From Campylobacteraceae bacterium (GTDB lineage: Bacteria > Campylobacterota > Campylobacteria > Campylobacterales > Sulfurovaceae), in the NCBI GenBank assembly GCA_027014605.1, contig JALWDJ010000003.1, positions 1-52,130 on the forward strand: a stretch of DNA of 52,130 nt, read 5' to 3'. Under the pieces are notes generated by a model. That model was given only the letters and a program-made list of their open reading frames with translations, was not told the DNA's origin and did not search any database. Made by a program: the position numbers and the translations under genes. Position 1 is the first letter of the stretch; every line of letters starts with the position of its first letter. Shown one piece after another: positions 1-52,130 of this stretch.

Positions 1-124
1 TAAAAAATGGCTGGACAGTTTTATAGACTTCAAAAAGCCACCAAAACCCCGAGATATAGAGATTTTAAAAAGATTAGAAGTAGAGATTAAAGATAGTAAT
101 TATTATAATATTTTGAGAACTTAA
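1..124 (+). CDS. 3' end of an unidentified gene (partial)
   Basis: A reading frame open from the window edge (codons in phase with base 2) runs 40 codons to a TAA at 122-124. The tail is Lys- and Pro-rich (KKPPKPRDIEILKRLEVEI) and ends in SNYYNILRT. Its base composition matches the neighbouring genes. I do not recognise the family from this fragment. It is the nearest gene upstream of nadC, 123 bp away and on the same strand, but a likely promoter lies between them. Confidence 0.45.
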   Translation, partial: KKWLDSFIDFKKPPKPRDIEILKRLEVEIKDSNYYNILRT

Positions 125-185
125 AATTTAGAATAATACAAATTATAATGTTTTTTTATTTTTAATTAAATTTTCTATTTTTAGA

Positions 186-191
186 TATAAT
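186..191 (+). promoter_or_regulatory. -10 element of probable nadC promoter
   Basis: A perfect TATAAT lies 56 bp upstream of the nadC ATG. It is preceded by a T-rich stretch (about 148-183) instead of a clear -35 box, which is the arrangement known for sigma-70 promoters in Campylobacterota. AAGGAA at 231-236 supplies the ribosome binding site. The promoter call is inferred. Confidence 0.5.
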
Positions 192-247
192 GCTATAGCA
201 AGTTTTATATAAAATTATATATAGTATTATTAAGGAATAGAAATTTA

Positions 248-1072
248 ATGTTAAAAAAGAGATTTATAGAGGCTTTAATAGCTGAAGATATAGGTAGAGA
301 TGACCTTTTTGCTAGAGTTAGCAACTCAAAAGATATTAAAGCATATATCTTAGCAAAGAGTGAAGGAGTTTTTGGTGGTAGAGAGTATATCTCTACTATG
401 GCGAATGTATATAATTTAGACTTAAATTGGTTAGTTAAAGATGGAAGTAGTTTTAAGAATGGAGATAAGTTACTATATATATATGGAGATTCTAAAAAGA
501 TACTCTCTCTTGAACGCTCTATTTTAAATATAGCATTACATGCATCTTCTATTGCAACACTAACCAATAGCTTTGTAAAAAAGGTAGATAGATATGGCGT
601 AAAACTTCTTGATACAAGAAAAACAAGACCACTCCTTAGAGAGTTTGAGAAGTATGCTGTTAGATGTGGGGGAGGGATTAATCATAGAATGGGATTAGAT
701 GACTGTTTAATGTTAAAAGATACTCATCTAAAAACTATAGATAATTTATATAAATTTATGCAAGAAGTTAGAAAAAAAATTCCATTTACTTCAAAGGTGG
801 AGATTGAGTGTGAAAGTTTAGAGATGGCAAAAGAGGCTATGAGAGTTGGAGCTGATATTATTATGTGTGATAATATGAGTAACAATGAGATAAAAGAGGT
901 TGTAGAATTTAGAAATGAAAACTATCCTCATATACTATTAGAGGCTAGTGGAAATATATCTTTAGATAATATTGAAGAGATAGCAAAGAGCGGAGTTGAT
1001 GCAATATCTTCAGGTTCACTTATACATCAAGCAAATTGGATAGATTTATCAATGAAAATAGAAAATATATAA
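248..1072 (+). CDS. nadC: Nicotinate-nucleotide pyrophosphorylase (carboxylating), QPRTase
   Basis: This enzyme converts quinolinate and PRPP to nicotinate mononucleotide, CO2 and PPi in de novo NAD synthesis, in the cytoplasm. At 274 aa it has the usual length. The signature block at residues 122-155 (DTRKTRPLLREFEKYAV, then CGGGINHRMGLDD) is the quinolinate-binding region of the family. The C-terminal barrel shows ADIIMCDNMS and the phosphate-binding GNISLDNI and DAISSGSL segments. AAGGAA precedes the ATG. The partner quinolinate synthase gene nadA lies about 27.5 kb away at 28.6 kb, so the pathway genes are dispersed. No aspartate oxidase gene was recognised in the window. Confidence 0.95.
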   Translation: MLKKRFIEALIAEDIGRDDLFARVSNSKDIKAYILAKSEGVFGGREYISTMANVYNLDLNWLVKDGSSFKNGDKLLYIYGDSKKILSLERSILNIALHASSIATLTNSFVKKVDRYGVKLLDTRKTRPLLREFEKYAVRCGGGINHRMGLDDCLMLKDTHLKTIDNLYKFMQEVRKKIPFTSKVEIECESLEMAKEAMRVGADIIMCDNMSNNEIKEVVEFRNENYPHILLEASGNISLDNIEEIAKSGVDAISSGSLIHQANWIDLSMKIENI

Positions 1073-1146
1073 TATTAAAGAGTTTTTTGATATATCATCG
1101 GATATTATTACGATAAAATTTACATAAAGAGATTGGAAATATAAAA

Positions 1147-2556
1147 ATGAGATATAGAAGAAGCAGTTATGGTAGACGAAGAAAGAGTTCAAAGAGTGCA
1201 TGGATTATAATATTAGGATTGATTATTGGAGTAGGTGCATATATATTTACCTCTCCTACATTTGAAAGAGAAGCTCCTATTATTCAAAGTAAAAATAATA
1301 TATATTGGAATAGGAGAGATCCACTATTAATAACAATATCTGATAATATGGGGTTAAAATCATATAAAATAGAGATAAGTGATGGACAAAATAGTGTAGT
1401 TGTAGCTGATGAGTTAATATTAGAACCAAATGTAAAGAAGAAGGTTATTAAAGTAAAATATCCTAGTAAAGCTATTAATGGAACTATGTTAAACTCCAAA
1501 GCTACACAATTTAAGATTACAATAACAGCCAGAGATAGAAGTAAGTGGGGATTTTTCCAAGGAAATAAAACAGTTAAAACTATTACTGTAAATATAGATT
1601 ATCATAGACCAGATATAAATATTTTAGCTAACTCCTACTCAATCACTCAAGGTGGTTCTGCATTAGTTATTTTTCAAGTTAAAGATGATAACTTAAAAGA
1701 TTTTTATCTAAAAGAGGGAAATAAAAAATTTAAAGTTGTCCCTTATAGAGAAGAGGGATACTATGCCTCACTTATAGCATGGCCATTTAATAAAAATCAC
1801 TTTTCGGCTAAGGTTGTAGCAGAAGATATGGCTGGAAATAAAAGAGTTGTTAATATTCCATACTATATAGTCTCAAGAAAATACAAAACTTCATGGATAA
1901 AAGCTACAGATAAATTTATAGATGGAAAGATTTCAGATTTAGCAGAGAGTAATCCACAATATGCTCTAATAGAAGATAGAATTGCTAAATTAAAAGCAAT
2001 TAATGAAGATATGAGACAGGCAAATGAGAAACTTATTCATACTCTAGCATCAAAAATACCTCAGAAGATGGTTGATGAGTGGCATATTAAACCATTCTAC
2101 CCACTAAAAAATGCTAAAAAGGTAGCTAGTTATGGTGACCATAGACACTATTATTATAAAAATAAGAGTAATGAAGTATCTCAATCATACCATGTAGGAC
2201 TAGATATGGCAAGTACAAAAATGGCAACAATTATAAGCTCTAATGCTGGAAAAGTTGTATTTACAGAAAATAATGGTATATATGGAAATATGCCTATGAT
2301 TTCTCATGGAATGGGATTATATACTATATATGGACACTGCTCAACAATTTTAGTTCAACAAGATCAAGAGATTGATGCAGGAACACCAATTGCAAAAACG
2401 GGTATGACAGGATTAGCTTTAGGTGACCATCTACACTTTGGTGTATTAGTTCAGGGAATTGAAGTTAGACCAGAAGAGTGGATGGATAAGAGATGGATAC
2501 ACAATAATATAGAAAAAGTATTCCAAGAGGCAAATAAAATTATTGATTGCAAATAG
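1147..2556 (+). CDS. Membrane-anchored M23 (LytM) peptidoglycan endopeptidase
   Basis: This is a probable periplasmic DD-type endopeptidase that remodels the peptidoglycan sacculus. An Arg/Lys-rich N-terminus (residues 2-17) is followed by one transmembrane helix (about 19-38), then Ig-like beta-rich segments (about 45-240), a helical linker and a C-terminal LytM domain. The zinc motifs are intact: HVGLD (His349, Asp353), YGHC near residue 398 and HLHFG (His428, His430). Campylobacterota use several such enzymes (Csd/Pgp family) to set cell shape. Which paralogue this is remains unsure. It is followed after 21 bp by plsY and then folB on the same strand, so it is probably co-transcribed with them. 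Confidence 0.88.
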   Translation: MRYRRSSYGRRRKSSKSAWIIILGLIIGVGAYIFTSPTFEREAPIIQSKNNIYWNRRDPLLITISDNMGLKSYKIEISDGQNSVVVADELILEPNVKKKVIKVKYPSKAINGTMLNSKATQFKITITARDRSKWGFFQGNKTVKTITVNIDYHRPDINILANSYSITQGGSALVIFQVKDDNLKDFYLKEGNKKFKVVPYREEGYYASLIAWPFNKNHFSAKVVAEDMAGNKRVVNIPYYIVSRKYKTSWIKATDKFIDGKISDLAESNPQYALIEDRIAKLKAINEDMRQANEKLIHTLASKIPQKMVDEWHIKPFYPLKNAKKVASYGDHRHYYYKNKSNEVSQSYHVGLDMASTKMATIISSNAGKVVFTENNGIYGNMPMISHGMGLYTIYGHCSTILVQQDQEIDAGTPIAKTGMTGLALGDHLHFGVLVQGIEVRPEEWMDKRWIHNNIEKVFQEANKIIDCK

Positions 2557-2577
2557 GAGTTTAAAATTGGAGACTAT

Positions 2578-3192
2578 ATGGATTTAAATATTATATTATA
2601 TCTAACTGCATATATAGTTGCAGGAGTACCATTTGGATTTATCTTAGCAAAGGTTTTTGCTGGAGTTGATGTACGAAAAGAGGGTAGTGGAAATATTGGT
2701 GCTACAAATGTCTTAAGAGTATTAAAAAATAAAGCTCCTGATATGGCAAAAAAATTAACTATTGCTACATTTATATTAGATGTATCAAAAGGTATTGTAG
2801 TTTTAGCTATTGCAAAACTTTTGGGTGCAGATAATAATGTATTATGGACAATGGCAGTTTTAAGTGTAATTGGACACTGCTTTAGTCCATTTTTAGGATT
2901 TGAAGGTGGAAAAGGTGTTGCTACAGGATTTGGAGTACTTCTATTTATGTTACCAGTCGAGGCGATAATTAGTATATTGGCATGGTTTATCTCTGGTAAA
3001 ATCTTAAAAGTATCATCTCTATCTTCTCTAATAGGTTTAGCTGTTTTTATTATCTCATCTTATATAATTCATCCAGATATTCCAATAATTCATACACATG
3101 CACCAATATGGATAATTACATTTATAATATTCTATAAACATATACCAAATATTATTAGACTTTTTAAAAAAGAGGAAGCTAGAGTTGTATAA
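2578..3192 (+). CDS. plsY: Acyl-phosphate:glycerol-3-phosphate acyltransferase
   Basis: This integral inner-membrane enzyme transfers an acyl group from acyl-phosphate (made by PlsX) to glycerol-3-phosphate, the first step of phospholipid synthesis. The 204 aa protein has several hydrophobic helices and the three PlsY signatures: GSGNIGATN near residues 37-45, GHCFSPFLGFEGGKGVATG near 97-115, and a C-terminal KHIPNI segment. It lies 21 bp downstream of the M23 peptidase gene, and its last codons overlap the TTG start of folB. Confidence 0.95.
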   Translation: MDLNIILYLTAYIVAGVPFGFILAKVFAGVDVRKEGSGNIGATNVLRVLKNKAPDMAKKLTIATFILDVSKGIVVLAIAKLLGADNNVLWTMAVLSVIGHCFSPFLGFEGGKGVATGFGVLLFMLPVEAIISILAWFISGKILKVSSLSSLIGLAVFIISSYIIHPDIPIIHTHAPIWIITFIIFYKHIPNIIRLFKKEEARVV

Positions 3193-3514
3193 AATACATA
3201 TTGAAGATTTAACTATCAATGCTATTATTGGTATCTTAAATTTTGAAAGATTATCTAAACAGAGAGTTATAATTAATCTTGAGCTTATCTATAATTATAT
3301 AGATAAATCATCTTTTATTGACTACTCTTTAATTATTAAAAAGATTGAAGAGCTTTTTGATAAAAAAAAATATAAACTTTTAGAAGAGGCTATAGATAGT
3401 ATAGGTTCAAACTTAATCTCTTTATATCCCCAAATTACTTCACTATATATTAAAATTTCTAAACCAGATATTATAAAAAATGCCTCTGTTTCACTATCTA
3501 AAGAGTGGAATTAA
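3185..3514 (+). CDS. folB: Dihydroneopterin aldolase
   Basis: This protein cleaves 7,8-dihydroneopterin to 6-hydroxymethyl-dihydropterin and glycolaldehyde in folate synthesis. It is 109 aa, slightly short for the family. The N-terminus MYKIHIEDLTINAIIGILNF matches the FolB start, FIDYSLI corresponds to the conserved DYxxL region, and the tail (LYIKISKP) is the last beta strand. The likely start is a TTG that overlaps the end of plsY by 8 bp, which suggests translational coupling. The family is divergent here but the fold pattern is clear. Confidence 0.8.
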   Translation: MYKIHIEDLTINAIIGILNFERLSKQRVIINLELIYNYIDKSSFIDYSLIIKKIEELFDKKKYKLLEEAIDSIGSNLISLYPQITSLYIKISKPDIIKNASVSLSKEWN

Positions 3515-3583
3515 CCTCAAATAACACCTAATAATATAAAACAATGAAAAAATAATTAAAAAATATTTAAAAAAACTTTAAAC

Positions 3584-3605
3584 TATAATCTTTTTGTGTT
3601 ATAAT
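3584..3605 (+). promoter_or_regulatory. Twin TATAAT boxes upstream of the two-component operon
   Basis: Two TATAAT hexamers (3584-3589 and 3600-3605) lie 16 bp apart in the 126 bp gap before the response regulator, behind an A/T-rich stretch. Either could act as a -10 box for the two-component operon. The second leaves a 35 nt leader to the ATG at 3641. This is a sequence-level call only. Confidence 0.45.
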
Positions 3606-3640
3606 ATTAAATGAATATTAAAATAGGAGCTTTAAATAAA

Positions 3641-4312
3641 ATGAGAATATTAATTATAGAAGATGAGATTACATTAAGTAAGACATTATCAGATGGATTA
3701 AAAGAGTTTGGTTTTCAAAATGATGTAGCAGGAAATATTAAAGATGGTGAATATTATTTAGGAATTAGAAATTATGATTTAGTACTATTAGATTGGATGT
3801 TACCAGATGGAAATGGAATTGATATAATTAGTAAGCTAAAAGAGAAAGCACCAAAAACTTCTGTTATAATTTTATCTGCAAGAGATGATAGAGAAAGTGA
3901 GATAGAAGCACTTAAAGCAGGAGCTGATGACTTCATTAGAAAACCTTTTGATTTTGAGATTTTAACGACTAGGATTGAGGCCAAACTCCGTTTTGGTGGC
4001 TCAAATATCATTGAGGTAGAGAATTTAATAATTAATCCTGAAGAGGAGAGAATTATTTATGATGGTGAAGAGATTGAACTTAAAGGTAAACCTTTTGAAG
4101 TTTTAACTCACTTAGCTATGCATAAAGATCAGATTGTATCTAAAGAGCAACTTCTTGATGCAATTTGGGAAGAGCCAGAGTTAGTAACTCCAAATGTAAT
4201 TGAAGTTGCTATAAATCAAATTAGACAAAAAATGGATAAACCATTGAATATTACAACCATTGAAACAGTTAGAAGAAGAGGTTATAGATTTTGCTTTCCA
4301 AAAGGAGCTTAG
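3641..4312 (+). CDS. OmpR/PhoB-family response regulator
   Basis: This is a DNA-binding response regulator: a receiver domain with acidic pair (IIEDE), phospho-acceptor Asp in LVLLDWMLPDGNG, signalling Ser in LSARDD and Lys in IRKPFDFE, followed by a winged-helix effector domain ending TIETVRRRGYRF. I chose the ATG at 3641 because AGGAG (3625-3629) sits 11 nt upstream and MRILIIEDEI is the usual receiver start; an in-frame ATG at 3611 has no ribosome site. The downstream histidine kinase overlaps or abuts its end, so the two form one system. Its targets cannot be read from this window. Confidence 0.92.
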   Translation: MRILIIEDEITLSKTLSDGLKEFGFQNDVAGNIKDGEYYLGIRNYDLVLLDWMLPDGNGIDIISKLKEKAPKTSVIILSARDDRESEIEALKAGADDFIRKPFDFEILTTRIEAKLRFGGSNIIEVENLIINPEEERIIYDGEEIELKGKPFEVLTHLAMHKDQIVSKEQLLDAIWEEPELVTPNVIEVAINQIRQKMDKPLNITTIETVRRRGYRFCFPKGA

Positions 4313-5583
4313 GTACTAGTTTTTTCTTAGAGATTGCTGTCATTATGACAGCAATGCTTATCTCTATTACTATATTCATATCATTCTTTTTATCATCATA
4401 TATAAATAAAACTACGGAGAGAACTCTTAGAAAAGAAGCTGAATATATTATTCACTATTATCCAAATAGAGAAGATTTTTTTAAAGAGTTTAATAGATTT
4501 AACCTAAAAAAAATATTTGATATTGAGGTAGATATTAAAGATAGAAATGGTGAACTACCTATAAAGCGATTTGAGATGGATAATAACTACTATATTAGTG
4601 TCTCATACCCCTATCCAAATTCCACTAAATCTGTTATATTAACAAAAAATATAACAGCACAAAAAGATTTAATAGAGAATATATATCTAATAATGTTAAT
4701 AATCACAGTTATAGGTATTATCTTTATACTATACTACTCATCTAAATTATCTTCTCAACTTATGAAACCACTTAATGAATTAACATATAAGTTTAGTAAT
4801 ATGAGTGAGAGTTTATTAGAACCAATAAAAACTAAAGAGTTACCTTATGAGTTTAAAAAGGTGGGAGACTCTTTTAATAGTCTAATAAATAAGATAAAAA
4901 CATCAATAAACTATAGAAAAGAGTTATATGTAGGAACGGCACATGAGTTAAAGACTCCTCTAGCAGTTATGAGACTAAAAAATCAGATAACTCTTATGAA
5001 GTATAAAAAAGATGATAAGATAAAAGATACACTAAAACAAAATATAGACTCAATCGATACTCTAAATAACATGATACATAATATCTTGGAGTATGGACGA
5101 GCAGAGGGGGGGCAATTTGAAAAACCTCAAAGAATTAATATTATTAGACTTATAGCAAAAAAAGCAGAAGAGTATGAACTCTTAGCACATTCACAAAATA
5201 GAGATTTTATATATAGTTTTGAGACAGAGAGATTTATGATTACTATTCAACCTCTACTATTTATGCAGATTTTTCAAAATTTTGTACAAAATGCTCTTCG
5301 TTTTACACCAGAGGGGGGATTAGTTAAAATTTTAGTACATACCGATGAAAAAAACTTTATAGTTGATATTATTGATGAAGGAAAAGGTATTGATGAGAAT
5401 GAAAATCTATTTGCTCCTTTTAAACGCTCACAAGAGTCTGTAGGAGCAGGACTTGGTCTATTTTTAGCTCAAAATGCAGCAGAGTCTATGGGAGTAATTA
5501 TATCTCTAAAAAATAGACAAGATGGACAGAGAGGAGCAGTAGCTAGTATTAAGTTCCCATTTGAAAGATTTTTACATAAATAG
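4291..5583 (+). CDS. Sensor histidine kinase
   Basis: This is the membrane sensor partner of the preceding response regulator. It has a first transmembrane helix (about residues 11-33), a short periplasmic region of roughly 90 aa, a second helix (about 130-147), a HAMP-like linker, a DHp domain with the phospho-acceptor His in TAHELKTPLAV, and an ATPase domain with the N box QNFVQNALRF, G1 box DEGKGID and G2 box GAGLGLFLAQ. The start is uncertain. TTG at 4291 lies inside the regulator gene with no ribosome site, AAAGGAG at 4301-4307 has no standard start codon at a good distance, and ATG at 4345 would still keep the first helix. Confidence 0.88.
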   Translation: MLSKRSLGTSFFLEIAVIMTAMLISITIFISFFLSSYINKTTERTLRKEAEYIIHYYPNREDFFKEFNRFNLKKIFDIEVDIKDRNGELPIKRFEMDNNYYISVSYPYPNSTKSVILTKNITAQKDLIENIYLIMLIITVIGIIFILYYSSKLSSQLMKPLNELTYKFSNMSESLLEPIKTKELPYEFKKVGDSFNSLINKIKTSINYRKELYVGTAHELKTPLAVMRLKNQITLMKYKKDDKIKDTLKQNIDSIDTLNNMIHNILEYGRAEGGQFEKPQRINIIRLIAKKAEEYELLAHSQNRDFIYSFETERFMITIQPLLFMQIFQNFVQNALRFTPEGGLVKILVHTDEKNFIVDIIDEGKGIDENENLFAPFKRSQESVGAGLGLFLAQNAAESMGVIISLKNRQDGQRGAVASIKFPFERFLHK

Positions 5584-5662
5584 ATTTAATAATCTGTTAT
5601 ATTAATATCTAATTCATATTTATACGATATACTTTCCTAATATTACTATTTTAGGAGATTAT

Positions 5663-8062
5663 ATGCATAAACAATTAGAAGATATGTTAGGCAACTTTGG
5701 TGGTTTTATTCACGATAATCCCTTTAAAATTCTACTACTAATAGCAATTTTATTAGCTTTTCCTATTTCTCATGTTCCACAAATAAAGATGGATACTTCT
5801 ACTGAAGGGTTTATGCATGAAGATGACCCTGTTTTACTTACTTATAATAAGTTTAGAGAGCAGTTTGGACGAGATGAGAGGATTATCTTAGCCATTGAAG
5901 ATAATAATATTTTTTCTATAGAGTTTTTAACTAAACTTCGTAATCTCCATAAAGATATAGAAATTAGTGTCCCATATCTTGATGATGTTACCTCTTTATA
6001 TAATGTACGAAATACAAGAGGTAAAGATGACCAACTTATTACTGATGATTTATTAGAGCCATTTCCTAAAATCCCTAAAGATGTAGCTAAAATTAAGAGA
6101 AGAGCTATGAAGTCTCATTTCTATAGAGATTTATTTTTAAGTAAAGATGGAAAGATGACAACTATTGTTATTGAAACTGATGCATACTCTCATGAAGGTG
6201 AACAAAATCTAAGTTTAGAGGATGAGTTTAATGAAGGTTTTGATGATAGAGAGTTAAAGAAATCAACATATAATAGAAAATTTTTAACCGACCAAGAGAA
6301 CCATCAGATACTAGAAGCACTTCAGAAAGTAATAGATAAATATAAAAAAGAGGGACTTAAGATATATATGGCAGGTTCACCTGCTGTAAATAATCAACTT
6401 AAAGCTCAAATGAGGTCAGATATTCAAAAGTTTATGCGTATTACTTTTTTAATTATTTTACTATTCCTCTTTATTATATTTAGGAGAGTTACAGCAGTTG
6501 TATATCCACTTTTAGTAATAGTTTTATCACTTCTTGCAACTGTTGGGACAATGGCATGGAGTGGTACAGCCTTTAAATTACCAACGCAGATTGTGCCATC
6601 TCTTCTTATTGTCGTTTCTGTTGGAGCAACAGTGCATATTTTATCTATCTTCTTTGATAAATTTAATAAAACAGGAGATAAAAGAGAAGCACTCTCATAT
6701 ACTCTTAAACATTCAGGTTTAGCTATTGCTATGACATCTATTACAACAGCAATTGGAATTGGTTCATTTTCAGGAAGTGCAGTTGCTCCTGTATCTGACT
6801 TAGGTATTTTTGCTTCACTTGGAGTTTTAATTTCTCTCTTCTTAACCCTAACTCTTCTACCTGCACTACTATCAATAACAAAACTTAAACCAAAAAGAAG
6901 TAAAGCAACTGATAAACTTGATGAAATCATGAAAAAATTGGCTCTTATTCCCATAAAATATACTAAGAGTATTTTAATTTTAAGTACTATTTTAGTATTA
7001 ATCTCACTAATTGCATCTTTTAAAGTTAAACTATCTCACAATCCTTTAAAATGGTTTCAACCAGATGTCCCTGTACGAGTATCTACAGAGGTAATTGATA
7101 AAAAGATGAATGGTTCAGTTACTATTGAGTTAGTAATAGATACAGGCAAAGTAAATGGTTGGCAAGACCCTGAGAGACTTAAAAAGTTAAATGAGCTTTC
7201 AGCTAGATTAGAAAAATATAGAGATAAATATACCCATATTGGAAAAGTGGTATCTTTAGCAACTATTGTGAAAGAGACAAATAGAGCTTTACATGAGAAT
7301 AAAGAGGAGTACTATACAATTCCAACTAAACAAGACTTAGTATCACAAGAACTATTACTTTTTGAAAATTCAGGCTCTGATGATTTAGAAGATGTAGTTG
7401 ATAGTCAATTCTCTAAAGCACGAGTTACTATCAAGTTACCATGGCAAGATGCTATTCATTCAACTAAAGTATTAGAGTATGTTACTAAAGAAGCAAAAAA
7501 AACTTTCCTAAATGATAAAGTAGATATAACAGGAATGACACCACTTTTAGTAAATACTTTTTCTCAAGCTATTCACTCATCAGTAGTTAGTTATCTTATT
7601 GCAGGTATAGGAATTACAATAATGATGATGTTAATTTTAGGTTCATTTAGATTGGGACTTTTAAGTATGATTCCAAATATAACTCCTATTATTATGGGGT
7701 TACTTATTATGTATATAGCTAAAATACCACTAGATATGTTTACACTACTTATTGGGTCAATTGCTATTGGACTAGCTGTTGATGATACTATACATTTTAT
7801 GCACAATTTTAAAAGATATTACCTAGAGAGTAGAAATTCTATTAAAGCAATAGAACAAACCTTTTTTACTACAGGAAAAGCAATGGTAATTACATCTCTT
7901 GTTCTATCTCTAGGTTTTTTTGCATATTTAGCTGCAGATATGATTTCTGTACAAAACTTTGGTATGATTACGGGTTCAGTTATCTTATTTGCACTTTTTG
8001 CTGACCTACTTTTAGCACCTGCTTTAATGATTATAGTTGCTAAAAGAGGATGGATAAAATAA
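5663..8062 (+). CDS. RND-superfamily (MMPL-type) exporter
   Basis: This 799 aa inner-membrane transporter has two repeats, each a transmembrane helix, a large periplasmic loop and a cluster of about five helices (roughly residues 255-405 and 650-795). The second cluster carries GLAVDDTIHFMHNF, the conserved acidic pair thought to drive proton-coupled transport. The N-terminal ...STEGFMHEDDP segment matches MMPL/HpnN-like exporters. It is followed by a LolA-like protein and a DUF1302-like outer-membrane barrel, a trio that probably moves a lipid or lipid-like molecule to or from the outer membrane. The substrate is unknown. No membrane-fusion protein is next to it, as expected for this subgroup. 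Confidence 0.88.
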   Translation: MHKQLEDMLGNFGGFIHDNPFKILLLIAILLAFPISHVPQIKMDTSTEGFMHEDDPVLLTYNKFREQFGRDERIILAIEDNNIFSIEFLTKLRNLHKDIEISVPYLDDVTSLYNVRNTRGKDDQLITDDLLEPFPKIPKDVAKIKRRAMKSHFYRDLFLSKDGKMTTIVIETDAYSHEGEQNLSLEDEFNEGFDDRELKKSTYNRKFLTDQENHQILEALQKVIDKYKKEGLKIYMAGSPAVNNQLKAQMRSDIQKFMRITFLIILLFLFIIFRRVTAVVYPLLVIVLSLLATVGTMAWSGTAFKLPTQIVPSLLIVVSVGATVHILSIFFDKFNKTGDKREALSYTLKHSGLAIAMTSITTAIGIGSFSGSAVAPVSDLGIFASLGVLISLFLTLTLLPALLSITKLKPKRSKATDKLDEIMKKLALIPIKYTKSILILSTILVLISLIASFKVKLSHNPLKWFQPDVPVRVSTEVIDKKMNGSVTIELVIDTGKVNGWQDPERLKKLNELSARLEKYRDKYTHIGKVVSLATIVKETNRALHENKEEYYTIPTKQDLVSQELLLFENSGSDDLEDVVDSQFSKARVTIKLPWQDAIHSTKVLEYVTKEAKKTFLNDKVDITGMTPLLVNTFSQAIHSSVVSYLIAGIGITIMMMLILGSFRLGLLSMIPNITPIIMGLLIMYIAKIPLDMFTLLIGSIAIGLAVDDTIHFMHNFKRYYLESRNSIKAIEQTFFTTGKAMVITSLVLSLGFFAYLAADMISVQNFGMITGSVILFALFADLLLAPALMIIVAKRGWIK

Positions 8063-8088
8063 TAAATAATAAAATGAAAGGATAAAAA

Positions 8089-8889
8089 ATGAATACAAAA
8101 AAATTACTATTTTTACTTGGTATTGGAGCAACTCTACTTACTACTAATCTAATGGCAGATGATGCTAAGGCAAGAGCTATTATGGAGAAAGTTGATGCAC
8201 GAGATGATGGAAAAACATTAGAGCAAGATATGCTTATGATACTTATTGATAAAAATGGAAATAAAAGAGAAAGAGATTTGAAATCTTATGAGAAAGATTT
8301 TGGGGTAGATGAGTATAAAATACTCTTTTTTAAAAGTCCAGCAGATGTTAAGAATACAGCTTTTTTAACCTATGATTATGATGACCCATCAAAAGATGAT
8401 GACCAGTGGTTATATCTACCAGCACTTAAAAAAGTAAAACGAATACCATCAGCTGATAAGAGTTCAAGTTTTATGGGTTCAGACTTTTCATATTTTGATA
8501 TGACAGACCGAGATTTAGAAGATTATGATTTTAAACTTCTAAAAGAGACTAAAGTTAGAGGACATGATGCTTGGATGATAGAAGCAACTCCTAGAAATCA
8601 AGAAGTAATTGATGAATCAGGTTATATAAAGACTATTGCTATTGTACGCAAAGATAACTATATGGTAGTTCGTGCTATTAACTTTATGAGAAATAGCAAA
8701 AAGAAGTATCTTGACCTTAAGAAAATACATAAAGAGAGTGGAGTTTGGCTTGTAGATGAGATGACTATGACTACTAAAAAGGGAAAATCAACTATACATA
8801 AAACTATTTTAACTTTTAATAATATTAAATTGAATAAACCAATAGATGATAGTGTCTTTACTACAAGAAGATTAGAAAAGGGACTTTAA
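8089..8889 (+). CDS. LolA-like outer-membrane lipoprotein-sorting family protein
   Basis: This 266 aa protein starts with a Sec signal peptide (cleavage probably after NLMA, residue 23). The mature part has the LolA/LolB-like half-barrel pattern: KARAIMEKVDARDDG, then RERDLKSYEKDF, DDQWLYLPALKKVKRIPSADKSSSFMGSDFSY, and a C-terminal FTTRRLEKGL. This subfamily regularly travels with MMPL-type exporters and probably carries a hydrophobic substrate across the periplasm. It starts 26 bp after the exporter, with AAAGGAT as ribosome site, and its stop codon overlaps the ATG of the next gene (TAATG). Confidence 0.85.
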   Translation: MNTKKLLFLLGIGATLLTTNLMADDAKARAIMEKVDARDDGKTLEQDMLMILIDKNGNKRERDLKSYEKDFGVDEYKILFFKSPADVKNTAFLTYDYDDPSKDDDQWLYLPALKKVKRIPSADKSSSFMGSDFSYFDMTDRDLEDYDFKLLKETKVRGHDAWMIEATPRNQEVIDESGYIKTIAIVRKDNYMVVRAINFMRNSKKKYLDLKKIHKESGVWLVDEMTMTTKKGKSTIHKTILTFNNIKLNKPIDDSVFTTRRLEKGL

Positions 8890-10208
8890 TGTTATTCGCC
8901 CATCACCATATGGTAAGGGTATCTCTATTAACTCTTTTATGCTTTAATATAATAAATGCTGAAACTATAGATGAAGCATTAGAGGGTTTTGATAATGAAC
9001 CTATTAAAGAGGTTAATAATAGTATTAAAAAAAAAGAGCCAACTTTTAAAGACTTCACAGGAAAATTGACAGAGGAGGCAACACTCTCATATGATGATAA
9101 AACTCCTCACAATGGTATATCCTCTCTAAAATCATCACTATTTTTAGACTATGAGCATAAATTTAATAATGGTTTCAAGGTAAAAACTAATGCAAAGGCA
9201 TATTATGACGCTATCTATAGTATTAGAGGAAGAGAAAAATACTCTAAAGATGAATTAAATGAGTTTGAGAGTGAAGTAAAACTTTTTGATGCCTATATTG
9301 AGGGAAGTTTAACTAATAAATTAGATATGAAAATTGGTCGTCAGGTGGTAGTTTGGGGACGAAGTGATACAATTAGAATTACAGATGTATTAAATCCACT
9401 TGATAATCGCCGTCCAGGTATGGTAGATATTGAAGATTTAAGACTTCCTGTAGGTATGGTAAAATTTGATTACTATATTAGAGATTGGAGAATTACCCCT
9501 ATTGCTGTTATAGAACAGAGATTTTCTAAAAATCCTCCAGCAGGTTCAACCTATAATCCATCTATAAACTCTATACCAAGTGATAAGAGTTATAGTGATA
9601 TTACCCCTGCCTTGAGTATTGGAGCAGAGTTTTCAGGATGGGATATTAATTTCTATGCAAGTAATCTACGAGATGATACAGGATATTTTAAAAATGGAAA
9701 GATAAATCATAATAGAGTAAAGATGTTTGGTACAGCTCTAAATATATTAAATGGTTCATGGCTCTTTAAAACAGAGTTAGCTTATTTTAATGGGTTAAAA
9801 TATACAGCTATAAAAGATAAAACTTTTAATAGAACTGATGGTTTAATAGGTTTAGAGTATAATGGTATTGCAGATACACACATCTCTTATGATATTTCGC
9901 TTAGAAAAGTAAATGATTATAATAAGATTTTAAGAAATAATCCTCGACCAATTAAAAAAGATAAATATCAACAGGCTTTTCGTATAAGTTCTGACTTTAT
10001 CAATTCTACTCTCCATGCTAACTATCTTATTTCACTATTTGGTAAAGAGTTAAATGAGGGGGGATTTCAGAGAGCTTGGATTAAATATGATATTAGTGAT
10101 GGCATTAATGCTAATATTGGCTTGGTTGATTATATTGGCGGTAGTAAACTTTTTGATACTATAAAAAATAGTGATATGATATTTACTAATCTTAGTTATA
10201 GTTTTTAA
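8889..10208 (+). CDS. DUF1302-like outer-membrane beta-barrel protein
   Basis: This 439 aa exported protein has a signal peptide (first ~25 residues, ending near NIINA), a low-complexity Lys/Glu segment and then alternating beta strands to a C-terminal LSYSF, a typical last outer-membrane strand with terminal Phe. KIGRQVVVWGRSDTIRITDV followed by a VLNPLDNRRPG segment is the DUF1302-type signature. It overlaps the LolA-like gene by 1 bp. ATG at 8910 is an alternative start that gives a more compact signal peptide. It is the likely outer-membrane end of the exporter trio, and a hairpin follows immediately. Confidence 0.82.
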   Translation: MLFAHHHMVRVSLLTLLCFNIINAETIDEALEGFDNEPIKEVNNSIKKKEPTFKDFTGKLTEEATLSYDDKTPHNGISSLKSSLFLDYEHKFNNGFKVKTNAKAYYDAIYSIRGREKYSKDELNEFESEVKLFDAYIEGSLTNKLDMKIGRQVVVWGRSDTIRITDVLNPLDNRRPGMVDIEDLRLPVGMVKFDYYIRDWRITPIAVIEQRFSKNPPAGSTYNPSINSIPSDKSYSDITPALSIGAEFSGWDINFYASNLRDDTGYFKNGKINHNRVKMFGTALNILNGSWLFKTELAYFNGLKYTAIKDKTFNRTDGLIGLEYNGIADTHISYDISLRKVNDYNKILRNNPRPIKKDKYQQAFRISSDFINSTLHANYLISLFGKELNEGGFQRAWIKYDISDGINANIGLVDYIGGSKLFDTIKNSDMIFTNLSYSF

Positions 10209-10231
10209 CAAAGAGCTAAATAGCTCTTTGT
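10208..10231. terminator. Bidirectional hairpin between convergent genes
   Basis: An 11 bp perfect inverted repeat (ACAAAGAGCTA, AA, TAGCTCTTTGT) sits between the barrel gene (+) and the siroheme decarboxylase gene (-). It overlaps the last codons of the latter. A short T-rich stretch follows on each side. It probably ends transcripts from both directions. Confidence 0.7.
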
Positions 10232-11223
10232 AGATATTTGTTTTCCCACTCCTCAAATTTAGGTGAAAAGTATTTTATACGAACCTTTTTAAACTCTCTT
10301 GTAGAGTATAGTGGTCGTCTTGAGAAGTGTTCAATCTCTGATGCTATCTCTTTAATTGTTCTATTTGTCTCTTCGGGAGTTTTTCCATGTATCATAGTAA
10401 ATAGATTATATGGCCAATTTGGATATTTAGGACGCAAATAGCAGTGGCTAACAGCAGAAAACTCTGAAGCTTTTTTACCTATCTCATCACTCTTTTTTTC
10501 ATCTATATCCCAAACTACCATTGCATTAGCATTAAATCCTGCTTTTCTATGATTTAATATTCCTGCAAATCTCCTCATAACTCCTGCATCTTTTAACTCA
10601 TTTAGTATATTAAAAAACTCATCATAATTTATATCTAATCTATCTATAGTATTTCTAAATGGTTCTTTGATAATTGGTATATCATTTTGTGATTCTCTTA
10701 TAACTCTATAGTGAAGAGGGGTTAATTTAATATCTTTTAATTTAGGTTTTACTACCTCCTCTTTTTTTTTAATATCTTTTGTCATATTTAGTCTTACAGC
10801 TATTTTAAATAACTTTAATGTTGGCAAAATTATATAATCAATAGCTTTTGCTTCTCTTGCTAATATCTCTATTGTTTGATTAATTCCAATCTTTGAATTT
10901 GGTGGAACTGCAAGAGTAAACCATATATTAAATGGGTGTTCTCTTTCATAGTTATGAGATACTCCAGGGTGTGCATTAATAGCACGAACAGCTCTATCTA
11001 TATCTTCATATTTTACTTTAAATGAGACTAACGATGAGTTATATCCCAATCTTTTTGTATCAAAAATAGGAGATATTTGTCTAATAATTTTTTTATCTTT
11101 CTCCTCCTGTAGAATTTTAATAATAGTCTCTTCATCACTATTTAACTCATCTGCAATTTTTGCAAATGGTCTTGGTATTAAAGGAAATTTTTTTTGAATT
11201 GTAGATAATAGAATAGACTTCAC
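10216..11223 (-). CDS. Fused siroheme decarboxylase (NirD-NirL / AhbA-AhbB type)
   Basis: Two AsnC/Lrp-like modules are fused in 335 aa. Each has a winged helix followed by a ligand-binding domain. Module 1 carries GVSHNYEREHPFNIWFTL (near residue 95) and module 2 AVSHCYLRPKYPNWPYNLF (near 265); these are the characteristic motifs of siroheme decarboxylases. The family converts siroheme to 12,18-didecarboxysiroheme, an intermediate of haem d1 (for cytochrome cd1 nitrite reductase) or of the alternative haem b route. Neither nirS nor other nir genes are next to it. A transcription-factor role is unlikely given the motifs. Which of the two pathways it serves cannot be told here. Confidence 0.85.
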   Translation of the reverse strand: MKSILLSTIQKKFPLIPRPFAKIADELNSDEETIIKILQEEKDKKIIRQISPIFDTKRLGYNSSLVSFKVKYEDIDRAVRAINAHPGVSHNYEREHPFNIWFTLAVPPNSKIGINQTIEILAREAKAIDYIILPTLKLFKIAVRLNMTKDIKKKEEVVKPKLKDIKLTPLHYRVIRESQNDIPIIKEPFRNTIDRLDINYDEFFNILNELKDAGVMRRFAGILNHRKAGFNANAMVVWDIDEKKSDEIGKKASEFSAVSHCYLRPKYPNWPYNLFTMIHGKTPEETNRTIKEIASEIEHFSRRPLYSTREFKKVRIKYFSPKFEEWENKYLQRAI

Positions 11224-11327
11224 AACTATACCCTCTTAATTTAATTGTTAATATTATACTTTTTTTAAAAGAGGATATATTTGATATTAATCAATGTTTA
11301 TATATATTTAATAGTGTTTTTTAAAGT

Positions 11328-12422
11328 TTATAATATTTGAGATATAAGTACACTCTCTAGTAGTTTATCTAAATCTCCATCTAAAATAGCATTAACATTT
11401 GAAAATGTTTGATTACTTCTACTATCTTTTATCTGTTGATATGGTGCTAGAACATAAGAGCGAATTTGATGTCCCCAACCAATATCACTTTTTTGAACTC
11501 CATCTAATTTAGCCTGTCTCTTCTCCTGTTCATACTCAAATAGTCTTGATTTTAACATTTTCATAGCAGTTGCTTTGTTTTTATGTTGACTTCTATCATT
11601 TTGACACTGAACTACAATATTGGTTGGAATATGGGTAATTCTAATAGCACTCTCAGTTTTATTTACATGTTGGCCACCTGCTCCACTAGCTCTATATGTA
11701 TCTATTCGTATATCTTTATCTTCTATCTCAATATCTATGTCATCATCAATCTCTGGAGAGACCATTACGGATGAAAAAGATGTATGTCTTTTAGCATTTG
11801 AATCAAAAGGAGAGATACGAACTAAACGATGTATTCCATTTTCTACTTTTAGATAACCATAAGCATTTTCTCCCTTAATAATAAAACTCACATCTTTTAT
11901 GCCTGCCTCTTCCCCTGCTTGATAATCTAACTCTTCAACATTAAAACCTCTTCTCTCAGCCCATCTAAGATACATTCTATATAACATACTAGCCCAATCT
12001 TGAGACTCTGTACCACCAGCTCCAGGATGAATAGAGATAATTGCATTATTACTATCATGCTCTCCACTCAACATCATAGTAATCTCTAAAGCTTTTATAC
12101 TCTCATCTAAACTATTAGCATCTTCAAATATCATCTCTAGTGACTCTTGGTCATTTTCATTTTTTGCTATCTCAAAAAACTCTATTGCATCTTGAACTGA
12201 TGATTGAGCCTGTATATATCTGTCTAAGAGTTTCTCCTTTTGTATCTTCTCTTGAGATATTTTGGATGCATTTTTAGTATTATTCCAAAAATCTGGTTTT
12301 TGTTGCATTAACTCTATCTCTTTTAGTCGCTCTCTAATTTTATCTGGCTTTACAATATTTTTGATATTTTTTATCTTTATATTAAGTGTTTTTAATAGTT
12401 CACTATATTCATATATATCCAT
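11328..12422 (-). CDS. prfB: Peptide chain release factor 2
   Basis: RF2 releases the peptide at UGA and UAA codons. The GGQ loop ([15 protein letters not shown]) that triggers ester hydrolysis and the SPF anticodon-like tripeptide (VRISPFDSN) that specifies RF2 are both present. I place the start at the ATG ending at 12422, because AAGGAT sits 7 nt upstream and [11 protein letters not shown] is the usual N-terminus; a longer TTG start (12452) would cover this ribosome site. The frame is continuous over its whole length, so the in-frame UGA and +1 frameshift that autoregulate RF2 in many bacteria are absent. Confidence 0.95.
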
Positions 12423-12493
12423 TTTCAAATCCTTAAGTGTTATTTTATCCAAATAATATATAATCTTTTCTAATTTAAAAAAAGGAGATAAAA

Positions 12494-13078
12494 ATGCTGA
12501 TTAGACAATTAATAATATTTTTAACGATATTTTTAATATCTGGATGTGGTAGTAAGAATAGTGATAATAATGAGAGTAATAAATCTGTAACGATAGATAA
12601 AAATATCCCTAAAAAAAGTATCAACAAGAGAAAAGATATAACATTTACATTAGAGACAGTAGATGGTAAAACTCTTCATCTAAAAGAGATACCACATGGA
12701 TTGGAGATTAAAGAGTTTAAGAATAGACCCATATTATTAATAATGTTTGGATATAGATGTCCTCCTTGTCTAAGAGAGATACCAAGACTTATAGAGTTAA
12801 CTAAAAAGCATAAAGATTTAGCAATAGTTGCACTTGAAGTTCAAGGATTAAATAGTAGTGAGCTTAAAGATTTTATTGAGCTTAGAAATATTAACTATAA
12901 TGTTATAGCGGGGTATGATAGTATGAATTTTATATCATATATTCAAGCTAAAGCAGGTTGGGGTGGTTCTATACCTTTTTTACTTGGTATTGATAAAAGA
13001 GGAGAAGTTAAAATAATTCAAGTAGGTGGACTCTTTGAGAGTCAATTAGAGCTTGTATATAAAGAGCTAATTAAATAG
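12494..13078 (+). CDS. TlpA/ResA-like thioredoxin-fold lipoprotein
   Basis: This is a periplasmic thiol-disulfide oxidoreductase anchored by lipid. The signal peptide ends in the lipobox ISGC (Cys18). A charged linker leads to a thioredoxin fold with active site CPPC (Cys89, Cys92) in [14 protein letters not shown] and the cis-Pro segment [15 protein letters not shown]. Relatives reduce apocytochrome c or other periplasmic disulfides. AAAGGAG precedes the ATG. It is divergent from prfB and followed after 29 bp by a Nudix gene. The specific partner is unknown. Confidence 0.88.
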
Positions 13079-13107
13079 AAGGATTTTATAAAAATAAGGT
13101 TAATAAA

Positions 13108-13677
13108 GTGAAAAATATAATAGAAGATTTTAAATTAACTCAACTAAAAGAGCCTAAATTTATTCAGGCTAGTTTAGTAAACTATAGACAAAATGGAGTA
13201 TCTAAAACATGGGAAGTTGTAAAAGCTCATGACTCTGTAGCTATTCTAATTTATCATAAAGAGCATAATAGTTTTGTATTAGTAAAACAGTTTAGACCTG
13301 CTGTATATATGAAAAATGGTAATGGCTTAACTGTTGAGATGTGTGCTGGAATTATTGATAAAGACTTATCTCTAAAAGAGATAGCTAGTGAAGAGATTAT
13401 GGAGGAGTGTGGATATTTAGTAGATATTAATTCTATAGAGAAGATAACTTCAGTAAATAGTGCTGTTGGATTTGCAGGTTCTAAACAGACAATATTTTAT
13501 GTTGAAGTTGATGAGTCTATGAGAGTTGGTAGTGGTGGTGGAATTGATAGTGAACTTATAGAAGTTATTGAAGTCCCTATAGACGAGATAAGAGAGTTTA
13601 TATACAATGAAGATATTGCACGAACAACAGGACTCCTATTTGCTATACTTTGGTGGCTAGATAGATTTAAAAAATAG
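13108..13677 (+). CDS. Nudix hydrolase, UDP-sugar/ADP-sugar pyrophosphatase type (NUDT14-like)
   Basis: This 189 aa Nudix enzyme probably splits a nucleoside diphosphate sugar into NMP and sugar phosphate. Its Nudix box is unusual: AGIIDKDLSLKEIASEEIME followed by ECGY. The canonical upstream Glu is Leu and the canonical Arg is Glu, while the EExxEECG-type metal-binding core stays. The same changes, plus the SAVGFAGSKQTIFYVEV segment that follows, are familiar from UDP-glucose pyrophosphatase NUDT14, which guides the substrate call. Translation starts at GTG after AAGG. The gene ends in a hairpin that overlaps the 3' end of nnrS. Confidence 0.85.
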   Translation: MKNIIEDFKLTQLKEPKFIQASLVNYRQNGVSKTWEVVKAHDSVAILIYHKEHNSFVLVKQFRPAVYMKNGNGLTVEMCAGIIDKDLSLKEIASEEIMEECGYLVDINSIEKITSVNSAVGFAGSKQTIFYVEVDESMRVGSGGGIDSELIEVIEVPIDEIREFIYNEDIARTTGLLFAILWWLDRFKK

Positions 13678-13685
13678 AATAGAAA

Positions 13686-13716
13686 AGCTAGATAATTTCA
13701 AATATCTAACTTTTTT
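13686..13716 (+). terminator. Rho-independent terminator after the Nudix gene
   Basis: AGCTAGATA and TATCTAACT pair around an 8 nt loop, with one mismatch, followed directly by TTTTTT. It lies 8 bp past the Nudix stop codon and extends into the last codons of the convergent nnrS gene. Confidence 0.55.
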
Positions 13717-14867
13717 CCAAAAATCAAAACTCTAAAAAACTTAAATGCCCATATACCAAATAGTACAAGCCAAACAGTTATAGTCATATCAAACCAAAAG
13801 AGGAAATTCCAATTAAATGCAAATAAAATTGATACAATAATTCTACTAATAACAACTACTTGAGTCCAATAGAATAGTATCTTTGTCCACTCATCAGCTA
13901 TTAATTGATTTCCAGAGTGACCAAGTGTTACTCTTGTACCAAAACCTATAAGTATAGTTAGTATAAATCCAAGTACCAATACATGGATATCCAAAAATAG
14001 GAAATTAGCATTAGTAAATATTGATATTAAATTGCTAACCCCTGAAAATAGAAATGCTGTAGGTATCCAAAATAGTGCAAGATGAAGTATCCATAGTAGA
14101 GGATTTTGATTTGGAAATGGGAGTTCCCAATTTAATAGCTCATTTCCTATAATATATACTAATAGAAAATCAATTATAAATGAGAGATGAGGGACAATAC
14201 TCTCTAATATAACATGTAGTCCTAGTAGTGTAGCTACTATCTTAATGAGATTTAAATCCTTCTCACCTGTTGCACGAGAGAAAAATGGTACCATTCTTTG
14301 AGCAACTGAGAATGTAACCATAAATAGATATAGATATATAGCTATCTGTGTTGATATATTTATAATAAAATTTGACTCAAATAGATAACCTATAATAAAA
14401 AGTAGATGTGAAACTCCTCCCATAGCCATAGAGATTAAAATCCAAAATATATCATGATTATCTTTCATTACAGAATTTTTATAAATCTTACGAAGAATAT
14501 TAATAGCTAGAAGATGTCCAATAAGAGTTATTATCATAGCCATAGTCGAAATAGAACTTAATGTGAAAGAACCGAGTGTAAACAACAGACTACCAATGGC
14601 AAATGGAATAACTATTGTCATATATACAATCTTCTCTATTGGTAAAGTTCCTGAAAATCTAGGAAAGGTTGTAAAGAGAAAAGCTAAAAATGCAGGTGTA
14701 AACATAAGATATATAAGTGAATAAGCATGATAGTTTGATATGAGAAGAGTTGGTGTTACAATACTCTTTGAAAATAGAGCAAACACAAACATAGATAAAA
14801 TAGCATTACTAAAAGCCAATACAAAAAATGGCTGATGTGGTTGTGATAGAAAATAGTGATTTTTCAT
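13698..14867 (-). CDS. nnrS: NnrS family haem-copper membrane protein
   Basis: This 389 aa polytopic membrane protein has about 12 helices. It matches NnrS by its start (HPFFVLAFSNA-like, here HQPFFVLAFSNAILSMFVF), the central AQRMVPFFSRATGE loop and the LILHxxVLGFI-type segment DIHVLVLGFILTILIGFGTR followed by VTLGHSG. NnrS proteins bind haem and copper and protect cells from nitric oxide stress, and they are common in denitrifiers. The gene stands alone, convergent with the Nudix gene. Together with the siroheme decarboxylase at 10.2 kb it hints at nitrite or NO metabolism. Confidence 0.88.
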   Translation of the reverse strand: MKNHYFLSQPHQPFFVLAFSNAILSMFVFALFSKSIVTPTLLISNYHAYSLIYLMFTPAFLAFLFTTFPRFSGTLPIEKIVYMTIVIPFAIGSLLFTLGSFTLSSISTMAMIITLIGHLLAINILRKIYKNSVMKDNHDIFWILISMAMGGVSHLLFIIGYLFESNFIINISTQIAIYLYLFMVTFSVAQRMVPFFSRATGEKDLNLIKIVATLLGLHVILESIVPHLSFIIDFLLVYIIGNELLNWELPFPNQNPLLWILHLALFWIPTAFLFSGVSNLISIFTNANFLFLDIHVLVLGFILTILIGFGTRVTLGHSGNQLIADEWTKILFYWTQVVVISRIIVSILFAFNWNFLFWFDMTITVWLVLFGIWAFKFFRVLIFGKKLDI

Positions 14868-14946
14868 AAAATACCCTTCTTTAAATTATCCATAGTAGGA
14901 TAACTTAAAAACTATAAAAAGTAAAGAGTATTGTATTGAAATTTAC

Positions 14947-15864
14947 CTAAAATTGTTGTTCTAAAAATGGAATAATCTGTTTTTTACGACTCATTACCTT
15001 TGGAAGCCAAATTTCACTATTATCTAAGTTAACATTAAAGGCTCTTTCTATTTTAGATAGACTATCACTAACTACTAAAAGTTGAGAACCCTCTTGCATA
15101 ATATCAGTTAGAAGAAGCAGAACTGTATCTCTATCTCCCTCATCTTTTATCTTTCTCATTGCACTAAATAGATCATCTTTCATATTATCAAATACACTTA
15201 AGTCAACAACTTCTAGCTGTCCAACTCCTATTTTAACTCCCCCCATATTAAAATCTTTAAAATCTCTTAATACTAGCTCCTCTGTAGTAGCATTGAGAAC
15301 ATCTGATTTTACAATAAACATCTCCATTCCAAGAGATTTATAATCTTCTATTTCTGCAATCTTAGCTAACTCTTTACAAGCTTTTGTATCCTCTTTAGTA
15401 CATGTTGGAGATTTAAACATAACTGTATCACTAAGTATTGCACACATCATTATTCCAGCTAAATTTTTTGGGATTTCAACTCCATAGTAATCAAACATCT
15501 GTTTTACAATAGTATTTGAACACCCCACAGGTCTAACCCACATCTCTAGTGGAGAGTTAGTTGTTAAATCTCCCAATTTATGGTGGTCAACAATCCCCAA
15601 TACAGTAGCCTCATCAATATCCTTTGGACTTTGTGAACGCTCCATAAAATCTATTAGATATACACTCTCTTTTGCATAAGTTGTTTTTAACTCTGGTGCT
15701 TTAAATCTAAATCTATCTAATATAAATTGAGTCTCTGGGTTAATTTCACCTTGTCTTGTTGGAGTTGTATCTTCTCCTAACTGATTTTTAAGATAGGATA
15801 GAGAAATAGCTCCAATAATAGAGTCACTATCTGGTGTAGTATGTCCAAATATATAAGTTGACAT
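14947..15864 (-). CDS. ppaC: Manganese-dependent inorganic pyrophosphatase (family II)
   Basis: This protein hydrolyses pyrophosphate to phosphate, pulling biosynthetic reactions forward. The 305 aa protein has the DHH-superfamily metal motifs: GHTTPDSDSI at residues 7-16, a central VYLIDFMERSQ region, GIVDHHKLGDL and the CAILSDTVMFKSPT segment. The C-terminal DHHA2 domain ends with the substrate-binding SRKKQIIPFLEQ. No CBS regulatory domains are inserted. It is divergent from the molybdopterin oxidoreductase gene. Confidence 0.95.
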   Translation of the reverse strand: MSTYIFGHTTPDSDSIIGAISLSYLKNQLGEDTTPTRQGEINPETQFILDRFRFKAPELKTTYAKESVYLIDFMERSQSPKDIDEATVLGIVDHHKLGDLTTNSPLEMWVRPVGCSNTIVKQMFDYYGVEIPKNLAGIMMCAILSDTVMFKSPTCTKEDTKACKELAKIAEIEDYKSLGMEMFIVKSDVLNATTEELVLRDFKDFNMGGVKIGVGQLEVVDLSVFDNMKDDLFSAMRKIKDEGDRDTVLLLLTDIMQEGSQLLVVSDSLSKIERAFNVNLDNSEIWLPKVMSRKKQIIPFLEQQF

Positions 15865-15939
15865 ATATAATCCTTAAATATTTAATTTTTAAGAAATTAT
15901 AGCAGATTGAATTAAATCTATATAATAATTTTTCTATGT

Positions 15940-15945
15940 TATAAT
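15940..15945 (+). promoter_or_regulatory. -10 element upstream of the molybdopterin oxidoreductase gene
   Basis: TATAAT lies 40 bp before the GTG start and behind a T-rich tract; a second TATAAT occurs at 15921-15926. The 121 bp gap also has to hold the promoter of the divergent pyrophosphatase gene. Confidence 0.45.
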
Positions 15946-15985
15946 ATTTACTATTTAAAAAAAAATTAAGAATAAGGTTAAAATA

Positions 15986-17767
15986 GTGATAAAAACAGCA
16001 TGTGGATTAGATTGTCCTGATGCCTGTGGCATTGAAATAGATAGGAACTCTTTTCCTAAAATTAAAGCAGATAGGAAACACCCCATGAGTAATGGGGCAT
16101 TATGTTCTCTTATTAATAGATATATATGGCAAGAAGAGAGAATAAAAAAAGCCAAGATAAATGGAAAAGAGGTTTCATTAGATGAAGCTTTAGAGGAGGT
16201 TAGCCTATCTCTAAATAGTAACTCCCTTTTATGGAGAGGTTCAGGTAATTTTGGAGTTATGCAGGAAATTACTAATCTATTATTTAAAGAGATTAATGGT
16301 ACAACTACAAAAGGTTCTCTATGTGATGGAGCAGGAGATGCAGGTATTATTGCAGGTAGAGGAGTAAATAGAATATTACCACCAGAACAGATTAAAAAAT
16401 CTGAAGTTGTTGTAGTGTGGGGCAAAAATATTACAGTTACAGCTTCTCACCTTATGCCATATATTGAGGGAAAAAAAATTATAGTAATAGACCCAATTAA
16501 AACAGATATTGCAAAGAGAGCTAATCTATTTTTACAGATAGCACCAAAAAGCGATTTTTATCTAGCTACTATATTAGCACGATTTATACTTATGGGAGAC
16601 CATGAGGATAGAGAATTTTTAGATAAATTTACATCAGACTATGATGATTTTTATGATTTTACTAGAGGATTTAGAATAAAGGCAATATTAGAATATATTG
16701 GAGTTGACTTATCAATTATGGGTGAGTTATTAGATTATATTTTAAATAAAAAGGTAGTATTTTTAGTTGGAAATGGAGTACAGAAATACTCAATAGGAAA
16801 TTATGTACTTCATGCTATTGATTCTCTAGCTTCAACTCTTGGACTATTTGGAAAAGAGGGTTGTGGCGTTGCATTTATAGGTAATTCAAAACTTGGATTT
16901 AATAATCCATTTGAGATAGGTGGCAAAAAGGTACAAAAAGCTATAACTAACTTTTCAGATTTTGATACAATTTTAATACAAGGGGGAAATCCTGTGGCAT
17001 CTATGCCAAACTCTTCTAGGGTTATTGAGGAGTTAAAAAAGAGTAAAAAAGTTATCTATTTTGGATTATATGAAAATGAGACATCAGATATAGCAGATAT
17101 TATAATCCCAGCTAAAAATTTTTTTGAAAAGGATGATGTAAGATTAAGTTATGCTCATCATATAGTAGCTCCAATGAAAAAGATTATAGATATAGACTTT
17201 GGAATATCTGAATATGAGTTTGTATTTACTCTCTTTAAAAAATTAAATCTTGGTAACTTAAAAAGTGAAAATGAGTATATAGATATATGGTTAAATCAGT
17301 GTCAAGAAGAGAACGGTTATTATATATCTCCTGCATATCAAAATATTCCATATAGCAATGGGTTTGGTAAAAATGGAGATGATGAATTTGAGTTTATTGA
17401 TGATTTTGAAGATGAGTTTGAGAATAATAAGAGATTAACTAGAGCTAGAAAAAAAAGAAAAGAGAAAAAAATTATTGATGAATATTGGTTAGTTACTCCA
17501 AAAACAAATAATTCCTTAAACTCTCAATTTAAAAGAGATAATAAGATTACTCTTCACCCTAGTTTGGGTTTTAATAATGGAGATAGAGTATTGGCATATT
17601 CAAAATGGGGAGAGTATGAATTTATAGTAAAAAATTGCCAAGATATGAGAAAAGATACTGTCTTAATATACAATAATTCATTTGGAGTTAACTTTTTAAC
17701 TCCCCCTATTATTAGTGATGAAGGTAACAGTGCCTGTTATCAAGAGGTTAAAATAAAATTAAAATAA
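15986..17767 (+). CDS. Molybdopterin (bis-MGD) oxidoreductase, cytoplasmic
   Basis: This 593 aa member of the DMSO reductase superfamily has an N-terminal [4Fe-4S] motif Cys6-x3-Cys10-x3-Cys14-x25-Cys40 (ACGLDCPDACGIE). The cofactor-binding folds show VVVVWGKNITVTASH, IIVIDPIKTD, a QGGNPVASMPN loop, and the C-terminal beta-barrel domain with TLHPSLGFNNGDRV-type spacing. No Tat signal is present, so it should act in the cytoplasm. A Cys in GSLCDGAG (Cys113) may lie near the metal, but I cannot assign the ligand. An acidic then basic insert (about residues 465-495) precedes the last domain. No electron-transfer subunit is adjacent, so the substrate is unknown. Translation starts at GTG after AAGG. 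Confidence 0.82.
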   Translation: MIKTACGLDCPDACGIEIDRNSFPKIKADRKHPMSNGALCSLINRYIWQEERIKKAKINGKEVSLDEALEEVSLSLNSNSLLWRGSGNFGVMQEITNLLFKEINGTTTKGSLCDGAGDAGIIAGRGVNRILPPEQIKKSEVVVVWGKNITVTASHLMPYIEGKKIIVIDPIKTDIAKRANLFLQIAPKSDFYLATILARFILMGDHEDREFLDKFTSDYDDFYDFTRGFRIKAILEYIGVDLSIMGELLDYILNKKVVFLVGNGVQKYSIGNYVLHAIDSLASTLGLFGKEGCGVAFIGNSKLGFNNPFEIGGKKVQKAITNFSDFDTILIQGGNPVASMPNSSRVIEELKKSKKVIYFGLYENETSDIADIIIPAKNFFEKDDVRLSYAHHIVAPMKKIIDIDFGISEYEFVFTLFKKLNLGNLKSENEYIDIWLNQCQEENGYYISPAYQNIPYSNGFGKNGDDEFEFIDDFEDEFENNKRLTRARKKRKEKKIIDEYWLVTPKTNNSLNSQFKRDNKITLHPSLGFNNGDRVLAYSKWGEYEFIVKNCQDMRKDTVLIYNNSFGVNFLTPPIISDEGNSACYQEVKIKLK

Positions 17768-17879
17768 ATTTAAAAAACAATTAATAAAAATAAATAATAT
17801 AAATATTTTATAGATATTTTTAAGATAAAGCTATAGAATATGTAATATTAATCCAAATCTAAATATAAGGTGGACAAAA

Positions 17880-19079
17880 ATGAGGAGATTTTTTCTAATT
17901 TCTATTATGCTTTTAGCTTTTACAATAGAGCTTTTTTCAAAAACATATCACTGGAAAAAAGGTACAACCTTTTTATCTTTTCTAAGAGATAATGGTATAT
18001 CTAGTAAATTGTATTATGAACTTGATGGTGATGATAAAGAGTTATTAGAGGAGATAAGAACAGGACAGAGTTATATTGTGACTAAAAATAGAAGAGAAAA
18101 AACTATACTAATACCTATAACCGATGAACTTCAAGTTAAAATAGTAAAAAAAGACAAAAACAGAGCAAAAATCTCTCTTGACCCAATACCTTATAAGGTT
18201 GTAAGAAATTCTATTTATCTTAAGATAAAAAAATCTGTCTATAAAGAGTTATATAGAAAAACTCATAGTAGAGTTCTTGTTAATTCATTAAAAAGAGCAT
18301 ATAAAACTCTTAATCTAAATAAGATGAAAAGAGGAGATATTGTAAAGCTCTTTTATGAACAGAAAATAAGAAAAGGAAAAGCTATTAGTAGCCCTAAACT
18401 ATTAGCTTCATTAATAACTATTAATGGAAAAAAATACTATAGTTATTTAGCAGATGATGGAAGATATTATGACTCTTTAGGAAAAGAGTATAGAACTGTT
18501 AAAAAAACCTCTATACCATATGTAAGACCTATTAATCGTTGTATAATCTCATCAGGATTTACTAGAAGAAGATTTCATCCTATCTTACATAGATATAAAG
18601 CTCACTTAGGAGTTGATTATGCAGCATGTAGAGGAACACCTATTAGAGCAACAGCTAATGGTAGAATTATTAAAAGAGGTAGAAAAGGTGGATATGGAAA
18701 GTGTATTATAATTCAGCATAAAAATGGATTAAAAAGTCTATATGCTCATATGAGTAGATATAAAAGAGGTTTAAGAGTTGGAAGTAGAGTTAAACAGGGT
18801 ACAGTTATAGGATATGTTGGAAGTACAGGAAGAAGTACAGGTCCTCACTTACATTTTGGAATGTATAGATATGGAAAGGCGATAAATCCAGCAAGATATG
18901 TAAGAGTAAAAAGACATCAGGAGATAACAAATAGATTAAAAGGTAAAGAGTATAGAAAACTAAGAAAAAAAGTTATTTTCTATAGAAAACGATTTGCTCA
19001 AATTAAAAAAATAGGTAATAATACTATTTTAGTTAGGAATGAAAAATATCCACTTAAACGTAAAAAAAAGAGGGTATAA
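17880..19079 (+). CDS. Csd3/HdpA-like M23 peptidoglycan endopeptidase/carboxypeptidase
   Basis: This protein trims peptidoglycan in the periplasm and in relatives sets helical cell shape (Csd3/HdpA in Helicobacter, Pgp3 in Campylobacter). At 399 aa it matches Csd3 in length. It has a signal peptide or signal anchor (residues 2-20, ending FSKTY), an N-terminal OapA/LysM-like inhibitory region, a second domain (about 120-215) and a C-terminal LytM domain with HLGVD (His242, Asp246), YAHMSRY and HLHFG (His323, His325). The C-terminal tail is strongly basic (KRKKKRV). It is followed by a LysR gene with its own promoter. Confidence 0.88.
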   Translation: MRRFFLISIMLLAFTIELFSKTYHWKKGTTFLSFLRDNGISSKLYYELDGDDKELLEEIRTGQSYIVTKNRREKTILIPITDELQVKIVKKDKNRAKISLDPIPYKVVRNSIYLKIKKSVYKELYRKTHSRVLVNSLKRAYKTLNLNKMKRGDIVKLFYEQKIRKGKAISSPKLLASLITINGKKYYSYLADDGRYYDSLGKEYRTVKKTSIPYVRPINRCIISSGFTRRRFHPILHRYKAHLGVDYAACRGTPIRATANGRIIKRGRKGGYGKCIIIQHKNGLKSLYAHMSRYKRGLRVGSRVKQGTVIGYVGSTGRSTGPHLHFGMYRYGKAINPARYVRVKRHQEITNRLKGKEYRKLRKKVIFYRKRFAQIKKIGNNTILVRNEKYPLKRKKKRV

Positions 19080-19123
19080 ACAGTTTTTTTGATGATATGT
19101 TAAATAATAGATTATTATTTTGA

Positions 19124-19129
19124 TATAAT
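19124..19129 (+). promoter_or_regulatory. -10 element of the LysR gene
   Basis: TATAAT in the context TTTTGATATAATAGAG lies 29 bp before the ATG of the LysR-type gene, in a 78 bp gap. A T-rich block precedes it. Confidence 0.5.
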
Positions 19130-19157
19130 AGAGAAATAAAAAATTGGGATAATAATA

Positions 19158-20054
19158 ATGAAATTAACATTGCGTCAAATGGAGATATTTTTAAATGTTG
19201 TTAGAGAAGGACACCTTACTAATGTAGCAAAAAGTATGGGACTTAGTCAATCTGCAATATCAATGTCAATTAAAGAGCTTGAGAATATCTTAGGAAATCC
19301 TCTTTTTGATAGAATAAATAAAAAATTAATACTTAATGAAATGGGGCGTTCTTTTAAAAAAGAGATTGCTCCTATTATTAAAAGATTAAATGATATTGAG
19401 TATGAGTTTAAAAATACGCTCAATAAAGGTATGGTTAGAGTTGGGGCTAGCACTACTATTGTTGATTATCTTATGCCACCAATAATATGTAACTATATGA
19501 ATAGTTATCCAGATGTAAAAATTGAATTAAAAGAAGGTAATACTCAACAGATAGTAGAGCTATTAAAAAATGGTAAGATAGATGTAGGTTTTATTGAGGG
19601 AATAGTACATGACCCAGAAATTATAAAAGAGATTATTGGAGTTGATGAATTAATCGTTGTAACAACAGATACTTCATTAAATAGAGAACTTTTTATAGAT
19701 ACTATACAAGATAAAAAGTGGGTTTTAAGAGAGAAAGGTTCTGGTACTAGAGAGGTATTTTTGGACTATATTAAAGATAAAGTTGACCACATCAATATAT
19801 TTTTGGAGTTAGGACATACTGAATCTATTAAATCTCTACTAATGAACCATAAATGTATTACATGTATCTCTAAGATAGCTGTAAAAAATGAGATTAGAAA
19901 TAATAAACTTATGAGAGTGAGGTTAAAAAATTTTGAATGTAAAAGAGATTTTTTAATGATTTATCATAAAGATAAATATCATAGTGAGCTTTTTGAAAAA
20001 TTTCTATATTTTACAAAAAATATGATGCGTCAAATGTTAGAAGAGGAGCATTAA
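19158..20054 (+). CDS. LysR-family transcriptional regulator
   Basis: This 298 aa regulator has an N-terminal winged helix (MKLTLRQMEIFLNVVREGHL, then SQSAISMSIKELE) and a C-terminal periplasmic-binding-protein-like effector domain starting near residue 90 (VRVGASTTIVDYLMP). The effector segment resembles the CysB/CbbR/YeiE-like branch (IKEGNTQQIVELL-type LKEGNTQQIVELLKNGKIDV, REKGSGTRE). The gene has its own promoter and terminator, and no obvious divergent target gene is adjacent, so the regulon is not evident. Confidence 0.92.
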   Translation: MKLTLRQMEIFLNVVREGHLTNVAKSMGLSQSAISMSIKELENILGNPLFDRINKKLILNEMGRSFKKEIAPIIKRLNDIEYEFKNTLNKGMVRVGASTTIVDYLMPPIICNYMNSYPDVKIELKEGNTQQIVELLKNGKIDVGFIEGIVHDPEIIKEIIGVDELIVVTTDTSLNRELFIDTIQDKKWVLREKGSGTREVFLDYIKDKVDHINIFLELGHTESIKSLLMNHKCITCISKIAVKNEIRNNKLMRVRLKNFECKRDFLMIYHKDKYHSELFEKFLYFTKNMMRQMLEEEH

Positions 20055-20068
20055 GCTCTACTCTTCTA
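20038..20068 (+). terminator. Rho-independent terminator of the LysR gene
   Basis: TAGAAGAG pairs with CTCTTCTA and an inner GAGC pairs with GCTC around ATTAA, with a 2 nt bulge. The sequence ATAAAAACTATTTTTTT follows. The hairpin overlaps the LysR stop codon. On the other strand there is no T-run, so it serves the plus strand. Confidence 0.65.
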
Positions 20069-20075
20069 ATAAAAA

Positions 20076-20666
20076 CTATTTTTTTAAGCCTGATACATAA
20101 GTAGCAATTGCATCAATATCTGCATCGCTAAGTCCTGCTACTTGACCTTTCATAAGACCACCCATACCAGCAACATTTCTTGTACCCGCTTTATACTCAT
20201 GAATTTTTTTAACTAAATCAGCTTTGGATTGCCCTGCAATAATTTCTGATTTACCAAGAGCTTTCATTTTACCATCTTTACCATGACACCCTGCACATTT
20301 AGCAAATTGAGCTGGAGCTTTTGATGAAGTTGATGTAGCCTTAGCAACTACCTCTTTTCCTTTTTCTACTGCTTTTGTTGCCATCTCTTTTGTAGCCTCA
20401 ACAGCTTTTGTAGCTTTTGCTTTAGCTTCTTTAGTCGCCTCTTTTGCTATCTCTGCCGTCTTCGCAACTGCAGATGATGCACTCTCTTTTACTGCTTCAA
20501 CAGCTTTTGTAGCTTTTTCTGCAACACTCTGACTTTTTGATGGAGTGCTTGTAACTTCAGTTTTTGCAGGTGTTGTTTTTGTGGTTGTGTCTGCCTGTTT
20601 GTTCTGTCCACAACCAATAAGTAGTAGTGATGTGGCAACTACTGATACTACTGTTAATCTATTCAT
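20076..20666 (-). CDS. Class I c-type cytochrome lipoprotein with long Ala/Lys helical spacer
   Basis: This 196 aa lipoprotein has the lipobox LIGC (Cys19) and a roughly 65-residue Ala/Lys/Glu/Thr-rich segment (about 48-112), then one haem site CAGCH (Cys124, Cys127, His128). The C-terminal domain (EYKAGTRNVAGMGGLMKGQV, DIDAIATYVSGL) is that of small soluble c-type cytochromes, with a Met in MGGLMKGQ as probable sixth ligand. The spacer repeats TKAVEATKE-like units and should form a long amphipathic helix that holds the haem domain away from the membrane. A paralogue with a different spacer is at 29.6 kb. The electron partner is unknown. Confidence 0.88.
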   Translation of the reverse strand: MNRLTVVSVVATSLLLIGCGQNKQADTTTKTTPAKTEVTSTPSKSQSVAEKATKAVEAVKESASSAVAKTAEIAKEATKEAKAKATKAVEATKEMATKAVEKGKEVVAKATSTSSKAPAQFAKCAGCHGKDGKMKALGKSEIIAGQSKADLVKKIHEYKAGTRNVAGMGGLMKGQVAGLSDADIDAIATYVSGLKK

Positions 20667-20726
20667 TTCTATCCTTTTGAAAAATTTATATGGGATTATA
20701 CAACAAGAATTATAAAAATTATATGT

Positions 20727-21311
20727 TTATAATACTGTTTTAGGATTAATTATTTTTTCTCTATTTAATAATTTACTCCAAAAGTTTTTATCACTCCAGC
20801 TATTTTGTATCTCTTGAGAAAAAATAATATCTTTAAATTTTATCTCACCCATAAATTGACTATGGGCATCCTCTCTAAAACCTTGTGCATATCCTGTATC
20901 TGTCTCATGAACTATAATACTATTTAATTTAACCTCTTTTTCACCATTTACCATAGTAGTACACTCCAAAATTCTCTCAATTAAAAGGAAAAGAACTCTA
21001 CTAAACTGCTCTGCTGATGGACTAACTGGAAGTTCTATCCATCTTGATGAATGTCTTTTCATATCTTCTATATACTTTTGTTTATCTCCACTCCATAGAG
21101 TAATAGCATGGTCAAATCCATCTATAATCTCTTTTATATATAGTTTAGTTAATCCAAAATCATAAACCATCTGTCCATTATCTAAATAGTGAGACTCTAG
21201 TAAAACCTCTACTTTATATGAGTGTCCATGAATATTTTGACTACATTTAATAGTACTACATCCCCTTACAATATGGGCATTTTCAAATTTAAATAGTTTT
21301 CTAATTATCAT
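20727..21311 (-). CDS. queD: 6-carboxytetrahydropterin synthase-like protein (QueD/PTPS family)
   Basis: This family converts dihydroneopterin triphosphate to 6-carboxytetrahydropterin for queuosine-type 7-deazaguanines. Zinc ligands are visible: FENAH near residue 12 and HGHSY near 29-33. The active-site Cys is in TIKCSQNIHGH, the catalytic His in GFDHAITLW and the Glu in IIVHETDTGYAQ. The protein is 194 aa, clearly longer than the common ~120 aa form, because of an insertion between the FDH and HET segments and an extra C-terminal tail. No other que genes are nearby, so a variant function is possible. Confidence 0.82.
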   Translation of the reverse strand: MIIRKLFKFENAHIVRGCSTIKCSQNIHGHSYKVEVLLESHYLDNGQMVYDFGLTKLYIKEIIDGFDHAITLWSGDKQKYIEDMKRHSSRWIELPVSPSAEQFSRVLFLLIERILECTTMVNGEKEVKLNSIIVHETDTGYAQGFREDAHSQFMGEIKFKDIIFSQEIQNSWSDKNFWSKLLNREKIINPKTVL

Positions 21312-21471
21312 CTATAATCCTCTCCATTTTTAATTTTTAATATATCATTATTTTATAATCTTATTTATTATTTTAGTGATTATATAGATTTTAGCTTAAT
21401 ATCATATATATATGATAATTAACTCTATATTAAGATTTTTTAATTATTATTACGAAAAAATATTTTAAATT

Positions 21472-22125
21472 GTGGTAAAAGGGATGAATATATTTAAAAA
21501 AATACTATCTATCGTGGTTATTTTACAGTTACTAATAGTTCTTATTATTATTACTAATCTATCATTAGATAAAATTAATAGTATTACAAATAGAACTTTA
21601 ACACCTATTGTTAATGATAAAAATATGATTAAACAAGTTGTATCGTCATTTAATCTTAAAAAATATAGAGAAAATCGATATAAGAAACTCTCTTGGATTA
21701 TTAATAATAGTCATAATTTACTAAGTAGAAGCATAGAACTTAAAGCAAAAAAACTTTTAGGTAAACCATATGTTTGGGGAGCAACAGGTCCTAACTGTTT
21801 TGACTGTTCTGGATTTACACAAAAGGTATATAGAAGTGTTGGTATTAATCTCCCACGAGTATCAAGAAATCAAGCTAAAGTAGGTAAACTAGTTACTTTT
21901 AATGAACTTAAAAAGGGTGATATGGTCTTTTTTGATACAAGTAGAGTAAATAGAGGCAGAGTAAATCATGTTGGGATATATCTTGAAAATGGTAAATTTA
22001 TACATGCAAGTTCTGGTAAACAAAAAGTTGTAATTACAAGTTTTGATAAAAAAATATTTTATAAAAAACATTTTTTATGGGGTAGAAGAGTTATTAATAA
22101 TGGGATTAACTCTAATCTTAATTAA
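21472..22125 (+). CDS. NlpC/P60 cell-wall peptidase
   Basis: This 217 aa exported or membrane-anchored cysteine peptidase should cleave peptidoglycan stem peptides. A hydrophobic N-terminal helix (about residues 8-29) is followed by a short linker and the NlpC/P60 domain, with catalytic Cys112 (NCFDCSGF), His166 (VNHVGIY) and a third polar residue His178 (FIHASS). The start may be GTG at 21472 or ATG at 21484; neither has a well-spaced ribosome site. A close relative of the catalytic domain is in the lipoprotein gene at 47.4 kb, with which it shares almost every motif up to the ...RRVIN tail. Confidence 0.88.
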   Translation: MVKGMNIFKKILSIVVILQLLIVLIIITNLSLDKINSITNRTLTPIVNDKNMIKQVVSSFNLKKYRENRYKKLSWIINNSHNLLSRSIELKAKKLLGKPYVWGATGPNCFDCSGFTQKVYRSVGINLPRVSRNQAKVGKLVTFNELKKGDMVFFDTSRVNRGRVNHVGIYLENGKFIHASSGKQKVVITSFDKKIFYKKHFLWGRRVINNGINSNLN

Positions 22126-22185
22126 AATATTAAAAAAAAATTAATTTTTTTATATAAAACTATTGTTAATTTAGATTTTATATGA

Positions 22186-22343
22186 TATACTTACACCAAC
22201 AGAATATATTTATAAGGCTTTAGACTCATAACCTCCTTTTGAAATTAACATAATATATATTCTGTTTATACGATATTTTAGCAATAGAATTGAATAAGAT
22301 ATAAAAAACTCTCTAATCCTCCCTCCCATACCCAAATAGAGAG
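22186..22343 (+). ncRNA. Candidate small RNA or leader with two hairpins and anti-SD-like loops
   Basis: The 297 bp between the NlpC gene and the flavoprotein gene has no coding frame but clear structure. TATACT at 22186-22191 could be a -10 box placing a start near 22200. There, a 10 bp perfect stem (CAGAATATAT 22200-22209, ATATATTCTG 22255-22264) encloses a 45 nt loop containing CCTCCTTTT (22232-22240), the complement of a strong Shine-Dalgarno sequence. A second 7 bp stem (CTCTCTA 22309-22315, TAGAGAG 22337-22343) encloses CCTCCCTCCCATACCC. Such C-rich loops are used by regulatory RNAs such as Helicobacter RepG. No convincing terminator was seen, and expression is not shown. Confidence 0.35.
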
Positions 22344-22390
22344 AAAATGCTAAAATATCTTCAAAAAAATCAAAATCAAAGTTTTTTTAT

Positions 22391-22396
22391 TATAAT
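22391..22396 (+). promoter_or_regulatory. -10 element upstream of the flavoprotein gene
   Basis: TATAAT behind TTTTTTTAT lies 26 bp before the ATG at 22423, with GGAG at 22414-22417 as ribosome site. It gives the sdhAB-like pair a promoter of its own, downstream of the structured region. Confidence 0.5.
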
Positions 22397-22422
22397 TTTA
22401 CTAAAAATATAATGGAGTATAT

Positions 22423-24027
22423 ATGATAGATGTTCTAATTATAGGTTCAGGTGGAGCAGGACTAACTGCTGGACTATCTGCAAAAGAACAAGATTTGGAG
22501 GTTTTAATTGTTGGTAAAAATCATGCTACCTCATCACAAACAACAATGGCACAAGGGGGAATAAACTCTGCATTAGGAAATATTACTCCTGATAGTATTG
22601 AACTTCATATTAAAGATACTATGAAATCAGCCCATGGATTATGTGATATTAATATGATAAAAAGAGTTTGTCAAAATGGACCAGATACAATAGAGTGGTT
22701 AGATAGATTAGGTGTCCCTTTTAATAGAACTAAAGATAATAAGATAGCTCAAAGAGGACTTGGGGGTGCTTCTAGCAAGAGAGCATGTTATGCACAAGAT
22801 TATACAGGTTTAAAGATTTTACATACTCTATATGATAGTTGTCTTAGAGAAAATATCCAGATAGAAGATGACTATTTTCTATTAAATCTTATTGTAGAGG
22901 ATAAGATAGTAAAAGGGGCAACTTTTTTTAATATTAAAACTGGAGAAGTTGAACAGATTTTAGCTAAAAAGATAGTTATTGCTACAGGTGGATATGGAGC
23001 AATATATAAAAATTATACTACAAATGCAACAAATTCAACAGGAGATGGGATAGCTTCTGTTCTTAGAGCAGGAGGAAAAGTCTCTGATATGGAGTTTATC
23101 CAATTTCACCCAACAGCACTAAAACACTCATCTATCTTAATAAGTGAGAGTGCTAGAGGTGAGGGTGGATATTTAGTTAACTCTAAAGGTGAAAGATTTA
23201 TAGATGAGTTACTACCAAGAGATGTTGTAGCAAGAGCTATATATAATCAGATACATACTCTACATCAAGATGTCTTTTTAGATTTGCGTCACTTAGGAAG
23301 AGAGAAACTTTTAAAACTTATGCCTCAAGAGGTTCATCTATCTAAAATCCATGAGGGGATAGACCCAGCAGATGAACTTATACCAATCAAACCTGTAGCA
23401 CACTATACAATGGGTGGAATTGATGTAAACTCAAATCTTGAAGTAAATGGATTAAAGAACTGCTATGCTATTGGTGAGTGTAGTAATGCTAAGATACATG
23501 GAGCTAACCGTTTAGGTGGAAATTCCCTATTAGAGATTATTAGTTTAGGTAGATTTGTAGCTAAAGAGCTATCTAAAGATTTAAGAGACTATTCTGTCTC
23601 AGATATACATCTAAAGAGAGATACAGAGTATATAGAGTCTATATTTAATAGAGACTCTTTTAGTAAAAACTTCTATCAACTAGAGGCTAACTTAGGTGAA
23701 AAGTTCTATAAGTATGCTGGGATTAAGAGAGAGAATAGTCAACTAAATCTACTTTTAGATAAAATAGAAGATATGAAGTTATCAATTAATGATATTGGTA
23801 TAGTTGATAAGAGTAGAGAGCATAATAGCAATCTAATAGACTTTTTACAATTTCTAAATCTATTAGATATTGGAGAGATTATTGTAAAATCAGCAATTAA
23901 GAGAGATGAGAGTAGAGGTGCTCACTATAAAATAGGGTATCCTAAAGAGGATAGTAGATATTTAGGTAATTTTCTATTTTGGAGAGAAAATGGTGAAATC
24001 AAAAGTCAATTTAGAGGAGTTAAGTAG
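22423..24027 (+). CDS. Succinate dehydrogenase/fumarate reductase-type flavoprotein, non-covalent FAD likely
   Basis: This 534 aa flavoprotein has the FAD-binding GSGGAGLTAGL (residues 8-18), and substrate residues in ARGEGGYL, RDVVARA, HYTMGGI and HGANRLGGNSL are all conserved, so it should interconvert fumarate and succinate. The His that carries covalent FAD in SdhA/FrdA (SHT) is Gln39 here (SQTTMAQGG), so FAD is probably bound non-covalently, as in thiol:fumarate reductase and aspartate oxidase. The iron-sulfur subunit gene overlaps by 1 bp, arguing against NadB. No membrane anchor gene follows. A role in a reductive TCA cycle is an inference. Confidence 0.82.
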   Translation: MIDVLIIGSGGAGLTAGLSAKEQDLEVLIVGKNHATSSQTTMAQGGINSALGNITPDSIELHIKDTMKSAHGLCDINMIKRVCQNGPDTIEWLDRLGVPFNRTKDNKIAQRGLGGASSKRACYAQDYTGLKILHTLYDSCLRENIQIEDDYFLLNLIVEDKIVKGATFFNIKTGEVEQILAKKIVIATGGYGAIYKNYTTNATNSTGDGIASVLRAGGKVSDMEFIQFHPTALKHSSILISESARGEGGYLVNSKGERFIDELLPRDVVARAIYNQIHTLHQDVFLDLRHLGREKLLKLMPQEVHLSKIHEGIDPADELIPIKPVAHYTMGGIDVNSNLEVNGLKNCYAIGECSNAKIHGANRLGGNSLLEIISLGRFVAKELSKDLRDYSVSDIHLKRDTEYIESIFNRDSFSKNFYQLEANLGEKFYKYAGIKRENSQLNLLLDKIEDMKLSINDIGIVDKSREHNSNLIDFLQFLNLLDIGEIIVKSAIKRDESRGAHYKIGYPKEDSRYLGNFLFWRENGEIKSQFRGVK

Positions 24028-24698
24028 TGGAGATATTTATTAAAGAGAAGAGATATAGAGTTCCTTTTAAGAGTGTTACTCTATTAAAAGCACTATATCA
24101 TATTAAGAGTTATCAAGACCAATCATTAACTTTTGAGTCTAATTGCCGTTCTGGGGTGTGTGGTGCATGTGCTGTTAGAATTAATGGTAGAGAGGCTTTA
24201 GCTTGTAGTACTAAGATTAAGAGTGGAGATAAGATTGAACCATTAAAATATCACAAAGTCCTCAAAGATTTAAAGGTAGAGAGAGTTGAAAAAGATAGAT
24301 TAAAAAATTCTACTGCATGGTTAAAAGAGTATAGAGAGGTAGAAGTTACGCCCAAAGATGTAGAGTTAACAGAGAGACAGAGTGACTGTATATTGTGTAG
24401 CTCTTGCTACTCTGCTTGTCCTGTGTTGGAGGTTAATCCTAATTTTATTGGCCCATTTGCACTTACAAAAGCATATAGATATATTTTAGACACTAGAGAG
24501 AATAGTATTAAATCTACTATAGATAATATCCAATCTAATGGGATTTGGGACTGTACTCTATGTGGAGAGTGTAGTGCTGTATGCCCACAAAATATAGACC
24601 CTAAGATGGATATATTGAAGTTAAGAGGAGAGGCGTCAAAATTTGGTTATTTAGACCCAAATTTTATGAACTTAAGTTTTAATAGTTATAATATCTAA
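24027..24698 (+). CDS. SdhB/FrdB-type iron-sulfur subunit
   Basis: This 223 aa partner of the preceding flavoprotein is translated from a GTG overlapping its stop codon. An N-terminal ferredoxin domain binds [2Fe-2S] (Cys40, 45, 48, 60). The C-terminal domain has Cys121-xx-Cys124-xx-Cys127-x3-Cys131-Pro and Cys176-xx-Cys179-xx-Cys182-x3-Cys186-Pro. In classical SdhB the second motif has Ile or Val in place of the second Cys and gives a [3Fe-4S] centre; here a Cys (179) is present, so that centre may be [4Fe-4S], as in type E and thiol:fumarate reductases. The C/D or E membrane subunits are absent nearby. Confidence 0.85.
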   Translation: MEIFIKEKRYRVPFKSVTLLKALYHIKSYQDQSLTFESNCRSGVCGACAVRINGREALACSTKIKSGDKIEPLKYHKVLKDLKVERVEKDRLKNSTAWLKEYREVEVTPKDVELTERQSDCILCSSCYSACPVLEVNPNFIGPFALTKAYRYILDTRENSIKSTIDNIQSNGIWDCTLCGECSAVCPQNIDPKMDILKLRGEASKFGYLDPNFMNLSFNSYNI

Positions 24699-24726
24699 AA
24701 GAGTTTAAGAAGATAAAGGGAACAAG

Positions 24727-25740
24727 ATGATATTAAGTATAGAGTCTAGTTGTGACGATAGCTCAATCGCAATTACAAGTATTAAAACAAATAAATTACT
24801 TTTTCACAAAAAAATCTCACAAGAACTCAAACACGCTTCCTATGGGGGTGTTGTTCCCGAATTAGCATCAAGACTTCATGCTATAGATCTACCAAATATA
24901 TTAGAAGATACAAAACCATATTTAAAAAATTTAAAAGCGGTAGCTGTTACAAATCAACCTGGGTTAGGAGTAACACTTTTAGAAGGAATTGCCATGGCAA
25001 AAACTATCTCTATTATTCAAAATATTCCTCTAATTGCAGTTAATCATTTAAAAGGGCATATATATTCACTATTTATTGAAAAAAAAGAGATAATGCCAAT
25101 ATTAGTCCTTTTAATCTCTGGAGGACACACTCAAATAGTTGAGGTAAATAGTTTTTATAATATGAAAATATTAGCTACAAGTTTAGATGATAGTGTGGGT
25201 GAGAGTTTTGATAAGGTATCTAAAATGATGGGACTAGGATATCCTGGTGGACCAATAGTTGAAAAATTAGCAAAAGAGGGAGATGAAGATAGATTTAACT
25301 TTCCTATACCCCTAAAAGAGTCTAAAAAGATAGCCTTCTCTCTATCAGGACTTAAAAATGCTGTTAGATTAAAGATAGAGGAGCTTGGTGGAGCATCTAA
25401 AATAAGTAGAAGGGATAAAGCTGATATATCTGCATCTTTTCAAAAAGCTGTTACACTACATCTTATTCAAAAGAGCAAAAAGATTTTTAAAAACTCAAAT
25501 ATAAAAGATTTTGCTATTGTTGGTGGAGCTGGAGCAAATCAATATATTCAAAGTGCATATAGAGAACTCTGTATGGAATTTAATAAAACTCTACATACAG
25601 TTCCACTTGAGTTCTGTTCAGATAATGCTGGAATGATTGGAAGATATGGAGTTGAAGCATATAAGAGAAAAATTTTTACTAATCCATATGAGATAGACAT
25701 TATAGGCAATAAAAAATTAAGAGCTGGAACACTACTTTAG
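24727..25740 (+). CDS. tsaD: tRNA N6-threonylcarbamoyladenosine transferase TsaD
   Basis: TsaD moves the threonylcarbamoyl group from TC-AMP to A37 of ANN-decoding tRNAs, together with TsaB and TsaE. It is 337 aa with an ASKHA fold. It begins [15 protein letters not shown], has the metal-binding NHLKGHIYS (two His near residues 107 and 111), [13 protein letters not shown], and the C-terminal [11 protein letters not shown] and [10 protein letters not shown] segments. It lies 28 bp after the iron-sulfur subunit gene, with AAAGGGA before the ATG. Confidence 0.96.
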
Positions 25741-25819
25741 TAGATATTCATTCAATTTAGTCACGATGAATACACAATTAAAATCTATAATATTAGATGA
25801 TAATAAAAAGGATAACAGA

Positions 25820-26134
25820 GTGAAAAATCTACTTAAAATAACTATATCTATAGTATTAAGTTTGGGTATAATCTCTACTCAACTATTTTCAGATGTAGCA
25901 AAAGGTCAAAAGATATATACTAAAAAATTAAAAGTTAAATGTGGAATTTCAGGTAGTAGCTTTGCAGGAAAACACTCTCAAGACCAGTGGGAAGAGATTT
26001 ATGATGCTGGTAAATTAAATGATGAGATAAAAAAGATATGCCATGGACATGGTGTAGATAGTAAAAGTCTTCCTCATATATATGATTTTGTATATGAGTA
26101 CGCAAATGATTCAGGAAATGTACCTAGTATATAA
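25820..26134 (+). CDS. Small periplasmic cytochrome c-like protein without a haem motif
   Basis: I choose the GTG at 25820 because AAGG lies 9 nt upstream and it directly opens a signal peptide (VKNLLKITISIVLSLGIIST, cleavage near FSD); an ATG at 25766 would put 18 polar residues in front. The mature ~80 aa protein begins DVAKGQKIYTKKLKVKCG, like class I cytochromes, but there is no CxxCH. The two Cys (KVKCGIS, KKICHGHG) stand far apart and could form a disulfide. The HIYDFVYEYANDSGNVPS tail matches a conserved Campylobacterota family often labelled cytochrome c. Its function is unknown. Confidence 0.65.
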   Translation: MKNLLKITISIVLSLGIISTQLFSDVAKGQKIYTKKLKVKCGISGSSFAGKHSQDQWEEIYDAGKLNDEIKKICHGHGVDSKSLPHIYDFVYEYANDSGNVPSI

Positions 26135-26144
26135 TATTTAATAG

Positions 26145-27122
26145 ATGTTATTATATATAATAAAGAGGGTACTATATGCAATTCCCATATTAATAGGTGT
26201 AAATTTAATAACATTTATACTATTTTTTATGGTAAATAGTCCTGATGATATGGCAAGAAGTCAATTAGGAGCAAAACAAGTAACTCCTCAAATGATAGAG
26301 GCTTGGAAAGAGAAAAAAGGATATAATAAACCTCTTTTTTTAAATGATAAAGCCAAAGGTATATCCAAAATAACAGATACTCTCTTTGTTAAAGAGTCAC
26401 TTAAACTATTTAGTTTTGATTTTGGATATTCAGATAACAATAGAGATATAAAAGAGGATATTAAAGATAGAATGTATCCTAGTTTAGCTATTGCACTACC
26501 CACATTTATTATTGGATTAGTTACAAATATCTCTCTAGCACTTCTAATTATCCTATTTAGAGGAACTATTTTAGATACTACTATGATGATAATAGCTGTT
26601 ATTATTATGTCTATCTCTGGACTCTTTTATATTATTGCAGGTCAAGTACTATTTTCAAAAATGTGGCATTTAGTTCCAATATCTGGTTATGAAAATGGAT
26701 TTGGAGCTATTAAATTTGTAATTCTTCCAATTATAATAGGTGTATTTAGTGGAATTGGCTCTAGTGTTAGATGGTATAGAAGCATATTCTTAGAAGAGAT
26801 AAACAAGGATTATATAAGAACAGCAAGAGCTAAAGGTTTATCTGAAATATCTATATTATTTAAACATCTTCTACCAAATGGAATGTTACCTATCTTAACA
26901 GGTGTAGTTGTAATTATCCCTACTCTTTTTATGGGAAGTCTTATTATGGAGTCATTTTTTGGCATACCAGGGCTTGGAAGTTACACTATAGATGCTATTA
27001 AAGCACAAGATTTTGCTATTGTTAAAGCTATGGTTTTTTTAGGCTCATTTCTATACATAATTGGACTAATTCTTACAGATATATCCTATACCATATTTGA
27101 CCCTCGTGTAAAATTAGGATAG
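26145..27122 (+). CDS. Oligopeptide-type ABC transporter permease (OppB/DppB/YejB-like)
   Basis: This 325 aa inner-membrane permease shows the family start (MLLYIIKRVLYAIPILIGVNLITF), five to six helices and the EAA loop that contacts the ATPase (EEINKDYIRTARAKGLSE, then LFKHLLPNG). A periplasmic stretch with NDKAKGISK lies between the first two helices, as in YejB. It is followed after 6 bp by the second permease. No substrate-binding protein or ATPase gene is next to the pair, so these must be encoded elsewhere and the substrate is not known. Confidence 0.9.
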   Translation: MLLYIIKRVLYAIPILIGVNLITFILFFMVNSPDDMARSQLGAKQVTPQMIEAWKEKKGYNKPLFLNDKAKGISKITDTLFVKESLKLFSFDFGYSDNNRDIKEDIKDRMYPSLAIALPTFIIGLVTNISLALLIILFRGTILDTTMMIIAVIIMSISGLFYIIAGQVLFSKMWHLVPISGYENGFGAIKFVILPIIIGVFSGIGSSVRWYRSIFLEEINKDYIRTARAKGLSEISILFKHLLPNGMLPILTGVVVIIPTLFMGSLIMESFFGIPGLGSYTIDAIKAQDFAIVKAMVFLGSFLYIIGLILTDISYTIFDPRVKLG

Positions 27123-27128
27123 TTTTAA

Positions 27129-28430
27129 ATGATAAATATAACTCTACTATGGACAGATATAATGGTCTGGCTCTTGCTCTTTGCAATAATCTTATGGGGA
27201 TATATAGTATCTCGCTCATCAAGAGCTAAAGAGCAGTGGAGAGCTATCTTTAAATCTCCAATTGCACTAACTTCTGCAATAATTCTTCTATTCTATTTCT
27301 CTTTTGCTCTAATTGATTCTATTCACTTTAGAGTAAAAAATCAACATAGAGTTGTTAGTCTATTAGATATGGCATTTGAACATAGAATTAAAAATAGAGA
27401 GAGAACATACTCTGCTCCATTTGCTCTTAAAGAGTACTCTAAAGATATAGCTGTTATTAATGGAGAGACAAAACAGATTTATAGAGATTTAAAATATGTC
27501 CATAGTGGAAATATGGTTATAGATAGTATAAAAGCTATATCTATTGGACTAATAGTTAGTCTATTTTTAATATATATACATATCCGTTATAGAAAAAGAA
27601 GAGGTAGAGAGAGTGAAATCCCATGGATAACTGGATATATAACTCTAACTATATTGATAGTTCTATTTAGTTGGCTGTATATTATGAGTTTTAGCTACCA
27701 TGTATTGGGAACTGATAAAGTTGGAGGAGATGTCTTATATGAGACTCTAAAGAGTATTAGAACAGGTGTACTGATAGGAGTATTAACAACTCTAGTAATG
27801 TTACCAATCTCAATAGCTTTAGGTGTAAGTGCTGGATTTTTTAGAGGGTGGATTGATGATATAATTCAATATATCTATACAACTCTAAACTCAATTCCAA
27901 GTGTACTTCTAATTAGTGCTACTGTACTTATTGTTCAAGTTATATTAGATAACCACCCAGATTGGTTTCAATCAACGCTAGAGAGGTCAGATTTAAGACT
28001 ACTCTTTTTAGTAGTTATATTAGGTGTAACCTCATGGACAGGGCTTTGCAGACTATTACGAGCAGAGACTCTAAAAATATCACAGATAGATTTTGTAAAA
28101 GCGTCAAAAGCCTTTGGAGTTAGTAATTTTAATATTATTAGAAAACATATTATCCCTAATCTTATGCATATTATTCTCATATCAGTAGTCTTAGATTTTA
28201 GTGGATTGGTTTTAGCAGAAGCTGTATTATCTTATGTTGGAGTTGGAGTTGACCCAACTATGTATAGTTGGGGAAATATGATAAATCAGGCAAGATTGGA
28301 GATGGCAAGAGAGCCAATGGTTTGGTGGTCTCTATTTTCAGCTTTTATCTTTATGTCTGTTTTAGTTCTATCTGCTAATCTATTTTCGGATAGAATACAA
28401 TTAGTATTAGACCCTAGAAATAAAATTTAG
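27129..28430 (+). CDS. Oligopeptide-type ABC transporter permease (OppC/YejE-like)
   Basis: This second permease of the importer is 433 aa, longer than typical OppC (~300), because of about 190 extra N-terminal residues with at least three hydrophobic helices. HVLGTDKVGGDVLYETLKSIRTG (residues ~195-217) and the EAA loop (ISQIDFVKASKAFGVSN, then KHIIPNLMH) identify the family, and it ends ...RIQLVLDPRNKI as usual. The extended N-terminus and gene order resemble YejB-YejE of the microcin C/peptide type. It is co-transcribed with the upstream permease gene. Confidence 0.9.
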   Translation: MINITLLWTDIMVWLLLFAIILWGYIVSRSSRAKEQWRAIFKSPIALTSAIILLFYFSFALIDSIHFRVKNQHRVVSLLDMAFEHRIKNRERTYSAPFALKEYSKDIAVINGETKQIYRDLKYVHSGNMVIDSIKAISIGLIVSLFLIYIHIRYRKRRGRESEIPWITGYITLTILIVLFSWLYIMSFSYHVLGTDKVGGDVLYETLKSIRTGVLIGVLTTLVMLPISIALGVSAGFFRGWIDDIIQYIYTTLNSIPSVLLISATVLIVQVILDNHPDWFQSTLERSDLRLLFLVVILGVTSWTGLCRLLRAETLKISQIDFVKASKAFGVSNFNIIRKHIIPNLMHIILISVVLDFSGLVLAEAVLSYVGVGVDPTMYSWGNMINQARLEMAREPMVWWSLFSAFIFMSVLVLSANLFSDRIQLVLDPRNKI

Positions 28431-28594
28431 AATGTTTTATTAATAAAATATAATATTAAAATTATTAATAATTAAAATATAATAATATTTTAAAGATATT
28501 TTTTTAAATTTAGTCAATTTAGAGAGCTTTTCATCTAATTAGATAATCTTAAATAAAAATATGTTATTTTTAGATTAAAAAATAGGTGAATAGT

Positions 28595-29593
28595 TTGAGT
28601 ATAGATTATAAAATAGAGATTAGGAGATTAAAAGATAAATTACCAGTTACTGTTGTTGGACACTTTTATCAAAGAGATGAAGTCTTTGAGATGGCAGATA
28701 TTACGGGTGATAGTTTAGAGTTAGCTAGAAAATGTAAAGCCGATGATAATCCATGGGTTGTCTTTTGTGGTGTTGGATTTATGGGACAGAGTGTAAAGGT
28801 TATTGCACCAGAAAAGAGAGTTTTAATGCCAAAAGTTGCATGTTGTGCCATGGCTAGAATGATAGATAGTAGCTATTTTGAAGATAGTGTTAACTATATG
28901 GTGAAAAGAGGTATCCCAAAAGAGGATATTTTACCAATTACATATATAAACAGTGATGCAACAGTAAAAGCAAAAGTTGGAGAGATGGGAGGAATGGTCT
29001 GTACCTCATCTAATGCCTATAAGATAATAGAGAAAGGTTTAGAGAGTGGGAAAAAGATACTATTTGTTCCAGATAAATGTTTAGGGCAGAATTTTGCAAA
29101 CTCTATGGGATTAAAATCTTGTGTAATTGGAGAGGGTGAGTGTGACCCTAAAGAGGCTGATATTATCTGTTTTAATGGTTTCTGTTCAGTTCATCAACTA
29201 TTTACTCTTGATGATATTAAATTCTATAGAGAAAGATACCCTGATATATTGATTGCAGTACACCCAGAGTGTGACCCTAAAATTGTAGAGGCATCTGATT
29301 TTACAGGTTCTACCTCACAACTTATTAAATATGTAAATGAGCTTAACCCCAATCAAAAGGTAGCAGTTGGAACAGAATATAATCTAGTAAATAGAATGCG
29401 TCCAAATGGAAATACTTTTGTACTATCTTCTACAAAACCAGAGTGTCCTACTATGAATGAGACTACCCTAAAAGATTTATATTTAACTTTAAAGTCAATA
29501 GAAGATAATAGTCCAATTAATGAGATATTTGTAGATGAAAATACTATTAAGTATGCAAACTTAGCATTAACTAGAATGTTAGAAATAAGTTAA
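28595..29593 (+). CDS. nadA: Quinolinate synthase A
   Basis: NadA condenses iminoaspartate with dihydroxyacetone phosphate to quinolinate using a [4Fe-4S] cluster. Conserved blocks are present: VVGHFYQRDEVFEMADITGD, VVFCGVGFMGQSVKV, the Cys-rich VACCAMAR segment, YINSDATVKAK, VHPECDPKIVEASDFTGST and CPTMNETTL near the C-terminus. I prefer the TTG at 28595, with AGGTGA 5 nt upstream; a GTG at 28586 overlaps that ribosome site. A perfect hairpin terminator follows. Together with nadC at 0.2 kb it covers two of the three steps of NAD de novo synthesis. Confidence 0.94.
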   Translation: MSIDYKIEIRRLKDKLPVTVVGHFYQRDEVFEMADITGDSLELARKCKADDNPWVVFCGVGFMGQSVKVIAPEKRVLMPKVACCAMARMIDSSYFEDSVNYMVKRGIPKEDILPITYINSDATVKAKVGEMGGMVCTSSNAYKIIEKGLESGKKILFVPDKCLGQNFANSMGLKSCVIGEGECDPKEADIICFNGFCSVHQLFTLDDIKFYRERYPDILIAVHPECDPKIVEASDFTGSTSQLIKYVNELNPNQKVAVGTEYNLVNRMRPNGNTFVLSSTKPECPTMNETTLKDLYLTLKSIEDNSPINEIFVDENTIKYANLALTRMLEIS

Positions 29594-29600
29594 ACATTTA

Positions 29601-29629
29601 AAAAAGAGGTATTAATACCTCCTTTTTTT
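29601..29629. terminator. Bidirectional Rho-independent terminator
   Basis: A 16 bp perfect palindrome (GAGGTATTAATACCTC, 29606-29621) is flanked by AAAAA on the left and CTTTTTTT on the right, so it works on both strands. It lies between nadA (+) and the convergent cytochrome gene (-). Confidence 0.85.
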
Positions 29630-29633
29630 GGTA

Positions 29634-30146
29634 TTATTTACCAATTTTATTTGCTATTGCTTCTATTGTAGCATCATCAAGTGCAGAAGCCTGTGCCTTC
29701 ATAATAGCTTTCATTGAACCACCAAATGTACCTGCTTTGTACCCTTTAAGTGCTTTTACAATTTCATCCTTTGGTAAATCTTTTACTATTTTAGATACTC
29801 CCATAGCCTTTTTCTCGAAGTTTGCACCATGACAACCTGCACAAGCAGTGGTATTTACACTACTTTTAGGTTCTTCTGTTTTTTTCTCCTCTGTTGTTGT
29901 AGCTTTAGCCTCCTCTTGTTTTGGAGCTTCTGCTTTCTTCTCTGTAGCTGGAGTTTTAGCCGCATCTTTTTTTGGAACTTCTACTTTTTTCTCTTCTGCT
30001 TTAGGAGCTTCCTTTTTTACTTCTGTCTTATTAGCTTTTTCCCCCTCCATATCTGCTCTAGCTGATGCACCTGTTGATGAATCAACACAACCACCTAAAA
30101 GTAGTGCTGATAGAGATAGTGCTATTAAAAATTCTTTTCTAATCAT
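29634..30146 (-). CDS. Class I c-type cytochrome lipoprotein with Lys/Glu/Pro spacer
   Basis: This 170 aa lipoprotein has the lipobox LGGC (Cys20), then a roughly 65-residue low-complexity spacer rich in Lys, Glu, Ala and Pro (EAPKAEEKKVEVPKK and similar units, about 36-95), then one haem site CAGCH (Cys102, Cys105, His106). The haem domain (ALKGYKAGTFGGSMKAIMKA, ATIEAIANKIGK) is closely similar to that of the cytochrome at 20.1 kb, so the two are paralogues with unrelated spacers. Met in SMKAIMKA is a likely sixth ligand. The redox partner is unknown. Confidence 0.88.
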   Translation of the reverse strand: MIRKEFLIALSLSALLLGGCVDSSTGASARADMEGEKANKTEVKKEAPKAEEKKVEVPKKDAAKTPATEKKAEAPKQEEAKATTTEEKKTEEPKSSVNTTACAGCHGANFEKKAMGVSKIVKDLPKDEIVKALKGYKAGTFGGSMKAIMKAQASALDDATIEAIANKIGK

Positions 30147-30302
30147 ATTAATTCCTTTAAAATATTTTATATATAATATATCTATTTTTTTTTTAAATAT
30201 TAATATATAGATACTTTTTTTTATTATAAAAATTAATAGTGTCTCTTTTTAACCCTAATTTAGTTAAAATCAGCAATTAATTTTTGCATGGAGCAACTAA
30301 AT

Positions 30303-31223
30303 ATGAATAAATCAAAATATATATGGATGAACGGAAAATTTATTCCTTGGGATGATGCTAAAGTTCATGTATTAACACATACACTACACTATGGAAATGG
30401 AGCAATTGAAGGAACAAAAGCATATAAAACAGTTGATGGAAGATGTGCTATATTTAAACTAAATGAGCATACACAAAGATTGCTAAACTCATCAAAAATG
30501 ACACTCATAACTGTACCATACACTTTAGAAGAGTTAAACCAAGTACAAGTAGAATTACTTAGAAAAAATAAACTGTTTAATGGAGCTTATATTCGCCCAT
30601 TGGTATATTTAGGTTATGGTATTATGGGACTCTATCATAAAGATGCACCTGTTGAGGTTGCAGTATCTGCTTGGGAGTGGGGTGCATATTTAGGTGAAGA
30701 GGGACTTGAGAAAGGCATTAGATTAAAAATAAGCTCATTTACAAGAACTCCAAACACATCAAGTATGGGAAAAGCAAAAGCAGTAGCTAACTATCTTAAC
30801 TCTCAAATGGCAAAATATGAAGCAGTAGAGGCAGGTTATGATGAAGCTTTACTTAGAGATGACCAAGGTTATATAGCAGAAGCTAGTGGAGCATGTTTTT
30901 TTATGGTGAGAGATGGAAAACTTATATCTCCTCCTACTGATAATACATTAGAATCCATTACTCAACAGACAATTATAGATTTAGCTAATGATATGGGTAT
31001 AGAGGTTATTAGAAGACGAATAACAAGAGAAGAGATTTATATTGCAGATGAGGCATTTCTAACAGGAACTGCAGCTGAACTTACCCCTATTAGAGAGGTT
31101 GATGCAAGGGTTATCGGAGTTGGTGTTAAAGGAAAAATTACTAAGATACTTCAATCAGCATATTTTGATGTAGTAACTGGAAAAAATACTAATTACATTA
31201 AATATTTAACATACATTAATTAA
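30303..31223 (+). CDS. ilvE: Branched-chain amino-acid aminotransferase
   Basis: This PLP class IV enzyme transfers amino groups in the last step of valine, leucine and isoleucine synthesis. It has HTLHYGNGAIEGTKAY near the N-terminus, the PLP Lys within SSMGKAKAVANYLNSQ, then the EASGACFFMVRDG and EAFLTGTAAELTPIREVD signatures. I use the ATG at 30303, since GGAG (30290-30293) sits 9 nt upstream; the in-frame ATG at 30288 overlaps that site. That gives 306 aa, the normal length. It begins the ilvE, prohibitin-like, hisIE run. Confidence 0.94.
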   Translation: MNKSKYIWMNGKFIPWDDAKVHVLTHTLHYGNGAIEGTKAYKTVDGRCAIFKLNEHTQRLLNSSKMTLITVPYTLEELNQVQVELLRKNKLFNGAYIRPLVYLGYGIMGLYHKDAPVEVAVSAWEWGAYLGEEGLEKGIRLKISSFTRTPNTSSMGKAKAVANYLNSQMAKYEAVEAGYDEALLRDDQGYIAEASGACFFMVRDGKLISPPTDNTLESITQQTIIDLANDMGIEVIRRRITREEIYIADEAFLTGTAAELTPIREVDARVIGVGVKGKITKILQSAYFDVVTGKNTNYIKYLTYIN

Positions 31224-31232
31224 GGAAATTTT

Positions 31233-32375
31233 ATGCCAGCAGATATGAATGACTATTTTAAAAAGAAACAACCAAATAGAAGTGTAGATGATAATAATTC
31301 CAATTTAAAAAAATTATCAAATAATAATGAAAATAGAGGTGATAGAAAAACAGTTCCACAACTTATATTTTTAGCTTTAGCTATTTTAGTAGGAATTATA
31401 TTTTTAAAACCATTTACTATTATTAATTCTGGTGAGGTAGGAATTAAAGTTAGGACTGGTAAATTTGAAGAGAAACCATTAGGAGCAGGACTCCATTTCT
31501 ATATTCCAATTTTAGAGAGAATTATACCTGTTAATACTAGAATTAGATTAATTACATATAGTGATACACATAAGAGTACTATTGGAGATAACTACTCCTC
31601 TGCTCTATCAAAAGATAGTTTTGAAGGGGGACTTAGAAGAAATCCTGCAATTCAAGTTCTTGACCAAAGAGGACTTACCGTTAGTATTGATATAGCAGTT
31701 CAATATAGCTTAAGAGCAGAGTCCGCACCAAAAACTATAGAGACTTGGGGTTCAAGTTGGGAAGAGAAGATTATTAACTCAAAAGTTAGAGAGGTTGTAA
31801 GAGATGTGGTTGGACAATATCCAGCAGAGAAACTTCCAGAGATGAGAAATGAGATAGCAAGTGCAATTCAGACAAAAGTTAGAGAGAAAGTAAACTCATT
31901 AGAGGGACAACCTGTAATACTAGCTTCAGTAGAGCTTAGAAATATTGTATTGCCTCCTAAGATTAAAGCAAAAATAGAAGAGGTACAAGCAGCAAAGCAA
32001 GAGGTGACTATTGCAGAGCAGAAAAAAGAGAAGGCAAAAGAGTTAGCACTAATGAAAGCTGAGATTGCAAAAGGTGAAGCTGAGAAAAATAGAATTGTAG
32101 CACAAGGTCAAGCAGATAAGATTAGAATAGAGGCTATCTCTCAAGCAAAAGCAAATAAATTAATATCAGAATCTTTAACGCCTGAACTTATTCAATTAGA
32201 GCAGATTAAGACTCAAGCTAAATTTAATGAAGCACTAAAAGTTAATAGAGATGCTCAAATATTCTTGACTCCAGGAGGAGCGGTACCAAATATTTGGATA
32301 GATGCAAAAGAGAAATCACAAAAATCATTAACAGTTAAACAACAGATAGAAAGTATGGCAACAGATGCAAATTAA
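31233..32375 (+). CDS. Prohibitin/SPFH-domain membrane protein
   Basis: This 380 aa membrane scaffold protein has a charged N-terminal tail of about 45 residues, one transmembrane helix (about 47-67, LIFLALAILVGIIFL), and an SPFH domain (INSGEVGIKVRTGKFEEKPL ... LTVSIDIAVQYSLR). A long helical region rich in Ala, Glu and Lys follows (AKIEEVQAAKQEVTIAEQKK) and then a short C-terminal tail. Prohibitin-like proteins form large rings that organise the membrane or regulate the FtsH protease. It is 9 bp after ilvE, and its end overlaps hisIE by 11 bp. Confidence 0.88.
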   Translation: MPADMNDYFKKKQPNRSVDDNNSNLKKLSNNNENRGDRKTVPQLIFLALAILVGIIFLKPFTIINSGEVGIKVRTGKFEEKPLGAGLHFYIPILERIIPVNTRIRLITYSDTHKSTIGDNYSSALSKDSFEGGLRRNPAIQVLDQRGLTVSIDIAVQYSLRAESAPKTIETWGSSWEEKIINSKVREVVRDVVGQYPAEKLPEMRNEIASAIQTKVREKVNSLEGQPVILASVELRNIVLPPKIKAKIEEVQAAKQEVTIAEQKKEKAKELALMKAEIAKGEAEKNRIVAQGQADKIRIEAISQAKANKLISESLTPELIQLEQIKTQAKFNEALKVNRDAQIFLTPGGAVPNIWIDAKEKSQKSLTVKQQIESMATDAN

Positions 32376-33033
32376 TTGGAAAAAAAATCCTCTAATCCCT
32401 GCAATAGCACAGGATTATAAGAGTAATCAAGTATTAATGTTAGCTTATATGAATGAAAAGGCTTATAACTTAACTCTAAAGAGTGGTTATGCCCACTACT
32501 ATAGTAGAAGTAAAAAGAGATTATGGAAAAAGGGCGAAAGCTCTAACCACACTCAAGAGATAAAAGATATACTTATTGATTGTGATGCAGATACTATTAT
32601 CTTAAAAGTTAAACAGAATGGTGTAGCATGTCATACAGGAAGAGAGAGTTGCTTTTTTACTTCTATTTTAGAAGATAGAGTGATTTTAGATAAAAAAGTA
32701 GATACTAATGTTATATATGGTGTAGTAGATACTCTATATCATACTATAATGGAGAGAAAAAATAGTAAAAAAAATATTAAATCTTGGACAAAAAAACTAT
32801 TAAATGATAGAGATTTAATGCTTAGCAAGATAAGAGAAGAGGCTGATGAGGTTGCTACTGCAATAGAGAGTGAGAGCGATAATCAAGTAATATATGAGGT
32901 AGCAGATTTAACATATCACACCTTAGTTGGACTTGGATATAGAGATATATCACCAGATAGAATTAAACAAGAGTTAGCTAGACGATTTGGTATGAGTGGA
33001 ATTGAGGAGAAAGAGAGTAGAGGCAAAAAATAG
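32365..33033 (+). CDS. hisIE: Bifunctional phosphoribosyl-AMP cyclohydrolase / phosphoribosyl-ATP pyrophosphatase
   Basis: This protein carries out the second and third steps of histidine synthesis. The HisI half (residues 1-~105) shows VLMLAYMNEKAYNLT, YYSRSKKRLWKKGESSNH, the zinc/metal segment DCDADT and CHTGRESCFF. The HisE half (~115-222) shows the MazG-like REEADEVATAIES and EVADLTYHTLVGL metal motifs. At 222 aa it has the normal fused length. It overlaps the prohibitin-like gene by 11 bp, suggesting coupled translation, and ends in a hairpin. Confidence 0.95.
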   Translation: MQINWKKNPLIPAIAQDYKSNQVLMLAYMNEKAYNLTLKSGYAHYYSRSKKRLWKKGESSNHTQEIKDILIDCDADTIILKVKQNGVACHTGRESCFFTSILEDRVILDKKVDTNVIYGVVDTLYHTIMERKNSKKNIKSWTKKLLNDRDLMLSKIREEADEVATAIESESDNQVIYEVADLTYHTLVGLGYRDISPDRIKQELARRFGMSGIEEKESRGKK

Positions 33034-33040
33034 TTGCCTC
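33020..33040. terminator. Hairpin between hisIE and the convergent ferredoxin gene
   Basis: GAGGCAA pairs with TTGCCTC around a 7 nt A-rich loop, overlapping the hisIE stop codon. The tail is only TTAAAATATT on the plus strand, so termination strength is uncertain. Confidence 0.5.
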
Positions 33041-33048
33041 TTAAAATA

Positions 33049-33423
33049 TTATCTTGCCATTGATGCAGGAGGAATTGGTTCTCCCCACATACTCTCATCA
33101 ATAACATACTCATCTACAACCTTTCCACCTATAATATGCTCATCTATAATTCTATCTATCTTCTCTTTATTAAGATTTACATACATTGTGTGACCTGGTT
33201 CTACAAGTATAACTGGTCCTTGTTGACATCTATTTAGACATGAAGTCTGAATTGGCGTAGCTGTTGCAATAATACCTTTCATCATTAACTTTTGAGATAG
33301 ATGTTGCATAAGCTGTTGAGACTCTGGGTTATTTTGACTAACACAACTAGGTTTTGGCATACCTGGAGGTGCTGATTGTTGACATTTAAAAATATAAAAT
33401 GCTGGTTGTGGTATTCCTGTCAC
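33049..33423 (-). CDS. Thioredoxin-fold (2Fe-2S) ferredoxin
   Basis: This 124 aa soluble protein has the four-Cys pattern of thioredoxin-like [2Fe-2S] ferredoxins (Cys14, Cys27, Cys62, Cys66; FKCQQSAPPGMPKPSC and SCLNRCQQGP), followed by VILVEPGHTMYVNL. The fold is shared with the 24 kDa subunit of complex I. It starts at GTG, with AAAGGA about 8 nt upstream. The last ~30 residues (GGKVVDEYVIDESMWGEPIP) are an acidic family-specific tail. It lies upstream of nothing obvious on its strand; its electron partners are unknown. Confidence 0.88.
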   Translation of the reverse strand: MTGIPQPAFYIFKCQQSAPPGMPKPSCVSQNNPESQQLMQHLSQKLMMKGIIATATPIQTSCLNRCQQGPVILVEPGHTMYVNLNKEKIDRIIDEHIIGGKVVDEYVIDESMWGEPIPPASMAR

Positions 33424-33531
33424 TTTTTTAATCCTTTTAAAATTTAATTAAGACTATTTTACTCTTAAATAGCTTAAAATTAAAAAAAAATATTTTTTTT
33501 TTTGAAACATATATATATGTGTGTAAAAATG

Positions 33532-35112
33532 CTAATTTATTGATAAAACTATTTTTAATACCTCATCTCTTAATGTTTTTTTATCTACCACTTCATCATG
33601 AGATGCCTTTAGAGGAAGCTCTTTTTTATATATAAAAATAGTTGGTATCATATATGTAGCTAAATATCTTTTTAACTCAAATAATATCCTGTTTTTAGGG
33701 ATTTTATTTTTAGCACTATATACTAATACAATTTCCTCTTCTATCTCTTCATTTGGAATACTAAATACAGCACATCTATCTATATCTTTAAAAATCTTCT
33801 CTACAACACTTTCTATCTCTTTAGGGCTTACTCTATATCCATTTGTCTTGATCATATCATCTTTTCTATCTACAAAATAGATATACCCCTCTTTGTCTCT
33901 ATATACAAAATCTCCAGACTGAACAACTATCTCATTTGAGTTTTGGTTACTTAAGTCTATCACCTTATTTAAGATAGAGATATTTTTAAATCTCTTTTTA
34001 GTCTCTTCGGGGCTATTCCAATACCCTTTATATATACCAGCTCCTCTATGTATAAGCTCTCCAATCTCAAAATCTCTACACTCTAAACCATTTTCATCAA
34101 TAATATAGACCTCTACATCAGGTACAGCTTTTCCAATAGAAGTTGGTCGTATATGAATTTGAGATGGTTCAAGATATGTAGAGCGAAATGCCTCTGTTAA
34201 TCCGTGCATTGAGTAGAACTTAACTTTTTTAAAGTAGTTATCTATCTTTTTTATCATATCTTGGGTTATATTTCCACCTGATGAGGTAATAACTCTTACT
34301 CCATCTAACTGTTTAGCTATTGGTAGTTTATGAGGCTCTTCATTAAACATCTTAGCAATATATACAGGCATTAGAGCTAATATAGTAACCTTATCTCGTA
34401 TAAGATGAGCAAAAAAGCTACTAGGTAAGATAAACTTATGGACTGCTAGAGTAGCCTTTTTATATAGAGAGCAGAATATCTGATTTAATCCATAATCAAG
34501 ATTAAATGAGAGAAGTCCAGAGATAATATCATTTTCTCTTAAATCAAGATATTTAGATACTATCTTAGCTCCATCTATTAAGTTTCTATGGCTAATAATA
34601 ATACCTTTCTGCTTTCCATCACTACCAAAACTATATGTTATAACTGCACTATGGTGTCCATGTATATTTGCACTATATTTAGAGTTAAAACATTTATATA
34701 TCTCTCTAAAAGATACTAATTCATCATCTAGTGGCTCATAAGTTACTACTTTACCTTTAAAATCAACTGCTTTGACATTCTCTATTTTTGTTTTATCTGT
34801 AATGATTACTGAGATTGATGCATCATTAATAATATACTCTATCTGATTAGGCTTTAAAAATCTTGTAATTGGAACAATTACATAGTTAGTAGATAGAATT
34901 GCCAATATTGCAATAACCTGCTCTGAACTCTTATTTGAGTATATTCCAATTCTTGCACCCTTTTTTAAATCTAACTGATTAAAGTAGTTTGCTAACTGAT
35001 TAACTTTTTCTAAAAGCTCTCTATAACTATATCTCTTCTCATTCTCAACCAATGCAATCTTATCTGGTAACTCTTTGGTTGCTATCTCTAGTAACTCTCT
35101 TACATTAGACAC
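33532..35112 (-). CDS. AMP-forming acyl/aminoacyl ligase-like protein, A10 lysine apparently lost
   Basis: This 526 aa ANL-superfamily protein is the last gene of the glutamate mutase run. The A3 loop is degenerate (TYSFGSDGKQKG, 159-170, Asp for Thr), A5 reads MHGLTEAFR, A7 is SGDFVYRDKEGYIYFVDR, and A8 is DDMIKTNGYRVSPKEIE, all compatible with nucleotide binding. At the C-terminus, where the catalytic lysine of adenylation is expected (LPxTxxGKxxR), the sequence is LPLKASHDEVVDKK, with Val508 at the lysine position in my alignment. It may have altered chemistry, or use a different lysine. The start overlaps glmL by 8 bp. The substrate is unknown; an amino acid from the mutase is an inference. 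Confidence 0.8.
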   Translation of the reverse strand: MSNVRELLEIATKELPDKIALVENEKRYSYRELLEKVNQLANYFNQLDLKKGARIGIYSNKSSEQVIAILAILSTNYVIVPITRFLKPNQIEYIINDASISVIITDKTKIENVKAVDFKGKVVTYEPLDDELVSFREIYKCFNSKYSANIHGHHSAVITYSFGSDGKQKGIIISHRNLIDGAKIVSKYLDLRENDIISGLLSFNLDYGLNQIFCSLYKKATLAVHKFILPSSFFAHLIRDKVTILALMPVYIAKMFNEEPHKLPIAKQLDGVRVITSSGGNITQDMIKKIDNYFKKVKFYSMHGLTEAFRSTYLEPSQIHIRPTSIGKAVPDVEVYIIDENGLECRDFEIGELIHRGAGIYKGYWNSPEETKKRFKNISILNKVIDLSNQNSNEIVVQSGDFVYRDKEGYIYFVDRKDDMIKTNGYRVSPKEIESVVEKIFKDIDRCAVFSIPNEEIEEEIVLVYSAKNKIPKNRILFELKRYLATYMIPTIFIYKKELPLKASHDEVVDKKTLRDEVLKIVLSIN

Positions 35113-36307
35113 TATGTACCTCTTTCATTCCTAAAGTCCAAATCTTATATTCTCTATCTATAATAATCGCAGGGATTGTATCAAAATGGAGTATCTTTTT
35201 ATAAAAAAATCTAACTATTTTATCTATATCATCTTGACTTAATACTTTTGAGACTCCACCTGTTACTACTATGCTATTTAAAATATCTAATTTTAATGAT
35301 ATATAATCATTGCTATTTTTTGATACTTGATATAAAACTAAAAAGATAGCTAATTGCATTAAAATGGTAGTAGCTTTTAGGGTATCTTCTTCTAAAATAT
35401 TTTCATTTACCATAAGATAATCAAGAAGCTCATATACAAACTCATTATTTTTAGCACCAAATACTAAACTCTCTCTTGATTTATATACTCCAAGTTTTTT
35501 AAAAACTAATCTATCATAACTACTACTTGTTAAAATATTTTTGTTTACTACTAAATCTGTACTATAGTGAATATCTGTAGTTGCTCCTCCAATATCTATG
35601 ACTAAAAATGGGTCTGCTACATCATATAAACTCCTTAATTTGGGAAGAGACCTATTTACAATATATGGAGTTGAGTATATTTGATTAGAAGTAATACTAT
35701 ATAGCTTTTTTATCTCCTCTTTACCTACGATATCATTCTGATATAGATTTGTTAGATACTCTTTTAGTTCATCTTCTCTAATTTGAAGTCTATTATCTAT
35801 AATATTTTCTAAGATTACTAGATTATCTATATTAGATTTTAAAAATTCTCTATCTGTACCGTTTCCAACATATACAATATTAGAATACTTAACTTCTTTT
35901 AAATACTCTAATAGTCTATTGTCAAATTTAGATTTAACCCTCTCAATTCCTCCAGCAATAATCACAACATCAATTATCTCTTTAGGTGGAATTGCTTCAT
36001 CTATCTTAGAATAGAGAAGTGTATCTATAATATTAATACCAGAATTAAATGCTATATTAGTAGCATATTTAATACTAAATAGTGAACTAATCCCAATAAT
36101 AAGGGTACTTAGTCCACCATTTGCAGAGCTACATATAAAAATATCATTCTTTTTATATTTAGATATAATCTCTCCACACTTATTTTTTACATCATTATAT
36201 ATATTAGTAGTAAAATCTCTAAAATATTGATTTGTTTTACCATTAGTACCTATTTTAAAATAGGTACTTCCTATATCTATCTCTAGTCTATTACTATTTT
36301 GGGACAC
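35105..36307 (-). CDS. glmL: Glutamate mutase reactivating ATPase-like protein (GlmL/MutL)
   Basis: This 400 aa ASKHA-fold protein is encoded with B12 mutases and thought to reactivate them by exchanging damaged cobalamin. It has the phosphate-1 motif EIDIGSTYFKIG at residues 9-20, the IAGGIERV segment and a phosphate-2 motif VIDIGGATTDIHY (near residue 237), then VVTGGVSKVLS. The order and motifs match GlmL/MutL rather than actin or sugar kinases. It overlaps the LysM gene by 14 bp and the AMP ligase gene by 8 bp, so the proteins are probably made together. Confidence 0.85.
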   Translation of the reverse strand: MSQNSNRLEIDIGSTYFKIGTNGKTNQYFRDFTTNIYNDVKNKCGEIISKYKKNDIFICSSANGGLSTLIIGISSLFSIKYATNIAFNSGINIIDTLLYSKIDEAIPPKEIIDVVIIAGGIERVKSKFDNRLLEYLKEVKYSNIVYVGNGTDREFLKSNIDNLVILENIIDNRLQIREDELKEYLTNLYQNDIVGKEEIKKLYSITSNQIYSTPYIVNRSLPKLRSLYDVADPFLVIDIGGATTDIHYSTDLVVNKNILTSSSYDRLVFKKLGVYKSRESLVFGAKNNEFVYELLDYLMVNENILEEDTLKATTILMQLAIFLVLYQVSKNSNDYISLKLDILNSIVVTGGVSKVLSQDDIDKIVRFFYKKILHFDTIPAIIIDREYKIWTLGMKEVHSV

Positions 36308-37277
36308 GAATTACCTCTCCAACATGCAATGGTGTGTGAATATTTTTTATTTTATAGTTTGCATCTATAATTTTTTGATATTTTTTACTACTACCATAAT
36401 ATCTTTTTGCAATAGAGTATAGTGTATCACCTTTTCTTACTCTAACTAATCTTGCATTGTTACTATGAGTTATAATTGGTATAATAACTTTTTGTCCAAG
36501 ATGAAGGTGAGAGTGAGAATTTTTTATATCTCTATTAGCCCTTATAATTCTTTTAAAATCCATAGGATTTCCATAATATTTTTCTGCAAGAGAGGCTAAT
36601 GTGTCCCCTTTTTTAACTGTTATTACTCGATATTGAGGTTTTTTAACTTTTCTGGTTTCTGCTTTTCTATCTCCTACAACTCTACTTTCATTTTTATGTT
36701 CTATCTTATCTCCATGATAATTGCTAGACTCTATATTTTTAACATTCTCTTTGGAATTCGGTCTAATTTTAGATGTTACTATTTTATTTTCTGCATTAGG
36801 TGTAATTATTGGCTCTGGAGTTCTAGTAGGAATAGGTTCTTTTTTTAATAATTCCATATTTTGAGAACTAATAATTTTTTGGGATATTGCTAATCTCTCA
36901 GCAGATTTTACATCATTATTATTATCTTCACTTTTCTGTTCAACACAAGCTTTTGGGGTTTGATTTGTTGTGTTATTAGAGTGATTAAATCCTAAATATC
37001 CTAAAAAACCTAAAACTCCAATGGCTACTGTTGATAGTATAATCTTATTACTATTTTCCTTTTTATTATCCTCTTCGCTATGGTAAGTAAACTGTTCATC
37101 TTCATGAATATAGTTATTATTATTTCTATGAAAATCATCAAATTTATCACTTCTATTAAAAAATGAGTCATTAAACTCATCTTGTGCTTTGCGATTTAGA
37201 TTTTCAATATGTTCTAATCTATCTTCTCTATCTCTCTTATAATTCTCTTTGCCATCATGATTATCTCTACCAAACAT
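36294..37277 (-). CDS. Membrane protein with two periplasmic LysM domains
   Basis: This 327 aa protein has a hydrophilic Asn/Asp/Glu-rich N-terminal tail (1-~77, presumably cytoplasmic), one transmembrane helix (about 79-97), a low-complexity linker and two tandem LysM domains (about 216-268, VKKGDTLASLAEKYYGNP, and 276-326, VRKGDTLYSIAKRYYGSS). LysM domains bind peptidoglycan or chitin-like glycans. It is inserted between glmE and glmL in the mutase operon (34 bp after glmE, overlapping glmL by 14 bp), which is unexpected because the mutase itself is cytoplasmic. No catalytic domain is present. Confidence 0.85.
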   Translation of the reverse strand: MFGRDNHDGKENYKRDREDRLEHIENLNRKAQDEFNDSFFNRSDKFDDFHRNNNNYIHEDEQFTYHSEEDNKKENSNKIILSTVAIGVLGFLGYLGFNHSNNTTNQTPKACVEQKSEDNNNDVKSAERLAISQKIISSQNMELLKKEPIPTRTPEPIITPNAENKIVTSKIRPNSKENVKNIESSNYHGDKIEHKNESRVVGDRKAETRKVKKPQYRVITVKKGDTLASLAEKYYGNPMDFKRIIRANRDIKNSHSHLHLGQKVIIPIITHSNNARLVRVRKGDTLYSIAKRYYGSSKKYQKIIDANYKIKNIHTPLHVGEVIRVPK

Positions 37278-37311
37278 TACTTTTCCTATCTAAATTATAT
37301 TTTCCTTAAGA

Positions 37312-38664
37312 TTATAACATAATCCCAATATCATGAATAATATTTTCAACTAAACTCATACCACCCAAATCTATTTTTGACTTCTCATAATCTAAACATC
37401 TATCGCTAATTGGAATATTCCCCCTTTTGTAAAACCGTATATTGTAGTTTTTATCTCTAACTGTAATTGCCTCTCCACTATTTATTATATGTGGAGAGAA
37501 TGGAATATCTATTATACCATTTTTTATGGAGTTAAAAACTTGTCTCCAGAGTGTATCTGCAGGATCATTAAAAACAGCCTCCATAATATCATCTACCATC
37601 TCTGTTAAGTTCTCCTCCTCCTCTTCATCACTAATATTAGGTAATCCTTTTAGTATATTTAGAGTATATTGTGTATTACTAACAGCTCTTGCATTAACTT
37701 CAGGAGTAGGGATACCAAACGCCTCATCTCTTGTTTTAGTGATAATCTTATCAGCTCTAACTAAAGAAGCAATAACGGTGGATGTATTAATTAGTGAATC
37801 TGAAAACTCTTTATCTCTAGGAAATGCACCCATCCATTGATGATATACTAGATGGATTTTAGCATCACTATATCCAAACATATTAGCATATTTCCTTGCT
37901 AATTTTTTTATGACATTAGAGCTAACTATATCTTGTAACATAGAGCCTGTTTGAGAGAAGCTAACAGAAAAAGATTTAACACCCTCTTCTAAGGAGAGTA
38001 ACATCTCTAATAGTTGGATAACTATTACAATAGCAGGAGGTTGAAGTGTAGCAGTAAGTGGACCAAAAGACTCTCTATTTATTGGTTCATTTAATTTTGA
38101 GTAGTCTGCACAGACTTTCTCTACATATTTCCAATATAAAAATGCCTTATCTAATGGAAAATTTTTTGAGTATGGAAGTAAATATGTAATTGGACCACCC
38201 TCTATCTCAAATATCCCAGAGGCTAAAGCAACTTCTATAAGTAATCTTGCATCTGGTGTTCCATGTCTTAGACTTATTGGAGTATCAAAGTGTGTTACCA
38301 TTTCTCTAGTAGTTCTATAGCCATGAGTAATTAATGGATATCCATTTAACATATTTTCATCACTCTCTTCAGATAGTATTAACATTTTTTTTGCCATCTC
38401 ATAATCATTTAATCTTGTATTACTATCTATGGTTAATGGCAAAATATCAACTCCGGCTTTAGTAAACTCCTCATAGAGTTTAAATACCTTTTCATAAGTT
38501 GGAAATCCACCTCTTGGTTGAACTAAGATTTTATTGCTATTTTTAAACTTATGTGATATAAATAGATTTTTACTAGCTTTGCTAATAAAATCTCTTATCT
38601 CATCAAAATCAAAACTATCTGTATATGGGTTATTTGTAATAATTCTTCTCTCTGTCTGAAACAC
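37312..38664 (-). CDS. glmE: Glutamate mutase (methylaspartate mutase) catalytic subunit E
   Basis: This 450 aa TIM-barrel subunit, with GlmS and adenosylcobalamin, interconverts L-glutamate and (2S,3S)-3-methylaspartate. The residues known from the Clostridium cochlearium enzyme are all in place: the arginine claw Arg51 (QPRGG), Arg84 (SNTRLNDYE) and Arg133 (SLRHGTPDAR), Glu155 (EIEGGPITY), Tyr161, Tyr165 and Lys310/Glu314 (KTRDEAFGIPTPE). From Arg84 on, numbering is shifted by a constant 16, which shows very good colinearity. The start codon overlaps the end of glmS by 1 bp. An active mutase is expected. Confidence 0.92.
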   Translation of the reverse strand: MFQTERRIITNNPYTDSFDFDEIRDFISKASKNLFISHKFKNSNKILVQPRGGFPTYEKVFKLYEEFTKAGVDILPLTIDSNTRLNDYEMAKKMLILSEESDENMLNGYPLITHGYRTTREMVTHFDTPISLRHGTPDARLLIEVALASGIFEIEGGPITYLLPYSKNFPLDKAFLYWKYVEKVCADYSKLNEPINRESFGPLTATLQPPAIVIVIQLLEMLLSLEEGVKSFSVSFSQTGSMLQDIVSSNVIKKLARKYANMFGYSDAKIHLVYHQWMGAFPRDKEFSDSLINTSTVIASLVRADKIITKTRDEAFGIPTPEVNARAVSNTQYTLNILKGLPNISDEEEEENLTEMVDDIMEAVFNDPADTLWRQVFNSIKNGIIDIPFSPHIINSGEAITVRDKNYNIRFYKRGNIPISDRCLDYEKSKIDLGGMSLVENIIHDIGIML

Positions 38665-39068
38665 TATCTTTTTCCCTTAAGAGTATCTTCAATAATATCA
38701 AGACCAACATTTAAATCGACTTGATGAAAAACTAAATCGTAACCATAAGCTTTATATTTAGGAATAATCTCCTCCTCTTTTGCCTCTCCTACACTAAGAT
38801 TACCACCAATAACAAATAGTACTCCATCTAAATCAAATCTACTTTTTAAAAAGAGTAAATCTCTACTCCATCCTTCAGCCTCTCCATTTAGTGAAGATAT
38901 AAGTAGAACATTAGCATCTGTCTCGATTACTGCATCTATAAACTCTTCAAGATAGGTATTTACTCCCAAATTAAATACCTCAAATCCTCTCTCTTTTAGA
39001 GAAATTTCAATTAACCTATTGGCTACTACATGAATATCATTCCCTACTACACCTGTAACAACTCTCAT
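38664..39068 (-). CDS. glmS: Glutamate mutase B12-binding subunit S
   Basis: This 134 aa cobalamin-binding subunit has the base-off motif NDIHVVANRL: Asp11 and His13, the lower cobalt ligand. The usual DxHxxG glycine is Ala16. LLISSLNGEAEG and the FVIGGNLSVG segment form the nucleotide-tail binding strands. Its length equals known GlmS (about 137 aa). In methylaspartate fermentation this gene stands next to mutL, glmE and a lyase gene; here there is no methylaspartate ammonia lyase nearby. It lies 49 bp downstream of aguB on the same strand. The name glmS here is the mutase subunit, not glucosamine synthase. Confidence 0.92.
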   Translation of the reverse strand: MRVVTGVVGNDIHVVANRLIEISLKERGFEVFNLGVNTYLEEFIDAVIETDANVLLISSLNGEAEGWSRDLLFLKSRFDLDGVLFVIGGNLSVGEAKEEEIIPKYKAYGYDLVFHQVDLNVGLDIIEDTLKGKR

Positions 39069-39117
39069 CTATCAACCTTTTTTTAGTAGTGAAATTCTAT
39101 CAGATATTATTTAAAAT

Positions 39118-39990
39118 CTAATCACAATATCTTTTTAATAAATCACCATAGCTACATATTCGCCTATCTCTAAAAAAAGGCCAAATATCTCTAACCTCTT
39201 CAACTCTATCCATATCTATATTAGCATATAAAATTAATTCATCTTTAGAGTTAGCTTTAGATATAATTTCTCCTTGTGGGTCACAAATGAAACTATTCCC
39301 CCAAAAGTTTATCCCTTCTCCTACTCCACTCCTATCTATTTCAAATCCTACACGATTACAAGATGCTACAAATAGACCATTTGCAATGGCATGTGAACGC
39401 TGAATTGTTATCCAACTATCTAACTGCCTATCTTTCTCTCTTCTGCTATCACTCTCAAACCAACCAATAGCAGTTGGATATATAAGTATTTTAGCTCCTT
39501 TCAATGCCATTAATCTTGATGCCTCTGGAAACCATTGATCCCAACAGATTAGAACACCTAATTTTCCAATAGATGTATCTATTGGCTCAAATCCTAAATC
39601 CCCCTCTGTAAAATAGAACTTTTCATAAAAAGCTGGGTCATCTGGAATGTGCATTTTTCTATATTTTCCTCTAAGAGTACCATCACTATCAAAGACTACT
39701 GCTGTATTGTGATATACTCCTGCAGTTCTCTTCTCAAACAGAGATGTAACTAAAACTACACTATTTTTTTTTGCAATATCTGCCCAAAATTGTATATCTT
39801 CCTTAAAAGATGAAGCATATTTAAAAAATTTAGTATCTTCACTTTGGCAAAAATATTCGCTTTGATGAAGCTCTTGGAGTATTACTAATTTTGCTCCACT
39901 TTTAGATGCTTCTTTGATATATTTAACTGTCTCTTTTACTGTCTTTTTTTTAGTTTCATAAAATTTCTGTTGGATTAGTGCTATTTTCAT
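39118..39990 (-). CDS. aguB: N-carbamoylputrescine amidase
   Basis: This nitrilase-superfamily enzyme hydrolyses N-carbamoylputrescine to putrescine, CO2 and ammonia. The catalytic triad is visible: Glu in VILQELHQSEYF, Lys in YRKMHIPDDPAF and Cys in GVLICWDQWFPEASR. YPTAIGW and SCNRVGFE are also typical of AguB. At 290 aa it has the normal length. Agmatine deiminase (aguA) is 0.7 kb away on the same strand, separated by a CAP-domain gene on the other strand. The glmS-glmE run follows after 49 bp and may share its transcript. Confidence 0.93.
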   Translation of the reverse strand: MKIALIQQKFYETKKKTVKETVKYIKEASKSGAKLVILQELHQSEYFCQSEDTKFFKYASSFKEDIQFWADIAKKNSVVLVTSLFEKRTAGVYHNTAVVFDSDGTLRGKYRKMHIPDDPAFYEKFYFTEGDLGFEPIDTSIGKLGVLICWDQWFPEASRLMALKGAKILIYPTAIGWFESDSRREKDRQLDSWITIQRSHAIANGLFVASCNRVGFEIDRSGVGEGINFWGNSFICDPQGEIISKANSKDELILYANIDMDRVEEVRDIWPFFRDRRICSYGDLLKRYCD

Positions 39991-40115
39991 TATTTATTTT
40001 AACATTTTTATTATAAATAGAATATAAATATTTTTATATATTTTATTATATTAAATAATATTTTAAGTTATTTTTTGATATACTTTTAATAAAAGATAAC
40101 AAAAAAGGATTTATT

Positions 40116-40685
40116 ATGTTTAAAAAAATTATATTTGGATTATATTTAATAGCTATATTTATTGGGTGTGGTCAAGAGATGGAAGTTACAACTTCAAATA
40201 ATAATTTAATGAATTTTATTAAACCTTCAAAATCAGAAATATTAAAGGCTATAAATAGAGCTAGAAGTGAACCTAGAGATTGTCATGATGGAGTAGGATT
40301 AAGAGATATAGCAAAACCTTTAAGATGGAATAGTGAATTATATGCTTCAGCTTATGAGCATAGTAGTGATTTAGCAAATAGTAATACTTTCGATCATTTA
40401 GGCTCTGGAACTAAATATGATGCTACAGGAAGTAATAATAATAAAAGAAGTCTATTTTATGAGAGAATTGAAGCAAATGGATATATAGACTATCATATAG
40501 TAGGAGAAAATATTGCAGGTGGACAGAGTAGTCTAAAAGAGGTTATGACAGCACTTCTGAATAGTCCAGAGCATTGTGCTAATATTATGAACCCTGACTA
40601 TAAAGAAGTTGGTGTTGCTATTGTTGTAAATCCTAATAGTGAGTATGGTATCTATTGGACACAAAATTTTGGTGGCAAAAAATAA
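40116..40685 (+). CDS. CAP/SCP-domain lipoprotein
   Basis: This 189 aa protein has the lipobox FIGC (Cys18) and a CAP (cysteine-rich secretory/PR-1-like) domain: INRARSEPRDC, LYASAYEHSSDLA, DHLGSGT, VGENIAGGQSSL, SPEHCANIMNPDYKEVGVA and YWTQNFGG. Bacterial CAP proteins are secreted and of mostly unknown function; the family's conserved His/Glu cavity is kept. It sits alone on the plus strand between aguB and aguA. A second gene of the same type, disrupted by an insertion sequence, is at 45-47 kb. Confidence 0.88.
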   Translation: MFKKIIFGLYLIAIFIGCGQEMEVTTSNNNLMNFIKPSKSEILKAINRARSEPRDCHDGVGLRDIAKPLRWNSELYASAYEHSSDLANSNTFDHLGSGTKYDATGSNNNKRSLFYERIEANGYIDYHIVGENIAGGQSSLKEVMTALLNSPEHCANIMNPDYKEVGVAIVVNPNSEYGIYWTQNFGGKK

Positions 40686-40714
40686 CATATTTAAACTTTT
40701 TCTAATCTTATATA

Positions 40715-41713
40715 TTATATAATTTGCATTGTAGAGCAGTGGAGACTTCCCCCTTGAATAATCAGTCTTCCACACTCTACAGGAATTATCTCTTTTTCTG
40801 GAAAGAATTTAGTAAAAATTTTATGGATAATTCTGTCTTCTTTTACAGAATATGTTGGATATATTAATGCCTTATTAGTTATTAGAAAATTTGCATAAGT
40901 AGCTGGTAAACGGTTATTTTGCTTATCAAATCTAGCTGTAGGCATTGGTAGGGGGACTAGATTATATGGTTTGTTATCAAAAGTTCTAAACTTTTTTAGT
41001 TCTTCTTTCATCATTTTTAACTCAATATAGTGTTCATCATTTTTATCAAGACACTCAATATAAAATATAGTATCTTTTGATACAAACCTAGCAATCATAT
41101 CAATATGTCCATCTGTATCATCTCCTGCTAAATAACCATGATTTAACCATAAAACTCTTTTTATCCCTAAATATCTTTTAAGTCTATTTTCAATCTCTTT
41201 TTTAGTAAGTTTTCCATTTCTATTTGGATTACATAGACATCTAGTAGTAGTTAAGATTGTCCCCTCTCCATCACTATCAATAGAACCACCTTCTAGTACA
41301 AAATTATCTATAATCTCTAATGGTGTAGTTCCTAAATATCCTTTTTTATGTATAGTTCTATTTACCATATTATCAAGTGTTGCCTCAAATTTTCCACCCC
41401 AACCATTAAATTTAAAATCTAATAACTTAACCTCTCCCTTTTCAATAATAGATATATATCCGTAATCTCTAACCCATGTATCATTAGTAGGTATCTCAAT
41501 AAAACTCATATTCCTAGTGGAGCAGAACAGTGATGCTATCTCTTTTCTATTTTTACATAAAATATATACAGGTTGGCTATAGGCTATGGCTTGTGCTATT
41601 CTAATAAATGGTGTTAATGCTTCTGTTAAATAGTGTTTCCAATCCGTGTTTTCATGTGGAAATGCCATAAGTATGGCTCTTTGTTTATGCCATTCAGCTG
41701 GAAAAAGTCTCAT
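40715..41713 (-). CDS. aguA: Agmatine deiminase
   Basis: This guanidino-group-modifying enzyme hydrolyses agmatine to N-carbamoylputrescine and ammonia. It shows PAEWHKQRAILMAFP at the start, TWVRDYG, FNGWGGKF, LEGGSIDSDGEGTILTT and the catalytic Cys327 in GGSLHCSTMQ near the end, as in the 332-370 aa family members. Together with aguB it supplies putrescine from arginine, provided that an arginine decarboxylase is encoded elsewhere. It is divergent from the thioredoxin-fold gene at 41.8 kb. Confidence 0.94.
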   Translation of the reverse strand: MRLFPAEWHKQRAILMAFPHENTDWKHYLTEALTPFIRIAQAIAYSQPVYILCKNRKEIASLFCSTRNMSFIEIPTNDTWVRDYGYISIIEKGEVKLLDFKFNGWGGKFEATLDNMVNRTIHKKGYLGTTPLEIIDNFVLEGGSIDSDGEGTILTTTRCLCNPNRNGKLTKKEIENRLKRYLGIKRVLWLNHGYLAGDDTDGHIDMIARFVSKDTIFYIECLDKNDEHYIELKMMKEELKKFRTFDNKPYNLVPLPMPTARFDKQNNRLPATYANFLITNKALIYPTYSVKEDRIIHKIFTKFFPEKEIIPVECGRLIIQGGSLHCSTMQII

Positions 41714-41788
41714 TTATTCTCCTTATTAAATCAAATTATACACTTTTTTTGGTTATCATATTAATATATTAAATATTAGGAGCAACCT

Positions 41789-42286
41789 TTGAAAAAGATA
41801 ATTTTTATAATATTTATAATAATATTTACATATTTAGCAAATGGAGATAAGCTAATAAATCTTTGGGACGATTATAATATAACTTCACCTCAACAAGAAA
41901 CTACTAATCAAAATATAGAGAGAGAAGATAATAGTATTATTCATATTAAATTTAATAAAGATTATGATAGTGCGTTAAAAGATGCAAAAGAGAATAAGAA
42001 ATATATATTTTTAATAGTTACAGAGCAGTATTGTCCATGGTGTGAAAAGCTTATAGATAAGGTACTTCAAGATACAGATGTAAGTAGAAAATTAATACAA
42101 AACTATATCCCCGTTATAGTAGATAGAAATAATGACTACTATCCTAGTAATATTGGAATAACAGGTACACCTAGTGTATTTATTATTAATCCTTATAATG
42201 GAAAGATAATAGATACTATAGTTGGTTATAGAAATAGAGATTTCTATTTAAATAGGCTTAATAGTATCGTAGCTTTAGATAGATAA
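41789..42286 (+). CDS. Exported thioredoxin-fold protein
   Basis: This 165 aa protein has a signal peptide (FIIFIIIFTYLANG) and a thioredoxin-like domain with CPWC (Cys82, Cys85) in VTEQYCPWCEKLIDKVL, then GITGTPSVFIINP with the cis-Pro. It resembles the thioredoxin_7/SoxW-like group that reduces periplasmic disulfides. The start is TTG, with AGGAG about 7 nt upstream. It lies 8 bp before alr on the same strand, a probable two-gene unit. The physiological partner is not evident. Confidence 0.83.
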   Translation: MKKIIFIIFIIIFTYLANGDKLINLWDDYNITSPQQETTNQNIEREDNSIIHIKFNKDYDSALKDAKENKKYIFLIVTEQYCPWCEKLIDKVLQDTDVSRKLIQNYIPVIVDRNNDYYPSNIGITGTPSVFIINPYNGKIIDTIVGYRNRDFYLNRLNSIVALDR

Positions 42287-42294
42287 TTTAAGAT

Positions 42295-43293
42295 ATGGCA
42301 TTCATAAAAATAGATAGAGATAATTTTTTTTATAATCTTAATCAATTTGTAAAAAGAGTAGGTTCAAAAGATAAGATAGCCATTGTCTTAAAAGATAATG
42401 CTTATGGACATGGATTGAAGATTATGGCAAAATTATCTTATGAATTTGGATTAACTCAAGCAGTAGTAAGGGATATTCGTGAAGCTAAAAGTATAGATAA
42501 ATATTTCAAACATATACTTATTTTAGGAGATAGAGCAGTTGTAAACAGTAAATACTCATTTGCTTTAAATAGTTTAGATGATATAAAAAGAGCCAAACTA
42601 GGTTCAATAGTTGAGCTTAAGATAGATACAGGAATGCATCGTAATGGTATATCTTTAGATGAACTAGATATAGCTTTAGAGCTTATAAAAGATAGAGATT
42701 TAAATTTAAAGGGAGTTATGAGTCATAATCGCTCTGCTGATGAGCTTAGTAGTGAACTTTTTTGGCAAGATAAGATATTTAATTTAGTAAAAAATAGAGT
42801 AAAATTTTTAGGATTTAAAGATATTAGATTTCACTCATATAACTCAGCATCTGCATTAAGATTAAATTGTAGAAATCAAGATTTAATCCGTTTAGGAATT
42901 GGTGCTTATGGATATAATGAGTTACCAGATGTATATAATAAAATAGAGCTAAAACCTGTTCTATCTCTATGGGCTAATAGAGTCTCTACAAGAAGAGTCA
43001 AAAAAGCTCAAAGATTAGGTTATGGAGGAGAATATATAGCACCTAGAGATATGATAGTCTCAACCTATAATTTAGGTTATGGTGATGGTTGGATAAGGTC
43101 AAATGATTTTAATATTTATATAGATACTCTTCCAATTTTAGGTAGAGTATCTATGGATTACATATCTTTAGAGTCAAGAGAAGATGAAATATTAATATTT
43201 AATAATGCAAATAAAATTGCAAAAGAGATGAATACTATATCTTATGAAATTTTAACTCAACTATCAAATAATATAAAAAGAGTAGTTACTTGA
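42295..43293 (+). CDS. alr: Alanine racemase
   Basis: Alr converts L- to D-alanine for peptidoglycan. The PLP Lys is in IAIVLKDNAYGHG (near residue 33), LKIDTGMHRNGI is the substrate-contact loop, SYNSASALRL follows, and the second catalytic base Tyr is in the RLGYGGEYIA region; GRVSMDYISL is the conserved C-terminal signature. At 332 aa it is slightly shorter than the average 360. Its end overlaps the convergent pcm gene by 8 bp. Confidence 0.92.
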   Translation: MAFIKIDRDNFFYNLNQFVKRVGSKDKIAIVLKDNAYGHGLKIMAKLSYEFGLTQAVVRDIREAKSIDKYFKHILILGDRAVVNSKYSFALNSLDDIKRAKLGSIVELKIDTGMHRNGISLDELDIALELIKDRDLNLKGVMSHNRSADELSSELFWQDKIFNLVKNRVKFLGFKDIRFHSYNSASALRLNCRNQDLIRLGIGAYGYNELPDVYNKIELKPVLSLWANRVSTRRVKKAQRLGYGGEYIAPRDMIVSTYNLGYGDGWIRSNDFNIYIDTLPILGRVSMDYISLESREDEILIFNNANKIAKEMNTISYEILTQLSNNIKRVVT

Positions 43294-43933
43294 CTCTACC
43301 ATCTATAATAGGGACAAATCGACAAGGTTCAATTGTAGAAGATATAATTTTTCCATCTCTTTTAGAAAATTTTGTAATAATTTGCTCTCCATTAATATCT
43401 ATTGGAGCTAATAAAATTCCTCCTTCTGCTAATTGGTCAAATATAACTATAGGAATTTTTTTTGCACTTGCAGAGAATAGTATTCTCTCATAAGGAGCAA
43501 ACTCTCTCCAGCCTCTCTGTCCATCATCAAAACGGGTAAAGATATTATTTATTTTTGCTCTTCTAAATCTCTTTTTAGCCTCTCTAAGAAGTGAGGCAAT
43601 TCTTTCTATTGTAAATACTCTTCTACACAATTTAGATAAAATTACAGCCTGATAACCACTTCCACAACCTATCTCTAAAACAGAATCAACTCCATCTAAA
43701 TTGAGATATTGTGTCATCTTAGCTACTGTTAGTGGTGATGAAATCCATTGATTTTGTTTTATAGGGAGAGCATCAAGTTGATAAGCAATATGTTCTAAAC
43801 CCTTTGAGACAAAAGATTTCCTATCAACTTCTAAAAATGCTCTTTTAATATTAGGATGAAGTTTGAACTTCTTTTCAATTTTCTTCACCATCTCTACTCG
43901 TTCTATATCTAATGTTATCAATTTTAATCCCAC
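43286..43933 (-). CDS. pcm: Protein-L-isoaspartate O-methyltransferase
   Basis: Pcm repairs isoaspartyl residues in aged proteins by methylating them with S-adenosylmethionine. Conserved parts are YQLDALPIKQNQWISSPLTVAKM, the SAM motif SVLEIGCGSGYQAVILS and the post-motif TIERIASLLREAKKRF. The C-terminal RFVPI ends the domain. The start is uncertain: GTG at 43933 gives a length like Campylobacter Pcm, but no good ribosome site is seen; an internal ATG (MVKKIEKKF) is possible. It is convergent with alr and overlaps it by 8 bp. Confidence 0.92.
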   Translation of the reverse strand: MGLKLITLDIERVEMVKKIEKKFKLHPNIKRAFLEVDRKSFVSKGLEHIAYQLDALPIKQNQWISSPLTVAKMTQYLNLDGVDSVLEIGCGSGYQAVILSKLCRRVFTIERIASLLREAKKRFRRAKINNIFTRFDDGQRGWREFAPYERILFSASAKKIPIVIFDQLAEGGILLAPIDINGEQIITKFSKRDGKIISSTIEPCRFVPIIDGRVK

Positions 43934-43981
43934 TAATTCAATAAGTTTATAAGGATTTTATCTAAAATGATATTAAGAACA

Positions 43982-44359
43982 TTAGTCTATATTTTCTTGA
44001 ATAAATTTATTTAACTCTCTATATAATTTATCATCTCTAAAATTTATAAAATCTACTCTATCTACAATATCTTTTATACTATTAAACTCTTTTTTAATTG
44101 CATTAAGTAGTGCATCTGATAGAGTCTCATTATCATCTATTTTAATAGAGAAGAGTTCATCATCACTTAAATTAAAATATATAATATTATTATCTTTAAT
44201 AATATTTAGGCTCTCTCTTCGATTAATACTACTATATATATAATATATAAAAAGAGTTAAAAAAAAACCACCTAATATAGTTATAATTAATAAGTTTTCG
44301 ATTATTAGATAAAGTAAAGTTTTAATAAGTGGTATTGTAATTATAAAAATATGACTCAT
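43982..44359 (-). CDS. Small membrane protein of unknown function
   Basis: I do not recognise this 125 aa protein. Two hydrophobic helices (about residues 4-18 and 22-45) are followed by a charged cytoplasmic domain of about 75 residues (DNETLSDALLNAIKKEF, DKLYRELNKFIQE). AAAGGAT precedes the ATG at good spacing. Its codon and base use match the neighbouring genes. It lies between pcm and the CAP-operon remnant, on the same strand as both. Confidence 0.6.
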   Translation of the reverse strand: MSHIFIITIPLIKTLLYLIIENLLIITILGGFFLTLFIYYIYSSINRRESLNIIKDNNIIYFNLSDDELFSIKIDDNETLSDALLNAIKKEFNSIKDIVDRVDFINFRDDKLYRELNKFIQENID

Positions 44360-44494
44360 AGTTTATCCTTTTTATTTCATTTGACAATATAGTAGCAATT
44401 ATTTGTGTATAAGTTGAGAAATTATAACCTAAAAAAAGTTATATATAGCATAAAATATAAAAAAAATAAATTAAAAAAATATTTTATAACTGTT

Positions 44495-44926
44495 TTATAT
44501 AAAAAATATTTTTATTAATTTTACTTTCATATTTCGTGAATACTCTTTTAAATTAGCATCTAAGCCATTCCATTCAATATTAGCAGAGTAATAATTACTA
44601 TTTTCTCCCAATATCTTTATATTCATATATATTTCTCTGTTTTTATATCTACTATCTGTTATATTCTTATTTATGCCTTTTAGTATAATTTTAGTACCAT
44701 CAATATATATATTATCAAACTCTAAACTATTTTTATACTCTCCATTATTAAAAATTTGAAAATTAGGAATGTACGCTTTTGTTAAGTTAGAATTAAATTC
44801 AATATATGAGTTATAGTTATTATCTCTAATACAATTAACTCTATCTTCAGATATAAGTTCTATATTAAATTTTTTACCAGCAATAGATAGAGATGTTGGA
44901 ACATCTTTTAAATATATATCACTCAT
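44495..44926 (-). CDS. Unknown protein co-encoded with the disrupted CAP gene
   Basis: This 143 aa protein is not recognised. It has no signal peptide, and is rich in Asn, Ile and Lys with predicted beta strands (YIDGTKIILKGINKN, EIYMNIKILGENSNYY). The start lies 3 bp past the CAP stop codon, and its ribosome site TAGGAT overlaps that stop, so its translation probably depended on the upstream gene. The IS607-like insertion upstream may reduce its expression. Confidence 0.55.
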   Translation of the reverse strand: MSDIYLKDVPTSLSIAGKKFNIELISEDRVNCIRDNNYNSYIEFNSNLTKAYIPNFQIFNNGEYKNSLEFDNIYIDGTKIILKGINKNITDSRYKNREIYMNIKILGENSNYYSANIEWNGLDANLKEYSRNMKVKLIKIFFI

Positions 44927-44929
44927 ATC

Positions 44930-45469
44930 CTAATTTGAACAGTATGGTTTTAATTTTTTTCCATTAAGCAAAATATTTCCTGTTTTATAATATTTACAAA
45001 CATAGATATATCCATTTTTAAATCTACCTATTTGATACTGAGATGTAGCACACCCAACCTCTTTTGTATTTTGCCAAATAACTTGTGTATAGTGTCCACA
45101 TTGATACCCTATATCACAACTTCCATCTTCATAGTGATAGTGTGGCTCTTCATCATCAAACCAGTGAGGCATAGCATCATCTATGGTTAAAGGTTTATCC
45201 TTACTAAAGGCGTATAAATTTTCACCATAATTATTTTGATGATTAGTTGGGTCATGTTTAAATTCTCCTGTTGATGCTAAGATATCTGCATAATTTTGTG
45301 CATCTCTTTCTAATTTTAGACTATATTTTAATTGGGAGTCATTAAAATATATACTTCTTTTCTCATTATGTACTTTTATAATATATTGTTGTACTTTTGT
45401 TAAATTATTCTTTATAGGTATATATTCTTCCATAATATTGCTAGATGGTTCTATACTAGCTCTTAGTTG
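44930..45469 (-). pseudogene. 3' fragment of a CAP-domain lipoprotein gene split by IS607-like insertion
   Basis: The frame contains a full CAP domain (NYADILASTGEFKHDPTNH, YGENLYAFSKD, HYEDGSCDIGYQC, GHYTQVIWQNTKEVGCATS, YVCKYYKTGN) but has no signal peptide, unlike the intact CAP lipoprotein at 40.1 kb. The first ATG (ending at 45433) begins just before the domain, and the frame stays open upstream through QLRASIEPSSNI to the element end. The missing start is found on the far side of the element (47226-47330), in the same orientation. A cytoplasmic stub could still be translated from the ATG. Confidence 0.8.
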
Positions 45470-45473
45470 AAAT

Positions 45474-45600
45474 CGCCAAAATCACAAAGATTAAGGTCAT
45501 GATTAAGGTCTAAGCTACCTTAGTTAATTGTTTAAGTAAAATTCCTCTTGCTCCATTGACATCTCTATCAACAATAAAATTATTATCTTTTATAATTTTT
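45474..45600 (-). ncRNA. Candidate omega RNA (guide RNA) region of tnpB
   Basis: TnpB guide RNAs of IS200/605 and IS607 elements come from the 3' end of tnpB and run past the element end into the flank. Here the right end has a hairpin (TAAGGT 45504-45509, ACCTTA 45517-45522) across the tnpB stop codon, and a direct repeat TTAAGGTCATGATTAAGGTC. The guide would come from the CAP-gene flank below 45474. The position is inferred; no covariance model was run. Confidence 0.35.
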
Positions 45601-46688
45601 TTACCACCAAGTTTATTATCAATCTCTCCACTCCATGAACATGTTTTAGAAGTATAGCTTTCATTGCAATCAACAACATGTTTTCCATATTTTTTTGCAT
45701 ACCATTTAATTCTAAGTTTAAATTCATAATGACCAAGAGACAACATCTCTCTTGTTGTTCTTCTTCGGATTCTTCTTGCTTGTTTTTTTGACATTTTTTT
45801 GGTCTCAAAAGTAGGAAGAAAGATAACATCATATTTTTGAACTAAATCAAAAGCTAAACGATTGTGCAAATCTAGTAGTAAATCATCTTTTTTAGATTTT
45901 AATCTATCTATTTTTCTATTAATTCCTCTAATTTTTTCCTGATACCACTTCTCTTCAATTTTTTTTGTATTTTCAATAAGTTTTCTTTTTGATAGTAGTC
46001 TATCTACCTTTTTCATTAGAGGGAGAAGTTTCTCTTTAGCAAAATCATATCCAGCAATAATAACCTTTCTATCACTATAACAAGTTGCAAAAGTTCTAAC
46101 TCCAGGGTCAATCGCTATACATTTTACATCGCCTTGGATTTCGGCATTGATTTTTATATGTTGTTGAACCTGAATAAACCATCTTCCCTTGTCATAAGTT
46201 ATGATACATGATTTATTGATTGCTTCTTGTGGGATAGACTCTGTTAAATGAATTTTTCCTAAAGCTTTAATAGCAGGATTTAATCCTTTTGGCATTCTAT
46301 CCATTGAAAATGAGTGTTTTCTGCCTTTTCTACTTTTAAATTTAAGTGAAGTAAATCTCGATTTTGAACCCTTTAACTTCTTATTTTTAGCCATAACGGC
46401 TTTAAATGTTGTCAGAGCTTAAAGTACACCATTATCAACAATAATTGAATTATAAATAGCCCCTTTTTCCTCTTGCTCTTGTTTACATTGTTCTTTTATC
46501 TCTGGTCTTAAATTTCTGAATTTTCCATCCTCTCCAATATGTTCATTTTTTAAATATATAGCAACAGCTAAATTGTAGGCTCTACGATAGAGTATTAATG
46601 CTTGATGATATGCTTCACTATTTTTAGGATAAAATCTAATCTTTTTTGATGCTATTACTTTTTCGTCTTTTTGCCGACCTTTTACCAT
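45510..46688 (-). pseudogene. tnpB: tnpB RNA-guided nuclease gene with one in-frame stop codon
   Basis: Reading from the ATG at 46688 (MVKGRQKDEKVIASKK), the frame gives the N-terminal TnpB helices (FYPKNSEAYHQALILYRRAY) and reaches TAA at 46419-46421 after DNGVL, then continues in the same frame as ALTTFKAVMAKNKK to 45510. One base change (for example TCA to TAA) would explain it. The RuvC residues survive: Asp in AIDPGVRTF, Glu in PTFETKK, Asp in VDRDVNGARG. The usual zinc-finger Cys pairs are mostly absent (TCSWSGEID, then IIKDNNF), as in a subgroup of TnpB. A 294 aa C-terminal part could start at 46394. Confidence 0.85.
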
Positions 46689-47178
46689 AGTAGGAATTGC
46701 AGAAGCTGGTAATGAAACCGATAAGCTCTTTTGTATCAAACTTTTCGGTTTTAGTCTCTTCTTCCAATGAGATAACTCTTCCACCGTGTAATTCGATAAT
46801 CCATCTGATGGGTTCAATTCCACTTCTTGCGAGACGGTCTTGTGTGGTAACCACAACTTCGACTGAAGAGCCTGACATTGCTGATTCCAATATGGTTTTA
46901 AGTCCTTTTCGTTGAAAATTGAAAGCTGAGGCAATATCAAACAGTTGTTCATGTTCTGGGTATTTTTTAGATAAGAGTTCAAGTTGTTTTTTAATACTTG
47001 TATCTTGTTTTTTTGAACTAACCCTTGCATAGATAAACCTTCTTTCAGCTTTTTCTTGAATACGAAAATGACCACCTATAGTTTTTTTCGGAGCATAGAG
47101 TTTTCCAGATTTAATCCAATTCCGAATTGTCTGAGATGAAACCCCATACTTTTTTGCTAATTGTGTTGTCGATTTCAC
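46636..47178 (-). CDS. tnpA: IS607-family serine recombinase TnpA
   Basis: This 180 aa small serine resolvase-like transposase has an N-terminal MerR-type helix-turn-helix (LAKKYGVSSQTIRNWIKSG) and a catalytic domain with the nucleophile Ser54 in IYARVSSKKQDT and Arg in TQDRLARSG. The DNA-binding domain ahead of the catalytic domain is typical for IS607. The start appears to be a GTG with no ribosome site; TATAAT at 47185-47190 ends only 6 nt before it, so the mRNA may be leaderless. The frame is intact, so the element could still move. Confidence 0.9.
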   Translation of the reverse strand: MKSTTQLAKKYGVSSQTIRNWIKSGKLYAPKKTIGGHFRIQEKAERRFIYARVSSKKQDTSIKKQLELLSKKYPEHEQLFDIASAFNFQRKGLKTILESAMSGSSVEVVVTTQDRLARSGIEPIRWIIELHGGRVISLEEETKTEKFDTKELIGFITSFCNSYYGKRSAKRRKSNSIKKD

Positions 47179-47225
47179 AAATAAATTATAACATAATTAA
47201 ACTTAATATTTTGTGATTTTTTGCG

Positions 47226-47330
47226 TTATTTTTTAACTGTTATATTCTTTTCTAATTTAAGATTATTTTCTTTACAACCATATAGAATTAAGAATAATAG
47301 GATAGTAGAAAAAGTTGATTTAAAAAACAT
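47226..47330 (-). pseudogene. 5' fragment of the split CAP lipoprotein gene (signal peptide and lipobox)
   Basis: A 34-codon frame starts with ATG at 47330, encodes a basic start, a hydrophobic core (STILLFLILY) and the lipobox ILYGC (Cys19), then KENNLKLEKNITVKK, and stops at TAA where the IS607-like end begins. It has the size and composition of a lipoprotein export signal, followed by nothing. With the CAP fragment at 44930-45469 it rebuilds one ordinary lipoprotein gene. TATAAT-like boxes lie upstream in the AT-rich gap to 47410. Confidence 0.75.
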
Positions 47331-47409
47331 AAATATTACCTATATATTAAAATAATATATAGATTATATTATATTTTTCAGTAAAAATTCATATATATTT
47401 ATAATATTT

Positions 47410-48234
47410 CTATATTGATGCGTAAGTGCTACTAGAGTTAATTACTCTCTCTCCCCTTAAAAATCTATTTTTATAAAATGGTTTTGCATCAAAAGATGTA
47501 ATTATTACTTTTTTCTTTGCTGAAGATGCATGTATAAATTTATGGTCTCCAATATATATACCTACATGGTTTACTTTTCCTCTAAATTTATGTTCTGTAT
47601 CAAAAAATACTAAATCCCCTTTTTGTAACTCATCAAAAGATACTTTTATTCCCACTTTAGCTTGGTGACCAGAGTATCTTGGTAGTGTTATCCCATTTTC
47701 TTTAAATACATACTTTGTAAAACCAGAACAGTCAAAAGCATTTGGCCCATTTGCTGCCCATACATATTTTGTACCAAGAAAATTTTTTGCAGTCTCTATA
47801 ATTTCATCTTCTTTACTTAGATTAATCCAATTATCTGCTACTACTAAATCTTCACTATTATTATCTTCAATATTTGGATTTTCATAATCAATTAAAGTTG
47901 CTAATTCACTATTATCACTATATTCAGAAGTAGTATTATTCTCCTTATAAGTAATAGTTGTTATTACATTATCATTTTGAATACTATTTTCATCCACTTC
48001 AACTTCATAGTATGGAGAGACTATTGTAGAGTTAGAGTTATTTGAGATAATATTATAAGCTTCAACAATTTTAGTTAGGTTTTTATCACCACTACTATTA
48101 TTATCTGAGTTAAGAGTTATATTTTTATCTATCTGCTTCGAAGGAGTAATCTTGGAGCTATTCTCTTGCATACAACCAGTCTGAATAATAGGTATAATAG
48201 CCAATGCAAGAGAAATTTTCTTGATTTTTCTCAT
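47410..48234 (-). CDS. NlpC/P60 peptidase lipoprotein
   Basis: This 274 aa lipoprotein has the lipobox IQTGC (Cys21), a long Asn/Ser/Glu-rich linker (about 22-140) and an NlpC/P60 domain with Cys169 (NAFDCSGF), His223 (VNHVGIY) and His235 (FIHASS). It should cleave peptidoglycan peptides at the outer membrane or cell surface. The domain is closely similar to that at 21.5 kb (same LGxxYVWxxxGPN, LPRxSxxQAKVG and FIHASS blocks), so the two arose by duplication with different anchors. It lies just upstream of the disrupted CAP gene, on the same strand. Confidence 0.9.
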   Translation of the reverse strand: MRKIKKISLALAIIPIIQTGCMQENSSKITPSKQIDKNITLNSDNNSSGDKNLTKIVEAYNIISNNSNSTIVSPYYEVEVDENSIQNDNVITTITYKENNTTSEYSDNSELATLIDYENPNIEDNNSEDLVVADNWINLSKEDEIIETAKNFLGTKYVWAANGPNAFDCSGFTKYVFKENGITLPRYSGHQAKVGIKVSFDELQKGDLVFFDTEHKFRGKVNHVGIYIGDHKFIHASSAKKKVIITSFDAKPFYKNRFLRGERVINSSSTYASI

Positions 48235-48362
48235 TTATAAATTTCCCTTAAAAAATATTTTTATTAAAAAACAAATAAGCTGTATTTTTCAAAAATTTAC
48301 ATAAAAATTGTGTATAAATTGTGTAGAGTTATATAGAAGAGTCCTATTTATAGGAAATGTAT

Positions 48363-48400
48363 TAAAAAAAATCAATAAAACCCCTAACTTTAAGACGGGG
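48363..48400 (-). terminator. GC-rich hairpin and T-run after the barrel protein gene
   Basis: On the minus strand CCCC...GGGG (48381-48400, with a 12 nt interior that includes CTTAAAG) is followed by TTTTATTGATTTTTTTT, 34 bp past the stop codon of the 48.4-49.3 kb gene. It is probably that gene's terminator. The shape also resembles short end-hairpins of IS200/605 elements, but no such gene is near. Confidence 0.55.
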
Positions 48401-48434
48401 ATAAATTGAAGAAAATTTAAAGAGAATTTAATAT

Positions 48435-49337
48435 TTAAAATGAGTACCCAACTCCAAAATAACCAACAGAGCTATCCATACCAAATTTACTTCCTAATGA
48501 TTTCATCATATCTGAATTAAATTCATGACCTGTAAGATTTATGCTCATCTTATCTACATCCCATTTAGAGTATTTATATCCTATGGTAGCATATATTCTA
48601 GGATTAAGGGTTAAAAATCCCCACTTAAAAGTTGATGTAAAGGGTGTAAAATATAAGCCAAAATTATACTCTTGAAAAGTTCCATCAACTGAATAATCAG
48701 CTTTTGCATATTTATTTTTTATATTTCCAGTTTGATATGCATAACTTGCTAAACCATAAAATGATATGTTTTTATTAATTGACTTTTGAAAATTGAGAGA
48801 TGGTCCTATTTTATATGTTTTAATATCTGTTTTACTCTTTTTATATAAATCTAATCCACTATTTCCTGAAGATTTATTATTTTTTAATATATTAACCATA
48901 TCGTCAATCCAAGGTGTAGAGAGACCAACTACAAGACCTGTACCTAAAAAGTTATCTTGATTTTTATGAATAATATCATAACCTAATCTAATATTTACAT
49001 CTAACCCCTCCAATTCATGCTTCATAGATGGAATAGTTATATTTGGTACACCATTATTCATTAAAAAATTATTAGCTTGAGATGCATATGAGTTATATCT
49101 TTTTTGTACCTGTTTCATGGTATCTGATTTATACCAAGTTAAATCATAACTATAAAAAAAATTTCCTAAAATATTATTATGTCTATTTGATAGACTAAAT
49201 GTTGAAACATCTGTATCTATACTTCCATCTAATCCTATAAATCCACCCTTCATAGAGAATGTTCCAATTCCATAATCAAATTCTGAAGCAAATATATTAC
49301 CCGTTATACCTAAGATAAGAAGTATTGATTTTTTCAT
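48435..49337 (-). CDS. Exported outer-membrane beta-barrel protein, function unknown
   Basis: This 300 aa protein has a signal peptide (MKKSILLILGITGNIFASEF, cleavage after FAS or nearby) and alternating polar/hydrophobic strands ending FGVGYSF, with the terminal Phe typical of outer-membrane proteins. Strands such as LDVNIRLGYDIIH, FLGTGLVVGLS and NPRIYATIGYKYS support a barrel. I do not recognise the family beyond this. It is a single gene with its own hairpin terminator. Confidence 0.7.
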   Translation of the reverse strand: MKKSILLILGITGNIFASEFDYGIGTFSMKGGFIGLDGSIDTDVSTFSLSNRHNNILGNFFYSYDLTWYKSDTMKQVQKRYNSYASQANNFLMNNGVPNITIPSMKHELEGLDVNIRLGYDIIHKNQDNFLGTGLVVGLSTPWIDDMVNILKNNKSSGNSGLDLYKKSKTDIKTYKIGPSLNFQKSINKNISFYGLASYAYQTGNIKNKYAKADYSVDGTFQEYNFGLYFTPFTSTFKWGFLTLNPRIYATIGYKYSKWDVDKMSINLTGHEFNSDMMKSLGSKFGMDSSVGYFGVGYSF

Positions 49338-49457
49338 TATTATACCCTTTTATAAAAACTAGTTTAGATTATGATAATATTTTATTATAAAACTATCTTT
49401 ATAAATAAAAAAATAATATTAACTATTTTATTTTATATCTATTTAGTTACACTCACT

Positions 49458-50036
49458 CTATCCAAACATACTTTTAAATCTTGCAATCAATTTAGCTAAA
49501 AACCCCTTTGGTGTGATAAGGTCATTTAAAAACTCCTCATAATTCATACCTTTCTCTTCTAAATATGATTCAAGATAAGAGAGTGAACCCTCCATACCTC
49601 TTCTCTTTTCTATATTTAACATAGTATCATATAGCTCCTCTACCTCATCAATAACATGTTGTGGAGCTGCTCTTCTAAATGCTGTAAATGATTTTATATT
49701 TCCATTTTTATTTTTTTTAATATCAAAATCTGCAATAACCCAGTAATATTTTCCACTTTTAGCTAAATTTTTAATTACACCAGATACAGGTTCTCCTCTT
49801 AGAAGACTATTCCATATTAAGAAAAATATAGCTCTTGGCATATCAGGGTGTCTTATTATATTATGGGGAACTCCAACAAGTTCATTTTCACTATATCCAG
49901 AGATATCACAAAAATTCTTATTTACAAATGTGATAATGCCATTTATATCTGTTTTACTTACAATAAACTTTTTTTTACTAAATTTAATCTCTTCATCAAT
50001 TGGTATAGGTCTATATATTTTTACACGACTATCCAT
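49458..50036 (-). CDS. PAS-domain redox/energy sensor (CetB/Aer-like)
   Basis: This 192 aa soluble protein has one PAS domain (about residues 25-125) with the Aer/CetB signature FVNKNFCDISGYSENELVG followed by HNIIRHPDMPRAIFF, which suits FAD binding. A short helical C-terminus follows (EVEELYDTMLNIEKRRG) with no kinase or methyl-accepting domain. In Campylobacter, CetB of this form works with a separate CetA receptor in energy taxis. No CetA-like gene is adjacent, so the partner is presumably elsewhere. It is divergent from the lipoprotein gene at 50.2 kb. Confidence 0.85.
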   Translation of the reverse strand: MDSRVKIYRPIPIDEEIKFSKKKFIVSKTDINGIITFVNKNFCDISGYSENELVGVPHNIIRHPDMPRAIFFLIWNSLLRGEPVSGVIKNLAKSGKYYWVIADFDIKKNKNGNIKSFTAFRRAAPQHVIDEVEELYDTMLNIEKRRGMEGSLSYLESYLEEKGMNYEEFLNDLITPKGFLAKLIARFKSMFG

Positions 50037-50219
50037 TTTTTTTACCTTACTATCTCATAATTACGAGAATTTTAGCTAAGAGTTACTAAATAAATGATTT
50101 ATAATATTAAAAAAAACTAATATTAAATGTTACACTTAACAGAAAAGAATAAAAAAAAAGTATAGATTTTTTTTCAATAATCTGCTATGCTTATATTAAT
50201 ACTTAAGAAAGGTTTTGTT

Positions 50220-51878
50220 ATGTGGAAAAGGATTTTATATATATTGCCTCTATTATTTTTTATAAGCTGTTCTCAACATGCTACTATTGATAAAGATAAA
50301 GTAGAGATTTTAGGAAAAATTACTTATGATAGAGTTCCTGTGGCTATTGAATATGGGGGGATAGCAAAACTTGATTATAAACATACTAAAAAATCTCCTG
50401 CTAGAGATATCTTAGTAAAAGCCATTGATACCACAGGCAAAATATTAGCTACAACTTCTACAGATAAAAGAGGAAAATATAGATTGATTGTTCCTATTAA
50501 TAGTGTAATTAAGATTAGAGCTTATGCTAGAATGTATAAAAAAGATTATTGGGATGTTAGTGTTGTAGATAATACAAATAATAAAGCATTATATGTTATT
50601 GATGGAGAGTATCATAATAGTGGAACAAAAAAGAGTATTAGAAATCTACACGCCTCTTCTGGTTGGACTGGAGAAGATTATACAAAACCTAGAATTGCTG
50701 CACCTTTTGCCATATTAGATAGTATCTATCAAGCAATGAGCAGAGTAAGAGAAGCAGACATAGAGGCAAAATTTCCTCAACTTACTGTTAATTGGTCTAT
50801 TAATAATGTAGCTGCATCAGGTGATGTTAATAGTGGACAGATAATAACCTCAAATTATGATGGAGAGAGAGGACTTTGGATTTTAGGTGATGCTAATAGC
50901 GATACAGATGAATATGATAATCATATTATTATTCATGAGTGGGGTCACTACTTTGAAGACCAATTCTCAAGAGCTGATAATATTGGAGGTTCTCATAGCC
51001 CTGGTGAAGCTTTAGATATAAGGGTAGCTTTTGGAGAGGGTTGGGGTAATGCTTGGTCGGGAATCGCTACAGATGACCCGATATATTTTGATACATCAGG
51101 ATATAAACAGTCTAGTGGGTGGTATATGGATTTAGAAAAAGGAGCACAAGAGAATGCTGGTTGGTATAGTGAAGGGTCAGTCCAAAGAATTTTATATGAC
51201 CTATATGATAAGACAAACGAAGCTCATGATAAGACAAGTTTGGGTTTTAAACCAATATATAAAGTATTAGTAGGTGCAGAAAAAAATACTCCAGCATTTA
51301 CAAGTATTTTCTCATTTATTAATGCACTAAAGAGAGAAAATCCAACTCAAAAAAGGAATATAGATAAGACTGTAGCTTATGAGAATATAAACTCAATTCA
51401 AGATGCCTATGGAACAAATAGAACTAATAGTGCAAATAGTCCTGTAGCTGTTCCTGTATATAAAAACTTAAACGTAGGTGGAAGTATAAATGTATGTAGT
51501 AGAAATAATTATGGGGTATATAATAAACTTGGAAATAGAGATTTTATTAAAATTAAAATAGATAGTGATGGATTTTATCAATTTAATGCAAACTCAAATA
51601 ATCCTAGTGCAGACCCTGATATGATACTCTACCAGACAATATATCCACATAAAGATATAGCAATATCTTCTTATGAGGGTTCACCAAATGATACTCTTAT
51701 AGTAAATTTAAAGAAAGGTGATTACCTATTAGATACATTTGATGCCTCTTTTAACAATAGTTGTACTACTATATCATTAAATAGAAGCAGTGGCAAGTAT
51801 AAACCAAATAGTAAAAAGAGTTCTATTATGGCTAAACCTATATCAAGAAGAACATTACCAAAACGACAATATTATTAA
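50220..51878 (+). CDS. Putative M36-like zinc metallopeptidase lipoprotein
   Basis: I use the ATG at 50220, since AAAGG lies 7 nt upstream and the lipoprotein signal (MWKRILYILPLLFFISC, lipobox FISC, Cys17) follows directly. A carboxypeptidase-regulatory-like beta domain (about 29-120) precedes a gluzincin-like domain with HEWGHYFED (His239, Glu240, His243) and a downstream GEGWGNAWSG (likely third ligand Glu), close in layout to M36-type peptidases. A C-terminal beta domain and a basic tail end the protein. It should act outside the cytoplasm as a peptidase. A related lipoprotein starts 14 bp downstream. Confidence 0.78.
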   Translation: MWKRILYILPLLFFISCSQHATIDKDKVEILGKITYDRVPVAIEYGGIAKLDYKHTKKSPARDILVKAIDTTGKILATTSTDKRGKYRLIVPINSVIKIRAYARMYKKDYWDVSVVDNTNNKALYVIDGEYHNSGTKKSIRNLHASSGWTGEDYTKPRIAAPFAILDSIYQAMSRVREADIEAKFPQLTVNWSINNVAASGDVNSGQIITSNYDGERGLWILGDANSDTDEYDNHIIIHEWGHYFEDQFSRADNIGGSHSPGEALDIRVAFGEGWGNAWSGIATDDPIYFDTSGYKQSSGWYMDLEKGAQENAGWYSEGSVQRILYDLYDKTNEAHDKTSLGFKPIYKVLVGAEKNTPAFTSIFSFINALKRENPTQKRNIDKTVAYENINSIQDAYGTNRTNSANSPVAVPVYKNLNVGGSINVCSRNNYGVYNKLGNRDFIKIKIDSDGFYQFNANSNNPSADPDMILYQTIYPHKDIAISSYEGSPNDTLIVNLKKGDYLLDTFDASFNNSCTTISLNRSSGKYKPNSKKSSIMAKPISRRTLPKRQYY

Positions 51879-51892
51879 ATTAAAGGATTTTT

Positions 51893-52130
51893 TTGAAAAA
51901 TAGAATTTATATATTACTAACATTTATAATTATTATATATGGTTGTGGAGAGGTTACCACAATAGATGATGGGACTATTATATATCCTACATCAACCCCT
52001 ACCCCTACTTCTATACCTACTTCTATACCCACAATAGAACCTTCTTCTATTCCTATAGATAGTAGTGGTACAGTAAAAATTATAGGAAAAATCACTTATG
52101 ATAGGGTTCATGTAAATAGTAGTGGAATTG
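51893..52130 (+). CDS. Lipoprotein related to the preceding gene (5' part only)
   Basis: The frame starts at TTG with AAAGGA 5 nt upstream and runs off the window. It encodes a lipoprotein signal with lipobox IYGC (Cys18), a Pro/Thr/Ser/Ile linker (TPTPTSIPTSIPTIEPSSIP) and then VKIIGKITYDRVHVNSSGI, which closely matches VEILGKITYDRVPVAIEYGG of the gene upstream. The two are tandem paralogues, differing by the linker. Whether the metallopeptidase domain follows cannot be seen. Confidence 0.75.
   Translation, partial: MKNRIYILLTFIIIIYGCGEVTTIDDGTIIYPTSTPTPTSIPTSIPTIEPSSIPIDSSGTVKIIGKITYDRVHVNSSGI

Follow-up and report, generated by a model that had tools for sequence, protein, structure and literature searches.

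The operon and its glutamate mutase

Five genes lie in one run on the reverse strand of the window, by which we mean the whole 52,130-nucleotide stretch analysed, the genome from which it comes being G000. They are, in the order of transcription, glmS (38664..39068), encoding the 134-residue, small B12-binding subunit of glutamate mutase (PF02310; PRK02261), glmE (37312..38664) for the 450-residue, large catalytic subunit, a gene (36294..37277) for a 327-residue LysM protein with a hydrophobic stretch at approximately residues 79-98 and two C-terminal LysM domains, a glmL-like gene (35105..36307) for a 400-residue actin/Hsp70-type ATPase, and a gene (33532..35112) for a 526-residue AMP-ligase-like (ANL) protein that matches PF00501 (AMP-binding). 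The strand and the gaps of -1, +34, -14 and -8 bp recorded in a first-pass annotation of this DNA are confirmed. The title of that annotation called the operon 'fused' to the LysM and ligase-like proteins; the genes are indeed neighbours in one operon but there is no protein fusion.

Upstream of glmS, aguB (39118-39990, reverse strand) ends 49 bp ahead of it on the same strand, therefore the operon transcript may begin at aguB. Searched against Rfam, the window shows no cobalamin riboswitch and no other element. Approximately 2.3 kb downstream of the operon, outside it and on the opposite strand, is ilvE (30288..31223, forward strand), encoding the branched-chain aminotransferase (TIGR01122, 398.9 bits against a cut-off of 245.6) of the final step in isoleucine synthesis. 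Two secreted CAP/PR-1 (SCP)-domain-like proteins, assigned by eye, are also encoded near the operon, at 40116-40685 and 44930-45433.

GlmE scores 385.7 bits against PF06368 (cut-off 26.6) and matches solved clostridial GlmE structures at E ~1e-82; the score of 377 against the equivalog family TIGR01503 is slightly below the cut-off of 390.1. The substrate-binding and catalytic residues of the Clostridium cochlearium enzyme, which we take to be Arg66, Arg100, Arg149, Glu171, Tyr177, Tyr181, Lys326 and Glu330, all have counterparts in the window protein, as the first reading had it, and these are invariant in 61 of 61 sequences. GlmS exceeds the cut-off of PRK02261 (142.9 against 110 bits) and does not reach that of TIGR01501. 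The B12 motif is DxHxxA, not DxHxxG, in all 55 sequences compared, with the aspartate and histidine kept and the glycine replaced by alanine. Judged by sequence, the operon should encode a real, intact B12-dependent glutamate mutase that yields 3-methylaspartate.

The clostridial glutamate mutase of methylaspartate-type glutamate fermentation (GlmS/GlmE, PDB codes 1ccw and 6h9e) has both subunits in common with the window, the two agree at the GlmE substrate, catalytic and cofactor positions checked, and both operons carry a MutL-family accessory gene. The window system differs in the GlmS motif, in a strongly diverged GlmL (73.1 bits against the cut-off of 475 for the GlmL equivalog, NF040745), in having ANL and RraA proteins as partners and in lacking a methylaspartate ammonia lyase (PF07476). 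Neither the window genome nor 98 relatives gave a convincing match to this lyase; the hits were partial and resembled the enolase superfamily (18 bits in the window genome), and no lyase was seen in any cassette. The earlier observation that the mutase occurs without the lyase is thus upheld, and the fermentation route is rejected.

A mobile set of five genes

The ANL alignment was used to scan 84,980 species, giving 199 encoded relatives, and the best 80 of these 199 loci were analysed. The genomes compared are mostly MAGs. The 80 loci are mostly from Campylobacterota, with 27 from Gammaproteobacteria and one from Rhodothermales, and the unit that recurs in them is glmS-glmE-glmL-ANL without a LysM gene. 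GlmL is called in 77, GlmE in 65 and GlmS in 55 of the 80, many of the remaining loci ending at contig edges. Gaps between the genes are mostly -4 to +12, and in some genomes the module is divided, with glmS-glmE apart from glmL-ANL. A search of gene order over Campylobacterota genomes showed the mutase-GlmL-ANL arrangement first noted in the window to be widespread rather than limited to this genome. PF06368 itself is patchily distributed, being present in 27 of 100 relatives and in 10 of 41 genera.

An rraA-family gene is divergent from glmS in 50 of the best 80 loci, and in 42 of the 47 loci with at least 600 bp available upstream of glmS. It was overlooked in the first-pass annotation because in the window genome it is on another contig (C40, 4402-4848); rraA is often unlinked in the genus to which the window belongs. 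Across 99 genomes RraA (PF03737) and GlmE (PF06368) occur together in 23 and are both absent from 68, with GlmE alone in three and RraA alone in five (Fisher p 1e-14, without correction for phylogeny). All three genomes with only GlmE are MAGs, 74-84% complete. Three of the five with only RraA look, from their sequences, to hold other members of the family: the matches in G082 and G085 reach only 62-69 bits, and the G095 protein is longer and 24% identical.

Pairwise distances for RraA correlate with those for GlmE, ANL and GlmL with r values of 0.86-0.89 over 43 loci, and the range among all four proteins over the same loci is 0.86-0.93; the five genes are therefore inherited as one set. In the ANL tree, which has only a midpoint root, all Gammaproteobacteria and the one Rhodothermales sequence form a single supported clade joined to Campylobacterota, a topology consistent with transfer of the module between phyla. 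The module is a mobile set of glmS, glmE, glmL, the ANL gene and an rraA-family gene, and the window operon is a local version in which rraA is unlinked.

The genes downstream of ANL vary by locus (PLD, DUF4956, two-component, methyltransferase, HlyIII, amidoligase and DsbA). Among the neighbouring genes scanned, neither carrier-protein nor peptidoglycan genes turn up repeatedly next to the cassettes, and no other family was seen to recur widely at the best 80 loci. A cluster of the NRPS or macrolactam type was considered and rejected, since neither a carrier protein nor a decarboxylase recurs near the cassettes in those neighbours. In one relative (G002, L159:1442-5477) the glmL-ANL pair shares a contig with Amidoligase_2, Peptidase_C26 and rraA genes, which come after it in that order.

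A possible route from glutamate to isoleucine

The cassette RraA belongs to the HMG/CHA aldolase - oxaloacetate decarboxylase/RraA family (PDB codes 3noj and 1q5x). The HMG/CHA aldolases among its members act as oxaloacetate decarboxylases, and RraA-family homologues in which the metal motif is present would be expected to function as enzymes (PMC5065237). That motif, (D/E)-X20-R-D, is kept in the window genome RraA, where it reads D..RD, and in every cassette-adjacent RraA with a readable motif. What sets the cassette proteins apart within the family is the tie to glutamate mutase, hosts that lack RNase E/G and the proposed substrate. A β-decarboxylase beside a producer of methylaspartate suggests conversion of 3-methyloxaloacetate to 2-oxobutyrate; a demonstration of RraA acting on 3-methyloxaloacetate was not found in the literature.

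From the gene identities, conserved residues, gene order, co-occurrence and co-inheritance we infer the enzymatic steps, an isoleucine destination and accessory roles for the remaining proteins. GlmS/GlmE, with adenosylcobalamin, would convert glutamate to 3-methylaspartate, from which an aspartate-type aminotransferase would produce 3-methyloxaloacetate. The RraA-family protein, as a class II aldolase/decarboxylase, would then remove the β-carboxyl group to leave 2-oxobutyrate, which IlvBN/C/D/E would carry to isoleucine, whilst GlmL and ANL would maintain or regulate the mutase. An AspC/TyrB-type aminotransferase gene occurs near rraA in 11 gammaproteobacterial loci; at loci without one a housekeeping enzyme would serve. 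By arithmetic from known reactions the net conversion would be 2-oxoglutarate to 2-oxobutyrate and CO2. It would consume neither ATP nor reductant, which would suit bacteria that use the reductive TCA cycle. We place at about an even chance the reading in which the module turns glutamate into 2-oxobutyrate for isoleucine, with GlmL and ANL as accessory proteins and the LysM protein as a passenger.

In PMC7476758, Abramsky 1962 is cited for a 'glutamate mutase pathway' leading to 2-ketobutyrate. As represented there, the overall chemistry of that route to 2-ketobutyrate/isoleucine is the same as that proposed here; the former is a historical biochemical proposal, the latter comes with candidate genes. 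The literature searched gave no gene assignment for the 1962 route, and the module would supply candidates for a conversion proposed decades ago.

Essentially every relative encodes IlvA, whether it carries the module or not, and the module route would therefore be extra to, not essential for, isoleucine synthesis. The idea that the module replaces threonine deaminase is rejected on the same grounds. Outside the window neither ilvE nor ilvA, the two ilv genes sought, is linked to the cassettes. The near-universal supply of 2-oxobutyrate by IlvA also favours a possible, if unlikely, catabolic use of the same chemistry, with glutamate carbon passing from 2-oxobutyrate to propionyl-CoA or propionate in place of isoleucine. 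A patchy, mobile module is what would be expected of an accessory trait, and the carriers include marine heterotrophic Gammaproteobacteria. However, many other carriers are of the Sulfurovum/Sulfurimonas type, bacteria that are usually autotrophs, the cassette neighbours that were scanned include no genes for propionyl-CoA, methylcitrate or 2-oxoacid dehydrogenase metabolism, and no further family is widely recurrent there. The isoleucine route for its part leaves the constant presence of ANL unexplained.

GlmL, ANL and the cofactor

GlmL is assigned to the MutL family (PF13941, 92.7 against 27 bits) and has a predicted ASKHA (actin/Hsp70-like) fold, with Z values of 11-13 to pantothenate kinases, PilM and FtsA. 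Superposition of the model on the diol dehydratase reactivase 2d0o gives a Z of 11.0 but an rmsd of 23. The model points to an actin-like ATPase, and GlmL is probably a reactivase or chaperone of the mutase. The ANL and actin-like assignments are both confirmed by fold searches, which pick out no single function. The ANL gene is paired with glmL across the module loci, and this linkage to GlmL, not to any downstream enzyme, suggests that the two are accessory proteins that maintain or regulate the mutase. This is the weakest part of our account, though it does pair an ATPase of the GlmL type with an ANL protein dedicated to it.

The ANL protein retains motifs A4, A5, A7 and A8, with Asp206 of A4 invariant and Lys422 of A8 invariant in a 15-sequence alignment. 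The catalytic adenylation lysine of A10 is valine in the window; read by alignment column, it is missing from 50 of 81 sequences and present in 31. The P-loop is variable. These features bear on the suggestion, made in the first-pass annotation, that the ligase-like protein activates methylaspartate. One alternative reading would have ANL activate 3-methylaspartate in the manner of VinN in vicenistatin synthesis, and pass it to an acceptor to form a small molecule or a modified protein or envelope component, with RraA acting elsewhere in the route. Systems of the VinN type, which serve vicenistatin-type macrolactams, likewise combine a glutamate mutase with an ANL protein, and that of the module may bind methylaspartate. 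Asp206 and the bulky Tyr207 that follows match VinN Asp230-Phe231, and the A5 loop, one to two residues shorter than in LgrA domains, places a single arginine, Arg310, near the position of VinN Lys330/Arg331. The closest NCBIfam relative is the exosortase-A-associated ligase (TIGR03098, 430.4 bits against a cut-off of 592.35), NRPS A domains are among the PDB matches, and the VinN complex with 3-methylaspartate is a top structural match to the predicted fold, tied with many others (Z 42.7, rmsd 2.7, 374 residues). The module differs in that GlmL is always present, the A10 lysine is unconserved and no carrier protein, PLP decarboxylase or PKS was seen in the neighbours scanned. With the adenylation lysine absent from the window protein itself, we consider activation of methylaspartate unlikely.

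Adenosylcobalamin supply presents a difficulty. A PduO/EutT-type cobalamin adenosyltransferase was found in none of 99 genomes, and BtuR scores over the cut-off in only four, with none in the window genome, an absence there that counts against the proposed mutase route. A gap in the production of adenosylcobalamin by these bacteria is thereby exposed. The window genome encodes CobS and an adenosylcobalamin mutase, and neither known adenosyltransferase family was found in it. A speculative thought, which we rate as rather improbable, is that GlmL and ANL form a maintenance system of a new type, serving an adenosylcobalamin mutase, in which an ANL protein that has lost the adenylation lysine would be a ligand-sensing or cofactor-handling partner of the actin-like ATPase, in bacteria where no known cobalamin adenosyltransferase family was found.

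RNA regulation and the LysM gene

The RraA of the window genome scores above the cut-off of TIGR01935 (136.1 against 123.8 bits), a family named 'ribonuclease E activity regulator RraA', and might on that basis be a regulator of RNA degradation that is simply carried along with the mutase genes. We regard this as very improbable. RNase E/G (PF10150) was found in none of 31 Campylobacterota genomes, the window genome and 30 relatives. RraA accompanies GlmE across genomes even when unlinked, and it retains the metal-site aspartate that is absent from Escherichia coli RraA, in which the motif ends R-Q with glutamine in place of the final aspartate. Under the isoleucine reading, RraA-family proteins of bacteria that lack RNase E would have a metabolic role.

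The LysM gene is inside the operon only in the window genome, G006, G015 and G017, and adjoins glmL in G005; it is missing from the same operon elsewhere, both in Campylobacterota neighbourhoods and in the best 80 ANL loci. In G024 (L050:9106-11106) a CHASE2 histidine kinase gene lies between glmE and glmL, the site taken by LysM in the window. The restriction of LysM to near relatives and the occupation of this junction by another gene in G024 mark the junction as an insertion point. LysM looks like a late, local insertion, a lineage-specific passenger outside the conserved module. The first-pass proposal that methylaspartate, or a compound made from it, ends up in the cell envelope, with the LysM protein binding the wall there, can point to the 14 bp overlap of LysM and glmL in the window and to the adjacency of these genes in five related genomes, but loses its main support with LysM confined to the closest relatives and no peptidoglycan gene recurring beside the cassette, and we give it hardly any credence.

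In several Campylobacterota lineages rraA or the glm cassette adjoins serC and a phosphoglycerate-dehydrogenase-like gene (L155:4390-7206, on contig C40 of the window genome, L049, L083 and L065). The class V aminotransferase next to unlinked rraA, considered as a candidate pathway enzyme, is SerC and, lying beside the dehydrogenase-like gene, was counted as neutral. This adjacency may reflect shared synteny or a site of insertion.
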